A DNA stretch of 64,000 nucleotides, taken from Planctomycetota bacterium (GTDB taxonomy: Bacteria; Planctomycetota; Planctomycetia; Gemmatales; Gemmataceae). The first letter of the stretch is position 1, and each line of letters begins with the position of its first letter. This document shows positions 1-64,000 of the stretch, one piece after another. Location of the stretch: assembly GCA_021781415.1 (NCBI GenBank), contig JAJXWW010000163.1, forward strand, positions 1 through 64,000, given 5' to 3'. The notes under the pieces were generated by a model. It did no database searches, had not been told where the DNA came from, and saw only the letters and a list, made by a program, of their open reading frames with translations. A program made the position numbers and the translations under genes.

Positions 1-197
1 ACGCCATCCTCGCCGACGGCTCCGTCCAACAATTCGACATCTACGCCGCAACGGTTATTTGGGACGGCGTGCCGCGGCAAATTCTGATTCAGGCCATCGA
101 CACCGCTCCGTTGCTTGGGATGGCTCTCTTGGTCGGCCACGATTTGCGCGTGCGAGTAGCCGTTGGCGGCAGCGTGGAGATCGAAGCAATTCCGTGA
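1..197 (+). CDS. Clan AA aspartic protease-like protein, C-terminal part
   Basis: The gene is cut by the window start. The readable frame begins at base 3 and stops with TGA at 195-197, giving about 64 residues. The pattern ADGSVQQFD, then WDGVPRQ, then APLLGMALLVGHDLRV, ending in a short beta-rich tail, resembles the C-terminal half of the small (about 120 aa) stand-alone retropepsin-like proteins common in planctomycetes and cyanobacteria. LLGM followed by LxGH is the second conserved block. The catalytic DTG triad would lie upstream and cannot be seen, so activity cannot be judged. The biological role of these small proteases is unknown. The next gene is convergent and only 37 bases away. 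Confidence 0.65.
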   Translation, partial: AILADGSVQQFDIYAATVIWDGVPRQILIQAIDTAPLLGMALLVGHDLRVRVAVGGSVEIEAIP

Positions 198-234
198 ATG
201 GCTGACCGAAGTACAAATGAGTCGCATCACTCAC

Positions 235-3200
235 TCACCAATCCAGTGATTTCGGCCAGACATAGGACACCGCCTTCACCTCCTGATAATTCGCATCCAG
301 CGCCGGTTGCAGCAGTAGCAACGCCGCGATGCGGCGAGTCATGTGCATCACTTCCGTCAGTTCCGCCAGCGACAGGGCGCGGCCGAGGAGGGCGCGTTCG
401 CGGTAGGAGAGCCATTTCTTTATCACCTGATAGCCGCCCAGGGTGTACGTCCACACGCGCGACGGCACGCAACGCCAGAAGGCGATGTCGTTGAGGTACA
501 CGTCGAACGTCGTCGCGCCGAGACTGTCTGTAGCGGAACCGAGAGCGGCGAGTTCCTCCGGCGAGTAGGCGCGTTCGATGGCCTTGCCCTTGCCCGGCAT
601 GCACACACCGCCCTTGCCGGCGATGCCCCAACGCGCCGTCACGTCCAGTTCGCTCGATGGGTTCAGACTGCCGCCACCGACTCGCGCCGGTACGCCGATG
701 ATCTTCAACTCCGCTCGCACTTTGCCCGCGGTGACGCCGTTGACCGTCGTTTCCGGATCGAGCAGCGCGGCGACTTGTCGGCCCAGCGCGGCGGAGGCGA
801 GGAGGAGATCGCGCGTCGCCGGCAGCGGTACACGCGGCCAGTCTTGGCTCAACGCGCCGCTATTGTCGGTCGCATAGGCCGGAGCGTGCAGCACGGCGGC
901 GGCGTGATGAAACAGATGTGGAGCATCGGCCACGCTGCCGAAACTGTTCAAGTAGGCGAGGGCGGCGTCGGACAGGTTGGCGTAGTGTTCGCCGACCTGC
1001 CGTGCAATTTTGGCTTCCTCATTGAAGAGGCCGGAATGTTCGGGCCATTGACGGAAGAAGAGCGGGAAAAAGTTGGCACCGCGTTCGATGATATGGAGTG
1101 AAGTAAGACGGCGTACCACGGTCGGAGGATCAAACTCCTTCCGATTCTGCTGAACGGCGGCCAACCACTCGTTTCCGTCAAAGACCTGGCGGAAATACTC
1201 CGGGCGCTTCTCATCCAAGAGTTTCGTCAATGGCTCCCAATACAACCAACGGAGATCAAAGGGGCGATAAGCGTAGGGAACCACGTTTTCGGGAAGAAAT
1301 CCGCGTTTCATCAATTGCTCTCGAATCGGGATCGCTTCAAAGCGAGCAGCATCCGTGAGAGCGCGTGGAGCAATAGCCTTCATTTCCTCATGGCTCATTT
1401 TCGGGTCGAAATAACACTTCATGTGTTCGACAAGATGTTCGCGGTCGATACTCACGACAAATTCATCACGGCTCGTCTTCACTCCGGGAAAACACACAGG
1501 GAACAGATCGGCCAACAGAGGCCAAGCAAGATAACCTTGATCCGTATCCATTGGCCGAAAGGGCAGCCCCAGCGACGGAGGCGGTTTTACATTCTGATAC
1601 AACTTCGACCCGAAATCCTCCAAGCTCGTCAGCAACTCCGTTCGTTTCGCTTGTCCCCATAGGTGGCGGAAGTAGACGGCGGACGATCTCTCTGAGCGGG
1701 GGGCGTCAGCCCCCTGAGTGTCGCCCTTCTCAGGGGGCTGACGCCCCCCGCTCAGGGAACCTTCACGTTGGTATTCGTGTCCGGGGCGGCGAACCAATGT
1801 CGCAATGGCCGTACCGACCTGAATGCCTTCGCGGTTGTGTTCGGTGGAAAAGACGCTCGGATCGGGCTTGCCGTCCGGGGTCATTTTGCCGGTGCGATAT
1901 TTGTCGCCATTGAGGCAGTCGATCCAAATACTATCGAACTCTCTTAAATAGCATTCGCGCATACCGGGGAAGGACAAGCCATCGAGCCACGAATAATTCG
2001 AGATGAAGCAGACGACGCCGTGACGCGGCTCGCGTTCGACAATGCAGCGTTCGGCCATGCGGAAGAAGCGAACGTACAGATCGTTCAAGCCTTGGCCCTG
2101 CGGTTTGGGCGCGTGTTGCGTGGTGCGGTAGGCATCGGACAAATCGCGCTCCTCGGACACGCCGACGCCGGCGAAGCCGTTGTACGGCGGATTGCCCAGC
2201 ACCACCAACAGCGGCTTGCGCTGTTTGACTTCCTCGGCCTTGTCGCGTTCTTCCTCCATTTCGGAGAACAAGAGATGCTGTTTCGGTCCCTTGGGTGGAT
2301 GCCAATCGGTCAGGGCGTTGGTCAAATAGACGCCGGCGCGTTCGTGTTTCGCCTCCTGCAAGGGCACGCCCTCGGCTTGCAGGAACAGACCCAATTGCAG
2401 ATGGGCGACGACGAAGGGAGCGGGCAGGATCTCGAATCCGAAGAGGCGTTCCATGGCGGCGGCCTTGAGCTTGCCACCCAACAGCGCTTCCTCGCCCTTG
2501 TCCTTGAGCGTGGCGGCGATGACGCGTAACACCTCGGTCAAGTACGCGCCGGTGCCGCAGCAGGGATCGAGAACGTAGACATCGGGATCGGCCAAACCAT
2601 CGGGCCGGTCCAGCTCTTCGCGCAGCACGGTATCGACGCGAGCCACCATGTAGCGGACGATCTCCGGCGGCGTGTACCAAACGCCGAGTTGCTTGCGCAA
2701 TTCCGGATCGAACGCTTCCAGAAACGGCTCGTAGAAATACTGCACGGCCTCGGCGTCGCGGAACTTGGCGAAGAAGGCATCGCGGTCCACGCGGTTGAGT
2801 ACGGCGGCGGCCCACTCCAGCACCTCGAACAGTCTCCACTCGCCCAGCTGCACCGGATCGGATAGTTCGCGGAACAGCTTGCGCAGGATGGGGACGTGCA
2901 GATAGCGGGACGCATTCTCCCAGTCGAAGCGGCGACCGGCCACCGGCGCGGTGCGCTGCCACAGCACCCAGGCGGAGAAGATGCCGTAAAACAGCGTTTG
3001 CACCAACGTAGAGCGGAAGAAGCGTTCCCCCTGTTTGGGATCTTTTTTGGTGCCTTCAAAGGTGATGCCGAGCGCCTCTTCGAGCGCTTTGCGGACGGTA
3101 TCGAGAGCGGGCAGGTTGGCGTCGGCCATGCGGGCGCGGGCGTCGCGAGCATAGCTGGCCAGGAACCAGGCTACGTCTTTGGGATCGGCCAACGGAGCGG

Positions 3201-3732
3201 CGTGCAGCATGACGCGGCGCAGATAATCGAGAAAGCGATCGCCCTGCGCGGCGGCGACGGCGGCGGGATGGGCGGCGGCTTTCCAGAACGCTTTCTCATC
3301 CGCGGCGAGGCGGTATGCTTCCAGCGTGACCGGCTTGCCGTGTTCGTCCTGACCGACCAGCACGAAATCGCGGTAGTTGGTGACGAGAACCTGGCGATAC
3401 TTGTTCCAGTATTTGCTGACTTGCTCGGTATCGGCGGTGAGCCAGGCGTCGTCTTTGGTTCCCTTGCATTCGATGGCTCCGCGCGCCGGCGGCTGGCCAT
3501 CGAGCGGGACATCGGCCCCTTTCTGCAATTGATCCGGTGTGAACAGTCCGCCGTCGGGCATCCCCGCGCCCTGATTCTTCAGGTTGATGACGCAACGGAC
3601 GCGCGGCTTGATGGTCTGGCCGACGGCATTGAGCAGGTTCGCCAGTGGCGGATAGTACGAGGTTTCCTTGACGGCGGCACCGGTGGAGCGAATATCGTGC
3701 AGATCGCGGAGGTAGATTTCGATTAAGTGCAT
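235..3732 (-). CDS. Single-chain restriction-modification enzyme (Type IIG / ISP-like) with N6-adenine methyltransferase
   Basis: A 1165-residue protein that probably both cuts and methylates DNA. The N-terminal ~140 residues carry a PD-(D/E)xK-like pattern (MPDGGLF, then AIECKG), as in Mrr-type nucleases. A helical linker follows, then methyltransferase motif I (DPCCGTGAYL) and motif IV (LGNPPYNG), the catalytic signature of gamma-class N6-adenine methylases. The C-terminal ~500 residues resemble the specificity region of Type ISP enzymes. I see no SF2 helicase motifs between nuclease and methylase, and the chain is shorter than LlaGI-type ISP enzymes (~1570 aa), so a Type IIG-like mode is more likely. 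No separate specificity or methylase gene is adjacent. A palindromic repeat is inserted in frame near residues 659-681 (listed separately). The target sequence cannot be predicted. Confidence 0.85.
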   Translation of the reverse strand: MHLIEIYLRDLHDIRSTGAAVKETSYYPPLANLLNAVGQTIKPRVRCVINLKNQGAGMPDGGLFTPDQLQKGADVPLDGQPPARGAIECKGTKDDAWLTADTEQVSKYWNKYRQVLVTNYRDFVLVGQDEHGKPVTLEAYRLAADEKAFWKAAAHPAAVAAAQGDRFLDYLRRVMLHAAPLADPKDVAWFLASYARDARARMADANLPALDTVRKALEEALGITFEGTKKDPKQGERFFRSTLVQTLFYGIFSAWVLWQRTAPVAGRRFDWENASRYLHVPILRKLFRELSDPVQLGEWRLFEVLEWAAAVLNRVDRDAFFAKFRDAEAVQYFYEPFLEAFDPELRKQLGVWYTPPEIVRYMVARVDTVLREELDRPDGLADPDVYVLDPCCGTGAYLTEVLRVIAATLKDKGEEALLGGKLKAAAMERLFGFEILPAPFVVAHLQLGLFLQAEGVPLQEAKHERAGVYLTNALTDWHPPKGPKQHLLFSEMEEERDKAEEVKQRKPLLVVLGNPPYNGFAGVGVSEERDLSDAYRTTQHAPKPQGQGLNDLYVRFFRMAERCIVEREPRHGVVCFISNYSWLDGLSFPGMRECYLREFDSIWIDCLNGDKYRTGKMTPDGKPDPSVFSTEHNREGIQVGTAIATLVRRPGHEYQREGSLSGGRQPPEKGDTQGADAPRSERSSAVYFRHLWGQAKRTELLTSLEDFGSKLYQNVKPPPSLGLPFRPMDTDQGYLAWPLLADLFPVCFPGVKTSRDEFVVSIDREHLVEHMKCYFDPKMSHEEMKAIAPRALTDAARFEAIPIREQLMKRGFLPENVVPYAYRPFDLRWLYWEPLTKLLDEKRPEYFRQVFDGNEWLAAVQQNRKEFDPPTVVRRLTSLHIIERGANFFPLFFRQWPEHSGLFNEEAKIARQVGEHYANLSDAALAYLNSFGSVADAPHLFHHAAAVLHAPAYATDNSGALSQDWPRVPLPATRDLLLASAALGRQVAALLDPETTVNGVTAGKVRAELKIIGVPARVGGGSLNPSSELDVTARWGIAGKGGVCMPGKGKAIERAYSPEELAALGSATDSLGATTFDVYLNDIAFWRCVPSRVWTYTLGGYQVIKKWLSYRERALLGRALSLAELTEVMHMTRRIAALLLLQPALDANYQEVKAVSYVWPKSLDW
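1692..1755. repeat. Perfect 27-bp inverted repeat inside the restriction-modification ORF
   Basis: Two 27-base arms, exact reverse complements, surround a 10-base spacer. The core is GGGGGGCGTCAGCCCCC. The element is read through in frame and encodes a Gly/Pro/Arg-rich insert (LSGGRQPPEKGD then GADAPRSE) between otherwise family-like stretches of the enzyme. A related half-palindrome forms the C-terminus of the gene ending at 60314. Confidence 0.9.
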
Positions 3733-3805
3733 CGGGCTTTCCAGAAAGAGCGCCTAGCCACAGCGTGAGCAAGGTGAACGCTTGCCGGCTCTACGGGTCG
3801 GCGGA

Positions 3806-6502
3806 TCATCTACTCAACTGGTCGAGCGCCAGCTTGCGCGCCAGTTGCAGCGCTTCGCCGAGTTTGGCGGTGTCTTTGCCGCCGGCTTGGGCGATGCCGG
3901 TGGGGGGGCCGCCGCCTTTACCGCCGACGACCTTGGCGACTTCGCCGATCAGTTTGCCCGAATGGAGACCTTTTTTAGCGAGATCGTCCGTCACCAGACT
4001 CATCAGACCGACTTTGCCCTCATCCGTCCAGCCGACCACGATGACGGCGCTCTTGGCCTTCTCGCGCAGGCGGTCGAGCTGTTGCCGCATCGCTTCGACC
4101 GGGGCGGCGGGCATCTCGCCGACGAGGATTTTCGTTCCGTCCGCTTCAATGGCCGACGCCAAGAGCTTGTCGCCCGCCCCGCTCAGATCGCTGGCCGCCC
4201 CTTTGCGAAGCTGCGTCTGCAACTTTTTCACTTCTTCTTGCAACACCTCGACGCGGCGGGGCACATCCTCCACCGCACAGTTGAAGCGCGCGGCCAAGTC
4301 GTCGACCACGGCGGAGATGCGCTGCACCGTGGCCACCGCTTCGCGTCCGGTGACGGCGACGACGCGGCGAACGCCTTTGCCGACCAGCTCTTGAGCCACG
4401 ATCTTAAAGAATCCCGCTTGTCCGGTATGGTTCAGATGCGTACCGCCGCAAAACTCGATGGAATGTTCGAGGGTGGCCTCTTCGGGTTTGTGCGGCCCAA
4501 TCAGCAGCACGCGCACCGGATCGGGATACTTCTCACCGAATACGGCGCGAACGCCGACGAACTTCTTGGCCTCGACCAGCGGCATCGTGATCGCTGTCAC
4601 CGGCAGATCGGCGTAGATCTTCTCGTTGACCAGCCGTTCGACCTCGGCGATCTCTTCGGCGGACATCGGCTTGTCGTGGGTGAAGTCGAAGCGCGTCTTC
4701 TCGGCATCGACCAGCGAGCCTCGCTGTTCCACATGGTCGCCGAGGACTTTGCGCAGCGCCCAGTTGAGCAGATGCGTGGCCGTGTGATTGCGCATGGTAT
4801 GGGCGCGGGCGCTGGAAACTTCCAGCGTCGCCGGCTGCCCCGCCTTGATCTGGCCGCGCGACACCCGGCCTAGGTGCAGCACGCAATCGCCCAGACGCTG
4901 CGTATTGGTCACGTCGAACCGGCCTGTCTCCGTATGAATCACGCCGGTGTCGCCGATCTGCCCGCCCTGCTCCGCATAGAAGCAGGTGCGTTCCAGGATC
5001 AACGCCGCCTCTTCGTCTTGCCCAAGCGCACCGTGCTTGACGACCGTGCTGTCCAGCACCCAGCCCTCCAGCTTGGCCGTGGTCGTCAAATGGGCATACT
5101 TTCTCGAATCGTCCGTCTTCGGCAACTCGCCGGTGACGGCGGTGACGCCGAATTTCTTGCGATCCTTGCCGGACTGTTCTTGAAACTCCGCCATGCGCTG
5201 CTCGTAGCGCGGCCGATCGACGCTCATACCGACTTCGCCGGCCATCTGCTCGGTGATGTCGATGAAGAAGCCGTAGGTGGTGTGCAGATCGAACGCCTCG
5301 TCGCCGCTGACGATCGTGCTTTCCCGCTCGCTCGTCCGCCGCACCACTTTCTCGAACAGCTCCAAGCCGCGATCAAAATTGCGGATAAAAGAGACCTCTT
5401 CTTCTCGAATAATCTTCACCACCCTGTCGGGGTCGCGCTTCAGTTCGGGGAAGAAGCCGCCCATCGTCTCGACGACCACGGGCGCGAGTTCGTAGAGGAA
5501 CGGTTCCTTGGCGTTGAGATACTGCCTTCCAAACCGCTCGGCGCGGCGGAGGATGCTGCGCAGGACGTAGCCGCGCTTCTCGTTGCTCGGCGTCGCTCCG
5601 TCGCTGAGGGCGAACGTCAGCGCGCGAATGTGGTCGGCGATGACGCGATAGGCCGTATCTTTGTGATCGGCGAGCTTGCCCGTATACGCCGGCGCTTTCG
5701 TGATTTTCTGAATCGCCTGGAAGATCGGTGCGAACACGTCGGTATCGTAATTGCTCGGTTTGCCTTGCAACACGGCGCAGACGCGCTCGAACCCCATGCC
5801 GGTATCGACGTGTTTCGCCGGCAGCGGCGTCAATTTCCTGTCCGGGCCGCGATTAAATTGGATAAAAACGAGGTTCCATATCTCGATAACGTCCGGCGTG
5901 CCCGCGTTGACGAGTTTGCCGCCGCTTTTGTCCGGCGTGCGGTCGATGTGAATCTCGGTGCAAGGCCCACACGGTCCCGTCTCGCCCATCTCCCAAAAGT
6001 TATCTTTTTTGTTACCCATGTGAATGTGCGACGGGTCGATGTCCGTCTCGGAGCGCCACAGCGCCGCCGCCTCGTCGTCGGGTTCCAGTCCCTCTTTGGG
6101 ATCGCCCTCAAAGACGGTGGCGTGCAATCGGCTCTTGTCGAGTTTCCATACCTCGGTGAGCAATTCCCAGGCCCAGCGGATCGCTTCTTTCTTGAAGTAA
6201 TCGCCGAACGACCAGTTGCCGAGCATCTCGAAAAAGGTGTGGTGGTAGGTGTCCTTGCCCACGTCTTCGAGATCGTTGTGCTTGCCGCCGGCGCGAATGC
6301 ACTTCTGCGTGTTGGCCGCCCGCTTGTACGGGCGCGTGCCGGTGCCGAGAAACACGTCCTTGAACTGATTCATACCGGCGTTGGCGAACAGCAACGTCGG
6401 ATCGTCGTGCGGCACGACGCTGCTGGAAGGCACGAACGTATGGCCGTGCTTCTTGACGAAGAAGTCGATAAACTGCTGGCGAATCTCATTGGCGGTGGTC
6501 AT
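3806..6502 (-). CDS. alaS: Alanine--tRNA ligase
   Basis: Charges tRNA-Ala with alanine in the cytoplasm. The 898-residue product is close to the E. coli length (876). The class II catalytic core is at the N-terminus (VPSSSVVPHDDPTLLFANAG, then NTQKCIRAGGKHNDLEDVG). The editing/zinc domain shows HTATH and CGGTHLNHTG, which supply the metal-binding His/Cys residues. A C-terminal DHHA1/C-Ala region is also present, ending in a glycine-rich GGKGGGPP segment. I chose the ATG at 6502 (MTTANEIRQQF) because homologues begin there; the ORF track's 25 extra residues look non-homologous. The gene lies alone between the restriction enzyme and the cysteine-rich gene, all on the minus strand. Confidence 0.97.
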   Translation of the reverse strand: MTTANEIRQQFIDFFVKKHGHTFVPSSSVVPHDDPTLLFANAGMNQFKDVFLGTGTRPYKRAANTQKCIRAGGKHNDLEDVGKDTYHHTFFEMLGNWSFGDYFKKEAIRWAWELLTEVWKLDKSRLHATVFEGDPKEGLEPDDEAAALWRSETDIDPSHIHMGNKKDNFWEMGETGPCGPCTEIHIDRTPDKSGGKLVNAGTPDVIEIWNLVFIQFNRGPDRKLTPLPAKHVDTGMGFERVCAVLQGKPSNYDTDVFAPIFQAIQKITKAPAYTGKLADHKDTAYRVIADHIRALTFALSDGATPSNEKRGYVLRSILRRAERFGRQYLNAKEPFLYELAPVVVETMGGFFPELKRDPDRVVKIIREEEVSFIRNFDRGLELFEKVVRRTSERESTIVSGDEAFDLHTTYGFFIDITEQMAGEVGMSVDRPRYEQRMAEFQEQSGKDRKKFGVTAVTGELPKTDDSRKYAHLTTTAKLEGWVLDSTVVKHGALGQDEEAALILERTCFYAEQGGQIGDTGVIHTETGRFDVTNTQRLGDCVLHLGRVSRGQIKAGQPATLEVSSARAHTMRNHTATHLLNWALRKVLGDHVEQRGSLVDAEKTRFDFTHDKPMSAEEIAEVERLVNEKIYADLPVTAITMPLVEAKKFVGVRAVFGEKYPDPVRVLLIGPHKPEEATLEHSIEFCGGTHLNHTGQAGFFKIVAQELVGKGVRRVVAVTGREAVATVQRISAVVDDLAARFNCAVEDVPRRVEVLQEEVKKLQTQLRKGAASDLSGAGDKLLASAIEADGTKILVGEMPAAPVEAMRQQLDRLREKAKSAVIVVGWTDEGKVGLMSLVTDDLAKKGLHSGKLIGEVAKVVGGKGGGPPTGIAQAGGKDTAKLGEALQLARKLALDQLSR

Positions 6503-6603
6503 AAAGCATCTCAATCGAAAGCAATATCGCAAGGGATCGCAGCGGTTTATTGTCCGATTTGTCCGCGTGGCCGTCAATGGACGGCGAGGCAGCCGCGGCG
6601 TTC

Positions 6604-6645
6604 AAAAAAACGAACGAGGCGAGGTTGTTCACCTCGCCTCGTTCG
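6604..6645 (-). terminator. Rho-independent terminator of the cysteine-rich gene
   Basis: A perfect 15-bp stem (CGAACGAGGCGAGGT) with a 5-base loop is followed on the minus strand by seven T residues. It lies about 30 bases after the stop codon of the cysteine-rich gene and before alaS, so it should separate the two transcripts. Confidence 0.92.
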
Positions 6646-6674
6646 TCAAACCGGGATGAGCCGGTTACCCGTGC

Positions 6675-7577
6675 TTAGTGGCAGCGGCGGCACTTCTTGC
6701 TGGTGGTCTTGCAGCAGGGGGTGCAGCAAGTGTTGCAAGGATTGCAGCACGCGACTTGCTTGGTCACGGTGCGGGGCACCATGCGGCAGCAGGTGACGGT
6801 CTGCTGGCAGGGCACGCACTTGGCGACCATGCGGGTGCATTGGGTGGCGACGCACTTGGAGACCATGACCGTGTAGGTCTGGGTCGTCTGGCACGGCACG
6901 CATTTCACGCAGCAGACCTTGCAAGCGACTTGCTTGGGAACCATCTTGCAGACGGTGACTTGCGTGGTGCAGGGGACGCATTCCGTGCAGCGAACCATCT
7001 TGGTGCAGGGCGTTTCAACCCACACCTTGTTCGGGCACCAAGTGCGGACGGTCTTCGTCGGCACGCAGCAGCTCTCGCAGCAGTTGTGCTTGTTGCGCAA
7101 CTTCGTGAGGCAGCTCTGACGGCAGGGCACTTCGCGGCATTCGTAGTGTCCCATGTCCACGCACTTGCGCGACACGGTCGTCACCGGTTTGCAAGTGTGG
7201 ACCTTCTTCATCACCGTGCGGGTTTCGACGCAGGTGGTCGGCTCGCAGACGGTGCGCATGACGGTCTTTTCTTCCGTCACTTGGCGGTAGACGGTGCAGG
7301 TACGGGTGCGCGTTTCCGGGGTACACACGGTCTTATAAGCCGTGTAGGTTTCCGGGACGCATTCGGTCTTGTAGACCGTCTTCGTGGTGGTGTACTGTTC
7401 GGGAACCCATTCGGTGCAGGTTACGGTTTGCGTTGCCGGAGCGCACGGATCGGCGCTAGCGACAACGGGAGCCGCGGCTACGGGAGCCGGAGCTGGGGTT
7501 TGAGCCAAGGCGGTCACAGCCGCGCTGGCCAAGAGGACATTCGCCACCAGTGCAAGACGGGCGCGCTGCCAAATCAT
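6675..7577 (-). CDS. Secreted cysteine-rich YTV-type wall protein
   Basis: A 300-residue protein with a signal peptide (LALVANVLLASAAVTALAQ), a short Ala/Pro spacer, and then degenerate repeats of the kind Y-T-x-x-K-T-V-x-x-x-C. I count 42 cysteines, many as CC or CxxC pairs, and many Thr/Val/Lys residues. This matches the YTV-repeat, cysteine-rich proteins associated with the planctomycete cell wall or surface layer, where disulfide cross-linking is assumed. The start at 7577 follows a GGAGA ribosome site and begins directly with the signal peptide; the ORF track adds 18 unlikely residues. It is monocistronic, with a strong terminator downstream. Structural role is inferred from composition, not from an enzymatic motif. 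Confidence 0.85.
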   Translation of the reverse strand: MIWQRARLALVANVLLASAAVTALAQTPAPAPVAAAPVVASADPCAPATQTVTCTEWVPEQYTTTKTVYKTECVPETYTAYKTVCTPETRTRTCTVYRQVTEEKTVMRTVCEPTTCVETRTVMKKVHTCKPVTTVSRKCVDMGHYECREVPCRQSCLTKLRNKHNCCESCCVPTKTVRTWCPNKVWVETPCTKMVRCTECVPCTTQVTVCKMVPKQVACKVCCVKCVPCQTTQTYTVMVSKCVATQCTRMVAKCVPCQQTVTCCRMVPRTVTKQVACCNPCNTCCTPCCKTTSKKCRRCH

Positions 7578-8282
7578 GCCTACTTCTCCGTGAATTGCGG
7601 TCGAGTCGATCCGGCCCTCTACCTGGCACAATCCGGGGGGCCCAATCGAGCCAGAATTGTCTTCGCTTCAAATATGCCCAATTCAGGGGGGCTGGTAAAG
7701 GAAATCCATCTGGGCATGAGGCAAAAAATGCAAAAAGAGTTAGGGCTGCGCGGAGATGGAGCAAAAGTTCGTCTATTTGCAAAGAGCGAACTATTCGGAG
7801 AGCGCAACCAATGCGTGCGGAAACGGTTGTAGTCGTTCCATCGCTCGGCGGAGGCGCGGCGGGTCGAAGATATAGGCTCTCGGACGATGGCGACGCGCGA
7901 GGCGAGGCTGAAGGCGCTTCGGCGCGCTTTGCCTAGCTTGACGGGTTTTGCTCATCCGGCTATAATTCCATTAGCGCTCGGAAAAAAGGTTCGTGGGACT
8001 CGTGAGTCGAGGCAGCCGACGGGAAGTCGATTGCTCCGAGCGTGGCGGCAAGGGAATGCCGAACATGGCCAATCCGGTCGATGTCATGGACCGGGCGAAG
8101 TGTCGAGGGAGGAACGGGTGCGGAGGTGGCTCCCGGTCGCAATCCTTCAATCCGGGAATGGCCGTGCGATGCTTTCCTTTCATCCACTCCTCGTTTCAGG
8201 CCGTGGACCCGCCGCGAACAGACGAAGCAATCTCCACTCCAACCCGCGGCACCGCAAGGTAGATCCTTGACGCAGACGCGGA
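7578..8282. other. Divergent intergenic region with dnaG leader
   Basis: No convincing gene lies in these ~700 bases; the track ORFs here have no recognisable motif and overlap on both strands. The region holds the upstream side of the cysteine-rich gene and, on the plus strand, a near-consensus promoter at 7938-7966 followed by a ~310 nt untranslated leader to dnaG. Confidence 0.6.
7938..7966 (+). promoter_or_regulatory. Sigma-70 type promoter for dnaG-rpoD
   Basis: TTGACG (7938-7943), a 17-base spacer and TATAAT (7961-7966) make an almost perfect housekeeping promoter. Transcription should start near 7973, about 310 bases before the dnaG start. Confidence 0.8.
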
Positions 8283-10112
8283 TTGGCGGCATCGAACGGG
8301 TGGCCCTTGGCAGACGATCGGGTCAAACGGATCAAAGAGGCCAACGACATCGTCGCGGTGATCGAGGGCTACCTCGAACTACGGCCGGCCGGGGCTGCGC
8401 GGTTCAAGGGGGTTTGTCCGTTCCACGACGACCACAATCCTTCTCTGATCGTCGATCAACAGTGGCAAAATTACAAATGCTGGTCCTGTAATAAATACGG
8501 CGATGTCATCACCTTTGTTCAAGAGTACGAGCGCGTGAGCTTTAGCGATGCGCTCGAACTTTTGGCCCGCCGCGCCGGAATCACCCTCGAAAAAACTCAG
8601 AATTTCGTGCAGAACCAGAGTCGCGCCGCAATGCTTGATGTAATCCGTTGGGCGGCGCAACAATTTCACGAATGCTTACTCGATTCGCCGTTGGCGGAAG
8701 AGGCGCGACGCTATGTCGGGTCGCGCGGCTTGACGGGAGAAACGGTGCGGCGCTACGGTTTGGGCTATGCTCCGCGAGCGGGCGAATGGCTGGTGCAACG
8801 CGCGGAAACGAACGGCGTCTCGTTGGAGATGCTCGAAAAGGTCGGCTTGATCGCTCCGCGCACCGAGCAAAACGGCTACTACGACCGCTTCCGCGATCGC
8901 GTTCAATTTCCCATCCGCGACGCGCGGGGGCAGACGGTGGGGTTCGGTGGACGCATCTTGCCCACATCTCCTCTGTCGTCTCGAGCGCCGAAGTATTATA
9001 ACTCCACAGCGACGCCGCTCTTCAACAAGAGCGAGCATCTCTACGGAATCGACCATGCCCGCCAGGCGGCTGGGGAGGCCGGCTATCTGGCCATCGTGGA
9101 AGGATACACCGACGCCTTGATGGCCCATCAATTGGGAATCGGGCAAGTGGTGGCGACGATGGGCACGGCCTTGAACGACCGCCACGTTCAGCAAGTGAAG
9201 CGTTTCGCCCCGCGCGTGGTGTTGGTTTTCGATGCCGACGCGGGCGGCGATACCGGCGTCGATCGGGCCTTGGAGATTTTCGCCGGTCACGATGTCGAGT
9301 TGGCCGTCGCCACCCTGCCGGACGGACTCGATCCGTGCGATTTGCTCGTGCAACAAGGCGCGGAGCCTTTTCGCCGCGCTTTGGAATGCGCCGTGGACGC
9401 GCTCGAGTTCAAGCTGAATTCGGTGCTGCCCAAGAGCGGCATGCCCAACGTCGAAGAGAAACGCCGCGCCGTGGACGCCGTCCTCGGCATCATCGCCTTG
9501 GCTCCGCCGATGCCCGGACAAGCCGGCGCTTTGAAGGCGGAATTGATGGTCAATCGCATCGCTCAACGCCTGGGACTCAAGGAGGAGACCGTATGGGCAA
9601 GGCTGAGAGAATTGCGTCACCTCAAACGGAGCGAGGGATCGGCGGCTGCGCGTCCCCCCTCCGACGAGACGGGCCAGCGGGCGGCCAAAGCTGCCCCCGA
9701 AGAGAGGCAACTTTTGGAATTGCTGTTGGCCGACCCAGAGCTGGTGGCCGCGGCGGCCCACGAGATACGAGCGGCGGAGATCGCTCATCCGGGACTACGG
9801 AAATTGTTGGAGGGGCTGTACGACCTGCGCGCGGCCAATGAGCCGCCCACGCTCGATCTCTTGCGTCCCCGCCTCGACAATGTTGCCCTGGCGGTGAAAG
9901 CACTCGAACTGCAAGCCATCGGCCGGGTCGTGCCCGACCGGGCGGCGTGTTGGCGGCAACTCCTGGCCTTCTTCCAGGATCGTCGTCTCAAGCGCGCCAA
10001 ACGAGAACTACAAACGCGGCTCAACGCCGCCACCGATACCGCGTCGGAACTGGAACTGCTTCGGCAGGTGCAAAATCAAGGTTCTGAGCTACGAACGCTG
10101 AGTTCTGAGTGA
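8283..10112 (+). CDS. dnaG: DNA primase
   Basis: Synthesises RNA primers for replication forks. The 609-residue protein has the N-terminal CHC2 zinc finger (CPFHDDHNPS, then CWSCNKYGD), the RNA polymerase/TOPRIM core (AIVEGYTDALMAHQ, then LVFDADAGGD) and a C-terminal helicase-interaction region. The ORF begins at a TTG (8283); a second TTG at 8307 (LADDRVKRIKEAND) is an equally likely start, and neither has a strong ribosome site. rpoD follows after 61 bases, the familiar dnaG-rpoD order of the macromolecular synthesis operon, here without rpsU. The last ten residues (GSELRTLSSE) come from a short inverted repeat overlapping the stop codon. Confidence 0.95.
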   Translation: MAASNGWPLADDRVKRIKEANDIVAVIEGYLELRPAGAARFKGVCPFHDDHNPSLIVDQQWQNYKCWSCNKYGDVITFVQEYERVSFSDALELLARRAGITLEKTQNFVQNQSRAAMLDVIRWAAQQFHECLLDSPLAEEARRYVGSRGLTGETVRRYGLGYAPRAGEWLVQRAETNGVSLEMLEKVGLIAPRTEQNGYYDRFRDRVQFPIRDARGQTVGFGGRILPTSPLSSRAPKYYNSTATPLFNKSEHLYGIDHARQAAGEAGYLAIVEGYTDALMAHQLGIGQVVATMGTALNDRHVQQVKRFAPRVVLVFDADAGGDTGVDRALEIFAGHDVELAVATLPDGLDPCDLLVQQGAEPFRRALECAVDALEFKLNSVLPKSGMPNVEEKRRAVDAVLGIIALAPPMPGQAGALKAELMVNRIAQRLGLKEETVWARLRELRHLKRSEGSAAARPPSDETGQRAAKAAPEERQLLELLLADPELVAAAAHEIRAAEIAHPGLRKLLEGLYDLRAANEPPTLDLLRPRLDNVALAVKALELQAIGRVVPDRAACWRQLLAFFQDRRLKRAKRELQTRLNAATDTASELELLRQVQNQGSELRTLSSE

Positions 10113-10160
10113 TCCCACTCGGCTCTCGACGCGGACCTTGGAACTTTAGACCTCAGAACT
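10101..10160. repeat. Inverted repeat across the dnaG stop codon
   Basis: AGTTCTGAG (10101-10109) pairs with CTCAGAACT (10152-10160). A further GTTCTGAG copy sits at 10081. The repeat supplies the C-terminal residues of DnaG and ends just before the rpoD ribosome site. Confidence 0.6.
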
Positions 10161-10173
10161 TCGGGAGGGTTTG

Positions 10174-11823
10174 ATGGAGAAGATCGACGACGGCCTGAAG
10201 GCTTTGCTCGAATCGGGCAAGGAAAAAGGCTACCTGACTTACAGTCAGGTGAACGACCATTTACCCGATGACGACGCTAATCCCGAAAAAATCGACCGGC
10301 TTCTGATCATGCTGGAAGAGCAAGGCATCGAGTTGATCGACGAGTCGGAGGCCGAGGAACGCGAAGGCGGAGCGCCCGCACTCGACGAGCAAACGCGCGT
10401 CGAGTTGGACGTTAGTTTCCTCGACGAAGGCGACAGCCGGCGCATCGACGATCCCGTGCGCATGTACCTCACGCAGATGGGCGAGATTCCCTTGCTCCGG
10501 CGCGAAGAGGAAATCGCCCTGGCCAAAAAGATCGAAGTGACCCGCAAACGCTTCCGTCGCAAAGTTCTCGAATGCGACGGGGCACTGGTGCAAGTCGTCG
10601 AAACGCTCAAGCGCGTTCATCTGGGCGAGCTTCCGTTCGATCGCACCGTGAAAATCTCGCAGACCGAGAACTTGGAGAAGGACAAGATTCTCCAACGCAT
10701 GCCGCACAACCTGAAAACGCTCGAACGCCTGATCGAACAAAATCAAGAAGACTTCACCAAGGTTCTCGATCCGCGCCTGGACGAGAACGAGCAACGCAAA
10801 GTCCGACGTTCCATCCGCATCCGTCGCCGCAAAGCCGTCACCCTCGTCGAAGAGTTGTCCATCCGCACGCAGAAAGTCCAGCCGTTGATGAAAAAGCTGG
10901 AACAAATGTCGGCGCAGATGAACGAACTCGAACAGAAAATCGAGTCGCTGCACGAGGTTCCCCCCTGTAAGGAGGAACGGGCCAATCTCGAAAAAGAACT
11001 GCACGATTACATGATGTTGACGCTGGAAGAACCGGCCAGCCTCCGCAAGCGCGTCGAGATCGTTCGCAAACGCTTCAACGAATACGAGCAGGCCAAACGC
11101 GATCTGTCCGGCGGCAACTTGCGACTGGTCGTCTCCATCGCCAAAAAGTATCGCAATCGCGGCCTCAGCTTCCTCGATCTCATTCAAGAAGGCAACACCG
11201 GATTGATGCGGGCGGTGGATAAATACGAATATCGCCGAGGCTACAAGTTCTCGACCTATGCGACGTGGTGGATTCGTCAGGCGATCACCCGCGCCATCGC
11301 CGATCAGGCTCGCACCATCCGCATCCCGGTGCATATGATCGAAACGATGTCGAAGCTCCGCAATGTCTCCAAAAAGCTGTTGCAAGAGATGGGCCGCGAG
11401 CCGACCATTGAGGAAACGGCGCGGGCCGCCAACATCAGCGTCGAAGAAACGCGCCGCGTTCTCAAAATCAGCAAGCCGCCCATCAGTCTCGACCGACCCG
11501 TCGGCGAGAGCGAAGACAGCTATTTCGGCGACTTCATTGAGGACGACACCGCCGAGTCGCCCGTGCAGGCCGCCACGCAAGAGATGCTCAAGGACAAGAT
11601 CGATCAGGTGCTGAAAACCCTGACCTATCGAGAACGCGAGATCATCAAACTGCGCTACGGTTTGGGCGACGGCTATACCTATACCCTCGAAGAAGTGGGC
11701 CGTATCTTCAAAGTGACGCGCGAGCGCGTGCGGCAGATCGAGGCCAAAGCCGTCCGCAAGCTGCAACATCCGGTGCGAAGCCGCCATCTCGAGGGCTTCC
11801 TCGACGGCGTTTTGCGCCGCTAA
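10174..11823 (+). CDS. rpoD: Primary RNA polymerase sigma factor (sigma-70/SigA)
   Basis: Directs RNA polymerase to housekeeping promoters such as the TTGACG-17-TATAAT box upstream of this operon. The 549-residue protein shows region 1.1 near the N-terminus, region 1.2 ([16 protein letters not shown]), a spacer of moderate length rich in charged helices, region 2 ([19 protein letters not shown], then [13 protein letters not shown]), region 3, and region 4 with the -35 helix-turn-helix ([17 protein letters not shown]). I use the ATG at 10174, seven bases after GGGAGG; the track starts one codon earlier at a TTG. The gene is followed by a hairpin repeat at 11841-11878. Confidence 0.97.
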
Positions 11824-11840
11824 AGTCGGTAGGCGGTAGG

Positions 11841-11878
11841 CGGTAGGCAGTCGGGAGATGGCTGCCGACTGCCTACCG
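11841..11878. repeat. Palindromic repeat after rpoD
   Basis: A 14-bp perfect stem (CGGTAGGCAGTCGG) with a 10-base loop, embedded in tandem GGTAGGC units from 11826 to 11900. There is no T-run, so it resembles a dispersed REP-like repeat more than an intrinsic terminator, though it may stabilise the 3' end of the rpoD mRNA. Confidence 0.8.
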
Positions 11879-11907
11879 CCGACTGCCTACTCCCTACTGG
11901 AGGAATC

Positions 11908-12609
11908 ATGTCCGGTCCCGCCGTTGTCTTCCGCGAGATTCATCGACTGCGTCGCTTCGCCCACGAATTGCAGGAACAAATCGACCGTCAACCGCGCCAA
12001 CAAAAAGCGCAGCAAGCCAAAGTGGCGCGACAAGAAGAAATCTATCGGCAAGCGCAAGATACCGTGAAGCATCTCAAAGTCGAGATTCACGGCAAGGAAG
12101 GCACTCTGAAATCGACGCACGGCCAAATCGCCAAATATGAGAGGCAGCTCAACGAAGCGGGAGCGAAGAAAGAGTACGACGCCTTGCAACACGAGATCTC
12201 CGACGCCAAGACGAAGTGTCAACGCTTGGAAGAGGAAATCTTCGCCGGCATGACGGAGATTGAGGAGAAGACGGCGCGACTGCCGGAGTTGGATCAAGCC
12301 GTCAAGCAGGCCAAGGAGGACTACGCGAAGTTCGAGTCCGGCATGACGGAGCGTCTCGCGGGTTTTCGCGCGCAGTTGGCCGAGACGCAGGCCCAATTGC
12401 AAGCCCAAGAAGCGGAGTTGCCCGTCAAACTGCGCGGGCAGTACGAACGCTTCGTCGCCGCCCAAGGACACGACGCGCTGGCGACCGTCCACGGGCAAAC
12501 CTGCGCCGCCTGCTACACCGAAATCACCGCTCAGCAGTACAACGAACTGCAACAGGAATTGTTTGTACTCTGCAAATCGTGCGGGCGCATTCTCTACCTT
12601 CCGGCATGA
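11908..12609 (+). CDS. Coiled-coil protein with C4 zinc ribbon (CT398 / zf-RING_7 family)
   Basis: A 233-residue cytoplasmic protein. Residues ~10-170 are a long antiparallel coiled coil rich in Gln, Glu, Lys and Ala. The C-terminus carries a four-cysteine zinc ribbon (CAACYTE, then CKSCGRILY). This architecture is that of the CT398/HP0958-type proteins, proposed to act as adaptors for nucleic acid or sigma factor binding. Its place directly after rpoD fits a transcription-related role, but this is inference. The ATG follows GGAGG. The spacing from rpoD is 84 bases, filled with a palindromic repeat, so co-transcription is possible but unproven. Confidence 0.85.
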   Translation: MSGPAVVFREIHRLRRFAHELQEQIDRQPRQQKAQQAKVARQEEIYRQAQDTVKHLKVEIHGKEGTLKSTHGQIAKYERQLNEAGAKKEYDALQHEISDAKTKCQRLEEEIFAGMTEIEEKTARLPELDQAVKQAKEDYAKFESGMTERLAGFRAQLAETQAQLQAQEAELPVKLRGQYERFVAAQGHDALATVHGQTCAACYTEITAQQYNELQQELFVLCKSCGRILYLPA

Positions 12610-12645
12610 ACGAGGAACGAGAAGTCCCCTTGCTTCATCCTCGCT

Positions 12646-13386
12646 CTACGGCGACAGATTCGACCTCTGCCGACCGAGGCCGCATACGCGCTCGTAGATC
12701 GGACGAAACCAAGGCGGCATGCAGTCGCCGAAGAAGGATCGGCGCGATTGGCCGATGTGAATCTGATCGAACGGCTCCAGTTGTAAATTGGTCGAAGGAT
12801 CGTTGCGTAAGAGAATGGCGGCGAGATCGACGGTGAAGATCTCCGGCGTTTTGCCGTCGGCGACGTGTGGCCGTATGACTTTAATGTCGCGCGGCGCGGC
12901 CCCCACGCCGATGCCGCCGACGCGATGCAAAAGATCGACGATGGTTTCTGGACCTCGATAGGGAACGGCGCGCTCCGAACCGGCGACCTGGCCGAAGAGA
13001 TAAATGGATTGGCTGTTGTACTCGGCGACATCGACGTGTACGCGCTGCGGCGACACGCCGACGACCGCGGCCACCTCGCGAACCACTTCCGGGATCGTCT
13101 CACCATCCACGCGCGGTCGCCCGGAATTGCCGAGATCGAGCCGACCATCGGCTTCAATCGGCCGTTTGCCGTTGTATTGCGGCACATCGTCGAAAGCGAC
13201 CTGAAGAACGTCGGGACAGCGAACGCGATAGGACGAGTCGAGTTGTTGGATGTGGAGAGACGGCGTAGGCTGGGCAATAACCGCTCGTTCGATCTGGGCG
13301 CGGTCGGTTACGCAACCTCCAGCCGCCGCTAGCAGCGGCGTCAGCAGACCGGCCCAGCGTTTCGACCGGCGTCTCCCACTTTGCAT
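12646..13386 (-). CDS. Polysaccharide export lipoprotein (Wza/KpsD-like, SLBB)
   Basis: Likely part of an outer-envelope polysaccharide export channel. The 246-residue protein has a basic N-terminus and hydrophobic segment ending in LAAAGGC, a plausible lipobox. It continues with the Poly_export domain (YRVRCPDVLQVAF, then IEADGRLDL) and an SLBB-like segment (SIYLFGQVAG, then VPYRGPETIVDLLHRVGG). I chose the ATG at 13386 because it places the lipoprotein signal at the N-terminus; the track ORF extends to 14064 through the rhamnulokinase gene in another frame. No chain-length or glycosyltransferase genes are nearby. It is downstream of and co-directional with rhamnulokinase, 107 bases away. 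Confidence 0.82.
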   Translation of the reverse strand: MQSGRRRSKRWAGLLTPLLAAAGGCVTDRAQIERAVIAQPTPSLHIQQLDSSYRVRCPDVLQVAFDDVPQYNGKRPIEADGRLDLGNSGRPRVDGETIPEVVREVAAVVGVSPQRVHVDVAEYNSQSIYLFGQVAGSERAVPYRGPETIVDLLHRVGGIGVGAAPRDIKVIRPHVADGKTPEIFTVDLAAILLRNDPSTNLQLEPFDQIHIGQSRRSFFGDCMPPWFRPIYERVCGLGRQRSNLSP

Positions 13387-13493
13387 AATCCGCCATCCGC
13401 TCTTTGCGATGTTGGCGATGTCACTTCCTCTTATCTTCGGCAAGGTCGAGCCGCAGCCTTGAGAATCTTCCCGCTCCACCTCGTCCGCACGGA

Positions 13494-14975
13494 TCATTTC
13501 ACCTCGCGGAACGTGCGGAAGCGGGCATAGGGTTCCTGCCACGCATCCGCTTGGCGCGGCTCGAATGTACGCACCTCGAAGGACCGGCGCACCACCTCGC
13601 GCGCCTCGGCCAGCGAGCCGAGAACTCCGACTCCAAGCGCCTGCACCAACACGTTGCCAATGGCCGTGGCCTCGACTGGCCCGGCCACGACCGGACGATG
13701 GCAGGCATCGGCGGTGAACTGATTGAGCAATGCGTTCTGACAGCCGCCGCCGACAATGTGAATGACCTCGACCCGTTGGCCCGACAGCGCCTCCAAGCGT
13801 TCGAGAACCCAGCGATAGCAGAGCGCCAAACTCTCCAATGCGCAGCGCACCGTGCCGCCGACGCCGTCCGGGGCCGGTTGTCCGGTGCGGCGGCAATAGT
13901 CGGCCAGCGCCGCGGGCATGTTCGCCGGAAGAATGAACGACGGATCGTTGGGATTCACCAAAGAGGCGAAAGGCGTCGCCGTCTCCGCGAGACGCATCAA
14001 CTCGTCGTAGCCGTGGCTGGTTCCGGCGCGCTCCCAGGCTCGGCGGCACTCCTGCACCAACCATAACCCCATGATGTTTTTCAAAAAGCGCGTCGTGCCC
14101 GCCACGCCGCCCTCGTTGGTGAAATTCGCCTCCCGCGCCGCCTCGCCGACGAGCGGTTGCGGCAATTCGACCCCCATCAACGACCAGGTTCCGGAACTAA
14201 TGTAGGCCCACGAGCGCGCCGACGCCGGCACCGCAACCACCGCCGACGCCGTGTCGTGCGACGCCGGCGCGATCGCGGGAGCGGCGTTGATTCCCGTGTC
14301 GCGCAGCACCGACGGACGCAGCGGCCCCAGAACCGTCCCCGGTTGCACCAGCGTGCCGAGTATCTTCGCCGGCAGACCCAACGATTGGATCAATTCGTGA
14401 GCGTAGGTTCTCGCGTGGGGATCGAGCATCTGGCTGGTGCTGGCGTCGGTGTATTCGTTGACCTTGATGCCCGTGAGCCAGTAGTGGAATAGATCGGGCA
14501 TGAACAGCAGCGTCTCGGCCGCGTCCAACAGCGGCGAGCGGTCGCGCCGCATGGCCAACAGCTGGAATAGCGTGTTGAAACGCATGAACTGAATGCCGGT
14601 GCGGCGAAAAATCTCGTCGCGCGGCACGCGGGCGAACGCCTCCTCCATGACCCCCTCGGTGTGCGGATCGCGATAGTGACGAGGGTTGCCCAAGAGCGCG
14701 CCATCGCGGCCCAGCAGCGCGAAATCGACGCCCCAAGTATCGACCCCCACTCCGTCGAGCGCGCCGTGTTTGGCCGCGCACAAACGCAGCGATTGCAGCA
14801 TTTCATTGTGCAAATGCAACACGTCCCAGTGCAGCGCGTCCAGTGTCGGCACCGCTCCGTTCGAGAAACGATGCAGCACTTCGAGCCGCAAGCGCGCGCC
14901 GTCGAACGAACCGAGAATCCCTCGGCCGCTTTCGGCACCGAGATCGAAAGCGAGAAATTGCTTGGCGTTTGGCAT
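13494..14975 (-). CDS. rhaB: Rhamnulokinase (FGGY carbohydrate kinase)
   Basis: Phosphorylates L-rhamnulose to L-rhamnulose 1-phosphate. The 493-residue protein starts with the FGGY ATPase phosphate-1 motif (FLAFDLGAESGRGI) and shows DTWGVDFALLG, typical of RhaB, a substrate-region histidine (ASHDTASAVVA) and the C-terminal HIVGGGCQNALLNQ adenosine-binding motif. No rhamnose isomerase, aldolase or transporter is adjacent, so the pathway genes are elsewhere. The start is the ATG at 14975. Length and motifs are normal for the family. Confidence 0.93.
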   Translation of the reverse strand: MPNAKQFLAFDLGAESGRGILGSFDGARLRLEVLHRFSNGAVPTLDALHWDVLHLHNEMLQSLRLCAAKHGALDGVGVDTWGVDFALLGRDGALLGNPRHYRDPHTEGVMEEAFARVPRDEIFRRTGIQFMRFNTLFQLLAMRRDRSPLLDAAETLLFMPDLFHYWLTGIKVNEYTDASTSQMLDPHARTYAHELIQSLGLPAKILGTLVQPGTVLGPLRPSVLRDTGINAAPAIAPASHDTASAVVAVPASARSWAYISSGTWSLMGVELPQPLVGEAAREANFTNEGGVAGTTRFLKNIMGLWLVQECRRAWERAGTSHGYDELMRLAETATPFASLVNPNDPSFILPANMPAALADYCRRTGQPAPDGVGGTVRCALESLALCYRWVLERLEALSGQRVEVIHIVGGGCQNALLNQFTADACHRPVVAGPVEATAIGNVLVQALGVGVLGSLAEAREVVRRSFEVRTFEPRQADAWQEPYARFRTFREVK

Positions 14976-15065
14976 GGTCCAACCCCACGGAACACGATGA
15001 CACGAATACGCGGCGATGATACACTGTCTATTTGATATTTAATCGAGGTATCTCCGGGGATAGAC

Positions 15066-16058
15066 ATGACCAGGCAATTCGTGCAACAGTTGGCCGACGG
15101 CGATTCCGTCGAGGAGATCTACCTCGTCGTCGACAAACAGGTTCGAGCCAATCGCAACGGCAACACCTATCTGCAACTCGATCTGCGCGATCGCGGCGGT
15201 TCCATCAACGCCCGCCTGTGGAACGCTCCCGATTCGTTGGTACATACCTTCGAGACGGGCGATTTTCTCCACGTCAAGGGGAAGGTGCAACTCTTCCAAG
15301 GCGCGCTGCAGATGATCCTCTCGCAACTCGACCGCGTGGAAACCGAGAAAGTCGAGCTGGCCGACTTCCTCCCGCACACCGAACACGACATCGGCAAACT
15401 GTACGAACGCCTCTGTTCGCTGTTGCGCAAGCTCGACGATCCCCACCTGCGGGCTTTGGCCGAATGCTTCTTAATGGATCGCGATCTCATGGCCGACTTC
15501 TGCAAAGCGCCGGCCGGAGTGCGCAACCACCACGCCTACCTCGGCGGATTGCTCGAACACGTCGTCGCCCTGATGGAGTCCGCCGACCGCATCGCGCCGC
15601 TGTACCCCGAACTGAACCGCGATCTACTGATGGTGGGCATATTCCTCCACGACATCGGCAAAGTGCGCGAACTAAGCTACGACCGCGCCTTCACCTACAC
15701 CGACGAAGGGCAATTGATCGGCCATCTCGTTCTCGGCGTCGAGATGCTCGGCGAACAGGTGCGGCGCGTGCCGGACTTGACGGGCGAGCCGTTTCCGACC
15801 GAGTTGCTGCTGCGGCTGAAACATCTGATCGTCAGCCATCACGGTGCGCTCGAGTTCGGCAGCCCAACCCTGCCGATGACTCCGGAGGCGATTGCCCTGC
15901 ACTATTTGGACAATCTCGATGCCAAAATACACAGTTTCACCCGCGACATCCGCGAAGACCGTGGCCCGTCAGCGTGGACTCCTTACAGCCAGGCGACGCA
16001 ACGCCGCTTGTTCAAAGGCAGCCGATCGTCGTCTCCTTCGATGGTGGAGGACGAATAA
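15066..16058 (+). CDS. OB-fold and HD-domain 3'-5' exoribonuclease (YhaM-like)
   Basis: A 330-residue protein with an N-terminal OB-fold nucleic-acid-binding domain (residues ~10-95; NTYLQLDLRDRGGSI is a typical OB strand pair) and a C-terminal HD phosphohydrolase domain (NHHAYLGGLLEHV, then FLHDIGK and a later SHHG). This is the layout of YhaM, a 3'-5' exoribonuclease that also acts on DNA, and the length fits (YhaM ~314 aa). The ATG at 15066 follows a short AT-rich region. The gene is divergent from rhaB and convergent with the GlsB-like gene 12 bases downstream. Confidence 0.9.
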   Translation: MTRQFVQQLADGDSVEEIYLVVDKQVRANRNGNTYLQLDLRDRGGSINARLWNAPDSLVHTFETGDFLHVKGKVQLFQGALQMILSQLDRVETEKVELADFLPHTEHDIGKLYERLCSLLRKLDDPHLRALAECFLMDRDLMADFCKAPAGVRNHHAYLGGLLEHVVALMESADRIAPLYPELNRDLLMVGIFLHDIGKVRELSYDRAFTYTDEGQLIGHLVLGVEMLGEQVRRVPDLTGEPFPTELLLRLKHLIVSHHGALEFGSPTLPMTPEAIALHYLDNLDAKIHSFTRDIREDRGPSAWTPYSQATQRRLFKGSRSSSPSMVEDE

Positions 16059-16070
16059 TCGCCCGCTCGG

Positions 16071-16325
16071 CTAGACCGGCGGACGGCGCGTGCGAAACCA
16101 GCGTAGGATTAAGAGCAAAAGAATCGCTCCCACCGTGGCCGACAACAGCGAGCCGACCAAACCGCCGTGATAGACGCCCATCTCGCTGAACAGAAATCCG
16201 CCGATCATCGCGCCGACCATGCCGACGATGAGATCGCCGAGCAGACCGAAGCCGCTGCCTTTGACGATCTGCCCCGCCAACCAGCCCGCGCAGAGTCCAA
16301 TGAGTAGGAACCAAAGAATGCTCAT
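16071..16325 (-). CDS. GlsB/YeaQ/YmgE family membrane protein
   Basis: An 84-residue integral membrane protein with three hydrophobic segments and the family pattern GLCAGWLAGQIVKGSGFGLLGDLIVG-like (only part quoted: GLCAGWLAGQIVKGSG). Members are stress-associated (transglycosylase-associated) inner-membrane proteins without a proven biochemical activity. The ATG follows AAGGAGAACACG on the minus strand. The C-terminus is Arg-rich and cytoplasmic by the positive-inside rule. Confidence 0.9.
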   Translation of the reverse strand: MSILWFLLIGLCAGWLAGQIVKGSGFGLLGDLIVGMVGAMIGGFLFSEMGVYHGGLVGSLLSATVGAILLLLILRWFRTRRPPV

Positions 16326-16351
16326 GGTCGTGTTCTCCTTCCGGGGGTAAA

Positions 16352-16410
16352 CCGCGGCGCGCCAGCGGAGCGCGCTCGATGCGCCGACGCCCTCCGCCGG
16401 CGCGCCGCGG
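16352..16410. repeat. Palindromic repeat (CCGCGGCGCGCC arms)
   Basis: A 12-bp perfect inverted repeat with a 35-base loop, in the gap between the GlsB-like gene and the amylase. Its inner text (AGCGGAGCGCG) and outer CGCGGCTAAG match the dispersed repeat also seen at 23191, 58052 and 59185. Confidence 0.8.
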
Positions 16411-16422
16411 CTAAGCGAAACT

Positions 16423-18273
16423 TTACGCCTCCCACACGTCGCGCCATTTGACCACGCCCTTTTCCGGCAGAATGCGGCGGCGGCAGGTCGTGTTCTCGCG
16501 CTGCGGCAGGCCGCCCTCGGCGCGGAAGACGACGAACTTGTAGGCGACGGCTTGACCGGCTCGTTTGTCCAGCATCACTTCGCCGAACCAGGTGTTCGGA
16601 TTGACGCACTCCAAACGCACGGCGCGCGCGACATCCCAATCGCCCAGTTCGGGACAATCGCCGATCAACCCAACCCAGTCGCCCGGCTTGGTGGGAGCGG
16701 CGTTCAACTGCACGCGCGCCAGCAGCTTGCCGGTCAAGGGCTTGCCCTCGACAGCGAAGACGCGCGCCGACTTGGCCGGAACCGTCAATGCCGCCGTCTT
16801 GCCGTTGGCGACCTGCAACTCGGCTTTGCTGAGCAAACAGCGATACGTTCCGTCGGGCATCTCGGCGTCCATCTCCGGCAGCGTCGTTTCTCCGCCGCGA
16901 TTGAGCGCCACCAACACGCGGTAATCGCGATACACGCGCGCGAACACATATACGTCGGGGCTGAGGAACTTGACGGCTTGACGGCCGAAACGAACGGCGG
17001 CATTGCGGCGGCGCAGGTCCGACAGCGTTTTCATATCGCGGACTATGGGACTCGATGTATCCCATTTGTCCATCATGGGGCGGTTGTACGGATCGTTGCC
17101 CCCTTCGGTATCGTTGTGCAAATACTGTTCCGTGCCGTAGAAGAGGCAGGGGATGCCTCGGCAGGTCATAATCAGGTCCACGGCCAGACGCAGAATGTCA
17201 CCGTCGCCGTTGAGCGTCTGAAAGCGCGGCATGTCGTGATTGTCGATGAACGTCACCAGTTCGGTCGCGCCGCGATAGCGGTCGTCGAGACGAAACACCT
17301 CGTCGATCACCTCGAAGCCGCGCGGATCGCCGTGCCCCAACCCCTGGCGAATGGCCGTGCTGAGGCCGAAATCGAGCAGCGACATGCCCGATAGATTGGC
17401 GAACTCGACGGAGCGCGGATCGTTGGGATTGTTGTAAATCCATTCGCCGAAAATGAACGTCTCCGGCTTGTGTCCCGTCATGTCGCCGGTGAACTCTTGC
17501 CAGAACCACAGCGGCATGTGCTTGACGGTATCGACGCGCAGGGCGTCTACCCCCTTGTCGAGCCAGCCGGCGATGGCCGACTTGATGTATTTGCGATATT
17601 TCGGATTGTTTTCGTTAAAAGTAGCCAAGCCGGCCAGTTCGCAGTTCTGCACCTGCCATTCGTCGTTCCAATCGTGGACTTCGCCGTAGTGGTGGTACCA
17701 GTGGTCCTTGTCGTCGTTGAAGTCGGCGACGAGTTTGCCATCGTCGAACAGTTGGCCTTTGACGCCACCCGCGTCCGGCGAACTGTGATTGCACACGATG
17801 TCGAGAATCAGCTTCATGCCGCGCCGGTGCATCTCGGCCACCAGCTTATCGAAAACGGTATCGTTGCGCGAGAAGACGCTCGCTTCCTCGGCAGACCCGA
17901 CGAAGCGAGGATTGATGCGTTTGAAATCTTTGGTCCAATAGCCGTGAATGGGGGCGGCTTCCCACGCCATACGCTCGATCTGCTCGAACAAGGGCGTCAG
18001 CCAGATCGCCGTCACCCCGCACGCTTGCAAATAGTCGAGCTTGTCGAGAACGCCTTGCAGATCGCCGCCCCAATACTTGCCCCAATCGGTTCGCGTGGGG
18101 TCGTGCAGATGCGGATCGGGTCCGGCGCTGTTGTTCGGATCGCCGTCGTGGAAGCGATCCACCATGAGAAAGTAAATCGTCTCGCCGCGAAACTCGATGT
18201 CCGAGACTTGCAGTGGAGCAACTTCCTCATCACTGGGAACGGCCGCAAGCTCGGCTGGGACGGGATCGGCCAT
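16423..18273 (-). CDS. Alpha-amylase family glycoside hydrolase (GH13) with CBM20
   Basis: A 616-residue glucan-active enzyme. The (beta/alpha)8 domain has the GH13 conserved regions: DIVCNHSSPD (I), GVDALRVDTVKHM with the nucleophile Asp (II), FIFGEWIY with the acid/base Glu (III) and FIDNHDMPRF (IV). After a C-domain, residues ~510-616 form a starch-binding CBM20-like module (GDCPELGDWD, then WFGEVMLD). The order resembles cyclodextrin glucanotransferases and maltogenic amylases; the exact product cannot be predicted. There is no obvious signal peptide, which is unusual for a CBM20 enzyme and suggests cytoplasmic glycogen or maltodextrin use. It is monocistronic, divergent from the gene at 18559. 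Confidence 0.92.
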   Translation of the reverse strand: MADPVPAELAAVPSDEEVAPLQVSDIEFRGETIYFLMVDRFHDGDPNNSAGPDPHLHDPTRTDWGKYWGGDLQGVLDKLDYLQACGVTAIWLTPLFEQIERMAWEAAPIHGYWTKDFKRINPRFVGSAEEASVFSRNDTVFDKLVAEMHRRGMKLILDIVCNHSSPDAGGVKGQLFDDGKLVADFNDDKDHWYHHYGEVHDWNDEWQVQNCELAGLATFNENNPKYRKYIKSAIAGWLDKGVDALRVDTVKHMPLWFWQEFTGDMTGHKPETFIFGEWIYNNPNDPRSVEFANLSGMSLLDFGLSTAIRQGLGHGDPRGFEVIDEVFRLDDRYRGATELVTFIDNHDMPRFQTLNGDGDILRLAVDLIMTCRGIPCLFYGTEQYLHNDTEGGNDPYNRPMMDKWDTSSPIVRDMKTLSDLRRRNAAVRFGRQAVKFLSPDVYVFARVYRDYRVLVALNRGGETTLPEMDAEMPDGTYRCLLSKAELQVANGKTAALTVPAKSARVFAVEGKPLTGKLLARVQLNAAPTKPGDWVGLIGDCPELGDWDVARAVRLECVNPNTWFGEVMLDKRAGQAVAYKFVVFRAEGGLPQRENTTCRRRILPEKGVVKWRDVWEA

Positions 18274-18558
18274 AATTCGGATTCTCCATGGGCGGGAAAG
18301 ATATCAACATTGCTTATTATTAGACGCGGTACCAACGGGCGGCAACTCTTGGCGAGCGAACGAGGAACGCGGGGAGGTGTTTCACGATGCGTCCGACACT
18401 GCGGAACGTCCCATCGTGTCGGCTTGAGAAGGCGATACGCGGTCGGAAAAATCGTTGATGTTCGCTTGTGACTCGTTTATAGTCGAGAAAGTCGGTGTCC
18501 ATCGAATGAGGGTACGCCGCACATCGCTCGCATTCGCCCGTCCACGAGGAGTCGATTC

Positions 18559-19209
18559 ATGTCGCGGTTCGCAGTCCTATTCGGAACGTGTCTTCTCGGT
18601 ACGGCCCTGGCGATGGCCGCTCCCGCGCCGAAAAAACTGACAATCTCGCCTCTCGATCTTCAACCGAAAGCCAACCGCAAACTTGCCGACAGTCTTCACG
18701 ACTACAAAGATGCCAAGAATGATCTCGCCGGATTGAAGAAAGGCAAGCACAGCTTCAATGGCATCTCGTTCGAGGTCGGCGACAAGCTCATCGAACTCGG
18801 CAGCAAGAAAGTCGCGGATAGCCCGGAAAAGGTCGAAGGCATCGCCGTGGGACGGATGGTCGAGAAAATTCACTTTTTGCACTCCACGGGCTATAAGGAG
18901 AGCGCCGAGGAAGTCGTCGGCAAGTACGTCATCCACTATGAGATAGGAGGCAATGAGGAAATCGACATCGTATACGGCAAGGATGTATACGACTGGTGGA
19001 CCGAGGCTTGCACGCCGAACGTGACGCGCGGCAAAATGGTTTGGGAGGGAAAAAACGAGGCCACGACGCGCTTCAATACCACGACACAATTATTCCTGAT
19101 GTCGTGGACCAACCCCCATCCGCGCAGGAAGGTGACGCAGATCGATTTCGTTTCGTCGCAGACCGATTCGGCCCCCTTCTGCGTGGCCATCACGGTCGAG
19201 GCGAAGTGA
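18559..19209 (+). CDS. Secreted hypothetical protein
   Basis: A 216-residue protein with a signal peptide (LFGTCLLGTALAMAAPAP). The mature part includes FNGISFEVGDKLIELGSK, a later VGRMVEKIHFLHSTG, and VIHYEIGGNEEIDIVYGKD. This block (a defined effect on an I-x-F-E-V-G strand, then HFLH-type and Y-G-x-D motifs) recurs in planctomycete extracytoplasmic proteins, where it looks like a beta-sandwich ligand-binding domain. No catalytic residues are evident and the function is unknown. The ATG follows GAGGAG. It is upstream of and co-directional with RNase R, with a 134-base gap. Confidence 0.75.
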   Translation: MSRFAVLFGTCLLGTALAMAAPAPKKLTISPLDLQPKANRKLADSLHDYKDAKNDLAGLKKGKHSFNGISFEVGDKLIELGSKKVADSPEKVEGIAVGRMVEKIHFLHSTGYKESAEEVVGKYVIHYEIGGNEEIDIVYGKDVYDWWTEACTPNVTRGKMVWEGKNEATTRFNTTTQLFLMSWTNPHPRRKVTQIDFVSSQTDSAPFCVAITVEAK

Positions 19210-19343
19210 TTTTCGTCTCGTGCAATCGCGTTCCGCGCGGCAACGAACGCTTGACTTCCCTGGGGTTGCGACTGCTATGATGGCGACGCCGATCGGGTTC
19301 GATGCTCGACGGAGACCTCGCTGTCGCAACCCCAAGGGAACCG

Positions 19344-21518
19344 ATGCCCTCTCTGGAAGATCAGATACTGTCGGCCATCGCGCGCCGGAGTTATGAGCCG
19401 CTCAAACCGAAAGCCTTGGCCCGCAAGCTCGGCGTGACCGCGCCGCAATACGCCGACTTTCGCCGCGCCTTGCAGAGCCTCCATCGAGACGGCCGCATCG
19501 AGATGGGTAAGAATCACACCATCAAGCCCAAGCAGCCGCACGGAACCATTACGGGAACCTATCGCCGCACCAGCAGCGGATTGGGATTCGTTCGTCCTCA
19601 TCTCATCGAAGGCCAATCCGGAGCGGAAATTCGCATCAAAGAGGACCGTTCGCTCGATGCCGCCACCGGCGATAGCGTCTTGGTACATCTGTTGCGCAAG
19701 TCCAATCGCCCCGACCAACTGGCATCCGGCGAGATTGTCCGCATTCTGGAACGGGCGACGAATCAATTCGTCGGCACCTATTTCGAGCGCGATGGGCAGG
19801 GATTGGTGCGGGTCGATGGAACCGTCTTCAGCCATAGCATCTACGTTGGCGATCCCGGCGCGAAAGGCGCGAGGCCGGACGACAAGGTCGTTTTCGAGAT
19901 GCTGCGCTTTCCCACGCCGGAGGATCGTGGCGAAGGCGTCATCACCGAGATTCTCGGCCCGCGCGGCCAGCCCGGCGTCGATACGCTGTCGATTATCCGA
20001 GCGTTCGGCTTGCCCGATGCCTTCGCCGAAGATGCCTTGGAAGAGGCGCGCGCCGCCGCCGCTGCCTTCGAGCGTTCTCACGCGGAGCATGGGACCGAGA
20101 ATCTTGCAGGCCGCGAAGATTTTACCAACGATGTCGTCGTTACCATCGATCCCGCCGAGGCGCGCGATTTCGACGACGCCGTGTCCGTGACGCGCGACGA
20201 GGAGACGGGCCATTGGCAACTGACCGTCCACATTGCCGACGTGAACCACTTCGCCCCGCCCGGCGGAGCGCTCGACCGCGAGGCCCGTCGCCGTGCCACC
20301 AGCATCTATCTGCCGCAGCGGGTCATCCCGATGTTTCCGGAGATCATTTCCAACAGCCTCGCCAGTCTGCAACAAGACCGGCTGCGCTACGTCAAAAGCG
20401 TCGTCATCGACTTCGCGCCGGAAGGCCAGAAAACCGGCGTCCGCATCGCCAACGGAGCGATTCGCGTGGCGCGCCGATTCACTTACGAACAGGTTCTCGA
20501 ACGGCTGCATTCGGCGAGCGCCACCGAACCGGAGATACACGATCTGTTATTCCGCATGCGCGATCTGGCCAAGATCCTCCGCAAACGTCGCCTGCGCCGC
20601 GGCGCTTTGGAATTGAACGTGCCGGAGGCCGAGTTGGAGTACAACGAAAAGGGAGAGGTGGTCGGCGCGCACTTTCGCAAACACGACATCAGCCATCAGA
20701 TCGTCGAGGAGTTCATGTTGGCCGCCAACGAAGCGGTGGCCGAGCAGCTTTCGAGCTTGCACGTCGCCTTCCTGCGCCGCGTGCATCCCGACCCCGATCC
20801 GAAGAAGCTCTCCGCGTTCGCCGAGTTCGCCCGTAGTCTCGGCTACAAGATGCCGACCGACTTCGACCGTTTCGCGCTGCAGCGCATCCTCGATAAGTCG
20901 GCGGATCGTCCGGAGGTGTACGCCGTGCATTATGCCCTTTTGCGCTCTCTCAAGCAGGCGGTTTATAGCCCCGCGGAGGAAGGCCATTATGCACTGGCCA
21001 GCAAGGACTATTGCCATTTCACCTCGCCGATTCGCCGTTATCCCGATTTGACCGTGCATCGCCTGCTCGACCGTTGGCTGCGCTCTGGCCGTTGCGGCAG
21101 CGATGAAGCGGAGCTAATCGGTCTGGGCGACCATTGCAGCAAGATGGAACGCCGGGCCGACATGGCCGAACGCGAACTCATCAAACTCAAACTGTTGACG
21201 TATCTGAGCGCGCGCGTGGGGCAGGAGTTGGAAGCAATCGTGACCGGCGTGGCGGATTACGGCTTCTTCGCTCAGGCCGAGCAGTGGCCTGTCGAAGGCA
21301 TGGTTCACATCAGCACGCTGACCGACGATTATTACTACTATGAAGAGGCCAATCACAGTTTAATCGGCCGCCGCTCCAAGAAACGCTATCGCCTCGGCGA
21401 CAAAGTACGCGTCGTCGTCGCCCGCGTCGATGTCCAGCGCCGCCAACTCGACTTCCGCCTCGCCCCAACCGAAGCCGCGGAGAGTAAGCGAAAGAAAGGG
21501 AAAAAGAAGCAGAGCTAA
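19344..21518 (+). CDS. rnr: Ribonuclease R
   Basis: A processive 3'-5' exoribonuclease that degrades structured RNA in the cytoplasm. The 724-residue protein has an N-terminal winged-helix/cold-shock region (GTITGTYRRTSSGLGFVRP), the RNB catalytic domain (TIDPAEARDFDDAVSV, containing the Asp cluster that binds Mg2+; also PIRRYPDLTVHRLL) and a C-terminal S1 domain (ELEAIVTGVADYGFFAQ). A Lys-rich tail ends the protein. I chose the ATG at 19344 because an AAGGGA ribosome site lies 7 bases upstream and homologues begin near here; the track start adds 14 residues. Confidence 0.95.
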   Translation: MPSLEDQILSAIARRSYEPLKPKALARKLGVTAPQYADFRRALQSLHRDGRIEMGKNHTIKPKQPHGTITGTYRRTSSGLGFVRPHLIEGQSGAEIRIKEDRSLDAATGDSVLVHLLRKSNRPDQLASGEIVRILERATNQFVGTYFERDGQGLVRVDGTVFSHSIYVGDPGAKGARPDDKVVFEMLRFPTPEDRGEGVITEILGPRGQPGVDTLSIIRAFGLPDAFAEDALEEARAAAAAFERSHAEHGTENLAGREDFTNDVVVTIDPAEARDFDDAVSVTRDEETGHWQLTVHIADVNHFAPPGGALDREARRRATSIYLPQRVIPMFPEIISNSLASLQQDRLRYVKSVVIDFAPEGQKTGVRIANGAIRVARRFTYEQVLERLHSASATEPEIHDLLFRMRDLAKILRKRRLRRGALELNVPEAELEYNEKGEVVGAHFRKHDISHQIVEEFMLAANEAVAEQLSSLHVAFLRRVHPDPDPKKLSAFAEFARSLGYKMPTDFDRFALQRILDKSADRPEVYAVHYALLRSLKQAVYSPAEEGHYALASKDYCHFTSPIRRYPDLTVHRLLDRWLRSGRCGSDEAELIGLGDHCSKMERRADMAERELIKLKLLTYLSARVGQELEAIVTGVADYGFFAQAEQWPVEGMVHISTLTDDYYYYEEANHSLIGRRSKKRYRLGDKVRVVVARVDVQRRQLDFRLAPTEAAESKRKKGKKKQS

Positions 21519-21534
21519 TCGACCCGCAACGGCG

Positions 21535-21625
21535 AACCGGCAGCGTAAGCTGCCGGGTATGGCGAACCGGCAGCGTAAGCTGCCGGGTGATGGCGAAGCT
21601 GCCGGGCGATGGCTCCCCGGCAGTT
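21535..21625. repeat. Three CCGGCAGC palindromes in tandem
   Basis: CCGGCAGCGTAAGCTGCCGG is present at 21537-21556 and again at 21567-21586, with a degraded third copy to ~21625. The spacer GGGTATGGCGAA/GGGTGATGGCGAA makes a ~30-bp period. The same family, with GGCGGC in place of GGCAGC, occurs at 38349-38450. It lies between convergent genes. Confidence 0.9.
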
Positions 21626-21636
21626 TCCCTGTCGCC

Positions 21637-21753
21637 TCACTTCGCCGCCGACTTGCTCTTCTCCCCGGTCGGCTTTTTGGCCAGGCGGTCTTCGTGTCGT
21701 TTGCGGCGGCGCAAGCGATCCGTGCGCCGTTTGCCGCCTCGATTGTATCCCAT
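21637..21753 (-). CDS. Small basic conserved-type protein, 38 aa
   Basis: Too short for the ORF track. The frame starts with ATG at 21753, preceded by GGAGACCGACA (a good ribosome site), and ends with TGA at 21637. The product begins MGYNRGGKRRTDRLRRRKR and ends in a Lys/Ser/Ala tail; roughly half the residues are Arg or Lys. Such a composition suggests an RNA- or ribosome-associated peptide. I recognise no named family. The gene is convergent with rnr across the palindromic repeat, and the clear ribosome site plus single clean frame argue that it is real. Confidence 0.7.
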   Translation of the reverse strand: MGYNRGGKRRTDRLRRRKRHEDRLAKKPTGEKSKSAAK

Positions 21754-21918
21754 TGTCGGTCTCCTTTATGTGTAAAAACGCGAGTACGAACGGATGTCGT
21801 TCGCCCGCGCACTCGTTGGGTCGATTGTAGGGGCTTTTCGTCGTCGAGCAAGCGAAGGTTGTCTCCACGCCGGTTCAAATCTCTATCATGCTCACGGAGA
21901 GGCTTCACGGAGTGGACC

Positions 21919-23190
21919 ATGGGTTTGTCGATTCTCGCGTTGACCGTCGTGCTTTCTTACCTGCTTGGCGCGGTTCCGTTCGGCTATCTGATCGCGCGTT
22001 GGCGCGGCGTGGACATATTGAAGCACGGCAGCGGCAACATCGGCGCGACCAATGTGGGCCGGGTATTGGGAAGGCCGTTCGGTATTCTCGTGTTCCTTCT
22101 CGATTTCGCCAAGGGCGCGCTGCCGGCGCTGATCGCTCGGTGGTGGTCGGCGACGCACTCGTTGGACCTCCCCGCGGAGAGTCTGGCGGTGGCGGGAGCC
22201 GTGGCCGCATTTTTGGGACATCTCTACCCCGTTTATCTGCGTTTTCACGGCGGCAAAGGCGTGGCCACTGCGGCGGGCGCGGTGATGGTGCTGCTGCCGG
22301 GGCCGACCTCGGCGGCCTTACTGATTTGGCTGGCCGTTGTCGTCGCCTCGCGCACCGTCTCGTTGGCTTCTCTCGCCGCCGCCGCCGCGTTGTGCGTCGT
22401 TCGTCTGGCGACTGAGCCGCAGCCGTGGAGCGAGGAACAACGCATACTGACGCTGTTTTGCCTCCTCGCCGCAGGGATGATCGCCTTGCGCCATCGCGCC
22501 AATGTCGGCCGTCTGCTGCGCGGCAACGAAAATCAACTGAAGGATACCCCCGCCATGATGCACCTCAGTAAGATCGTTCATGTGTTGGCCCTCGGCCTGT
22601 GGTTCGGCACGACGATCTTTTTCAGCTTCGTCGTCGGCCTCAGTCTGTTCGGCACTTTCGAGACGATTGCCGCTCAACCGCCGGAGAAGCGCCCAGCATG
22701 GTTCCCCGCGTGGAAGGCCTTCGATGGTCCGCCACCGTCGCCGGACTTGCCCAATCCGCTGCGCAAGGAACAAGGCAGCCGCGCGGGAGGAGTAATCATC
22801 GCGCCGATGTTTCGCTGGTATTTCGGTATTCAAGGGGCTTGTGCGCTGTTGGCGACGGCGACGGCGTGGTCGTGGCGGCGCTCGCATCCAGGCCGCGTCC
22901 ATGCTTTGCGTGCCTTCGTCTTGCTGGCCGCACTCGTTACCGTGGGGGCGGGCGCGTGGCTGGAACACGAAGTCAACGCGCTGCGAGAGCCGCGCAACGC
23001 CGCCTTCGACGCGCTGCTGCGCCACGATCCGCCGCACCACGAAGACGTGGCCCCCACCGTCGCGGCACGGCAGACGTTCGCGCGCTGGCATTTGTACAGT
23101 CTGGGGGTGAACATGCTGACGGTGTTGTTGGTGACGGGAGCCATGACGCAGGCGGCATTCTTGCCTGCGGAAGACAAGAGCGACGGTTAG
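21919..23190 (+). CDS. plsY: Glycerol-3-phosphate acyltransferase PlsY fused to a DUF4149-like membrane domain
   Basis: The first ~205 residues are PlsY, the acyl-phosphate-dependent enzyme that makes lysophosphatidic acid in the inner membrane. GSGNIGATNVGRVLG, FHGGKGVATAAG and RHRANVGRLLRGNE are the three conserved loops. PlsY normally ends at about this point, but here the frame continues without a stop into ~210 more residues (from MMHLSKIVHVLALGLWFG) with four hydrophobic segments and a periplasmic-type loop, resembling the DUF4149/TMEM205-like membrane family. The total is 423 residues. The start at 21919 gives a normal PlsY N-terminus; the track's longer ORF reads through upstream DNA. 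An internal start at 22555 for the second domain is possible but has no evident ribosome site. Confidence 0.88.
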   Translation: MGLSILALTVVLSYLLGAVPFGYLIARWRGVDILKHGSGNIGATNVGRVLGRPFGILVFLLDFAKGALPALIARWWSATHSLDLPAESLAVAGAVAAFLGHLYPVYLRFHGGKGVATAAGAVMVLLPGPTSAALLIWLAVVVASRTVSLASLAAAAALCVVRLATEPQPWSEEQRILTLFCLLAAGMIALRHRANVGRLLRGNENQLKDTPAMMHLSKIVHVLALGLWFGTTIFFSFVVGLSLFGTFETIAAQPPEKRPAWFPAWKAFDGPPPSPDLPNPLRKEQGSRAGGVIIAPMFRWYFGIQGACALLATATAWSWRRSHPGRVHALRAFVLLAALVTVGAGAWLEHEVNALREPRNAAFDALLRHDPPHHEDVAPTVAARQTFARWHLYSLGVNMLTVLLVTGAMTQAAFLPAEDKSDG

Positions 23191-23375
23191 CCGCGACGCG
23201 CAGCGGAGCGCGGGAGCAATCCCGCGTTCCGCCGCTGAGAGGCTATCCGCAAAGCCCCCCTCGCCCCTGTACTCAGGGGAGAGGGGTCGGGGGTGAGGGG
23301 CGAGAATACTCGAAAAACTCACCCCCTCACCCCAACCCCTCTCCCCCTGAGGACAGGGGGAGAGGGGCTTCTCGG
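23191..23375. repeat. Dispersed GC-rich repeats: CGCAGCGGAGCGCG unit plus CCCTCTCCCC palindromes
   Basis: Bases 23191-23238 match the AGCGGAGCGCGGGAG repeat family, and 23255-23372 hold three CCCCTCTCCCC/GGGGAGAGGGG inverted units separated by GGGTGAGGGG. Both families recur together at 59040-59252. Confidence 0.9.
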
Positions 23376-23410
23376 ATCGCTTCTGAGACGCAGCCAAACG
23401 GTAGTTCGGC

Positions 23411-24739
23411 TTACTTGGCCGAAGCCGGAATCTCCAGGCTGCCCACAAACGACAGATCGCGGGCACCGAGTTTATCCACCTGTTTGGGCGTCATTGTGAA
23501 TACGACGATGGTTTGTTCGCCGTCGGCGGTGGCGATGAGATAGCAATTCTGCACGGCGGCGACTCCATCCATCTGCCCCGACGACGAATAGCGATAAATC
23601 CAGCGGCCCTTCTCGGCGGGCACTTCGCCGGACTGCAATTCCTTTTCCGGTTCCCAGCCGGCCATGTCGTTCATGGTCTGCTTGAACTCTTCCGGCGTCA
23701 TATGCTTGTCCTTGTCCGCCTTCTTCCACGGCGTCACCGTCGCCTGGGCCACGAAGTCGCCGCGATCCATGCAACGCAACACCAGCTGATCCTTTACCTG
23801 CGCCGTGACGTGCCATTCGCGCGGATACAGCATCGAATAGCGATTTTGTCGATCTCGATAGTCGAGTTGAGTCATCGACGCGGGCGGCTCCCAATCCGAC
23901 GGCACCGAGACCAGCGACACGTCCGAAAGCGCGGCCGGCTGCTCGATCAGTTGACGCATCAGCTTGGTCGTCGATTCGACGACCGTGATGGGGCTGACCG
24001 GACCTTGATCGCGCTCGTCCTTCTGCTTCCATTCGAGCGAGGTAAGACAGTTCGACTTTCGATCGAATCGAGCGATGGCCTCGATCTTCAACTTGGCGAT
24101 GGCACCGAGGTCGATGCCGTTGGCCGTGCCCTCGAAGCGAAGCGTCGCCGCGTCGTCCGCGACCGCTTCGAGTTTGCCCGTCAGCGTGTGTTCGGTCAAC
24201 CCCTCAAAGTTGCACAGCGCTTGCACGACACTGGCGGGGACTTTCCAGGTATCGCCGACGGCTACATCCTTTTCGGGCAGAAGTCCGGCGACGGCGGCGC
24301 TGTCGAAGTGGCCGGCGCTCAGGTCCAGTTCCTCGCGCGTGAGCGGGCCGGAGGGCGAATACACCAGCGCGCGGTCGTTGTGTCGCTGGGAGACGAACAG
24401 GCGGCGTTCTGTGCGTAGAACGCGATCGTTCTTGTCCTCGCCAACGAGAATCGTCGCCCGGGCCGTCTCGTACAACCGCGCCGTCTTTTCGACGCTGCCG
24501 TCGCGGCCCACAATCAGCAGGCGCTCGGGATATTCGTGAACGGCGGAGGCTTCGAGTTTGAGGGGCACGGTCTTGTCGTCCTTGCGAATGCGCATTTCGC
24601 CGGACAGCTTCATGTCGAGTTTAATCTTGAAACAAGCGCCGGCCTTCGCCGACTCGCGCATAGCGCAAGTCTGCCCCCAGCCGAACGGCGTCGCCGCCAA
24701 CAACAGCCCCAACGTCCCCACAACGCGCCACGCAGACAT
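23411..24739 (-). CDS. Secreted hypothetical protein
   Basis: A 442-residue exported protein with a cleavable signal (VGTLGLLLAATPFGWGQ). The mature chain starts with a beta-rich segment (IKLDMKLSGEMRIRKDD), and the central and C-terminal parts resemble the lipoprotein-like domains that measure or bind small ligands (YRDRQNRYSMLYPREWHV is like the opening of PsbP/DUF1795-type folds). No catalytic motif is visible. The ATG at 24739 follows GAGGAGGGGAAACC, an excellent ribosome site. The gene stands alone between two repeat blocks. Confidence 0.75.
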   Translation of the reverse strand: MSAWRVVGTLGLLLAATPFGWGQTCAMRESAKAGACFKIKLDMKLSGEMRIRKDDKTVPLKLEASAVHEYPERLLIVGRDGSVEKTARLYETARATILVGEDKNDRVLRTERRLFVSQRHNDRALVYSPSGPLTREELDLSAGHFDSAAVAGLLPEKDVAVGDTWKVPASVVQALCNFEGLTEHTLTGKLEAVADDAATLRFEGTANGIDLGAIAKLKIEAIARFDRKSNCLTSLEWKQKDERDQGPVSPITVVESTTKLMRQLIEQPAALSDVSLVSVPSDWEPPASMTQLDYRDRQNRYSMLYPREWHVTAQVKDQLVLRCMDRGDFVAQATVTPWKKADKDKHMTPEEFKQTMNDMAGWEPEKELQSGEVPAEKGRWIYRYSSSGQMDGVAAVQNCYLIATADGEQTIVVFTMTPKQVDKLGARDLSFVGSLEIPASAK

Positions 24740-24921
24740 GGTTTCCCCTCCTCCTCGAAATCCGCTCTCCACCGAGCGGCGCGGCACCATACCCACTTGT
24801 GGCTTCGGCGTCAACGGTGACGACGAAAGGGGATCGATGTCAACTCTCCATGGCAAAGTGCGGGGAATAGGAGCAATGCACTGAATGACGCAACACCGAT
24901 CGAGACGCGCCTAATTTTGGA

Positions 24922-25052
24922 TGGGAGCGTCACGGAGCTTCTCGTTCCCACGCTCCGCGTGGGAACGCAAGTCCCGCCGCGCCGCGGCGCGCCCGACGGG
25001 GCGCAGAGCGTCCGCGCTCGTTCCCACCCACGCAGGAGCGTGGGAACGAGAA
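24922..25052. repeat. GTTCCCACGCTCC-type palindromic repeat
   Basis: GTTCCCACGCTCC, GCGTGGGAACG and the later GTTCCCACCCACGCAGGAG / GCGTGGGAACGAGAA form nested inverted repeats, with a CGCCGCGCCGCGGCGCG palindrome between them. The block directly abuts the IS66 tail, as if it had truncated it. Confidence 0.8.
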
Positions 25053-25267
25053 TCAATGAAGCAGAGCAAGCGCCGCGTCAGGCGGTGATTTGGTGGAAAT
25101 TGTCGTTCGGCACGCAGTCGCCAGAAGGGAGCCGGTTTGTCGAGCAATTGCTGACGAGGGTGGAAACGTTTCGGCGGCAAAAGCGGAGTGTACGTTCTTG
25201 GATGGTGGAGGCAGTCGAGGCTCGCTTCGCGGGCAAATCTGCTCCATCTCTCTTGTCCGGGGTGTGA
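25053..25267 (+). pseudogene. IS66-family transposase, C-terminal remnant
   Basis: The last ~70 codons of an IS66-type transposase survive in frame. AEQAPRQAVIWWKLSFGTQS, then EGSRFVEQLLTRVETFRRQ and the end APSLLSGV match the conserved C-terminus of IS66 TnpC proteins. The DDE catalytic core and the partner genes (tnpA, tnpB) are absent. The 5' edge coincides with the palindromic repeat block. Nothing here can be functional as a transposase. Confidence 0.75.
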
Positions 25268-25280
25268 ACCTTTACGGATA

Positions 25281-26219
25281 TTAAAGTGAAGACGGCGCGT
25301 CGGATTGTGTTTCCTTGACAGGGAGAGAGAGTCTCTTGATTCGATTGCTCCACATGGTAACGAGGCCGATGAAGCCGATACTCATACCCACCAAGTCGAA
25401 AGTTAATCGAAATGGTTCATTCGGTGGATTTACACTAAGATGAAGTCCACCCATCACGATCAGAAAGACGAACAGTACCCTAAGTCGCTGAAGACCGGGT
25501 GGATAATCCGGGCTTACCCGCTTAAGAAAGCCATAAATGAGTGGGCACACAAATCCACCAATCAGAGCGAACTCCAGCACTTGCTCAAGATTAATCCTGG
25601 GCTTCGGTACATCAGCAACCAGGCCGGACTGGTAGTCGTATGAAGGCTCGAATGAGAAAGAATCTAAAATGAATTCGAATTCTGCCCTGTAGCGCCTCAC
25701 ATCGTCCGCTGAAAAGGTGAAATTCAGCTGGGCCACGCCAGCCTTACCAGGACAGATGCAAGTCTTGCCCGTCGACTTGCCTCGATTTCCGAGGACCACG
25801 AACTGCTCGCTCTCGACAATCACCATGTTTCTGCGCCGATCTATCACTGATTTTGCAAGCTTCGTGGCTTTCACAAATCTATTTAGTTTGTTGTCCATCG
25901 ATTCGGCATCGCTGTCGAGACCAGCTGCCAGTTCGTCCAGTGTCGGCATACGGCAGATTTGGCGACTGATGAGCAAATAGGGGAAGTCCCCAACTGGCCT
26001 GTCACTTCTTTGGAACCAAGCGTCGTATTTCGGAGGAGTATTCCCGGTATGAAGTCGGAACTCCTCAACGACCTGATCCAGGATTTCGGAGGGAAGACGC
26101 CGCCAGCCCTCCGGGAACTTGATCGAGTAATGAAGTTCTGGATCGCTGTACTGGATACCCTCACCATGAAGGGGAACTGTGGCGATGAGGAGAACAAGAC
26201 AGAGCATAGCCGTTTTCAT
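25281..26219 (-). CDS. Hypothetical exported membrane protein
   Basis: A 312-residue protein with a signal peptide (AMLCLVLLIATVPLHG), an extracytoplasmic domain of ~170 residues with a PsbP/DUF1795-like opening (DPELHYSIKFPEGWRRLP), and a C-terminal third with three to four membrane helices (LEFALIGGFVCPLIYGFL, then VLFVFLIVMGGLHLS, then LVGMSIGFIGLVTMW). The base composition is lower in G+C than most neighbours. It lies between two decayed mobile-element fragments, so it may be a recent acquisition. No function can be assigned. Confidence 0.7.
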   Translation of the reverse strand: MKTAMLCLVLLIATVPLHGEGIQYSDPELHYSIKFPEGWRRLPSEILDQVVEEFRLHTGNTPPKYDAWFQRSDRPVGDFPYLLISRQICRMPTLDELAAGLDSDAESMDNKLNRFVKATKLAKSVIDRRRNMVIVESEQFVVLGNRGKSTGKTCICPGKAGVAQLNFTFSADDVRRYRAEFEFILDSFSFEPSYDYQSGLVADVPKPRINLEQVLEFALIGGFVCPLIYGFLKRVSPDYPPGLQRLRVLFVFLIVMGGLHLSVNPPNEPFRLTFDLVGMSIGFIGLVTMWSNRIKRLSLPVKETQSDAPSSL

Positions 26220-26339
26220 TGTCTGACTCTGTTCCTCGGTTCGATTTTACGACGTCGGCCTGTAATGGTTCAGCCTAAATCGGATAATCGCGGCGTTTGA
26301 ATTAGAGACTCAAGGATGACATCGCTCGAAGCGCTCAGA

Positions 26340-26707
26340 GGATTGTACAGGTGTTTGAATCGGTGGCTACGGCTTCCTCTCCTCTGTCGCCGGGTGCCGG
26401 TGGGGCCAGGTTCGGCACGGGGATGTTGAGACGCTGGCATAGTTCCAGGGTCGTGTCGTAGATCGACAACTTTTGGGCACAAGCCTACAGGTCCAGGCCA
26501 TCGCCGGAACGACCGCACTTGAAATGGTGAAAGATGTGGTTTTCAGTATTGACGCTAAAGCAGCAGACCTCGCCACGCGTCGAGCCGTGCAATTGGACAG
26601 GGACCGTGTTGCTGGCCGGGGCGGTCGAAACGAGGCACGAAACCCAACAGCGTCAGCACCTGGACGATGGTGATGCTCGCGCGCAGAGCCGGGAAGTCAA
26701 TGGCTGA
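26340..26707 (-). pseudogene. CHC2 zinc-finger protein of a mobile element, frameshifted and with a stop
   Basis: Reading the minus strand, SAIDFPALRASITIVQVLTL, then GPCPI, leads to a one-base insertion (ATT-G-CAC); removing it restores IHGSTRGEVCCFSVN and FKCGRSGDGLDL. The next codon is TAG where TGG is expected, then QKLSIYDTTLELCQRLNIPV continues. The C-x2-H and F-x-C-G-x-x-G-D pattern is a primase-like CHC2 zinc finger, found in planctomycetes as an accessory gene beside IS elements. Two independent lesions make it a clear pseudogene. Confidence 0.75.
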
Positions 26708-27010
26708 ACGCGACGGGTCGGGCAATTCTTGCCGTCGCTCGTGTTGCCGCGTTTGCTGTTGCTTAGGGCGTTCGCGTGCCTCGGCCAGCTTGCGTTCGCG
26801 TTCGGCATGAATGGCCGCGTCGTTGCCCAGCAGCTTGTCCTGGGGCGTGACGTAACCGATGGCACTGTGCAAGCGAGCAGTGTTGTAGTGTTCGACGTAG
26901 CCACGGGCGACGACATTGGAATCGAGCTTTGCGAAGGTCATTCGGCGATAGCCCTCCGAAGGATTCTTCCCGGCAAACTGGCAGATGCGTTCGATTTCGA
27001 CCTGGCTGAG
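26708..27010 (-). pseudogene. Internally deleted IS3-like integrase fragment
   Basis: SQVEIERICQFAGKNPSEGYRRMTF is the N-terminal integrase segment, joined directly to VEHYNTARLHSAIGYVTPQD, the C-terminal DDE block of rve/IS3-type integrases, so the roughly 200 codons carrying most catalytic residues are missing. It reads in frame into the CHC2 pseudogene, and the ORF track shows both as one 187-aa ORF. The lower G+C of the flank to 27120 suggests foreign origin. Confidence 0.7.
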
Positions 27011-27283
27011 CGCGTGTGAATTCTTAGTCAATTGTATACCATATTGCCAATTTGGCAGGTTATAAGTTGTTGTGCAATAATCGGTTGCGAACATAGTGCA
27101 TATAAGCAATGGATACAAATGTCGAATAATTCACATGCTCTGAGGCAAAACAAAACAGCTTTCGCTCATTGACACGGAAGCCCCTGCCCGGCGATCGTCC
27201 GAGGCTTCAGGCGTGGGTACGTCTTGACCATCCTTGGAGAATCCTAGAGAGTAAACATTGCCTGCTTTCAAGGAGAACTTTCC
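27011..27283. other. AT-richer intergenic stretch
   Basis: No gene is supported. The stretch 27020-27130 is notably A+T-rich and includes the short palindrome TGCCAATTTGGCA; it probably continues the mobile-element remnant. The remainder is the upstream region of the 27284 gene, including its AAGGAG ribosome site. Confidence 0.5.
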
Positions 27284-29104
27284 ATGTTTCGCATCTTTTG
27301 CGGCTCCACTCCTCGGCACGGTTTCTTGCTTCTTTTGGCTTGGTGCGTCGTCTTCTCTCCCACTTCGGCAGCGGCTCTGCCGGACTTGAAAAAATGGACG
27401 CCGGAGGGACGCGCGCGGATCGACCGCTCGGCGGAACGGTATCCGCTCGACTCCCCGAAGCAACAGACGCGCAACGCGGCGGGCAACTTGCCTCTGTGGG
27501 CTTTGAGCCATCTCGCGCTGTCCGCCGAAGACGAGGCGGAACACGCCCAGGCCGCCCGCAAACAGATACTCGAGAAGGAGCGCAAGGTCGAGACGCCGGC
27601 GGCGGCGCGGCGGGCACTCGACCATTTGGTGAAGCACCTGCCTCGATCCCTTAAATCGGAAGCATTCGAGTATCGGATAATTGTCATCGATAAACCGGAT
27701 GCCGTCGTCTTCACGCTGGGCGGAGGAATTATCTATCTCTCAAATCCTTTACTCGACGCCTTGCTGTCGGACAAAGAGCGCGGCGAAACGGCCTTGGCGT
27801 TCGTGCTGGCGCACCAGCTGGGCCACATGGCTTTGCAGCACACGCGACGCGGCTGGCAGGTGCAAGAGTTGGAGCAGGAATTGCAAAAGGGAATCGAGTT
27901 GCACATCGCTCGACCGGCACTGCGCGATGCGCTGCATACCGGCGTTCAAGCGGCCGGCGAGCGCACGAGGTTTCTCTATTCGCGCCAGCAGATTTACGAA
28001 GCCGACACATTCGCCCGCCAGCTGTGCCGCAACGCCGATTTGTCCGCCGATGCCGCCCTCGACGCCCTGCGTTGGTTGGCAGTCGTCGATGAGCCGCCCC
28101 TGCTCGACGACGATAAGTATGCCCCCAAGGCCGACGATCCCCAGCGCGAGACGCCCCCGGCCTTGCTGCGGCTGCGCCGTCTGTTCGCGGAGCGCGACGG
28201 ACTGGTGGACGACAAAACAGATAAATATGGACTTTTTATCTGGAATAAGGTCGGCGACACCTTCGAGCGCTGCGGCAAGCAGTCCCTCGCCGTCGAGGAC
28301 AAGACCATCGTTTTCGTCCACGGCTTTCGCGGCGACATGCGAACCTTTCGTGCCTATTTGAAAGCGTTCGCCGACGACAAAGTCTTGAGCCAGTACAAAT
28401 TGCTCGTCTTTCGTTACCCCAACAACGCCGGACTCGAACGCAGCGGTCAATTCCTCGTCCGCGAGATGCGCCGTGCCGTCGTCGCGCCGGCGAAGACCTT
28501 CTTCGTCTGCCACAGCGCCGGCGGACTCGTCTTTCGCTGGTACGCCGAGATTCGCAAACAACCCTTCGACCGCGCCGTCCTCCTGTCCACGCCGAACCAG
28601 GGGACGAACATGACCGCGTTGCGCTACCTCACGGACATCGGTGCTTTTTTCGACGAATGGAAGAACAACGGCCCCGGCGCGCTGGCACGCATGCTGCCCG
28701 AAGGCGAAGGGCAACTCGTTCTCGACGTATCGCGCGATAGTTTGTTTTTGCAATATCTGGGACACAATGCCGATCTCGCCAAGCGCTACCACGTTTTCTC
28801 CGGCGAATGTCTGCGACCGGCGGCCCTGTTCGCCTTGGAGGCCGGACTCATTGCCACCAAGCGCGTGCTGCTCAATCGCTTGATGCCGCGCATGGAATCG
28901 ATGGTCCTGCGCCGGCAGATTCAGCGTCGCATCGAGAAGCTGCGCATCCCCGCCGAGATCGCGCGCGGCGACCTGGTTGTTTCGGCGAACAGCGCCTTGC
29001 TCAACGACGCCGGGCGCTCGACGCGCACCGCGCTGAATCACGAGCAGTTCGAGACGGACGAGAGCGTAATCGAAGAAATAGCGGATTCAATTAAGAGAAA
29101 ATAA
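27284..29104 (+). CDS. Secreted M48-like peptidase domain (degenerate) fused to an alpha/beta hydrolase
   Basis: A 606-residue exported protein with a signal peptide (GFLLLLAWCVVFSPTSAAA). Residues ~130-265 follow the M48 metallopeptidase plan: FTLGGGIIYLSNPLLDAL, then AHQLGHMALQH and YEADTFARQL. The zinc-binding HExxH is HQLGH here, so the catalytic Glu is replaced by Gln, while the third ligand region EADxFA is kept. Residues ~340-500 are an alpha/beta hydrolase with TIVFVHGFRGD (oxyanion region), CHSAGG (nucleophile elbow) and STPNQGTN. The most economical reading is an envelope lipase/esterase guided by an inactive, substrate-binding peptidase domain. This is inference. ATG follows AAGGAG. 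Confidence 0.85.
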   Translation: MFRIFCGSTPRHGFLLLLAWCVVFSPTSAAALPDLKKWTPEGRARIDRSAERYPLDSPKQQTRNAAGNLPLWALSHLALSAEDEAEHAQAARKQILEKERKVETPAAARRALDHLVKHLPRSLKSEAFEYRIIVIDKPDAVVFTLGGGIIYLSNPLLDALLSDKERGETALAFVLAHQLGHMALQHTRRGWQVQELEQELQKGIELHIARPALRDALHTGVQAAGERTRFLYSRQQIYEADTFARQLCRNADLSADAALDALRWLAVVDEPPLLDDDKYAPKADDPQRETPPALLRLRRLFAERDGLVDDKTDKYGLFIWNKVGDTFERCGKQSLAVEDKTIVFVHGFRGDMRTFRAYLKAFADDKVLSQYKLLVFRYPNNAGLERSGQFLVREMRRAVVAPAKTFFVCHSAGGLVFRWYAEIRKQPFDRAVLLSTPNQGTNMTALRYLTDIGAFFDEWKNNGPGALARMLPEGEGQLVLDVSRDSLFLQYLGHNADLAKRYHVFSGECLRPAALFALEAGLIATKRVLLNRLMPRMESMVLRRQIQRRIEKLRIPAEIARGDLVVSANSALLNDAGRSTRTALNHEQFETDESVIEEIADSIKRK

Positions 29105-29146
29105 CACGGCACCCGAACGGCATCGGGTTCGCCGCCGGAGGTACGA

Positions 29147-30373
29147 TCATTTACCGTCGAACAAATCGTGTTCCGGCCATCTGTCGATTTTTTCAATCGC
29201 CTCGTGGAGGATCGGCCACGGTCTCTTGGCTGCCGCCTTGCGGTCCCGTCTGCCGGCTTCCTCGTCATCGCCTTTGAAATTGCCGTTGAAGAACGCCGCC
29301 CAACAGACGCCGTTGGGCATGTGTTCGATCCAGGTGGCGATACCGGCCACGCCGCCGTTTTTCGAGTACAGGACGCCTTCCGGCGAACGCTGCACCACAT
29401 CCCAACCCAGGCCGTTATGGCGCTCGTTCGCTTTCTTGCCCAGCGACGGCAAAGGGGCCAGCATTTGTTGATAGGATCGTTCCGATAAGAAACGCCGGCC
29501 GCGGCCGCCGTCCAGCGCGGTTACGAACCGCATGGCATCCACGGTCGAAAGTACCCAATTGCCGCCCCCTTGCTTCATCTGGCCGTGTCCGCCGGGGTGC
29601 CGCTTGCCGCTGGCGGGGTAGCGATGAACCTCGTCCGGCAAATAGCCTTCCATGCGGTCGAGGTGAACGTCGTGAATGCCCATCGGTTTGAAAACGTGTT
29701 CGATCGTGTACTTTTCGTATTCTTGACCCGCCGCCTGTTCCACGACCAGACGCAGCGTCAGAAAGCCGAGATTGGAATATCTCGTCTCGGTGCCCGGATC
29801 GAACAGCAGCGGCTTGCTCATGTCGAACGCGATGACTTGTCTCAGAGAGATCGGCGGTTCGATTTTCAGGCGGCGTTCGATTTCTGGAAGCGAGCCTTGG
29901 CTGCGCGCCATGCCGCCGGCGTGATGCAGCAGTTGGCGCACGGTTATTTCTCGCAGTCGGGGATCGACCTTCGCGCTCGGAAATGGTTTGAGATCCTTGA
30001 GCAACACGAACACCTTATCGTCCAAACGGAGTCTCCCCTCATCCACGAGCTTCAAAAGGGTTACACCGATGATGGGTTTGCAACAACTGGCGATATTGAA
30101 GCGCGAGATGGGGCGCACGGGTTTGTTGTTCTCCACGTTGGCCCAACCGTAGCCGTGCGCGAACACCAGCCGGCCATCCTTGGCAATGGCCAACGATGCG
30201 CCGGGAATGTCGTGTTCGCGGAGAAACTGCACCATCAGCCGATCGAGCCGTTGCAGGCGCGGCGCGGCTTTGCCGGTAATCGGCGGTTCTCTCTTCTCGG
30301 CACCGCGCAGAGGAGACACGGCGGCCAACGAAACGCAAATCCACAACGAGAACAATCGAAGAAGAGAAGACAT
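29147..30373 (-). CDS. Beta-lactamase-fold serine hydrolase (class C / penicillin-binding-like)
   Basis: A 408-residue exported protein with a signal peptide (LLRLFSLWICVSLAAV). The serine beta-lactamase motifs are present: SCCK (SxxK nucleophile, in FNIASCCKPIIG), YSN (in TRYSNLGFLTL) and a Gly-rich third region near the C-terminus (NGLGWDV). These match DUF/Pfam Beta-lactamase (PF00144) enzymes, which include peptidases, esterases and D-aminopeptidases; the substrate cannot be predicted. I start at ATG 30373, with GGAG nine bases upstream, rather than the TTG of the track. It is convergent with the 27284 gene. Confidence 0.88.
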   Translation of the reverse strand: MSSLLRLFSLWICVSLAAVSPLRGAEKREPPITGKAAPRLQRLDRLMVQFLREHDIPGASLAIAKDGRLVFAHGYGWANVENNKPVRPISRFNIASCCKPIIGVTLLKLVDEGRLRLDDKVFVLLKDLKPFPSAKVDPRLREITVRQLLHHAGGMARSQGSLPEIERRLKIEPPISLRQVIAFDMSKPLLFDPGTETRYSNLGFLTLRLVVEQAAGQEYEKYTIEHVFKPMGIHDVHLDRMEGYLPDEVHRYPASGKRHPGGHGQMKQGGGNWVLSTVDAMRFVTALDGGRGRRFLSERSYQQMLAPLPSLGKKANERHNGLGWDVVQRSPEGVLYSKNGGVAGIATWIEHMPNGVCWAAFFNGNFKGDDEEAGRRDRKAAAKRPWPILHEAIEKIDRWPEHDLFDGK

Positions 30374-30933
30374 GAAGTGAGTCTCCAAGCCGAACGGCCT
30401 TACGGCGAACGATTTCGTCGACGCCCTAGAAGCCTTAACTTACAAAAAAGGGAGTGAATGAGTCAAGTTTCATGCCGGGGATCGCTTGGATCTCCAGATA
30501 GCGTTCGATTTCTCTGTCGCGTTGGTCGAAGCGCTGGCGAAAGGAGGACTCGGAAGACCTTCGCTGCCATCCCAATCGTTCGGAGATCGAGGGCGGTATT
30601 TTGGAGCAAAAGCAAAATGAGTGATCCCCGTCTTCGATTGTGCCGTTATAATACCAATGGGCTTCGATGTCCGTCGATGCCTCAATCGTGCGATAGGGTG
30701 GGCACGGATGACCGATACGAACGGTTCTGCGAGAAGCGGAACCCGGTCGGCAAGTTAATCGCTCTCGGTAAGGTCCGCACGTTGGACACGAACCACCCTG
30801 CTCGCACCGGCTCATCCGCCTGGACCGCACGGACGGCTCTCCTTCCAGGCCGATGAATCCTCTGTGGGTCATTCGTGCAGCACCATCGGGATGCGTCTTC
30901 GTGATCCGGCTGGGACGCGAAAGGGCCGATCCC
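30374..30933. other. Intergenic region without a supported gene
   Basis: Overlapping ORFs run on both strands (132 and 175 codons) but neither has a recognisable domain, ribosome site or coding bias. A TATAAT box stands at 30647-30652 on the plus strand without a good -35 partner. I see no repeat or structured RNA signal here. Confidence 0.5.
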
Positions 30934-31407
30934 ATGTTCCACGCTCTGTCTTCGTTGGGCAAGGCGGCGGCATTGCTCGCGGTGGTTTTAGCCGCCGCTC
31001 CCCATGCCTCCGCTCAAACCTCGTCATCGGGACACGTTCCCGCTCGGACGCCGTATCCCTCCCGCAACTCCGTGGACGCGACCACCCCCCAACTCTACCC
31101 CGGCGACCACCTCTTCCAAGCGACCATGAAAATCGCGCGCTCGTATCGCAATGTCGAAAGACCTGTTCAAGTTCCGCCTCGCCGCCCAACCGCGCTGCAA
31201 GGGAAGGTCGTGCCGATGGAAGTGACCGTGACCGAACCGGAGGGGCCAACCGAGATGGTTTCCATTCGTGGGCCGGACGGTCAAGTCCGTTCGTTCCCCC
31301 TCGTCGGCGGACGCAAGGCGATTAAGGCGCGCACGCTCATTGTCCGTCCGGGGCAGACGCTCAACCTGACGATTTACGGAGGCCGCGTGACGGTGGCGCG
31401 AAAGTGA
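30934..31407 (+). CDS. Small secreted hypothetical protein
   Basis: A 157-residue exported protein with signal peptide (KAAALLAVVLAAAPHASA), a Pro/Ser/Thr-rich linker, and a C-terminal beta-rich segment (MEVTVTEPEGPTEMVSIRGP, ending LIVRPGQTLNLTIYGG). I choose ATG 30934, preceded by AAAGGG; the ORF track's longer start includes 27 non-homologous-looking residues. The product looks like a single Ig-like or cupredoxin-type domain; function unknown. Confidence 0.7.
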   Translation: MFHALSSLGKAAALLAVVLAAAPHASAQTSSSGHVPARTPYPSRNSVDATTPQLYPGDHLFQATMKIARSYRNVERPVQVPPRRPTALQGKVVPMEVTVTEPEGPTEMVSIRGPDGQVRSFPLVGGRKAIKARTLIVRPGQTLNLTIYGGRVTVARK

Positions 31408-31414
31408 TTGCCCA

Positions 31415-32698
31415 TTAGCGAAAGAACAACGCGGTCGCCAAGGCAAAGACGGGCAGCAGCACCGGCAGCGAGTAGGCAAGATAGCCGAGAAACGAGGGCA
31501 TCCGATAACCCATGTGTTCGGCAATGGCGCGGATGAGGAAATTCGGCCCGTTGCCGATGTAGGTCAACGCGCCCATCCACACCGCTCCGCAACTGAGGGC
31601 GGCGAGCAGTTCGGGGCGCGCGCCGGAGAGTACGCGGGGACCGCCCGGATCGGCCAATGTTGCGAAGGCGAGATACGTCGGCGCGTTGTCCAGCACGCTC
31701 GATAGCCCGCCGGCGGACCACAGCAAGCGCGCCGGGGTCCAGTCCGAAGTCGGCAGCGAGCCAAGGAGTTGCAACGCTGGTGCCATGGTGCCGAAGATGC
31801 CGGCGAAGAGGATGGCCACCTCGCGCAGTGGCGTCCATACCAGCACGCTCTTTTCTCGGCCCGGACGATGAATGAGCAGAACGGCCAGCGCCGTCAACGC
31901 GGCCAAGACGACGATCCCGCCCCACGGAGACAACCACGGATCCCGCCAGGCCAAGCCGTTGGCGCGGAGAAATCGCCCCAAAGACTGCGCAATCGACGGA
32001 GCTTGCAACAAGAGAGTCGCGATCACCCCCGCCAAAAACAAGAGCGCCGTTGTCAACCCCTCGACGCGGAGCGGATGCCGTTCCTTGGGAGTTGCGGCCC
32101 AATCTCCTCTGGCGCGCGTGTCCCAGAGATAAAAGACCAGCAGAATAAGTCCATTGACGACGGACCATTGCGGCCACAGACGCAGCGTCCAGAAGAAGTC
32201 CACGCCTTTCAGAAAACCCAAGAACAAGGGCGGATCGCCGACCGGCAGCAGCAGACCGCCACAATTCGCTACCGTGAAGATAAAAAATATCGGAATGTGT
32301 CGATTGTGCTTGCGGTGGTGATTGGCGCGGAGCAGGGGGCGGAGCAGCAGCATACTCGCGCCGGTAGTGCCGATGAGATTGGCCAGAATCGTGCCCAAAG
32401 CCAACCAGAGTGTGTTGCCGCCCGGTCCATTGGGTAAATCGCCGTGAATGACGATGAGGCCCGATACGGCATACAGCGCCGCCAGCAACAGGAGGAATTG
32501 CGCATACTCGGTCAGGGCGTGCCACAACAGCTCGGAAAATCCCTGCAACACGAGCCAAAGGATGGCGGGTACGGTTAACACCAGCGTCACCCACGCCTTG
32601 TTGCGATCCCGCTCCCAAAAATGACCGTGCAACAACGGCATTAAGGCGATGGCCAGCAACAGGAAGACAAAGGGACCAACCTGGAACAGGAGTGTCAT
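31415..32698 (-). CDS. NhaD/CitM-type (ion transporter superfamily) membrane transporter
   Basis: An integral membrane protein of 427 residues with about ten hydrophobic helices and the family signatures of the arsenite-antiporter/citrate/Na+:H+ (NhaD) superfamily: LIGTTGASMLLLRPLL and FTVANCGGLLLPVGDPPLFL, a paired re-entrant GxxxxPxGxP arrangement. A Na+/H+ antiporter is the usual annotation for such planctomycete proteins. I use ATG 32698 (MTLLFQVGPFVFLLL); ATG 32773 is an alternative, and neither has a strong ribosome site. The gene is convergent with the small secreted protein gene, eight bases away. Confidence 0.85.
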   Translation of the reverse strand: MTLLFQVGPFVFLLLAIALMPLLHGHFWERDRNKAWVTLVLTVPAILWLVLQGFSELLWHALTEYAQFLLLLAALYAVSGLIVIHGDLPNGPGGNTLWLALGTILANLIGTTGASMLLLRPLLRANHHRKHNRHIPIFFIFTVANCGGLLLPVGDPPLFLGFLKGVDFFWTLRLWPQWSVVNGLILLVFYLWDTRARGDWAATPKERHPLRVEGLTTALLFLAGVIATLLLQAPSIAQSLGRFLRANGLAWRDPWLSPWGGIVVLAALTALAVLLIHRPGREKSVLVWTPLREVAILFAGIFGTMAPALQLLGSLPTSDWTPARLLWSAGGLSSVLDNAPTYLAFATLADPGGPRVLSGARPELLAALSCGAVWMGALTYIGNGPNFLIRAIAEHMGYRMPSFLGYLAYSLPVLLPVFALATALFFR

Positions 32699-32826
32699 GT
32701 GTAGCCGTGAACCGAGGGATCGAGGACGCCAAATGCGCTTGCTTTTCTTCGCCGGAAGAGCATTATAGGACATCTTAGGTTTCGCGCCAGGGCAAGAAGG
32801 GCGCGTCGGAGCTTGGGAGGGAAGGG

Positions 32827-33588
32827 ATGCCTCAGCCAGCGGGAAGGTCGATTCCTCTATCGTTGCCGCGTCAATTGATCTGCGATTATTTGCACTTCGC
32901 TCGGCAAATCCCCACGGTGCCTGTACAGCGACGGATGCGTTTGGGCGCGGTCGTCGCCGCTCGTGCCGCCACGGGGTTGCGTCCGAGTTGGTGCGCGCTG
33001 TTTACCAAAGCCTACGGTTTGGTGGCAGCCACCACGCCGGAGTTGCGCCGCTCTTATCTATCTTTCCCCCGTCCTCACCTATACGAACATCCCGTCAACG
33101 TCGCATCCATTGCCGTCGAGCGCAAATTCGGCGACGAAAATGCCGTCTTCTTCGCCCATTTGCGCCGACCGGAAGCGCTCGGCCTGGCGGAGATCGACGC
33201 GCGCCTGCGCCGCTTCAAGGAGCAACCCATCGAATCCATCGGCGACTATCGGCGCATTCTGCTCTTGAATCGCTTTCCCCGACCGCTTCGTCGATTGCTG
33301 TGGTGGATCGGTCTGAACGTCTGGGGCCGCAAACGCGCCGCCTTCATGGGTACCTACGGCGTCACGGTGTACGCCGGTCTCGGCGCGGCCTCGCTGCATC
33401 CCCTGTCTTTGCTGACGACGACTCTGAACTACGGCATCATCGAAGAAGATGGCTCGGTGGACGTGCGCCTGACCTACGATCATCGCGTCATGGACGGTGC
33501 CACGATAGCGCGGGCCTTGGCCGAGCTGGAGCGCGTGTTGACTCACGAAATCCTCGCCGAACTGCGCTACCTCCCTCTCGCCGCCTAA
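32827..33588 (+). CDS. 2-oxoacid dehydrogenase acyltransferase-like (CAT fold) protein
   Basis: A 253-residue protein resembling the catalytic domain of dihydrolipoyl acyltransferases but without lipoyl or E1-binding domains. The C-terminal motif DHRVMDGATIARAL corresponds to the DHRxxDG active-site motif of that fold, with the active-site His. Stand-alone members are seen in planctomycetes and may use acyl-CoA donors for unknown acceptors. No E1 or E3 genes are adjacent, so this is not part of a conventional dehydrogenase complex here. Function is inferred from the motif alone. Confidence 0.8.
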   Translation: MPQPAGRSIPLSLPRQLICDYLHFARQIPTVPVQRRMRLGAVVAARAATGLRPSWCALFTKAYGLVAATTPELRRSYLSFPRPHLYEHPVNVASIAVERKFGDENAVFFAHLRRPEALGLAEIDARLRRFKEQPIESIGDYRRILLLNRFPRPLRRLLWWIGLNVWGRKRAAFMGTYGVTVYAGLGAASLHPLSLLTTTLNYGIIEEDGSVDVRLTYDHRVMDGATIARALAELERVLTHEILAELRYLPLAA

Positions 33589-33903
33589 TCGTACAGCGCT
33601 GCTCTCGAATTCTCCCCCTCGCCCTGTATTCAGGCTTGAGGGTCTAGTGCTGTACTACTAAGGCGAGTTATTTTGTCGCGCCGATCCCAAATTTGCCGTA
33701 CCCCACTCCAAAACGATATCTTCGGCCCATCACGATCGATGGAGAGAGGCGATCGCTTAAAGCGGTGAGGAATTCTTGTCGTGCTACTGGAGTATCTTCG
33801 GGCGCAGAATGAACTCGTTTCAAGTATACATTTTAATTGACGGACGGGGTTCCCGGTTGTGGGCAATGCGACATCGTGAATCGCAAGGCGATGGTGATAC
33901 CAC
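33589..33903. other. Intergenic region, partial dispersed repeat
   Basis: Bases 33610-33645 carry a fragment of the CCCCTCGCCCTGTATTCAGG repeat. The rest of the stretch has no gene I can support; a short LEYLRAQNEL-like reading near 33785 is reminiscent of an integrase but is too short to call. Confidence 0.45.
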
Positions 33904-34530
33904 ATGTTGGCTTTAATTGACGAGAGTGGCGATCCCGGAATGAAGCTCACGACGGGTTCCTCTCCGCTCTTCACGGTGGCGATCATCGCTCTGCAAGATC
34001 CCGATTCCAACGAGTGCGATAGACGCATCAATGCACTCCGTTCCTCTCTTAATTTAAAGACGGACTTTGAGTTTCACTTTCCCAAAAGCGTAAAGTACCG
34101 GGAGGTCTTTTTGCGTACCATTGAGGAGATTCCCTTCATATTCTTTTCGTGTACGCTCTTCAAACACAAACTCTCCGGAAAAGACTGGCACAAAAAGGAG
34201 TATCTTTACCAACGAGTTGCGATAATGGCGCTTAATGCTGCGCTACCTTCTCTCTCTGAAACCCGTCTGTGGCTCGATGCAGGCAGCAGTAGGCAGTTTG
34301 ATAACGATTTGCTGGCTCATCTACGAAGGCACGCCGGTCACAGGGATGGCCGGCCCATTATTGTTGCTACGAAAAGACACGAATCCCACAAATGCAATAT
34401 GATCCAAATGGCCGACATGGTATGTGGCGCTGTTCATTGCTCCCATCGAGGAGAGCAAGAGTCCCACAAAACCCTTCGCAGGCTTTTGAGACGCCGAGAA
34501 GGCAGGGTTTTGAAGTTTCCCGATGGCTAA
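33904..34530 (+). CDS. DUF3800 domain-containing protein
   Basis: A 208-residue protein starting MLALIDESGDPG, the hallmark opening of DUF3800 (an RNase H-like fold with a D-E-x-G motif). A later MIQMADMVCGAVH carries the C-terminal conserved Asp. DUF3800 proteins are frequent in phage, defence islands and mobile DNA and are suspected nucleases. The composition is lower in G+C than the genes around it, suggesting transfer. The ribosome site is weak. The next feature, 7 bases after the stop, is the poly-A side of the minus-strand terminator. Confidence 0.85.
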   Translation: MLALIDESGDPGMKLTTGSSPLFTVAIIALQDPDSNECDRRINALRSSLNLKTDFEFHFPKSVKYREVFLRTIEEIPFIFFSCTLFKHKLSGKDWHKKEYLYQRVAIMALNAALPSLSETRLWLDAGSSRQFDNDLLAHLRRHAGHRDGRPIIVATKRHESHKCNMIQMADMVCGAVHCSHRGEQESHKTLRRLLRRREGRVLKFPDG

Positions 34531-34536
34531 GATGAG

Positions 34537-34572
34537 AAAAAAACAACCCCGGTCACTACTGATCGGGGTTGT
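34537..34572 (-). terminator. Rho-independent terminator of the candidate small RNA
   Basis: A 9-bp stem (ACAACCCCG with CGGGGTTGT) and 12-base loop at 34543-34572, followed on the minus strand by seven T residues (34537-34543). The orientation excludes it as a normal terminator for the plus-strand DUF3800 gene. Confidence 0.88.
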
Positions 34573-34731
34573 CCAATACTCGCCTGTCCGGGTGAGGAAG
34601 GCCATCCAGAGGATGACTCTTGTCGCCGCCTTGGCAAGCAAGGGGGCTAATCCTCACCTAAGAACCACCGCTCGCCCCTGCGGCGCTCTGTGGCGTGTTT
34701 GTTGCTTCTTGAGGTACGTTTGATACCTCCA
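34537..34731 (-). ncRNA. Candidate structured small RNA, ~195 nt
   Basis: The minus strand between 34738-34766 (promoter) and 34537-34572 (terminator) appears to be a compact transcript of about 195 nt. Visible helices in order are GAGGTA/TACCTC near the 5' end, AAGAA/TTCTT closing onto CCAC/GTGG and CGCC/GGCG, GGTGAGGA/TCCTCACC enclosing CCTTG/CAAGG and AGAG/CTCT hairpins, and finally the terminator. No good ORF with ribosome site is contained; a 30-codon frame begins within the -10 box and so would lack its start. It lacks tmRNA, RNase P, SRP or tRNA signatures. Size would suit 6S RNA, but the fold is not a single long hairpin, so I leave it unnamed. Confidence 0.6.
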
Positions 34732-34737
34732 TCTAAC

Positions 34738-34766
34738 ATTATCGGTCCCTCTGCCCTAAAAGTCAA
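34738..34766 (-). promoter_or_regulatory. Sigma-70 type promoter for the candidate small RNA
   Basis: On the minus strand, TTGACT (34761-34766), a 17-base spacer and GATAAT (34738-34743) match the housekeeping consensus at 10 of 12 positions. The predicted start is near 34731. Confidence 0.75.
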
Positions 34767-34884
34767 GGCATTTGTAGGACAAATCTCGCGTCCTTCGCAT
34801 CGTGGGAGCGAAACCGAGGATGCGGAGGTGGAATAAGTCACCGATTGTTACAACCTATCCGACGCCCGTTGTCGGAAGAGAATC

Positions 34885-35685
34885 CTATTTTTCCACCGCC
34901 ACGACGTTGATGGCGTGCAATAGTTCCTCGAACCAGGACACCAGAGTTTGGGAGTCTTCGGCATGCGCGGTGACATCGTTTGGAGCCAAGGGGCCGACGC
35001 CGACGGCAACGCCGCCGTGCCCTGTCACGGCTTCGAAGGCTTCGCGGTCGTTGGGAGCGTCTCCGGCATAGAAGAGAAACGACGGTTCGCCGACCTGTTC
35101 CAACATTTTGCGCACGGCATCGCCCTTGGTCCAAGTGCCACCCACCAGCACCTCGACGGCGCGAGGGGCATCGACGATGCGCAGTTTTTCGGCCCACGAC
35201 TCAAGAAAACCCAGAATGCGCGCTTTCACTTCGGGAAGCAGCGACTCCTCGACTCCTCGATAGTGTACCGTGAAACCGTAGCGTTTATGCTCGACCCACG
35301 CGCCGGGATAGACGCGCTCGATGGCACGGAGACGGCGTGTGATTTCGTCGATCAATTGCACGCTGTCGCGGGCGGCGGGGTGAACGATCAGACTGCCTTG
35401 CAAGCGCATCTCGATCCCGCTTAGCCCGCTGTAGAGCAATTGCGGCAATCCGATCATCTCTTCCAATTCGTCGATGCGGCGTCCACTGAGAACGCCGACG
35501 TGAACGCGAGGCCGAGCTGCCAACTCGGCGAGAAGTTCGCGCGTTCCCGCCGCAAGCCGAGCCTGCCACGGATGTTCGACGATCGGCGTCAGGGTGCCGT
35601 CGTAGTCGAACAGCAACAGTAACTTCTCGCCGGAATGGTAGGCGGCGACAAGCGGCATCAGAACGTCGGGGAAAGGTTCGTTCAC
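34885..35685 (-). CDS. otsB: Trehalose-6-phosphate phosphatase
   Basis: Removes the phosphate from trehalose 6-phosphate, the last step of OtsAB trehalose synthesis, an osmoprotectant and storage route. The 266-residue HAD-superfamily protein carries LLLLFDYDGTLTPI (motif I, nucleophile Asp), SGRRI (motif II) and GDAPNDREAFEAV (motif IV Asp pair). It starts at GTG 35685, overlapping the otsA stop by four bases (GTGA), so translation is probably coupled. Note the order is otsA then otsB on the minus strand. Confidence 0.94.
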   Translation of the reverse strand: MNEPFPDVLMPLVAAYHSGEKLLLLFDYDGTLTPIVEHPWQARLAAGTRELLAELAARPRVHVGVLSGRRIDELEEMIGLPQLLYSGLSGIEMRLQGSLIVHPAARDSVQLIDEITRRLRAIERVYPGAWVEHKRYGFTVHYRGVEESLLPEVKARILGFLESWAEKLRIVDAPRAVEVLVGGTWTKGDAVRKMLEQVGEPSFLFYAGDAPNDREAFEAVTGHGGVAVGVGPLAPNDVTAHAEDSQTLVSWFEELLHAINVVAVEK

Positions 35686-37232
35686 GATACGCTCAACTTC
35701 AGTAAGGGCGTGCCGTTCTTGTGGGGCGAACGCAGGCCGCGCCGGAGTACCAACGTCTCTTCCGGTTCCACGTATTGACCGGCGGCCGACAGCAACATCC
35801 CCGCCCAGCGGTAGATGTTGTTATCCGACACCTGACGCCGCATGCGCTTCATACGACGCCGTTGCTCGGATGCCGGCATCGTCAGCGCCTTGTGATACGA
35901 GTCGGCCAAATCGTCCAAAGCATAGGGATTGACAATTACCGCGTCGGGCAGCTCGCGGGCCGCTCCGGTAAACTCCGAGAGAATCAGTACGCCTTGCTCG
36001 TCCGCGCGCGCGGCGACAAACTCCTTGGCCACGAGATTCATGCCGTCATGCAGCGAACTGACGACGCATGCCGAGGCCATGCGATAAAGCAGATACAATT
36101 TGTCCGGTCCATGATGCTCGTGCAAGAATACGATGGGATCCCAGGTCGAGTCGCCGTGCCGCCAGTTGATCTCCTCGACCAGCTTTTCGACTTCCTCGTT
36201 GAGCGCCCGATAGTCGCCGATGTGGACGCGGCTGGGAGCGCCGACTTGCACGAAACAAAACTTGCGCCGCCAATCGGGATACCGGCAGAGAAAGCGATCG
36301 ACCGCCCGCAGCCGTTCCGGGATCCCCTTGATGTAATCGACCCGGTCGACGCCAACCAGCAACGGCAGATTGCCGACGCGCATCTGGGCGCGGAAGCGTT
36401 TGCTGGCGCGGTCGAGATCGGGCGGGGCCAGGTTCGCAATCTCGTCCGGATCGACGCTGATCGGCTGAGGTTTGATGCTCGTCGATTGGCCGCGCCGCGT
36501 GACGGCGAAGCGCTCGAAACAGACGCGCGCCTCTAAATTGCGATCGACCGTCTCCATGAAATTGTTGCAGTGATACTGCGTGTGGAAGGCGAGCAGGTTG
36601 TTGCCGAGCAGGCCGTCGAGAATCTCTTCCTTCCACGGACAGACGCGAAACACTTCCGGATTGGGCCACGGGATGTGCCAGAACTGAACGACGATCAGAT
36701 CGGGCCGAGCCTGCCGCAACATGCGCGGCAAGAGCGCGAAATGATAGTCTTGAACGAAGACGATGGCCGATTCGCCCTCAATCTCTTCTAAAACGGCTTC
36801 GGTGAACTTGCGATTGACGCGGCGATACGCCTCCCAATGTTCGGATTCGAACCGGGGTCGGGTGTAGGCGGCGTGACACAACGGCCAAACGGCGGAGTTG
36901 GCGAAGCCGTAGTAATATCCCTCCTCTTCCTCGCGGCTAAGCCAGACGCGGCGGAGGGTGTAGCAAGGGTTGTCGGGGGGAACGCGGAAGCGGCCTTGCT
37001 CGTCGCTGACGGCGCGATCGGCGTCACCGCTGCCGTGCGCCACCCAAACGCCGCCGCAGGCACGCACGACCGGATCGAGCGCCGTCGTCACGCCGCTGGC
37101 CGGTCGAACGCAGAGGATCTCCTCGCCGCGGCGCACATGAATGTACGGTTCGCGATTGGCCACGACAACGAGACGATGATTGGCCAGCCGCGTTTGTACC
37201 ACTTCTTCCAGCCGCTCTTTTGTCCATGCCAT
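35682..37232 (-). CDS. otsA: Alpha,alpha-trehalose-phosphate synthase (GT20)
   Basis: Transfers glucose from a nucleotide sugar to glucose 6-phosphate. The 516-residue GT20 enzyme has the N-terminal glucose-6-phosphate loop region ([12 protein letters not shown]), [24 protein letters not shown], the [16 protein letters not shown] signature and the C-terminal [14 protein letters not shown] nucleotide-sugar-binding motif with EFTGAA after it. I choose ATG 37232, preceded by GGAGGGAACAGC, an excellent ribosome site; the track start adds 27 residues without support. It forms an operon with otsB. Confidence 0.95.
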
Positions 37233-37541
37233 GTGCTGTTCCCTCCGAGGTGTCAACCGAGTGCGAGACATCCCCTTCGCGCCGACCGAGAATCGCGCGG
37301 AAAGGAGAATCATGCCAAAACGGGATCGAGCCGTAGGTTGCGAGATACGACTCTCAAAGGATATTAAAGCAGCATTTCTCGTGCCAAACGCGGCACAATG
37401 GTTCGATTCGAGTCCATATCACGAATATGCGAAAGCCGAGCGGCCAAACTGGAAAGGGGGCGAATCATCTCAATGGCAAGTTTCAGGCCGGATCGGAACT
37501 AAATTGCTCACACGGTCGGAGACCTTCCCATCCGAACTCGC

Positions 37542-37682
37542 TCAGCGCTTATTACCATACCAGGTAAGTCCGCCGACGACAAGCATAACGGCGGCGCAGA
37601 CAAACAGAATTTTTCCGGGATAGCCGCCGCTGCGATCGACCCAATCCCACAATTTAACGAAGGGAAGCACGATTTCATCCAC
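37542..37682 (-). CDS. Small single-pass membrane protein, 46 aa
   Basis: Too short for the track in this frame. A GTG start at 37682 is preceded by GGGAGGAATCGGCC, a strong ribosome site; the stop TGA is at 37542. The product has an amphipathic N-terminus (VDEIVLPFVKLWDWVDRSGG), one transmembrane helix (KILFVCAAVMLVVGGLTW) and a short basic C-terminus. No family is recognised. It sits about 300 bases upstream of otsA on the same strand; co-transcription is possible. Confidence 0.65.
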   Translation of the reverse strand: MDEIVLPFVKLWDWVDRSGGYPGKILFVCAAVMLVVGGLTWYGNKR

Positions 37683-37879
37683 GGCCGATTCCTCCCACGC
37701 AAGAGATTTAATCTACTATAGCTTGCGTCCGAGCAACTTGCTGGCTCGTTCGGAACGTAGGGGTTTTTAGGGACGGCCTCGCCGTTGGAACGCGGAATCG
37801 CGGCATCTTCGTCACAGTCGGCGCGACGCGCGGTCGGATAATTACGAGGGATGGATTCCATAATGCGAAAGGACGAAGC

Positions 37880-38317
37880 ATGATACGCTGCAAGCGCACG
37901 AAAATAGCGAGCCTCCTCGTGGGCATGAGCCTGACATGGGCGGGAGTCGTCTCCGCGGGACCGATTCTCAATCCGATGCAGCCGTGCGACTGCCCGCCGA
38001 CGCATTACAGTGCCATGCACGTCTTAACGCCGTTCGCCTGGCGCTGGGCCGCTTGGTGCCAGGGACCGCGCCTCTACACCTTCGCTCCCATCCACCATCC
38101 CGACGTGGCCACCAATTCCATGGTGGTTCGTTACCGTTGCCCCACCGTGCAACCGCTCCAGTACGAGTTGAAGAACTATTTGGGTTTGAATGGCTCGCCT
38201 CCCTCCTCCACCTATCAATCTCTCGCTCAAACACCGAAGGGACCAAGCCAGCAAGATCTGCCCCGTCCCAATTTGGAATACAATCCAGAGAAGCTCCCGC
38301 TACCAAAAGAAAAGTAG
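37880..38317 (+). CDS. Small secreted hypothetical protein
   Basis: A 145-residue exported protein: signal peptide (TKIASLLVGMSLTWAGVVSAG), then a segment with two neighbouring cysteines (MQPCDCPPTHYS), aromatic-rich region, and a Pro/Gln-rich tail (PSQQDLPRPNLEYNPEKLPL). ATG 37880 follows AAAGGACGAAGC. The proline-rich end and lack of catalytic motifs suggest a surface or periplasmic structural protein. Not recognised. Confidence 0.7.
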   Translation: MIRCKRTKIASLLVGMSLTWAGVVSAGPILNPMQPCDCPPTHYSAMHVLTPFAWRWAAWCQGPRLYTFAPIHHPDVATNSMVVRYRCPTVQPLQYELKNYLGLNGSPPSSTYQSLAQTPKGPSQQDLPRPNLEYNPEKLPLPKEK

Positions 38318-38348
38318 TTCTATCGCACCGTCGTCAGCTGCCCTGCTC

Positions 38349-38450
38349 GGCGAACCGGCGGCGTGAGCCGCCGGGTAAGGCGAACCGGAGCCGCGTGAGC
38401 CGCCGGTCGTTTGTTTGCTCCACCCGGCGGCTGACGCCGCCGGTTCGCCA
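38349..38450. repeat. CCGGCGGC palindrome cluster
   Basis: GCGAACCGGCGGCGTGAGCC, a second GCGAACCGGAGCCGCGTGAG unit, and the inverted CCGGCGGCTGACGCCGCCGG unit ending in GGTTCGCC. The family is the same as at 21535, with G/C changes that keep pairing. Confidence 0.9.
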
Positions 38451-38547
38451 TTTTCCTCCCCAAACGCGACAATAGGGATATGCCGCCCGCGCCGGTCTTC
38501 CGAAAGACGGCGTTTGCGTTTATTCTGAAGGAGGAGGAATTACGTTC

Positions 38548-40002
38548 ATGAAAACCTCGTTGTCGATTGCAGCCATCGTGTCGCTGTTCGTCGTGTTACC
38601 GGCATGGGCGGCCAAACCAGCCGTCCTTGCGCCGAACGTCGTCGTCATTCTCGCCGACGATCTCGGCTACGGCGATTTGCATTGCTACAACAAAGATTCC
38701 AAAATCCCCACACCGAACCTCGATCGCCTTGCCTCCCAAAGTTTGCGTTTCACCGATGCCCACACCCCGTGCGCCGTTTGCACGCCGACGCGCTACGGCC
38801 TGTTGACCGGACGCTACTGCTGGCGCTCGTCGCTGAAAAAAGGTGTTCTCGGCGGCTATTCGCCCGCGCTGATCGAACCCAAGCGCATGACTCTGGCCTC
38901 GCTCTTGAAACAGCAAGGCTACGTCACGGCGGGTCTCGGCAAATGGCATCTCGGACTCGGCGACCAGGCCAAGACCGATTTCGGTAAACCGCTCCGTCCC
39001 GGTCCTCTTTCCGCCGGCTTCGATTCCTACTTCGGCATCCCCGCCTCACTGGACATGCCGCCCTATCTCTTCCTCGACAACGAAGGGGTTTTGGAAGCGG
39101 CGACGGAGACGATTGCCGACAGCGCCATGCGCCGCAAGGGCGGCAAGGGATTTTGGCGAGGCGGAGCCATCGCGCCGCACTTCAAACACGTCGAGGTCTT
39201 ACCCACGTTGACCGATCGCGCGGTCGAGTTCTGTCGCAAACAATCGAAGGACCATCCGTTTTTCCTCTATTTGGCGTTGACCGGACCGCATACGCCGTGG
39301 ATGCCGACCGAGGAGTTTCGCGGCAAAAGCAAAGCCGGCTACTACGGCGATTTCACGGCGCAGGTCGATGCCTCCGTGGGCCGCGTTTTCAAGGCCTTGG
39401 ATGAGGCCAAGGTGTCCCACAATACTTTGGTGATTTTCACCAGCGACAATGGAGCGCATTGGCTGCCCGAAGACATCGAGAAATGGGGCCATCGCGCCAA
39501 CGGCAACCTGCGCGGCCAGAAGGCGGACCTGTGGGAAGGCGGGCATCGGGTGCCCTTCCTGGTGCGTTGGCCGGGCCAGGTTTCCGCCGGCGCGACGAGC
39601 ACGGAGTTAATCTGTCTGACCGATGTGTTGGCGACCGTTACTGAAATCGTCGGCGACAAGCTGCCCGACGACGCCGGCGAAGATAGTTTCAGCTTGCTGC
39701 CGGTTTTGCGCGGCGACAAGCGCGATCGACCGATCCGCGAGGCAATCGTGCATCACTCCGGCGACGGCACCTTTGCCATTCGCCAAGGTCCGTGGAAATT
39801 GGCGATGGCTCTGGGATCGCACGGCTTCAGCGCGCCGCACGACATCAAGCCCAAACCCGGCGAGGCCAAGGGACAGCTGTACAATCTCGACGACGACCCA
39901 AAAGAGCAGAAGAATCTCTGGCTGGAAAAACCGGATATTGTGGAGCGTTTGACGGCGTTGCTCCATAAATATCAGCGCGAGGGACGCAGCAGGCCGCGCT
40001 GA
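38548..40002 (+). CDS. Sulfatase (arylsulfatase-type, formylglycine-dependent)
   Basis: Hydrolyses sulfate esters, probably of a polysaccharide, in the periplasm. The 484-residue protein has a signal peptide (LSIAAIVSLFVVLPAWAA), metal-binding NVVVILADDLGYGD, the formylglycine motif CTPTRYGLLTGR (Cys78 is modified), GKWHLG, and the C-terminal DNGAHW and WPGQ blocks. Planctomycetes often carry many sulfatases. A formylglycine-generating enzyme is needed but not in this window. ATG 38548 follows GAAGGAGGAGG. An ECF sigma factor gene begins 23 bases later and may be co-transcribed. Confidence 0.94.
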   Translation: MKTSLSIAAIVSLFVVLPAWAAKPAVLAPNVVVILADDLGYGDLHCYNKDSKIPTPNLDRLASQSLRFTDAHTPCAVCTPTRYGLLTGRYCWRSSLKKGVLGGYSPALIEPKRMTLASLLKQQGYVTAGLGKWHLGLGDQAKTDFGKPLRPGPLSAGFDSYFGIPASLDMPPYLFLDNEGVLEAATETIADSAMRRKGGKGFWRGGAIAPHFKHVEVLPTLTDRAVEFCRKQSKDHPFFLYLALTGPHTPWMPTEEFRGKSKAGYYGDFTAQVDASVGRVFKALDEAKVSHNTLVIFTSDNGAHWLPEDIEKWGHRANGNLRGQKADLWEGGHRVPFLVRWPGQVSAGATSTELICLTDVLATVTEIVGDKLPDDAGEDSFSLLPVLRGDKRDRPIREAIVHHSGDGTFAIRQGPWKLAMALGSHGFSAPHDIKPKPGEAKGQLYNLDDDPKEQKNLWLEKPDIVERLTALLHKYQREGRSRPR

Positions 40003-40025
40003 GGGCATTTCGCGAAGGGGGACGA

Positions 40026-40682
40026 ATGGGTGCCACCGACAACGAAGTTGAGGAAAAGGAACTCGACGATCTGCTGAATCGTCTGAAGCGAGGAGAGCAG
40101 CAGGCGTTGGCGGAGTTGTTCGCGCGCTATCGCGAACAACTGCGGCGGATGATCGACGTGCGCCTCGATCATCGGCTCAATGGCCGCGTCTCCCCTTCGG
40201 ACGTGTTGCAAGAAGCGTACATCGACGCCCTCAAGCGCGTCGATCACTACTTCGCCAAGCCGGAGATGCCGTTCTTCCTCTGGCTGCGCTGGGTGGCCGG
40301 CCAACGCCTGATCGAAGTGCATCGCCAACATCTGGGCGCGCAGATGCGCGCCGCCGGACAGGAAATCTCGTTGACCTACGGCGGGACGCCGGCGGCGAGT
40401 TCGGCGTGTTTGGCGGCGCGGCTGGTGCAAAACCTCACCTCGCCGAGCGAGGCGGTGGTCCGCGCCGAACGCTTCTCCATGCTCGAAGACGCGCTGGCGC
40501 AAATGGACCCGATGGACCGCGAAGTGCTAACGCTCCGCCATTTCGAGGAGATGAGCAATACGGAGACGGCGATGGTGCTGGGAATTCAACCTGCCGCCGC
40601 CAGCAAACGCTACGTCCGCGCCCTGCATCGTTTGAAGGAGATTCTCACCCAGATTCCCGGTTTTCTGGACGAAACGCCATGA
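40026..40682 (+). CDS. ECF-type RNA polymerase sigma factor (planctomycete, kinase-linked)
   Basis: A 218-residue alternative sigma factor with region 2 (LKRGEQQALAELFARYREQ, then SPSDVLQEAYIDALKRVDHY) and region 4 (LAQMDPMDREVLTLRHFEEM, then ALHRLKEIL) of the ECF family. The long inter-region linker is typical of planctomycete STK-associated ECF groups. Its stop codon overlaps the start of the membrane kinase gene (ATGA), so stoichiometric production is likely, and kinase-dependent control of the sigma factor is a reasonable inference. No anti-sigma factor is adjacent. Confidence 0.92.
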   Translation: MGATDNEVEEKELDDLLNRLKRGEQQALAELFARYREQLRRMIDVRLDHRLNGRVSPSDVLQEAYIDALKRVDHYFAKPEMPFFLWLRWVAGQRLIEVHRQHLGAQMRAAGQEISLTYGGTPAASSACLAARLVQNLTSPSEAVVRAERFSMLEDALAQMDPMDREVLTLRHFEEMSNTETAMVLGIQPAAASKRYVRALHRLKEILTQIPGFLDETP

Positions 40683-42913
40683 TCGACCTTCCCAACGCGA
40701 AATCCGTACTAGCCTCGACCGAAGAGCGCGATCCGCTCGATTTGGTGGCCGAGGAGTTCGCCGAGCGCTGCCGCGTCGGAGAAGCCCCTTCGTTGAACGA
40801 GTATCTGACGCGCTATCCTCAATGGGCCGAAGAACTGCGCGAACTGTTGCCGGCCGCGGCCATGATGGAGGAACTCCGTCGCCACAAGCGCGGAACCCGC
40901 GCCCTCGCCGACTGCGAAGCCATCCAGCACCTCGGCGATTATCGCATTGTCCGCGAGATTGGCCGAGGCGGCATGGGCATCGTCTACGAGGCCGTGCAGG
41001 AATCGCTGGGTCGGCACGTCGCCTTGAAAGTGTTGCCGCGCCATTCGCTGCTCGATCCGAAAAAGCTGGCCCGCTTTCAACTGGAATCGCAAGCCGCCGC
41101 CGCCCTGCATCACAGCAATATCGTCCCCGTCTTTGGCGTGGGCGAACACGAGGGCTTGCACTACTACGTCATGCAGCTCATCCCCGGTCAGGGGTTGCAC
41201 GAGGTTCTCGCGCGTCTGCGGCAAGGGGAGTCGTGGACGACGATTCTCGGTCGGGATAAAGAAGTCAATCCCGATCTGGAATGGCGCGAGATCGTTCGCC
41301 TGGGCATTCAAGCCGCCGACGCGCTCGACTATGCCCACAAACACGGAACCCTGCACCGCGACGTGAAACCGGCCAACATTTTGCTCGATTCGCAGGGGAC
41401 GGTTTGGCTTACCGATTTTGGCCTGGCCAAACTGATGGAACAGAACAATCTCACCAGCACCGGCGATCTGGTGGGCACGCTGCAATACCTCGCGCCGGAG
41501 AGCCTGCACGGTCAATCCGACGCCCGCAGCGACGTTTACAGTTTGGGGCTAACCCTGTACGAACTGCTGACGCGCACCCCACCTTTCCCCGAATCGAATC
41601 CCGCGCGGCTTCTGCAACAGGTAAGCAACAACGAACCCATTCGCCCGCGCAAGCTCAAGCCCGCTCTGCCGCGCGATCTGGAAACGATCTTGCTCAAGGC
41701 CATTGCGCGCGAGCCGGCGCGGCGCTATCAATCGGCCGGAGTATTCGCCGACGATCTACGCTGTTTCCTGGACGATCGACCGATCCGAGCGCGGCGCATC
41801 AGCGCGGCGGAGCAATTGCTGCGCTGGTATCGTCACAATCGCATGGTCGCCGCCTTGTTGGCCGCGTTGGTGGTTGTGTTTCTGACCGGCTTTGGCGGAG
41901 TCATCTGGAAATGGCGCGAGGCCGAGAGCGCCCTGAAACGCGAGGCCGAACAACACGAATTGGCCGAGAAGGCGACCGAGCGGGCCGAGAGCAACGTCAA
42001 GATGTCGCTGCAAGCGCTCGAGGGCATCTTCAACGATTTGGCGGCTCGGGAATCGGGACCGCATTTTGCGCCGATGCCGCCGCGACCGCTGCGCGAGACG
42101 GAGCAAGAGGCCTCGCTCCTGCAACACATGCTGCAATTCTACGACGATTTCGCCAAAGAAAACGAGACGAACGCGCGCGTGCGGATCGAGGCGGCCAAGG
42201 CTCATCGCCGGGTCGGCGACATCCACGCACAGCGAGACGATCGCGCCAAAGCGACGGCATCCTACGCGCGCGCGACCATCATGCTCGAACAACTCGTCGA
42301 ATCGGTTCCCTCCGACCGCATTGCTCGCTGCGAGTTGGCTGAGACGCTCACCCGTTTCGATCCGCGCAATCCGCCTTCCGATGCCGAGACTCGGTGCAAT
42401 CGCGCGCTTTCCCTTCTGGAGCCGACCGAGGATGAAGAATCGCCGATCTCGCCTCGCTTTGCCCGCTTGAAGCAACGCATTCACGCCCATCTGGGTGGCA
42501 TTCTGGAAGCCCAAAATCGTCTCGATGAGGCCGAGAAATCGTATCGAACGGCGATCGCGCTGATGAAGTCGATGGGCCGGCGCGAGTTGCAGACTCCGTG
42601 GGTCATGCCGGAATTGGCTCGATTGCGCGAACGATCCGCCAAGCTATTGATCGAGCAAAAGAAAACGACCGAGGCCCATCGCGTCGCCGAGGACTGGTTC
42701 GCCGACTTGCAAAGATACGCGCGCTTCGGCCCTCCGTTCGCGGGGAAGAAGCATCCCATTTCGGGGCAATACAAAGAGCTGAGCGACATCTTCAAGCGTC
42801 TGGGCGATCCAATCCTCGCCGAACAAGTCGAAGCCGCTGAGAAAAAGCTGCGCCCCGGTCCTCCCCCTCGCCGCGGCCCCGACAAACGCGAACCCCCGTC
42901 GCCACCCTTCTGA
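40679..42913 (+). CDS. Membrane Ser/Thr protein kinase (Hanks-type) with TPR-like extracellular region
   Basis: A 744-residue protein. Kinase domain, residues ~80-360: GRGGMGIVYEA (glycine loop), VALKVL (Lys), HRDVKPANILL (catalytic loop) and TDFGLAKL (DFG). A single transmembrane helix follows (MVAALLAALVVVFLTGFGGV), then a helical periplasmic/extracytoplasmic part with tetratricopeptide-like periodicity and a proline-rich end. The 4-base ATGA overlap with the ECF sigma gene implies translational coupling. The track ORF begins upstream in the sigma gene; the true start is 40679. The substrate may be the sigma factor. Confidence 0.9.
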   Translation: MIDLPNAKSVLASTEERDPLDLVAEEFAERCRVGEAPSLNEYLTRYPQWAEELRELLPAAAMMEELRRHKRGTRALADCEAIQHLGDYRIVREIGRGGMGIVYEAVQESLGRHVALKVLPRHSLLDPKKLARFQLESQAAAALHHSNIVPVFGVGEHEGLHYYVMQLIPGQGLHEVLARLRQGESWTTILGRDKEVNPDLEWREIVRLGIQAADALDYAHKHGTLHRDVKPANILLDSQGTVWLTDFGLAKLMEQNNLTSTGDLVGTLQYLAPESLHGQSDARSDVYSLGLTLYELLTRTPPFPESNPARLLQQVSNNEPIRPRKLKPALPRDLETILLKAIAREPARRYQSAGVFADDLRCFLDDRPIRARRISAAEQLLRWYRHNRMVAALLAALVVVFLTGFGGVIWKWREAESALKREAEQHELAEKATERAESNVKMSLQALEGIFNDLAARESGPHFAPMPPRPLRETEQEASLLQHMLQFYDDFAKENETNARVRIEAAKAHRRVGDIHAQRDDRAKATASYARATIMLEQLVESVPSDRIARCELAETLTRFDPRNPPSDAETRCNRALSLLEPTEDEESPISPRFARLKQRIHAHLGGILEAQNRLDEAEKSYRTAIALMKSMGRRELQTPWVMPELARLRERSAKLLIEQKKTTEAHRVAEDWFADLQRYARFGPPFAGKKHPISGQYKELSDIFKRLGDPILAEQVEAAEKKLRPGPPPRRGPDKREPPSPPF

Positions 42914-43207
42914 CCTCATCTGACATCATTCCCTCGCTCCGCGAGTAAACGCACATCCCTTTGGCTTGCTCCATTTTTATGTACCACGCGCAATGAGAGA
43001 CACTCCGCACAGCCCCCTCGCTCCTTTGAGTACAGGGGAGAGGGAGTGGCTCTGTACGGTTAACCGCTCTACAGTTCTTGCTCGCTTCAGCGATCTGTGT
43101 TACAACACAAGAGATAAACGCGCGACTTCGAACGGCACCCAAGGTTTAAGTTCCGCGATCGTTCTCAAGGGTACGAGGTAGCGAGCAGGGATAATCACGG
43201 CGCGATT
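42914..43207. other. Upstream region of ptsI
   Basis: Contains a fragment of the CCCCTCGCTCC...GGGGAGAGGGA repeat (43010-43045) and a possible TTGCTC-16-TTACAA promoter near 43077-43104. No gene is supported. Confidence 0.4.
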
Positions 43208-44959
43208 ATGATACGGGGTCTGCCGATATCTCCGGGAGTGACCGTGGCCCATGCCTTCTGCTTGGACCATGGCTTGCTGCCGAAAGAGTCTCTCTCCTTG
43301 GACGCCGCTTCGCTATCGGGTGAAGTCGGTCGTTTCGATCGTGCCTGCGCTGCCGTGTCGCGCGAACTCGACGACGCCATCGACCGCGTCGGCAAGCAAA
43401 TCGGCGAGGAAGAGGCCGCCATCTTCCGGACGCATCGCTTGTTGCTGCGCGATCCCACATTGACCACCCGCGTCAAAACGGCCATTCTGGAGCGCAGGAT
43501 CGATGCGTCCACCGCGCTCCGCGAGATCCTCGAAGAATACAATAAACTCTACGGGCAGATCGCCGATCCCTATTTACAAGAGCGCATGGCCGACTTGCGC
43601 GATGTGATCGGTCGCATTCTGGCACAGCTGACCCGCGAGGTACAAGCACCGATTTTGCATCCCCAAGAGCCGGTGGTACTCGTCGCCGAAGAAATCCTAC
43701 CGTCGCAGGCGTTGACGTTCGATCGCCATCTCGTCGCCGGTATCGTCACCGAGTCGGGTGGGGCGACCGGACATGCGGCCATCTTGGCGCGCGCTCTCGG
43801 CATTCCCGCCGTCTCTGGTCTGCGCGGTCTGCTGCGCGAGGTTCAGACCGGCGATCTGCTCGCCGTCGATGGACGCGAAGGCCACGTCTACGTCAATCCC
43901 GGTCCCGAAGTGGAGACGGCGTATCGCAAGTTGCAGCGCGAGTACGCCGACTTCGCCGGCAAACTGATCGAGAACCGCGATTTGGAGCCGATCACCGCCG
44001 ACGGCATTCGCTTGGAACTGTTGGCCAACGTCAACGGTCCTCTCGACGCGGCAACGGCCGGCTCCGCCGGAGCGACGGGAGTTGGGCTTTATCGTACCGA
44101 GTATCTGTTTTTGACCCATCCCTCGGTGCCCGACGAAGAGGAACAACTTGCCGCCTATCGCGCCGTCGTCGAGGCAGCTCCGAATCGACTCGTCACCATC
44201 CGCACGCTCGACCTCGGCGGCGACAAGCACGTTCCCTATCTCGGCCATCGCCGCGAGGCGAATCCGTTCATGGGCTTTCGCAGCATCCGTCTCAGCAGTG
44301 CCTACCCCGACTTCTTTCAAACGCAGCTGCGCGCTATTTTGCGCGCCGGAGTCCACGGCCAAGTCGGTCTTCTCTTTCCGATGATCTCCACGCTGGAGGA
44401 GGTGCAACGCTTAAAGAAAATCGTCGATCGCACGCGCGTCGCGCTCCATCGGGCCGCCATCCCTTTCAGCGAGGAGATGCCTTTGGGAATCATGTTGGAA
44501 GTGCCCGCAGCCGCTCTGTGCATCGAGGCGCTTCTGGAAGAGGTCGATTTTGTCAGCATCGGCTCCAACGACTTGATTCAATATCTGATGGCTGCCGACC
44601 GCGATAATCCGCACGTCGCCCATTTGTGCGAGCCGTTCAGTCCGGCGTTGATGCAGCTTCTGCATCGCGTCATTCGCGCCTGCAACGAACACGGCAAGCC
44701 CGTGACCCTGTGCGGCGAGATGGCCGGTTGGCCGCGTTGTTTCTTACCGCTGTTCGGCATGGGGCTGCGCCGTCTGAGCATGAGTCCCGCATTCGTGCCG
44801 TCCATAAAGGAAGTGGTGCGGCACACGACGTTAGAACTGGCCGAGCGCGTCGCCAACCGCGTGCTACAAATGCAAACCTACGGCGAGATACGCGGCTATC
44901 TGACGCGCAAAATCCGCGAAGCCTGGCCGCACGTCTCGCTTCTCGATGTCAGCCGATAG
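43208..44959 (+). CDS. ptsI: Phosphoenolpyruvate-protein phosphotransferase (enzyme I)
   Basis: Enzyme I of the phosphotransferase system passes phosphate from PEP to HPr. The 583-residue protein has the N-terminal helical domain, the swivelling His domain with GGATGHAAILARALGIPAV (phosphorylated His189), the TIM-barrel PEP-binding domain (RTEYLFL, TIRTLDLGGDKHVPYL) and C-terminal EVPAAALCIEALL and GEMAGWPRC blocks. Length is normal for the family (E. coli 575). No HPr or EII gene is in the window. In planctomycetes lacking sugar EIIs, EI may serve regulation or a specialised uptake; not determinable here. Confidence 0.94.
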   Translation: MIRGLPISPGVTVAHAFCLDHGLLPKESLSLDAASLSGEVGRFDRACAAVSRELDDAIDRVGKQIGEEEAAIFRTHRLLLRDPTLTTRVKTAILERRIDASTALREILEEYNKLYGQIADPYLQERMADLRDVIGRILAQLTREVQAPILHPQEPVVLVAEEILPSQALTFDRHLVAGIVTESGGATGHAAILARALGIPAVSGLRGLLREVQTGDLLAVDGREGHVYVNPGPEVETAYRKLQREYADFAGKLIENRDLEPITADGIRLELLANVNGPLDAATAGSAGATGVGLYRTEYLFLTHPSVPDEEEQLAAYRAVVEAAPNRLVTIRTLDLGGDKHVPYLGHRREANPFMGFRSIRLSSAYPDFFQTQLRAILRAGVHGQVGLLFPMISTLEEVQRLKKIVDRTRVALHRAAIPFSEEMPLGIMLEVPAAALCIEALLEEVDFVSIGSNDLIQYLMAADRDNPHVAHLCEPFSPALMQLLHRVIRACNEHGKPVTLCGEMAGWPRCFLPLFGMGLRRLSMSPAFVPSIKEVVRHTTLELAERVANRVLQMQTYGEIRGYLTRKIREAWPHVSLLDVSR

Positions 44960-44974
44960 ACGATTCTTCCCGCG

Positions 44975-46000
44975 TTACTTCTTGGGCGGAGTGAAGTCGG
45001 CGATCCACAATTGCGAGGGTTGCCGACCGTCGCGCGTCGAGGTCCACATCAACCGTTTGCCGTCGGGACTGAATACCGGCAAGACATCCGCTCCCGGAGC
45101 ATAGGTCAGACGAGCCTTTTTGCCGGTCTCCACATTCATCCAATAGAGATCGTAATTGGGTCTTCCCGCGACTCCGTGATTCGCTCCCGCGTAGACGATG
45201 TGCGTGCCATCCTTGTACCAATAAGGCCCCCAACACACCCAGTTCAGGTCGTCGGTCAGTGCGCGTTCGCCCGTGCCATCGACGTTGATGACATATAACT
45301 GCAAATGGTCTGGCTTCTTTCGATCGCTGCGAAAGATCACACGCTTGCCGTCCGGCGAAAAGAACGGGCCGCCGTTGTAGCAACCCGGCGCGTGCGTCAA
45401 TTGGCGGACATTCTTGCCGTCCCTGTCCATGATGTACAGTTCGAGGTTCTTTTCGCCGCCTCGATTGGAACAGAACACGATGGACTTACCGTCCGGCGAA
45501 TAGCTGCCCTCGGCGTTGTAGCCGGGTTCCGATGTCAGGCGCTTCAAGCCGGAGCCGTCCGGATTGGCCTCGAATATGGACAAGTGCGCATCGAAATCCC
45601 ACTGATAGCGGCGGCGCTTGCCGGACTTGCGATCTTCCTCGCGCCTTCCATATTCCTCGGCATATTGTTTTTTCGCATTCGGATCGAGATGACTGCTGGC
45701 AAAGATTATCTTTTTCCCGTCCGGAGCGAAGTAGGAACAGGTCGTCTTGCCCACGCCCGGACTGACGCGGCGGACGCGCTGGGTTTCGAGATCCATCGTG
45801 AAGATCTGATAAAACGGATTCCCACTGTCCTTTTCTTCCGCCTGAAAGATGATGCTCTTTCCGTCCGGCGAGAAGTAGCCTTCGCCGGCACGGACGAAAT
45901 CCTTGGTCAGCTGGCGAATGTTTTTCAGACAAACGGACTCATCTTTATGCCACTCCGCCGGCTCGGCGGCGAAAAGCGTCAGAAGTAGGCAAATCGACAT
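44975..46000 (-). CDS. TolB-like beta-propeller protein (WD40-like PD40 repeats)
   Basis: A 341-residue protein made of repeated PD40 motifs: FSPDGKSIIFQAEE, FAPDGKKIIFAS, YSPDGKSIVFCSNRGG, FFSPDGKRVIFRSD and VFSPDGKRLMWTSTR. Five to six blades are visible, forming a propeller as in TolB or DPP-IV N-domains. The N-terminal MSICLLLTLFAAEP is a short hydrophobic signal-like segment. No peptidase domain follows. ATG 46000 follows GAGGAGC. Probably periplasmic and involved in binding proteins or ligands; specificity unknown. Confidence 0.88.
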   Translation of the reverse strand: MSICLLLTLFAAEPAEWHKDESVCLKNIRQLTKDFVRAGEGYFSPDGKSIIFQAEEKDSGNPFYQIFTMDLETQRVRRVSPGVGKTTCSYFAPDGKKIIFASSHLDPNAKKQYAEEYGRREEDRKSGKRRRYQWDFDAHLSIFEANPDGSGLKRLTSEPGYNAEGSYSPDGKSIVFCSNRGGEKNLELYIMDRDGKNVRQLTHAPGCYNGGPFFSPDGKRVIFRSDRKKPDHLQLYVINVDGTGERALTDDLNWVCWGPYWYKDGTHIVYAGANHGVAGRPNYDLYWMNVETGKKARLTYAPGADVLPVFSPDGKRLMWTSTRDGRQPSQLWIADFTPPKK

Positions 46001-46241
46001 GGGTATGCTCCTCGACCAAGCGACATAAACGTCAAGCCAAAGCGTCTCCTGACAGTCTACGAGAATCTGGACCATCGAAAGCCCCAAGCGACCAAATCGC
46101 GCGATACCCAATTCGAGAACCGTTCCTCCGCGTCCCTGCAGGGGAACCCATGCAGTTCCTTGACGACAAACACGGTTCGCCGTCATAAGATAAAGATCGA
46201 ATACATTCCGACCTACCGCGATGAGGAACGTGAGTCGTTTC

Positions 46242-47267
46242 ATGCAAGCAATTCAATTGAAGCAACCCGGACATTTCGAGCAGATACGCATCGACGAACC
46301 GAGCAAGCCCGGTCCCGGTGAGGCATTGGTACGAGTGCATCGAATCGGCATCTGCGGCACCGACATTAGCGGCTATCTCGGCAAGATGCCGTTTTACAGC
46401 TATCCGCGCATCCCCGGGCACGAGCTGGGCGTCGAGGTGATGGAAGTTGGCGAGGGCGTGGCCAACGTCAAGGCGGGGATGCGCTGCTCCATCGAGCCGT
46501 ACATGAACTGCCAAGAGTGTTTCGCCTGCCGGCGCGGGCGAGGCAACTGCTGCGAAAAGCTACAAGTGCTGGGCGTTCACACCGACGGGGGAATGCGGCC
46601 CTATTTCCTGGTGCCGGCGCGTAAACTGCATCCATCGAGCAAGCTGACGCTCGACCAACTGGCGCTGGTCGAGACGTTGGGCATCGGTTGTCATGCCGTC
46701 GATCGCGGTCAACCGCAAGCCGATGAGTTCGCCCTCGTCGTCGGCGCGGGGCCTATCGGGTTGTCGGTCATCGAGTTCGTCAAGCTGACCGGCGCGAAGA
46801 TCATCGTTCTCGATCTCAACGAAAAACGCCTCGACTTCTGCAAGCAACAGATGGGCGTACCGTACACCATCCGCTTCCGAGGCGACGGCTCCGAGCTGAA
46901 GGAATTGCAGGACATCACCGAAGGCGCGCTTGCTCCCGTGGTGTTCGACGCGACCGGCAGCGCCAAGTCGATGTGCAATGCGTTCAATTACGTTGCCCAT
47001 ACCGGCCGTCTGGTTTTCGTCGGCATCGTGACCGATGAAATCTCCTTTCCCGATCCGCTATTGCATCGCCGCGAGATGACGGTGTTCGCCTCGCGCAATG
47101 CGCTCCCTCACGATTTTCGCCGTATCATCGGTTTGATCGAGGAAGGCCGTATCGACACCCGACCGTGGATCACGCACCGCACGCCGTTCGCCGACCTCAT
47201 CGGCCATTTTCCCTCCTATACCAAACCGGAGACCGGCGTCATCAAGGCGATGGTCGAAGTCGATTGA
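46242..47267 (+). CDS. Zinc-dependent alcohol/sugar dehydrogenase (MDR family)
   Basis: A 341-residue medium-chain dehydrogenase with catalytic zinc residues (GICGTDISG and GHELGVEV), the structural zinc cysteines (NCQECFACRRGRGNCC) and a Rossmann NAD-binding loop (VVGAGPIGLSVIEF). It resembles sorbitol, threonine and L-galactonate-5-dehydrogenases; the substrate is uncertain. It is 14 bases upstream of the TIM-barrel isomerase gene and in a group with a mutarotase and an aldo/keto reductase, so a sugar or sugar-acid oxidation role is likely. I start at MQAIQLKQPGHFE (46242) rather than the track's 46221. Confidence 0.88.
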   Translation: MQAIQLKQPGHFEQIRIDEPSKPGPGEALVRVHRIGICGTDISGYLGKMPFYSYPRIPGHELGVEVMEVGEGVANVKAGMRCSIEPYMNCQECFACRRGRGNCCEKLQVLGVHTDGGMRPYFLVPARKLHPSSKLTLDQLALVETLGIGCHAVDRGQPQADEFALVVGAGPIGLSVIEFVKLTGAKIIVLDLNEKRLDFCKQQMGVPYTIRFRGDGSELKELQDITEGALAPVVFDATGSAKSMCNAFNYVAHTGRLVFVGIVTDEISFPDPLLHRREMTVFASRNALPHDFRRIIGLIEEGRIDTRPWITHRTPFADLIGHFPSYTKPETGVIKAMVEVD

Positions 47268-47281
47268 AAAGAGGCTTACCC

Positions 47282-48097
47282 ATGGTGCGCTCGTGTGTGA
47301 CGATCAGCCTCGTACCCGAGGTGCGCGGTGGTCCTTTTGTTTTCTGGGACGATCTAGCCGAAGGCTGCCGGCAAGCGAAACAACTGGGCTTTGACGCCGT
47401 GGAGATATTTCCACCGTCGCCGTCCGCCGTCGATGTCGCATTGGTGCGGCGTGTGCTCGAGGACAACGGCTTGTCCGTCGCGGCCTTCGGCACCGGCGCG
47501 GGGTGGGTGCTGCAACGACTGTCATTGACCTCCGCCGAGGCCGGCAATCGCGCTGGGGCGCGGCAGTTCATTCGCGGCGTCATCGACTTGGCGGGGCCGT
47601 TTGGCGCGTCGGCCATCATCGGCTCGATGCAGGGACGGTTCGGCGAAGTCGATAAACCGACGGCTCTCGAATATCTCCGCGACGCCCTCAACGATCTCGG
47701 CCAACATGCCGCCCAGTATGGCGTGCCGCTCCTGTACGAACCGCTCAGCCGCTATGAGACGAACCTCGTCAACACCGTTGCCGACGGCGTCGCGCTGCTG
47801 CAAGCGTTGTCCACGCGCAACGTCAAACTGCTGACCGATCTGTTCCACATGAATATCGAAGAGGCGGACCTGGCGGCGGCGCTGCGAAGCGGTGGCGAAC
47901 ACGTCGGCCATGTGCATTTCGTCGATTCCAACCGACGACCCGCGGGTTGTGGGCACATCGACTTCGCGCCGATCGCGGCAGCGCTGCGCGACATCGACTA
48001 TCGGGGCTATCTATCCGCCGAGGCGCTGCCGTATCCCAATCCGATTGAGGCGGCGAAGACAACGATAACGACGTATCGCAAGTATTTCGTGCTGTGA
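47282..48097 (+). CDS. Sugar phosphate isomerase/epimerase (AP endonuclease 2-like TIM barrel)
   Basis: A 271-residue protein with the xylose-isomerase-like TIM-barrel pattern: FDAVEIFPPSP, then AIIGSMQGRFG, YEPLSRYETNLVNT, TDLFHMNIEE and HVHFVDSNRRPAG, which supply the metal-binding Glu, Asp, His and Glu residues. This superfamily includes tagatose epimerases, hydroxypyruvate isomerases and endonuclease IV. The neighbouring genes favour a sugar epimerase/isomerase. ATG 47282 is preceded by AAGAGG 8 bases upstream; the track start lies inside the dehydrogenase gene. Confidence 0.88.
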   Translation: MVRSCVTISLVPEVRGGPFVFWDDLAEGCRQAKQLGFDAVEIFPPSPSAVDVALVRRVLEDNGLSVAAFGTGAGWVLQRLSLTSAEAGNRAGARQFIRGVIDLAGPFGASAIIGSMQGRFGEVDKPTALEYLRDALNDLGQHAAQYGVPLLYEPLSRYETNLVNTVADGVALLQALSTRNVKLLTDLFHMNIEEADLAAALRSGGEHVGHVHFVDSNRRPAGCGHIDFAPIAAALRDIDYRGYLSAEALPYPNPIEAAKTTITTYRKYFVL

Positions 48098-48104
48098 GCA
48101 ACGA

Positions 48105-48256
48105 ATTCTCCCCTCTCCCCCGCTCCGGGGGAGAGGGGTTGGGGGTGAGGGGGCGTCTTCTCTCCCCCAATGCGAGGGAGAGGGGTTGGAGGCGAGGAGA
48201 AAAACAGACCCTCACCCCTGCCCCTCTCCCATGAATACATGGGAGAGGGGGAAATA
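48105..48256. repeat. CCCCTCTCCC palindromes ahead of the mutarotase gene
   Basis: Three inverted CCTCTCCCC/GGGGAGAGG units separated by GGGTGAGGGG, the same family as at 23255 and 59040. The last unit runs into GGGAGAGGGGGAAATAGC, which serves as the ribosome site of the next gene. Confidence 0.88.
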
Positions 48257-48258
48257 GC

Positions 48259-48708
48259 GTGCTGAAGCATCGGTTGATCCATCCGCAAATCAACGCCATT
48301 CTCGGCCGCGCCGGCCATCACGGAAAAATACTCATCGCCGATGGCAATTATCCGGCTTCGTCGAAAAAGGGGCAGAATGCGGAGGTCATTAGTCTCAATT
48401 TGTCGCCGGGGATCGTTACCTGCTCGCAGGTTCTCACCGCGATTCTGTCGGCCATTCCCATCGAATCGGCCCACACCATGATGTACGAGACCACGGGGCC
48501 CTACGCTCTGACCGAAGATCCGCCGGTGTGGAGCGACTTTCGCAAAATCCTCGCCGCCGCCCAACCCGGCCTACCGCTGCAATTCATCGAGAAATGGGAG
48601 TTTTATAAAGCTGTCGAAACGCCGGATCACATATTAACGGTTCAAACGGCGGACCAACAACGCTTCGCCAACCTCCTGCTGAGCATCGGCGTTCGCATGG
48701 ACGAGTGA
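48259..48708 (+). CDS. RbsD/FucU family mutarotase
   Basis: A 149-residue cytoplasmic enzyme expected to interconvert sugar anomers (FucU acts on L-fucose; RbsD on ribose). It starts MLKHRLIHPQINAILGRAGHHGKILIADGNYP-like: the LIHPQINAILGRAGHHG and DGNYPASS pattern is diagnostic of the family, with the catalytic His near residue 20 and conserved YETTGPY-type C-terminal block. GTG start at 48259 with its ribosome site inside the palindromic repeat. Placed beside an MDR dehydrogenase, a TIM-barrel isomerase and an aldo/keto reductase, it points to L-fucose or a related deoxy- or hexose sugar as substrate. Confidence 0.9.
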   Translation: MLKHRLIHPQINAILGRAGHHGKILIADGNYPASSKKGQNAEVISLNLSPGIVTCSQVLTAILSAIPIESAHTMMYETTGPYALTEDPPVWSDFRKILAAAQPGLPLQFIEKWEFYKAVETPDHILTVQTADQQRFANLLLSIGVRMDE

Positions 48709-48716
48709 ACAAATCG

Positions 48717-48744
48717 CCTCAAGCAAAGGCGCAAAGAACGCAAA
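48717..48744. repeat. Right-arm fragment of the GCAAAG element
   Basis: CCTCAAGCAAAGGCGCAAAGAACGCAAAG-like half element directly after the mutarotase stop (first 20: CCTCAAGCAAAGGCGCAAAG). It matches the right arm of the three palindromic elements downstream. Confidence 0.7.
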
Positions 48745-48828
48745 GAGAAGACAAGAGGTAGAACAAGGTTGTGCGTAAAGCTGGAAGGAGATTTATCGAA
48801 TTCTCTCGGCATCACTGGTATATTTTTT

Positions 48829-48958
48829 CTTTGCGTCCTTTGCGCCTTTGCGTGAGGTTTTTATGAACGAAAGCGCTTCGCCAGACTTCTCCGGAATAGT
48901 AGAATTCGTATGGATATGCGAATAAAGAGCCTCACGCGAAGGCGCAAAGAACGCAAAG
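48829..48958. repeat. Palindromic GCAAAG element, copy 1
   Basis: Arms of about 36 bases (CTTTGCGTCCTTTGCGCC on the left, GGCGCAAAGAACGCAAAG on the right) flank a ~60-base core that begins TTTTTATGAACGAAAGCG and ends AATAAAGAGCCTCACGC. The core contains a 20-codon frame. It resembles a miniature element, not a CRISPR unit. Confidence 0.85.
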
Positions 48959-49063
48959 AGAAAACAAGAGAATGAATGAGAATGTGCGTAACGCTGCGAG
49001 GGAGATTTGTAAAATTTCCGGGGATAGAGCGCTTCGTCCCTGGTCTCCCTCATGGATGTTTTT

Positions 49064-49193
49064 CTTTGCGTCCTTTGCGCCTTTGCGTTAGGGTTTTTAT
49101 GAACAAAAACGCTTCGTCAGGCTTCTCCGGAACGTCGATGTTCAGATGAATACTTGAATAAAGAGCCTCATGTGAAGGCGAAAAATCCACGAA
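49064..49193. repeat. Palindromic GCAAAG element, copy 2, right arm decayed
   Basis: The left arm is intact (CTTTGCGTCCTTTGCGCC), while the right arm (CCTCATGTGAAGGCGAAAAA) has drifted. It ends just before the GxxExxY start codon and its altered right arm (CGAAGGGAAAAAC) forms the ribosome site of that gene. Confidence 0.8.
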
Positions 49194-49202
49194 GGGAAAA
49201 AC

Positions 49203-49580
49203 ATGACGGAGAATGAAATCGCGCAAATCATCGTGGATACGGCATATAGAATTCACACCACGATTGGGCCAGGATTACTGGAATCGGCCTATGAGGCAAT
49301 TTTTGTTCACGAGCTGCGCAAAAGGGGACTGCGCGTTCAACGTCAAGTTGGAGTCCCTATTATTTATGAAGATGTGGCCATCGAGGAAGGGTTCCGAGCC
49401 GATATGATCGTCGAGGATCTCGTTATTATCGAATTAAAAGCCGTCGAGCGACTCGCTCCAGTCCACAAAAAGCAACTATTGACATACTTGCGCTTAACGA
49501 GGAAGAAACTTGGACTATTAATCAATTTCAACGAAGAGAAAATCAAAGACGGAATTCATCGCGTCGTGAATGGTTTATAA
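49203..49580 (+). CDS. GxxExxY family protein (PD-(D/E)xK-like)
   Basis: A 125-residue protein with the family signature GPGLLESAY (GxxExxY) near residue 24, then RKRGLRVQRQVGVPI, FRADMIVEDLVIIELKAVE (D...E-x-K, nuclease-like core) and QLLTYLRLTRKKLGLLINF. GxxExxY proteins are widespread, often sporadic and of unknown function; the fold suggests a nuclease. Here it lies between two palindromic GCAAAG elements and interrupts what otherwise would be a sugar-metabolism cluster, so it is probably a mobile passenger. ATG 49203 is preceded by AAGGGAAAAAC. Lower G+C than neighbours supports transfer. Confidence 0.92.
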   Translation: MTENEIAQIIVDTAYRIHTTIGPGLLESAYEAIFVHELRKRGLRVQRQVGVPIIYEDVAIEEGFRADMIVEDLVIIELKAVERLAPVHKKQLLTYLRLTRKKLGLLINFNEEKIKDGIHRVVNGL

Positions 49581-49590
49581 ATTCTTCTTC

Positions 49591-49722
49591 CTTTGCGTTC
49601 TTTGCGCCTTTGCGTGAGGCTTTTTATGAACAGAAGCGTTTCACGAAATATTCTCCGGAACGTCGGTATTCGCATGGATACTTGAATAAAGAGCCTCACG
49701 CAAAGGCGCAAAGAACGCAAAG
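49591..49722. repeat. Palindromic GCAAAG element, copy 3
   Basis: Left arm CTTTGCGTTCTTTGCGCC and right arm GGCGCAAAGAACGCAAAG are exact reverse complements; the core carries an 18-codon frame after TTTTTATGAAC. It begins 10 bases after the GxxExxY stop. Confidence 0.87.
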
Positions 49723-49828
49723 AGAAGACAAGAGATAGATTGAGATCGTGCGTATCGGTGCGAAGGTGATTTATAAAATTCATCGGGGATCGAGCGCATT
49801 CTTCATGGTCTCCTTCTTGGATGTTTTT

Positions 49829-49863
49829 CTTTGCGTTCTTTGCGCCTTTGCGTGAGGCTTTTT
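49829..49863 (+). repeat. Left-arm half element forming the leader of the aldo/keto reductase gene
   Basis: CTTTGCGTTCTTTGCGCC, then TTTGCGTGAGGCTTTTT, runs directly into the ATG at 49864. The GTGAGG within the arm is the only ribosome-site-like sequence for that gene. Confidence 0.85.
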
Positions 49864-50814
49864 ATGGAATATCGCACTCTGGGTCGAACTGGATTAAAGC
49901 TGCCGATACTCAGCTTCGGCGCGTCGTCGCTGGGGCAGGAGTTTCGCGCGGTGGATATCAACGAGGCGTTGCGTGCCGTGCGCGTGGCGCTCGATCTGGG
50001 GATGAACTTTATCGACACTTCGCCCTTTTACGGACGCGGCATGTCCGAAGTGCTGCTCGGCGTGGCACTCCGCGGCGTGCCGCGCGACAGCTACATCCTC
50101 GGCAGCAAACTGGGCCGTTACGATCGGGATCACTTCGATTTCTCGGCCAAGCGCGTCGTCGAGAGCGTCGATGTCAGCCTGCATCGCATGGGGGTCGAAT
50201 ATCTCGACATCATGCTCTGCCACGACATCGAGTTCGTCGATATGGTGCAAATTGTTGAGGAAACGCTGCCGGCTCTGCGCAAGGTACAGCAACAGGGTAA
50301 AGTGCGTTGGGTCGGCATCTCCGGCTATCCCATGAATATCTTTCGCTACGTTCTCGAGCGAACCTCGCTGGACGTAAGCTTGTCGTATAACCATTACACG
50401 CTGCAAAACACCATGCTAGGCGACCTGGTGCCGTATCTGAAATCGAAGGAAGTTGGTATTATGAATGCCGCTCCGTTTTCGGCGCGGTTGCTGACCAACG
50501 CACCGTTGCCGCCTTGGCACAAGGCGACGCCGCTGGTGCGAGCCGCGTGCAAGCAGGCGGCGGAGCATTGCCGGAACAAAGGCGTGGACATCGCGCAATT
50601 GGCGTTGCAGTTTTCGATCCGGCATCCCGATATGACGACGTGCATCACGGGTTCCGCCGATCCAGGCCGCGTGGCACAATGGGTCGAATGGGCGAGCAAG
50701 CCGTTGGATGAAGAGTTGCTGCGTGAAGTACAGGCCATCCTCGAACCGATCCACAATTGGTTTTATGTTGAAGGAAGGCCGGAGAACAACGACGCGCCAA
50801 TTCGCCCTGGATAA
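49864..50814 (+). CDS. Aldo/keto reductase (aldose 1-dehydrogenase / L-galactose dehydrogenase-like)
   Basis: A 316-residue NAD(P)-dependent TIM-barrel oxidoreductase. The catalytic tetrad is visible: Asp and Tyr (FIDTSPFYGRGMSE), Lys (ILGSKLGRYD) and His (YLDIMLCHDIEF). It is closest in pattern to L-galactose and D-threo-aldose (L-fucose) 1-dehydrogenases, which oxidise the free aldose to a lactone. With the RbsD/FucU mutarotase and MDR dehydrogenase upstream this suggests non-phosphorylating oxidation of L-fucose or a similar sugar. ATG 49864 is chosen because MEYRTLGRTGLKL is the family start. Confidence 0.9.
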   Translation: MEYRTLGRTGLKLPILSFGASSLGQEFRAVDINEALRAVRVALDLGMNFIDTSPFYGRGMSEVLLGVALRGVPRDSYILGSKLGRYDRDHFDFSAKRVVESVDVSLHRMGVEYLDIMLCHDIEFVDMVQIVEETLPALRKVQQQGKVRWVGISGYPMNIFRYVLERTSLDVSLSYNHYTLQNTMLGDLVPYLKSKEVGIMNAAPFSARLLTNAPLPPWHKATPLVRAACKQAAEHCRNKGVDIAQLALQFSIRHPDMTTCITGSADPGRVAQWVEWASKPLDEELLREVQAILEPIHNWFYVEGRPENNDAPIRPG

Positions 50815-50835
50815 ATCGGAAGCAGAGGGAGAGAA

Positions 50836-52130
50836 ATGTTGCAGACGGAGAAGAGTACCAGTATCACCAATCGAATTCGCCCGGTCGCCGCGTCCAAGAA
50901 GGATGCGGCGACCGGGCTGACGCGGAAAGAATGGCTGTTGATCGTCGTACTGTCGGCAGTTCAGTTCACGCACATCCTCGATTTCGTCATCATGATGCCG
51001 TTGGGGCCACAATTCAAGGACGATCTACAACTCACCGATCAATGGTTCGGCTTCTTGGTGTCGGCGTATGCCTTCAGCGCGGCGGCGGCGGGTTTGCTTG
51101 CGGCCTGGTTCATCGATCGCTTCGACCGCAAGTCGGCGCTGTTGGCCCTGTACGCCGGCTTCACGCTCGGCACGCTCTGCTGTGCCGCCGCTCCCAACTA
51201 TGCGTTTCTTCTGGCGGCGCGGGCCGTGACCGGGGCGTTCGGCGGAGTGGTGGCGGCTTGCATCTTGGCGATTGTCGGCGATGCCTTTCCAGGACCGCGA
51301 CGCGGTCGGGCCATGGGGGCTATCATGTCGGCGTTCTCGGTGGCGTCGATCGTCGGCATTCCGGCGGGACTGTCTCTGGCCAATGGGTATGGCTGGCGCG
51401 CGCCGTTCGTCGCCTTGACGGCCTTGGGCGTCGCGGTCTGCGTGCTGGTCAATTTCGTACTCCCGCCCATGCGTTCCCACCTGGTGCGCGGCAGACAGAC
51501 CGTCTCTGTTTGGAGCATCTTCCTCGAACCGACGCATCTACGCGCTTATGTGCTGATGACCGCGCTGGTCCTCGGTTCGTTCATGATTGTGCCCTATTTG
51601 GCGTCTTATTTGGTGTCCAATACGGGGCGCGATAAAGCGGAGTTGCCTTACGTCTATCTGTGCGGCGGATTGGCCACGCTGTTGACGATGACGTTTTTCG
51701 GTTGGCTGTCGGATCGCCTGGGCAAATTGCCGGTGTTTCGCTGCCTGGCGCTGTTCACGATGATTCCGATTCTGTTGGTGACCAATCTGCCCGTGTGCCG
51801 TTGGCCGTCACGCTGATCGTGTCCACGCTGTTCATGGTGACGACCTCGGGACGCATGGTCCCGGCGATGGCGTTGATAACCGCCAGCGCCGCGCCGCAGC
51901 AGCGCGGCAGCTTCCTCAGCGTCAACGCCGCCGTGCAACAGGCCGCCGCGGGCTTCGCGACGGCGCTGGGCGGTTCCATGCTCGGACAGGGGGTCAACGG
52001 CGAGATCACGGGTTTCCCGCTGGTGGGAATCCTGGCCAGTGGGGCGACGCTTCTGAGCATCTGGCTGGCCGGCCATCTGCGCCCCGCTGTCGGCGGCGAA
52101 GAGGCGGCGTTGGCGCTGGTTGCTGAGTAG
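50836..52130 (+). pseudogene. MFS transporter split by a frameshift
   Basis: The first part (50836-51816) encodes ten membrane helices of a major facilitator: LIVVLSAVQFTHILDFVIMM, the motif A loop AWFIDRFDRKSALL and later FGWLSDRLGKLPVFR. It ends abruptly after LLVTNLPVCRWPSR. The rest of the transporter (VPLAVTLIVSTLFMV, then APQQRGSFLSVNAAVQQ and a final helix) continues in another frame to 52130. A single missing base near 51795 would join the two. Either the gene is a recent pseudogene, or a -1 frameshift or sequencing error is involved. It is 21 bases downstream of the aldo/keto reductase and was probably the cluster's sugar transporter. Confidence 0.85.
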
Positions 52131-52137
52131 GTTGCTC

Positions 52138-52530
52138 TCAACCCTCGCCGAGCAGGCGTGCTATCGCGGCGACGGTGTCGGCGGCGACCTCGAAGGGGGC
52201 GTCGGCCGAGCCGTCGGTGCTTATCATTTTGGTGGTGGCAAACACGTCCTCCACATCGCCCTGAAGGCCGCAGATGACCATGCGTCCACCGCTCTCGCGC
52301 AACTGTTTGCGAAGGCTTAGCAGTGGCCAGAAGGCAGCGCTGGATAGATAGCGCGCGTGACTAAAGTCGATGACGACGCGGTTGACGCCGGCCTTCTCCA
52401 CTGATTGCCGCAACGCTTCGCGCAGCTCGTGGGCCATCTCCTCGCCCTGAAGTCGCGCTTGAGAAATCGTCAAAACGAGGACTCCTCGATCCAAAGAACC
52501 TTGTAGGAGTTGGCCGGGGACAAAAGTCAT
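52138..52530 (-). CDS. STAS-domain protein (anti-sigma factor antagonist-like)
   Basis: A 130-residue single STAS domain. The conserved segment VVIDFSHARYLSSAAFWPLL contains the Ser-Ser region where SpoIIAA-type antagonists are phosphorylated, and GGRMVICGLQGDVEDVF follows. Such proteins bind anti-sigma kinases and regulate stress or developmental sigma factors; partners are not nearby. I start at MTFVPGQLLQG (52530); the track adds 41 residues. The stop lies 7 bases after the convergent transporter ORF end. Confidence 0.88.
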   Translation of the reverse strand: MTFVPGQLLQGSLDRGVLVLTISQARLQGEEMAHELREALRQSVEKAGVNRVVIDFSHARYLSSAAFWPLLSLRKQLRESGGRMVICGLQGDVEDVFATTKMISTDGSADAPFEVAADTVAAIARLLGEG

Positions 52531-52881
52531 CGGATGCTCTGGGTTAAGGTCAGGGATCGAGTGGCAGGTTGCGAGCGGCTCCGTGCCGCGCTGCACGCGG
52601 CGCTCCTCCAACCTCGATTCGTGGAGAGCGCGGGGGGTGGAATGCGAATCCATGCTCCTTTGGAACCACCTTCGAGTATAACCTAAGAGTGCGGGTAGCC
52701 AGCGACAAGCCGCGTCCCTCGAAGGGCCGTCGATTGCATCCTGGGCAAATGCTTTCTTTCTCGCTCAAAGGGATCGCGGAGCCGGCCGCATCTACAAGAA
52801 TGACTGCAATGATACCACCGCATCGACTTCCTCTCTCCGCGACCGCGAACGGCACATAGAGCTACTATAGAGACAATAACT

Positions 52882-54255
52882 ATGCCGAAGATCCCTTATA
52901 CGCCTCTCGTTCTCGTCGCCGATGATGAGCCGACGATTCGTGCCAATTTGAGATTGATGCTCGAATCGGAGGGCTATCGGGTGCGCGAGGCCGCCGATGG
53001 CGAGCAGGCGGCTCAGATGTTGCAAGATCCGGAGGTGGCGCTCTGTTTGCTCGATTTGAAAATGCCCAACCGCGACGGCATGGAGGTGTTGCGAGGCCAC
53101 GCCGACCGATTGGAGGAGACGCCGATCATCGTCATCACGGCCTACGGCGGAAGCAAGGCCGCTATCGAGGCCATGAAGCTGGGAGCCTACGATTACATCA
53201 CCAAACCGTTCGATTTCGACGAGGTATTGTTCTCGCTCCGTCGGGCTTTGACGCAGCGCGCCCTGGTGGCGCAGGTGGAAGCCCTCTCGCGACAAGACAT
53301 TCACGACCGCGACGACGACGAAGACCTGGTCGGTCGCACGCCGATCATGTTGCAGGTGTTCAAAGCGATTGGCCGAACCGCGCCCACCCGCGAGCCGGTT
53401 CTGATCGTCGGCGAGAGCGGGACCGGCAAGGAACTGATCGCCAACGCACTGCACAAAAACTCGGAGCGCGCGGCGCAACCTTTCGTCAAAGTCAACAGTG
53501 CCGCGTTGAGTTCGACGCTCTTGGAAAGCGAACTATTCGGACACGAAAAGGGATCTTTTACGGGAGCCGTGGCCCGACGGCGCGGGCGGTTCGAGCAAGC
53601 GCACAAGGGCACGCTCTTTCTGGATGAGATCGGCGAACTCGACATCGACTTGCAGGCTAAATTGCTGCGCGTTTTGCAGACCGGCCAATTCGAGCGCGTC
53701 GGCGGCGAGGAGACGATCCAGGTCGATGTGCGGGTGTTGGCGGCGACGAACCGCGACTTGCCGGCCCGTATTGCCGAGGGACTCTTCCGCGAAGATTTGT
53801 ACTATCGCCTCAATGTTCTCACCATCGAACTGCCGCCGCTGCGGCAGCGTCTCGACGACGTTCCGCTGTTGGCCGATCACATCCTGCGCAAGCTGTCCGA
53901 CAAGTACGATTGGCCGAACCTCGCGCTCGCGCCGGAGGCGATTACCTATCTGAGTGCGCAGCCGTGGCCCGGCAACGTCCGCGAACTGCAAAACGTACTG
54001 GCGCGGGCGGCGATTCTGGCGCGGGGCCGCATCATCGGCGTCGGCGATCTACAACCTGCCACGCCCTCCGCCGTCGCCCCGCCCCTTCTCGCCGGTTCGC
54101 TCCTTCTGCGCGACATCCTCGCCGAGACCGAGTGTCGCGTCATTCGTCAGGCGCTCGAACAAGAAAAGTGGAATCGCACCCAAGCGGCGCGCGTTCTGGG
54201 CATCAGTCGCCGACAACTGTTCGACAAGATCCGGCAATATGGATTACAAGAGTAG
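52882..54255 (+). CDS. Sigma-54-dependent response regulator (NtrC/AtoC family)
   Basis: A 457-residue transcriptional activator. Receiver domain: VADDEPTIRANLRLML and LLDLKMPNRDGMEVL (phosphorylated Asp58), with ITAYGG and KPFDFDEV closing it. AAA+ domain: GESGTGKELIANALH (Walker A), ESELFGHEKGSFTGAVARR (GAFTGA-type sigma-54 contact, here GSFTGA), GTLFLDEIGEL (Walker B). Fis-type helix-turn-helix at the C-terminus: NRTQAARVLGISRRQLFDKI. No histidine kinase gene is beside it, so it is an orphan in this window. It should bind upstream of -24/-12 promoters. Confidence 0.96.
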   Translation: MPKIPYTPLVLVADDEPTIRANLRLMLESEGYRVREAADGEQAAQMLQDPEVALCLLDLKMPNRDGMEVLRGHADRLEETPIIVITAYGGSKAAIEAMKLGAYDYITKPFDFDEVLFSLRRALTQRALVAQVEALSRQDIHDRDDDEDLVGRTPIMLQVFKAIGRTAPTREPVLIVGESGTGKELIANALHKNSERAAQPFVKVNSAALSSTLLESELFGHEKGSFTGAVARRRGRFEQAHKGTLFLDEIGELDIDLQAKLLRVLQTGQFERVGGEETIQVDVRVLAATNRDLPARIAEGLFREDLYYRLNVLTIELPPLRQRLDDVPLLADHILRKLSDKYDWPNLALAPEAITYLSAQPWPGNVRELQNVLARAAILARGRIIGVGDLQPATPSAVAPPLLAGSLLLRDILAETECRVIRQALEQEKWNRTQAARVLGISRRQLFDKIRQYGLQE

Positions 54256-54284
54256 GGTGGGGCGAGGAACGAGCCCCCTACGAA

Positions 54285-55487
54285 CTAGCTCCAGCGGCCA
54301 AAGCGATCCGCTCGATAACCGAGCGAACGGTACACGGCATCGACGAGACTTTGGCCGCGTTCGTTGAGGCAGACGCCGCGCCCCTGTTTGTTCATGGTAT
54401 AGCCAAAGGATATTTGCGCTCCGGGATCGGCGAAACCCAGCGAGCCGCCCATGCCGGGATGACCGAACGCCTCTTCCGAGAGAATCATGCTATCGCGCGC
54501 GCCCGGTGGGCCTTGGCGATTGTCCGACGATTTCCAGAATCCCAAGGAGATGCGCAGGCCAATCAATAGCGTGGCATCAATGCCGGTAGCCGAACTGACG
54601 GCGCTCATCTGCCTCACGGAATCGGCATCGACGAATGGACTTCCACCCGTCGCCAGGGGAGCGTACATGCCGGCCAGGCCGCGCGCGTTGGTGATGCCGC
54701 CCGAACTGGGCAAGACGGAAGCATGGGCCTCGCGCGAATCGTGATCGCCGGGGGATCGTCGTCCGGTGTTTTTCACCATCAGCGATTGGATGCTTTCGGG
54801 ATCGTTGGCCATGCGTTCGAGAAAGAGCGAACGCGGTTCGCGCTGCGACGGTGGATCGGCACGGATGATCGGAGCGACGCGCGCTTCGTCCTTTTCAGAT
54901 AAACCGAGATGAAAATCGAGTGTGAGCGGTCCCGCTATCTCCTCGCGGAAAAACAGATCGAACGGTCTGCCATCCACGCGCCGGACCAACTCGCCGACGA
55001 GATGGCCGAACGTCGTGGCGTGATAGCCCTGTCGCGCGCCCGGTTCCCAAAACGGCGTCTCGGCGGCGAGCATCCCCGTCATGTACTCCCAATCGTACAA
55101 GCCGCCGGGCGCGAGTGTTTGACGAATGACCGGCAGTCCAGCTCGATGGTTGAGCAACATGCGAACGGTGGTACTCTCTTTGCCCGCTCGTCCGAACTCC
55201 GGCCAATAGGACGCCACTTTTGCATTGAGGTCGAGCAAGCCGCGTGAAATGAGCAGGTGAGCGCAGAGAGCCGTTGCTCCCTTGGTCGAGGACCATACCA
55301 GACTAATGGTGTCTCTTTCCCACGGTCGGCCCGTGCGCCGATCCGCGACACCACCCCACAGATCGACGACGGTTCGCGCCTCGTGTATCACGCAGACCGA
55401 GGCACCGACCTCGCCCCGCTCGGCGAGATTGATCCCGAATTGTTCGCGCACGGAGGCAAACCGCGCATCGCACTCGCCTTGTATCAT
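54285..55487 (-). CDS. EstB-like serine hydrolase (beta-lactamase fold)
   Basis: A 400-residue protein of the EstB/class C beta-lactamase group. SSTKG (SxxK nucleophile in SLVWSSTKGATAL), the Tyr motif region HATTFGHLVGEL and HPGMGGSLGFADP (third motif) mark it. EstB-type enzymes hydrolyse short esters rather than beta-lactams, though the substrate cannot be predicted. No signal peptide is visible, which fits a cytoplasmic esterase. ATG 55487 is preceded by GTGGAGAGCGC, a strong site; the track ORF starts further upstream at 55583. Confidence 0.9.
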   Translation of the reverse strand: MIQGECDARFASVREQFGINLAERGEVGASVCVIHEARTVVDLWGGVADRRTGRPWERDTISLVWSSTKGATALCAHLLISRGLLDLNAKVASYWPEFGRAGKESTTVRMLLNHRAGLPVIRQTLAPGGLYDWEYMTGMLAAETPFWEPGARQGYHATTFGHLVGELVRRVDGRPFDLFFREEIAGPLTLDFHLGLSEKDEARVAPIIRADPPSQREPRSLFLERMANDPESIQSLMVKNTGRRSPGDHDSREAHASVLPSSGGITNARGLAGMYAPLATGGSPFVDADSVRQMSAVSSATGIDATLLIGLRISLGFWKSSDNRQGPPGARDSMILSEEAFGHPGMGGSLGFADPGAQISFGYTMNKQGRGVCLNERGQSLVDAVYRSLGYRADRFGRWS

Positions 55488-55515
55488 GCGCTCTCCACGA
55501 GAAATAAACGCAGTC

Positions 55516-55590
55516 GGATGAGTCGAACTTGGCGAAACCCATTGAGGAACTTGAGTTCCTTCGGTATGTCTCGCCAAGCTCAACTCATCC
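55516..55590. repeat. 75-bp imperfect palindrome
   Basis: GGATGAGTCGAACTTGGCGA on the left mirrors the right arm (reverse complement GGATGAGTTGAGCTTGGCGA), and the central AGGAACTTGAGTTCCT forms an inner stem. It sits upstream of the EstB-like gene and after the DUF4139 stop. No second copy is in the window. Confidence 0.85.
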
Positions 55591-55613
55591 GGCCTACACC
55601 GGATTGGTAAAGG

Positions 55614-57947
55614 CTATTCCACCGTCAGTCCTTCGATATAGCCTACATAATCCGCGTTCACTTTTTTCTCTTTTCCTTGTGCCTCCTTCATTTTCGCTTG
55701 GAGGGCCTCGATCTCTGTCTCCAACTTATCGAGTTTCTCCAAATAGCGCTTTTGCAGAGGCGTATTGGGCGGAACCTTGTCCAGACTATTGCGAACGCGC
55801 GTTTGTTCTTGCGACACGGCGTTGTATTCCATTTGCAACACGGAAACCTCGCGCAGTGCCGCATCGACCTTGCGCTTGTGTTCGATGAGCTTCTCCACCG
55901 CCTCGCGCACTTTCGGACTCGCCTTCGCATTGCGCGCCAGCCAGGCTTGCCAACCCTCCGTGAGCTTGACCACCGAGTAACTCTGGCGATTCGTTCGCTC
56001 TTGGGCTACCTCGCGCACCAGCCCCTTGCCGGCCGGAATCTTCCACGCGAAGCGGTAGAATTCGCGAGTGCGTTCCGTCGGCTTCTCCTCGCCGACCAGG
56101 TTCCAGTCCACCTCAATCGGCTGTTCGACAATCAGAGAGCGTTCCTGAGTGGAGCGATTCTTGATGAGGTATTTCATTGTGGACTGCTGGAGGCGTGTTT
56201 CTTCGACGATGCCTTTTTCGATGCGAATTTTGGCCAAGGTTTCCGTCGAGCTTTTCGGTTCGGCCTTGATCTCGACGGCTTGATCGACGGCGAAGCTGAG
56301 CAGCCGTTCCTCATTGGCTTGCAGGTCGGGCAGCCGTGCGTCGCCAGCATAGCTGCCACCGTCGAAGATGGACACCGGCCCTTGCATCAGCGGTTGCCCC
56401 GTCGCATTCTTCACCTTTAGGCCGCGCAGTGGGAACTTGGCGTTCACCCTTGGATTGAAAATGCTGACGCGGTTCGCCGATACTTCCTGATTGATGAGCG
56501 GCAGCATGGCCGAACGCTGACGGGCCAAGCTCAACTTCTGGTCGATGGTGTAGCGGGCCTGATCGCCGACCGTCTCGGCCAAGGCGGCGGCGTTGACGCT
56601 TTCGGTGGGATCGAGGTCGGCGATGGCGTTACCTGCTTTCTTGGCTTCCTCACGTTCCAACTCTCGTTCCTTACGACGTTGTTGCAACTGATCGTAGTTC
56701 AGCCGATTGAGTCCGGGTAGTTGACTGAAATTGTTGTTCTGGTAGCGATTGAAGTTAGCTCCCTGAAAACCGCCCTGAAAACCGCCCTGAAAACCGCCTT
56801 GAAAGCCTCCTTGGAAACCGCCTTGCTGGCCCATTTGCTGGCCGACTTGACCGCCGAGTTGATTCAAACCCTGGCCGACTTGACCGACTGGTTGGTTGAA
56901 ACCCATCCCACCCATTCCCATCATACCCATTCCGGCAAATCCGCCGAGGTTGCCGAGATTGCCTCCTTGGTTCGTCAATGGCCCCTGGTATTCCGGCGGA
57001 CGCAGCGAGGCGAAGCGTTCCGGCTCGACGACGGGGCGCGGGACGAAGAGAGGTTGATACAAATCCATTTGGAACGAGATGGGTCGGCTGGAGATCAGAG
57101 CTAAGCGCACATCCTTCCAGTCTTCTTCCGTCGTGTTCTCGACGATGGCCCAGCCTTGCAAGGTCGTCTTGCCTTCCTTGTCGAGGACCAGACGATAGCT
57201 GCTCTTCCACATCGGCGCTTCGACGACATAGCCGACCTTGACCATCCTCTTGCCTTCGCCGCTGAACTGCACCGACACGCTTTTCTTTTGGCTATTGTGG
57301 GCGTTGGCTAACACATCGAGCGCGCGGCGCAGCTCGCTATCGAGAACGGCGTTGAGAAAGCGGACGCGCTGCACCGCGTTCAGGGGTACGCAGCGCATCC
57401 CTTCGGCGCAAAGCAAGTTGAGCATGTGGACCTCGCGCGGTCCCGGTTCGGTTTGCGATTCCATGCCGACGATGCTGCCGGTCATGGTGGCGGGTCCGGC
57501 ATTGGCGTTCTGCATCGTCAGCTCGACCTTTTCGCCGCGGGCCTGGTTCAGCAGCTGGCCGAACGTCGGATTGCCGGTCAGATCGACGGCGAACGTCTTG
57601 AGAGTGCGTTCGATAGGTTCCTGTCCGTCGTAACTGACGGCGGTGACTTTGCCGTTGCCTAGATCTTGCAGGACGAGGCTCTTGAGCAGATCGTTGACAT
57701 CGCTGGCCGTGAATTGCAAGTCCACGCGGGCCTCGCCGTCCACGCTTCCTTCGCGCTGAAAGTAGCCGACGCCGCTGTTGAAGAGAACGATGTGTCCGAG
57801 GGGCAGATTCTGTCCGGGATGGCGTTCGCTTACCCCGGCTCCAATTTCGCCCGGCTGCGGCGCGCCCGAGGACGACGAACGCCAGACGGCGAATATGGAC
57901 GCGGTGACGGCCGCGACCAATACCAGATAGAAATGGTGACGACGCAT
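55614..57947 (-). CDS. DUF4139 secreted protein with a GGFQ repeat tract
   Basis: A 777-residue exported protein with an N-terminal membrane anchor/signal (HFYLVLVAAVTASIFAVW). DUF4139-type beta-rich segments flank a low-complexity tract (residues ~350-395) in which GMGMMGMGGMG and five GGFQ units occur, followed by a highly charged helix (QQRRKERELEREEAKK). The C-terminal ~130 residues are a coiled coil (LEKLDKLETEIEALQAKMKE). DUF4139 proteins are uncharacterised; the family sometimes sits in envelope mucoidy-type contexts. The tract comes from 12-bp tandem DNA repeats. ATG 57947 follows AAGGAAAGCC. Confidence 0.85.
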   Translation of the reverse strand: MRRHHFYLVLVAAVTASIFAVWRSSSSGAPQPGEIGAGVSERHPGQNLPLGHIVLFNSGVGYFQREGSVDGEARVDLQFTASDVNDLLKSLVLQDLGNGKVTAVSYDGQEPIERTLKTFAVDLTGNPTFGQLLNQARGEKVELTMQNANAGPATMTGSIVGMESQTEPGPREVHMLNLLCAEGMRCVPLNAVQRVRFLNAVLDSELRRALDVLANAHNSQKKSVSVQFSGEGKRMVKVGYVVEAPMWKSSYRLVLDKEGKTTLQGWAIVENTTEEDWKDVRLALISSRPISFQMDLYQPLFVPRPVVEPERFASLRPPEYQGPLTNQGGNLGNLGGFAGMGMMGMGGMGFNQPVGQVGQGLNQLGGQVGQQMGQQGGFQGGFQGGFQGGFQGGFQGANFNRYQNNNFSQLPGLNRLNYDQLQQRRKERELEREEAKKAGNAIADLDPTESVNAAALAETVGDQARYTIDQKLSLARQRSAMLPLINQEVSANRVSIFNPRVNAKFPLRGLKVKNATGQPLMQGPVSIFDGGSYAGDARLPDLQANEERLLSFAVDQAVEIKAEPKSSTETLAKIRIEKGIVEETRLQQSTMKYLIKNRSTQERSLIVEQPIEVDWNLVGEEKPTERTREFYRFAWKIPAGKGLVREVAQERTNRQSYSVVKLTEGWQAWLARNAKASPKVREAVEKLIEHKRKVDAALREVSVLQMEYNAVSQEQTRVRNSLDKVPPNTPLQKRYLEKLDKLETEIEALQAKMKEAQGKEKKVNADYVGYIEGLTVE
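56761..56824. repeat. Tandem 12-bp repeats encoding GGFQ
   Basis: About five near-identical units of CCCTGAAAACCG, drifting to CCTTGAAAGCCT and CCTTGGAAACCG at the right end. Each unit encodes Gly-Gly-Phe-Gln on the minus strand. Confidence 0.9.
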
Positions 57948-58051
57948 GACGGCTTTCCTTCCATTTGAGGGAGAGAGAATTATCCGATTGAAGTAGGAAC
58001 GATGGGATGGGCGATTCCTTGCGCGAAAAAATGACGAATGGTTTTGAGGAA

Positions 58052-58112
58052 CTCGCGGAGCGGAGCGCGGGGATACCTCCCGCGCTCCGCTTCGCGTCGC
58101 GGCTAACCCAAG
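58052..58112. repeat. AGCGGAGCGCG palindrome after DUF1559 gene 1
   Basis: CGCGGAGCGGAGCGCGGGGA pairs with the following CCCGCGCTCCGCTTCGCG. The same repeat lies 3' of the second DUF1559 gene at 59185-59250. Confidence 0.88.
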
Positions 58113-58118
58113 TGGATC

Positions 58119-59000
58119 TCACCAATCCGCGCCGAGGATTTCGCCGCCATTGGGCGTCATGGCTGCCTTCCAGGTGGTGTGCGAAACGGTGGTGGACACG
58201 CTGCGCACGCTGCCGTCGCACAAGCCGGCGAGGACGATGCGATTGTAACTGCGCAGAGCCGACACGCCGCTGACGCCGCCGCAACTCACGTCGGGCCGTT
58301 CGTCGTTGGGCCGCAGTTTGCCGTTAAATGTACCTTGTAGAAAGCGGCCATCCATCCAACTGGCACAGCGGTCTCCGGCGATGTTCTTGTCGTCTTTGAA
58401 ATACTTGACGCCCGTTTCAGGTCCGGTGTTTTTGAGATCCTCTTTCTTCAAACTCACATACTGTCGCCGAACATCGGTCGCCTGCTTTTTCCCATCGCCC
58501 TTGAGCGTCTCGCCGATGGCGACCGTGTTGCTCGTGCCATCGGTAATGCCGGCGAGCTTCGTTTTGGAGTTGAGGTAGAAAATTAAGTCGTTGAAGAGGT
58601 AGCTGGTCGGCCCCCATTCGGGATTGACGCGATCCACGAAATCGGAAGGGTTGACCAAAACCTTGAAGGACAACCCCCGCACTTTGGCATTGGCATCGTC
58701 GTCGATGGATTTCTTGAAATTGATCAGGTTATAGGCGTTCTGTTGCTCCATGAAGGGTAAGAGCCGACTGGTCGCCGAGAAGTGTTTATCATCTACGCCA
58801 GATGGAAACACCCTATAGACGGATTCGTAATTGAGTATACCCAGGTTGATTTGCTTGAGATTGTTCATCGACTGCGTTCGTGCCGCCGCTTCGCGCACCT
58901 TTTGTACGGCTGGAAGCAAGAGGCCGATGAGGATGGCGATAATGGCAATCACCACCAGAAGTTGAAAGAGCGTGAAAGCGGATCGTTTTTGTCGTTGCAT
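58119..59000 (-). CDS. DUF1559 prepilin-like protein, paralogue 1
   Basis: A 293-residue protein with a type IV prepilin-like N-terminus ([20 protein letters not shown]) that anchors it to the inner membrane, then the DUF1559 domain: [35 protein letters not shown] and a C-terminal DGSVRSVS and GADW end. DUF1559 proteins are abundant in planctomycetes and proposed to form pseudopilin-like or surface structures. Two key positions differ from the usual G|FTLIE: Ala at -1 and Gln at +5, where Glu normally pairs with the next subunit's N-terminus. I start at ATG 59000 (MQRQKRS), preceded by GGGAGGAACGCAC. Confidence 0.9.
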
Positions 59001-59039
59001 GTGCGTTCCTCCCATTTGTTTGAGTTCTGAGAAGCTGTC

Positions 59040-59252
59040 CGATAAGCCCCTCTCCCCCTGTACTCAGGGGGAGAGGGGTTGGGGTGAGGGGGTTATTTTT
59101 CCGCATATTCTCGCCCCTCACCCCCGACCCCTCTCCCCTGAGTACAGGGGAGAGGGGGGCTTTGCGGATAGTCTCTTAGTTTTAGGGTTAGCCGCGAAGC
59201 GGAGCGCGGGAGCGATCCTCGCGCTCCGCTTCGCGTCGCGGCTAAGCCAAGT
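59040..59252. repeat. Composite repeat block between the DUF1559 paralogues
   Basis: Three CCCCTCTCCCC/GGGGAGAGGGG inverted units (59040-59160) are followed by the AGCGGAGCGCGGGAG palindrome (59185-59250). The order mirrors the block at 23191-23375. Confidence 0.88.
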
Positions 59253-59257
59253 GGATC

Positions 59258-60142
59258 TCACCAATCCGTGCCGAGGGGCATGCCGTCGTTGGGGTCCAGG
59301 GCGTATTGCCAAGTGGTCTTCGAGATGCTGTTCTTCACGGGGCGAACGCTGCCGTCGCCGATGCCGACGAAGACGGAGTCGCCGAAGCTGCGAAGTGCCG
59401 ACACGCCGCTGACTCCGCCGCAGCTCACATCGGGCCTTTTGTCGTTGGGAAGCAGCCGTCCGTTGAACGTGCCTTGCAGAAAGCGGCCGTCCATCCAACT
59501 GGCGCAGCGATCCTCCGCGATATTCTTGTCGTCTCTGAAATACCTTACGCCGGTATCCGGTCCCGTCTTCTTGAGATCGTCCTCTTTCAAGAGAACGTAC
59601 TGTCGGCGAACATCGGGTATTTTGTTCTTCTTGTCGCCTTTGAGCGTCTCGCCGACAACGATGGTGTTGCTGGTGCCATCGGGGAATGAAGCGGGGATGC
59701 GCGACTTGGAGTTGAGGGAAAACAGTTTGTCGTTCAAGAGATAGTTCGTAGCGCCCCACTCTTCCTTTACCGAGGCGACGGGATCGGAGTCGCTGAGGAA
59801 GACCTTGATTTTCGTCTTCCGCGCTTCGGCGTTGGCCTCGTTGTCGATGTTTTTCTTGAAGTCGATCTTGTTGAAGACATTCGTTTGCTCGATGAATGGG
59901 AGCAGCTTGCTAGTGGCCGAGAAGTGGTTGTCGTCGACACCCGGAGGCAAAAGGCCGTAGGTGTCGTTGTAGTTGTGCAGCGACAAGCCCAGTTGTTTGA
60001 GATTGTTCATGGCCTTGGCTTGTTCGGCGGCGAGGCGAGCTTTCAGGATGGCCGGTATCAGCAGAGCGAACAACAAAAGCAAGATGGCCAGCACGACCAA
60101 GAGCTGAAAGAGGGTGAACGCGAAACGGCGGCGCTGGTTCAT
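59258..60142 (-). CDS. DUF1559 prepilin-like protein, paralogue 2
   Basis: A 294-residue homologue of the gene at 58119, sharing long runs ([56 protein letters not shown]) and the same GTDW-type end. Its N-terminus [20 protein letters not shown] also has Ala before Phe and Gln at +5. The pair is clearly a tandem duplication that includes the 3' repeat (CCAAGTGGATCTCACCAATCCG-like flank; first 20: CCAAGTGGATCTCACCAATC). ATG 60142 follows AAGGAGTCTCCCC. Function in surface assembly is inferred. Confidence 0.9.
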   Translation of the reverse strand: MNQRRRFAFTLFQLLVVLAILLLLFALLIPAILKARLAAEQAKAMNNLKQLGLSLHNYNDTYGLLPPGVDDNHFSATSKLLPFIEQTNVFNKIDFKKNIDNEANAEARKTKIKVFLSDSDPVASVKEEWGATNYLLNDKLFSLNSKSRIPASFPDGTSNTIVVGETLKGDKKNKIPDVRRQYVLLKEDDLKKTGPDTGVRYFRDDKNIAEDRCASWMDGRFLQGTFNGRLLPNDKRPDVSCGGVSGVSALRSFGDSVFVGIGDGSVRPVKNSISKTTWQYALDPNDGMPLGTDW

Positions 60143-60313
60143 GGGGAGACTCCTTATCCGATGGGCCGACTCGCCAGTCCGTTAGGGACGACCTATTGGG
60201 GCGCGGCGAGAGGTCGATACACCACCTAGGATTATTTTCGCTGGCGCGGCGGAAAGCAAGTACAAAAGGGAGTCGATGCGATATTGGGCCACCGGCGAAC
60301 GGAGGGCGTCGGC

Positions 60314-61726
60314 TCACGGATGCCCGGCAGATCGGGGGGCTGACGCCCCACGTTCGCCGACGAGATGATCCTTGCGTACTTCCAGAATGGCCTCGGCGGC
60401 GCGTTCGCGGGAGGAGATACCCGGCTGGGGAAACAAGCCGCCGCCGAGGATGAATGCCGACAGCGTTAACACGACGAGGCGTTCGCGCGGGGTGATGTTC
60501 AGCGATACCGACGAGGTGTGGCGCGCTCCGGTAAACAGAAGCAGATAGACGCGGAGGATCGCGATGCCGTTGAGTGTGGCGGTGGCGATGACGGCGAGTC
60601 CGACGAAAAGATGGACGCCAGACGCCCCCTCGACGAGGAGATCGGCGGCGACGAATCCGAGCGTTCCGGGGAAGCCGATGCTGGCCAAGCCGGTTAGAAG
60701 GAAGGACACGGCCAACATCGGCGAATGCTCGTACAGTCCGCGATGTTGGCGCGGCGACAGCCAACCGAATCGGCTTTCCACCGCTCGCAGAACCAGTCCG
60801 AATCCGCCCAACGACAACAGGACCGCAAACCACAGCGAAAGTGCGCCGGTCAGAGAAACGGTCGTGTGCAATTGCAGTCCCACGAGAACCAGCGAGGCGT
60901 GACTGAGGAAAAAGTAGGCGAAAAAGCGGCGCAGATCGCGCTGGACGAGACCCATGCTGGCGGCGTAAAAGGCCGTCGTCAGCGAGAGCAGCCCCAGCCC
61001 GGATAGCAGCCAATCCGGAGCGATGGGTAGAACGAGGCGGATGGCCGCATACACCCCGGACAGCGGAATGACGTACAAGAGCGCGATGCCCAGCGAGGCT
61101 TGCTCGAACCAATCGGTGATCCAGCAGTGAAAGGGCACGACGCCGCAGCGGATGAGGACGGCGGCTAACAAGACGATGGCCGCGGGGGTTCCGCTCGGCA
61201 ACAGAGTGCCCAGCCACAACAGAGCGACGAACAGGCTCATGTGCAGAACGTAGACGCGCGCGGGCCGTCTTCGATTGATCAGTTCCACCAACGGCAGGAC
61301 GGCTCCCAGCGTCAGCAGAACCACCAAGACGAGCGGTTCCTTACAAGCGAATTTGGCGAGGTGAAAGGCTTCGGCGCTGAGCGACCAAGTCAACGAGAAG
61401 CTGCGCATGCGCGTCCGTGCCGTGGCCAACGCCGTCAAGAAATGCAGCAAGGCCACGGCGGGCAATAGGGGAGCGTTTAACTCGTCTAATCCGAGATAGG
61501 GTCGGCCAAACAGAATCGTTTGCAGGTTCCACTCGGGATAGGTGGCTTCCGGCGTTTGCAGCAAGAAACCGAGCGAGGCCGCGCTCGCGCAGACGAACAC
61601 CAGTCCGGTAAGAGCGACGCCCCAGCGCCAGGCACGATCGAGATTTCTTACCCTGTTGACGGCGAGAGAACCTACGAGGGCCAGGAGAATGGCGGCTTCC
61701 AACCAAGGCAACGGCAACACGATCAT
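60314..61726 (-). CDS. Proton-conducting transporter subunit (NuoM/NuoN-like)
   Basis: A 470-residue polytopic membrane protein (about 13 helices) of the NADH:quinone oxidoreductase/Mrp antiporter family. PFHCWITDWFEQA corresponds to the PLHxWLPDA signature, but the preceding Lys of this helix is Arg here (IRCGVVPFHCW). Its ATG (61726) overlaps the stop of the NuoL-like gene (ATGA). It is the second proton-channel-like subunit of the DabA-associated group. The last ~12 residues (VGERGASAPRSAGHP) are read from a dispersed palindromic repeat. The track's longer start is in the upstream gene. Confidence 0.85.
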   Translation of the reverse strand: MIVLPLPWLEAAILLALVGSLAVNRVRNLDRAWRWGVALTGLVFVCASAASLGFLLQTPEATYPEWNLQTILFGRPYLGLDELNAPLLPAVALLHFLTALATARTRMRSFSLTWSLSAEAFHLAKFACKEPLVLVVLLTLGAVLPLVELINRRRPARVYVLHMSLFVALLWLGTLLPSGTPAAIVLLAAVLIRCGVVPFHCWITDWFEQASLGIALLYVIPLSGVYAAIRLVLPIAPDWLLSGLGLLSLTTAFYAASMGLVQRDLRRFFAYFFLSHASLVLVGLQLHTTVSLTGALSLWFAVLLSLGGFGLVLRAVESRFGWLSPRQHRGLYEHSPMLAVSFLLTGLASIGFPGTLGFVAADLLVEGASGVHLFVGLAVIATATLNGIAILRVYLLLFTGARHTSSVSLNITPRERLVVLTLSAFILGGGLFPQPGISSRERAAEAILEVRKDHLVGERGASAPRSAGHP

Positions 61727-63111
61727 GTCACCTCTTCCATGCCGAGCGACGGCGTTTTGCTCTCGTCCTCCGCGCCGGAGCGGTTGCCTTGCAGCCAGCC
61801 GGTCCAGGCGCGTTCCAACTCGTCGCAACGGCGAAAGACGCGAACGAAAGGGAGAACGAAACAGGTTAGTAGAAATGAATCGAGATAGGCGCGCTCGAAG
61901 GCGAAGCGATAAATCCGAGCGAGCGTGTCGGGCTTTGCCCATCGTAGAAACGGTGGCGGAGCGTGGGTCAAGTGTTTGCCCAGAGCGTTTTCCAAGCCGT
62001 GATAATCGTGCAGCAGCGACGGGGCGCGGATAAATTGCAGTGTCCGCAAGCAAGCGTGGCCGAGCAAATGCACCAGAGCGAGGTAGCGAAATCCCAGCCC
62101 GATCTCGGCAACGATGACGCCGACCTGCGATAGCGAGGCGAACGACAAGATCGCCTTGATGTCCGTCTGCACCCTGCCGATGAGATAAGCCAGTCCCGCC
62201 GTCGCCAATCCCAGTACGACGAGAACCGCCCCCAGCGCCGGCGAGCAGTCGATCAGCGGACTGACGCGCAGCAGCAAGAAGGCCCCCAGATGAACGGACA
62301 ACGCGCCGTAAAAAACGGCGCTGGACGGCGTCGGTCCCTCCATGGCGCGCGGTAGCCAACCGCAGAAGGGAATCAGTCCCGATTTGCCGGCGGCGGCGAT
62401 CAGCAGCAGCAGACCGACGACGAACGCCTCAGTCCCGGTCGCCGACGCCTGCCCTTCCGGCCACGCTGCCTCGCCGAGCAGTCGGTGAAAATCGCCCCTT
62501 CCCGTCATGTGATGCAAGACTACGGCGGCCAGCAACAGGGCCGCATCCGAAACCCGATACACGCTCCAGATCCACAAGCCATTCCGCGCCGGGCCGAGCC
62601 GCTCTTGATAGAAGGCTACCAACAGAGCGGAAGAGAGACCGACCAATTCCCAGCCGAGAAACAGGGTCTCAATTGTCCCCGATAACGAAGCCACGATCAT
62701 GCCGAGCAAGAATACGGCATAGAGAACGAAAAAGCGGTTGTACCCGGCTTCCCGGTGCATGTAGCGTTCGGCGAACGAAGCGATGGTTCCCGAGAGAACG
62801 AAAGACAACAAGGCGAACGGGACCGACAGCCGATCGAACACGAACTTGACCGTGACGTGAAAGTCCTCCGTCTCCACCCATCGCCCCAGCACCACAACCA
62901 CGTGGCGCTTGCCGGATATTAGCATGAGGACCAACACCCCCAGGCAAGCGAGCAACCCGATGCCGATGGCCGCGCGAATCGCCTTGGTCGTGGCCGACTC
63001 GGTAAGCCGCCGATCCAGCAGCGACGCGATGCCGAGAAACAGAACCAGCGCCAACGGAGCGGCAATTGCCAATCCACCCAACCACGACATCGCAATATTG
63101 AGATCGGACAC
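61723..63111 (-). CDS. NuoL/DabB-like proton-conducting subunit
   Basis: A 462-residue polytopic membrane protein with the key residues of NuoL-type channels: Glu in TLFLGWELVGLSSALL, Lys in AAGKSGLIPFCGWLP and the PFCGWLPRAMEGPTPSSAVF signature. DabB proteins of the DAB inorganic carbon system are of this type and couple ion flow to DabA. I start at GTG 63111 (VSDLNIAMSW), preceded by AAAGAGGGATTC, 40 bases after the DabA-like stop; the track extends upstream into that gene. The cytoplasmic C-terminus is long and charged. Confidence 0.88.
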   Translation of the reverse strand: MSDLNIAMSWLGGLAIAAPLALVLFLGIASLLDRRLTESATTKAIRAAIGIGLLACLGVLVLMLISGKRHVVVVLGRWVETEDFHVTVKFVFDRLSVPFALLSFVLSGTIASFAERYMHREAGYNRFFVLYAVFLLGMIVASLSGTIETLFLGWELVGLSSALLVAFYQERLGPARNGLWIWSVYRVSDAALLLAAVVLHHMTGRGDFHRLLGEAAWPEGQASATGTEAFVVGLLLLIAAAGKSGLIPFCGWLPRAMEGPTPSSAVFYGALSVHLGAFLLLRVSPLIDCSPALGAVLVVLGLATAGLAYLIGRVQTDIKAILSFASLSQVGVIVAEIGLGFRYLALVHLLGHACLRTLQFIRAPSLLHDYHGLENALGKHLTHAPPPFLRWAKPDTLARIYRFAFERAYLDSFLLTCFVLPFVRVFRRCDELERAWTGWLQGNRSGAEDESKTPSLGMEEVT

Positions 63112-63151
63112 GAATCCCTCTTTCGATAAATCGTCCGGGCGAGCGAGAGGC

Positions 63152-64000
63152 TTACGTCTCCCGCTCGATGGGTTCGATCCGAGCGAAATCCAGATGATCG
63201 CGCCAGCCGCGATACCAGGCCAAGGACGAGGCGGCGCGGGGCAACGATCGGGTTCGCGGCTCGTGGAGATGGAATCGGCCGTCTCGATACACGCTGACGC
63301 GCCGAGTTCGCGGATGCAGCAGGGCGAGATGCACCCAGCCGTTGCGACACAAGCGGCCAATCGTTTCGTCGCGTTCTAGGATGCCGAGCATCACTTCGGG
63401 GGTGGTCTCGATGATGTTCAGGAGACGTATCGGCTCGTGAATTTCCACCATTTGCCAGGGCAAGCCGGTGCGCAGATCGCTGGCCGCACCGTCCATGACG
63501 CCAAGGAGGGCGGAGATGTTGTGCGGCAGCTTCGTGCCGCTGCCCCACCCGCGGTTATCGACGTAGGAAAAGTAATACTCCAAATTGATTCCGGCACAGA
63601 CGGGTAAGACGGCGCGCAAGACGCGAGTCAACACCGAAGCGTCCTCGTCGTCCTGAGTCGGGTCGTAAGAAGCCAAAAAGGCTCGGCGATCGAGAAACAG
63701 ACCGCGCGTCGCCAGGCGGCGTCCGACGATGCACAGCGCGTCGGTGGCATGGCCGCACTCCGGGCGAGGTTGCGCCAGATCTTCCGAACGCGCTTCGACG
63801 TGCCGTTGCGCTTCCGACAATGTCAGACTCAGCGGAGCAGAAAGGAAGCGACGACAGCGTTCGTGCGCATTGCGTTCGCAGGCCGTCGCCAAGTCGCGCC
63901 GTGCCGCCTCGAAATCCTGTCGATGCGATTCGGGCAGCCGGTCTAGGTCGAAGAACTCGATAGAATCGTTGCAGGTGTTGTGACAGCCGGCGACGAAGAG
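63152..64000 (-). CDS. dabA: DabA-like (DUF2309) inorganic carbon transporter subunit, C-terminal part
   Basis: The gene runs off the window end; ~282 C-terminal residues are visible. AGCHNTCNDSIEFFDLDRLP contains a Cys/His pair likely to be zinc ligands, and GTKLPHNISALLGVMDGAAS, TGLPWQMVEIHEPIRLL and ERDETIGRLCRNGWVHL match the DUF2309 C-terminus. DabA is a beta-carbonic-anhydrase-like zinc protein that, with DabB, accumulates inorganic carbon using an ion gradient. The presence of a NuoL-like and an extra NuoM-like gene immediately downstream supports this. The N-terminal catalytic Cys/Asp region is outside the window. Confidence 0.88.
   Translation of the reverse strand, partial: LFVAGCHNTCNDSIEFFDLDRLPESHRQDFEAARRDLATACERNAHERCRRFLSAPLSLTLSEAQRHVEARSEDLAQPRPECGHATDALCIVGRRLATRGLFLDRRAFLASYDPTQDDEDASVLTRVLRAVLPVCAGINLEYYFSYVDNRGWGSGTKLPHNISALLGVMDGAASDLRTGLPWQMVEIHEPIRLLNIIETTPEVMLGILERDETIGRLCRNGWVHLALLHPRTRRVSVYRDGRFHLHEPRTRSLPRAASSLAWYRGWRDHLDFARIEPIERET

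Follow-up and report, generated by a model that had tools for sequence, protein, structure and literature searches.

DUF3800 proteins are described as having an RNase H fold and as being associated with putative non-coding RNAs in PMC10910872, which cites Weinberg 2017, and some type VI-F and V-A2 CRISPR loci also contain DUF3800 (PMC10910872, PMC12669027). For the catalogued DUF3800-linked RNAs, we found no function reported in the literature. Here we analysed a 64,000-nucleotide stretch from a bacterium of the Gemmataceae (contig JAJXWW010000163.1, positions 1 to 64,000; hereafter the window), in which an earlier note had proposed a structured small RNA from the letters of the sequence. Among the nearest homologues of the DUF3800 protein encoded in the window, eight loci carry the Rfam family DUF3800-IX in the slot that the window RNA also occupies, directly behind the DUF3800 gene and on the strand opposite to it.

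The locus spans 34766-34537 on the minus strand. The sigma-70-type promoter TTGACT-17-GATAAT is present at 34766-34738, as the note had it, with 10 of 12 consensus matches. Since the 2.5-kb stretch that was scanned contains 2 promoter-like sites where 0.9 are expected, this promoter is only suggestive when taken alone. A promoter also precedes each of the two homologous RNAs presented below, namely TTGACG-16-TAGAAT in genome G046 and TTGATT-17-GATAAT in genome G039. At the other end, the intrinsic terminator was found at 34573-34537, again as described, with a hairpin followed by seven T. The RNA of about 195 nt, claimed to contain multiple helices on this strand, has a predicted fold of -85.1 kcal/mol compared with -71.7 for shuffled sequences (z -3.24; 1 of 200 shuffles was as good). 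Its conserved core (34574-34702; models R1-R3) is closed by helix P1, in which CAAACACGCC pairs with GGCGAGTATTG. The hairpin P2 (34666-34685) has 6 pairs and an 8-nt loop, and all 6 pairs show compensatory changes. Helix P3 (34591-34658) closes the junction that holds P4 (34625-34647) and P5 (34599-34620); compensatory changes were seen in 5 of 8 pairs in P3, in 5 of 8 pairs in P4 and in 2 pairs in P5. The last of these, GUCAUCC-UCU-GGAUGGC, is the helix most conserved in sequence, and its U-G pair is kept in all three members. A 5' hairpin, GGAGGTATCAAACGTACCTC (34711-34730), is particular to the window copy: it is missing from G046, whose core starts about 8 nt past the -10 element. The 30-codon frame that had been noticed starting inside the -10 element does exist, as the tail of an ORF at 34647-34841. 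The indels between relatives are not multiples of three (the core measures 129 nt in one and 136 nt in the other), so coding is unlikely, in line with the earlier claim, and we rejected a coding function.

BLASTN of 149 related genomes returned one clear relative, in G046; there too, the match immediately follows a DUF3800 gene and is encoded on the other strand. The other matches were weak and partial, and the one that was read (L004) gave no sign of the RNA. A covariance model built from the window core alone recovered the G046 locus at full length (E 3.4e-16 per genome). Five helices are common to the two RNAs, with double compensatory changes in 12 of 40 pairs. Read as the minus strand, the alignment of these two sequences has 78 of 80 cells paired; the plus-strand reading has 73, a difference due to G-U pairs. 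Using the two-sequence model on 95 genomes, a third member was found in G039 (L110:1501-1641; 34 bits, E 2.7e-4 per genome), with its terminator directly after P1. In the alignment of all three, which was fitted to the structure and favours the pairing result somewhat, 94.2% of cells form standard pairs. Sliding the partner by 1-3 columns lowers pairing from 94% to 30-48%. Double compensatory changes occur in 22 of 40 pairs, a count reached by 0 of 500 shuffles. The earlier note had made its proposal depend in part on conservation and covariation in relatives, and both were found, with the promoter kept in both relatives. Overall, these sequence comparisons support the prediction of a gene for a structured small RNA that has a promoter and a terminator of its own.

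The RNA is known from these three members. Among the sampled genomes no member was found outside the Gemmataceae, in scans that could miss members, since scoring was limited to a few top candidates in each genome. Model matches in G530, G061, G057 and G698 (E 0.004-0.05), all in loci of about 3 kb without DUF3800, were set aside as chance. Plasmid and phage collections gave no convincing match to the RNA, and the plasmids gave none to DUF3800. A pattern scan of IMG/VR with the P5 motif returned 14 loci, 0 with DUF3800 and 0 matching the model, and the P1 pattern found nothing there.

The RNA had been placed between a DUF3800 gene and otsB. It does adjoin the plus-strand DUF3800 gene, but the reference to an upstream region of otsB was wrong, as the RNA lies downstream of otsB. 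The informative neighbour is DUF3800 (33904-34530, plus strand), not otsB. This gene, convergent with the RNA, encodes 208 aa with an RNase H-like fold (PF12686, E 2.1e-11), and DUF3800 is the only domain that Pfam detected in the protein. No solved structure matches it by sequence. With an AlphaFold2 model (pLDDT 86.5) as the query, Foldseek returned RNase HII (1eke; probability 1.00, E 1.9e-3) and a hybrid-bound RNase H3 (4py5; probability 0.99). As modelled, the protein resembles RNase HII/HIII, and this result agrees with the published RNase H fold of DUF3800 and with its occurrence in some CRISPR loci. Residues D6, E7, E56, D125 and D171 are invariant among near relatives, and both features looked for in the protein partner of an RNA cofactor, the RNase H fold and the acidic residues, are present. 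In PADLOC, a related protein appears as the candidate PDC-M04A (E 2.2e-10). Relatives at 28-37% identity are found in Verrucomicrobiota, Nitrospirota and other Planctomycetota.

The two genes are arranged tail to tail, with the last T of the RNA 6 nt short of the DUF3800 stop codon. Because the predicted ends of both transcripts are only a few nucleotides apart, and read-through from DUF3800 would produce an antisense of the RNA, one could suppose that the convergent transcript regulates DUF3800 in cis, either through transcription interference or by pairing as an antisense with the tail of the mRNA. We regard such regulation as improbable, since pure interference or antisense would not call for five conserved helices maintained by compensatory changes, strand-specific G-U pairs would likewise be unneeded, and the RNA is kept in G039 without an adjacent DUF3800.

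In the closest relative, G002, both flanks of the pair (29904-33586 and 34886-37185) are present at about 90% identity to the window, but the 1.3 kb between them is missing; these flanks lie on separate contigs, and a joined empty site is therefore not demonstrable. The three genomes of the same genus contain neither a DUF3800 match nor the RNA. We infer that DUF3800 and the RNA behave as an accessory cassette. At the left edge of the cassette, the segment 33582-33620 has 86-92% matches at two other places in G002. It is possibly a dispersed intergenic repeat, whose core occurs once in the window.

The tails of other DUF3800 genes were examined as well. In 19 of 44 DUF3800 loci, a sigma-70 promoter that matches the consensus at 10 or more of 12 positions lies within 320 nt and points back at the gene; the other strand gave 0, and 0.6-0.8 were expected from shuffles. 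Not every one of the 44 is an independent case, the viral loci being closely related, for instance. The window genome itself has three DUF3800 genes, and by reading each of them carries a promoter-like, hairpin-ended unit at its tail; the promoter scoring covers two of these three tails. The RNA sequence classes track the DUF3800 protein tree, with 7 changes, the lowest number possible, compared with 18.8 when shuffled, and the proteins of the window and of G046 pair in the tree with support of 100/98. This means that many DUF3800 genes have a convergent RNA with its own predicted promoter at the tail, and that the type of RNA tracks the protein clade.

Several of these neighbouring RNAs form groups of their own. 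A second unlisted group (L029, L031, L032, L079, L080, L081, L084 and L093) lies downstream of DUF3800 on the opposite strand. Its members have a AACTATGAATTGACCTG..GGACAGGGTTCGG-like core in common, a rough alignment of the eight gives 19 consensus pairs, 9 of them with a double change, and those scanned had no Rfam match. Two further small groups of RNAs that resemble one another, also behind DUF3800 genes (L083, L086 and L088; L089 and L097) gave no Rfam match at the cut-off, and L097 sits in the window's own genome, on contig C214. Virus-classified contigs from IMG/VR (L045-L049) encode a DUF3800 that falls in the same broad clade, and next to it a convergent RNA that is conserved among them and is their own; tRNA genes are also close by in L045 and L046.

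The linkage between the RNA and DUF3800 is strong, and it is not absolute because of two cases. In G046, the DUF3800 gene (L042:2905-3351) lacks ~80 residues at the N-terminus, among them the DESG motif, and the adjoining RNA is intact; this truncation represents either decay or an assembly error or chimera. In G039, no DUF3800 was found within the 12 kb read around the RNA copy, and the genome has a distant DUF3800 elsewhere (L091). The G039 copy, with its promoter and terminator, would be expected if the RNA were an independent trans-acting small RNA of the Gemmataceae for which adjacency to DUF3800 is secondary. We consider this very improbable: the window and G046, in different genera and gene contexts, both have the structured RNA at the DUF3800 stop codon with the same geometry, making two of three members, despite only about 35 DUF3800 matches in 95 genomes of the family (DUF3800 is present in 24 of the 95), and elsewhere this slot beside a DUF3800 homologue is taken by different RNAs.

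Survival of the RNA after loss of its partner would also be compatible with an antitoxin-like role, in which DUF3800 is a putative toxic nuclease neutralised by RNA binding, as in type III toxin-antitoxin pairs. The persistence of the RNA where DUF3800 is truncated (G046) or absent nearby (G039), its separate, strong promoter and the tight RNA-protein pairing by clade all speak for such a role. We nevertheless think it unlikely, as the two genes converge instead of forming an operon and the RNA folds as a single body, with no obvious repeats by reading.

Rfam offered no family for this RNA. No model reached its cut-off anywhere in the window, in line with the earlier note, which had matched the RNA to none of tmRNA, RNase P, SRP RNA, tRNA or obvious riboswitches, and a permissive scan of the RNA region gave chance-level scores only. 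The 6S model had no match at the cut-off in the window or in the permissive regional scan, and DUF3800-IX (RF02968) had none to the window RNA up to E 5 in the region and none at the cut-off in the window. We are confident that the window RNA is a DUF3800-associated RNA. Because no Rfam model fits, it is, as far as sequence can tell, an unlisted subtype, with DUF3800-IX as its nearest counterpart by position and protein clade. The addition to the catalogue is an unlisted RNA subtype with covariation-supported structure.

We consider it reasonably probable that the predicted ncRNA and the convergent DUF3800 gene constitute a two-gene accessory cassette, with the RNA as the likely cognate cofactor of the nuclease. 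The RNA would be transcribed separately from its own promoter and would fold as a multi-helix body closed by P1. The RNase H-fold protein may then bind it in trans, and for such an RNA-protein complex we put the chances slightly above even. In the complex, the RNA could act as cofactor or controller of the nuclease, be it as scaffold, activity switch or guide, and the cassette would probably be a mobile, defence-like module. A broader and much more speculative proposal is that DUF3800 with swappable, clade-specific convergent RNAs makes up a nuclease system of the RNase H family that stands alone, outside CRISPR and OMEGA, and is RNA-dependent and possibly RNA-guided; the window RNA would be a new subtype within it.

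Compared with known systems, the locus resembles OMEGA and CRISPR in that a structured RNA is encoded beside an RNase H-fold protein; unlike there, the layout is convergent, and no guide segment was identified in the window RNA. In type III toxin-antitoxin systems, the RNA consists of tandem repeats processed by the toxin and lies just upstream of the toxin gene, whereas the window RNA is convergent and downstream of DUF3800, with no repeats apparent by reading alone. DUF3800-VI (RF02915) is likewise a structured RNA linked to a DUF3800 gene, but its position in L070 is upstream of the gene, with both on one strand, and its Rfam type is cis-regulatory; therefore DUF3800-associated RNAs are not uniform as a kind. 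Other DUF3800-linked RNA groups (labelled B, T, S, U and V) are found at a comparable position behind DUF3800, and several of them have a clear promoter, but they have no sequence similarity to the window RNA, and model R3 finds none of them. DUF3800-IX differs in size, its model being 67 nt long compared with about 195 nt and five helices plus a terminator in the window RNA, but like the window RNA it is a small structured RNA right behind a homologous DUF3800, on the opposite strand, with a terminator-like final stem.
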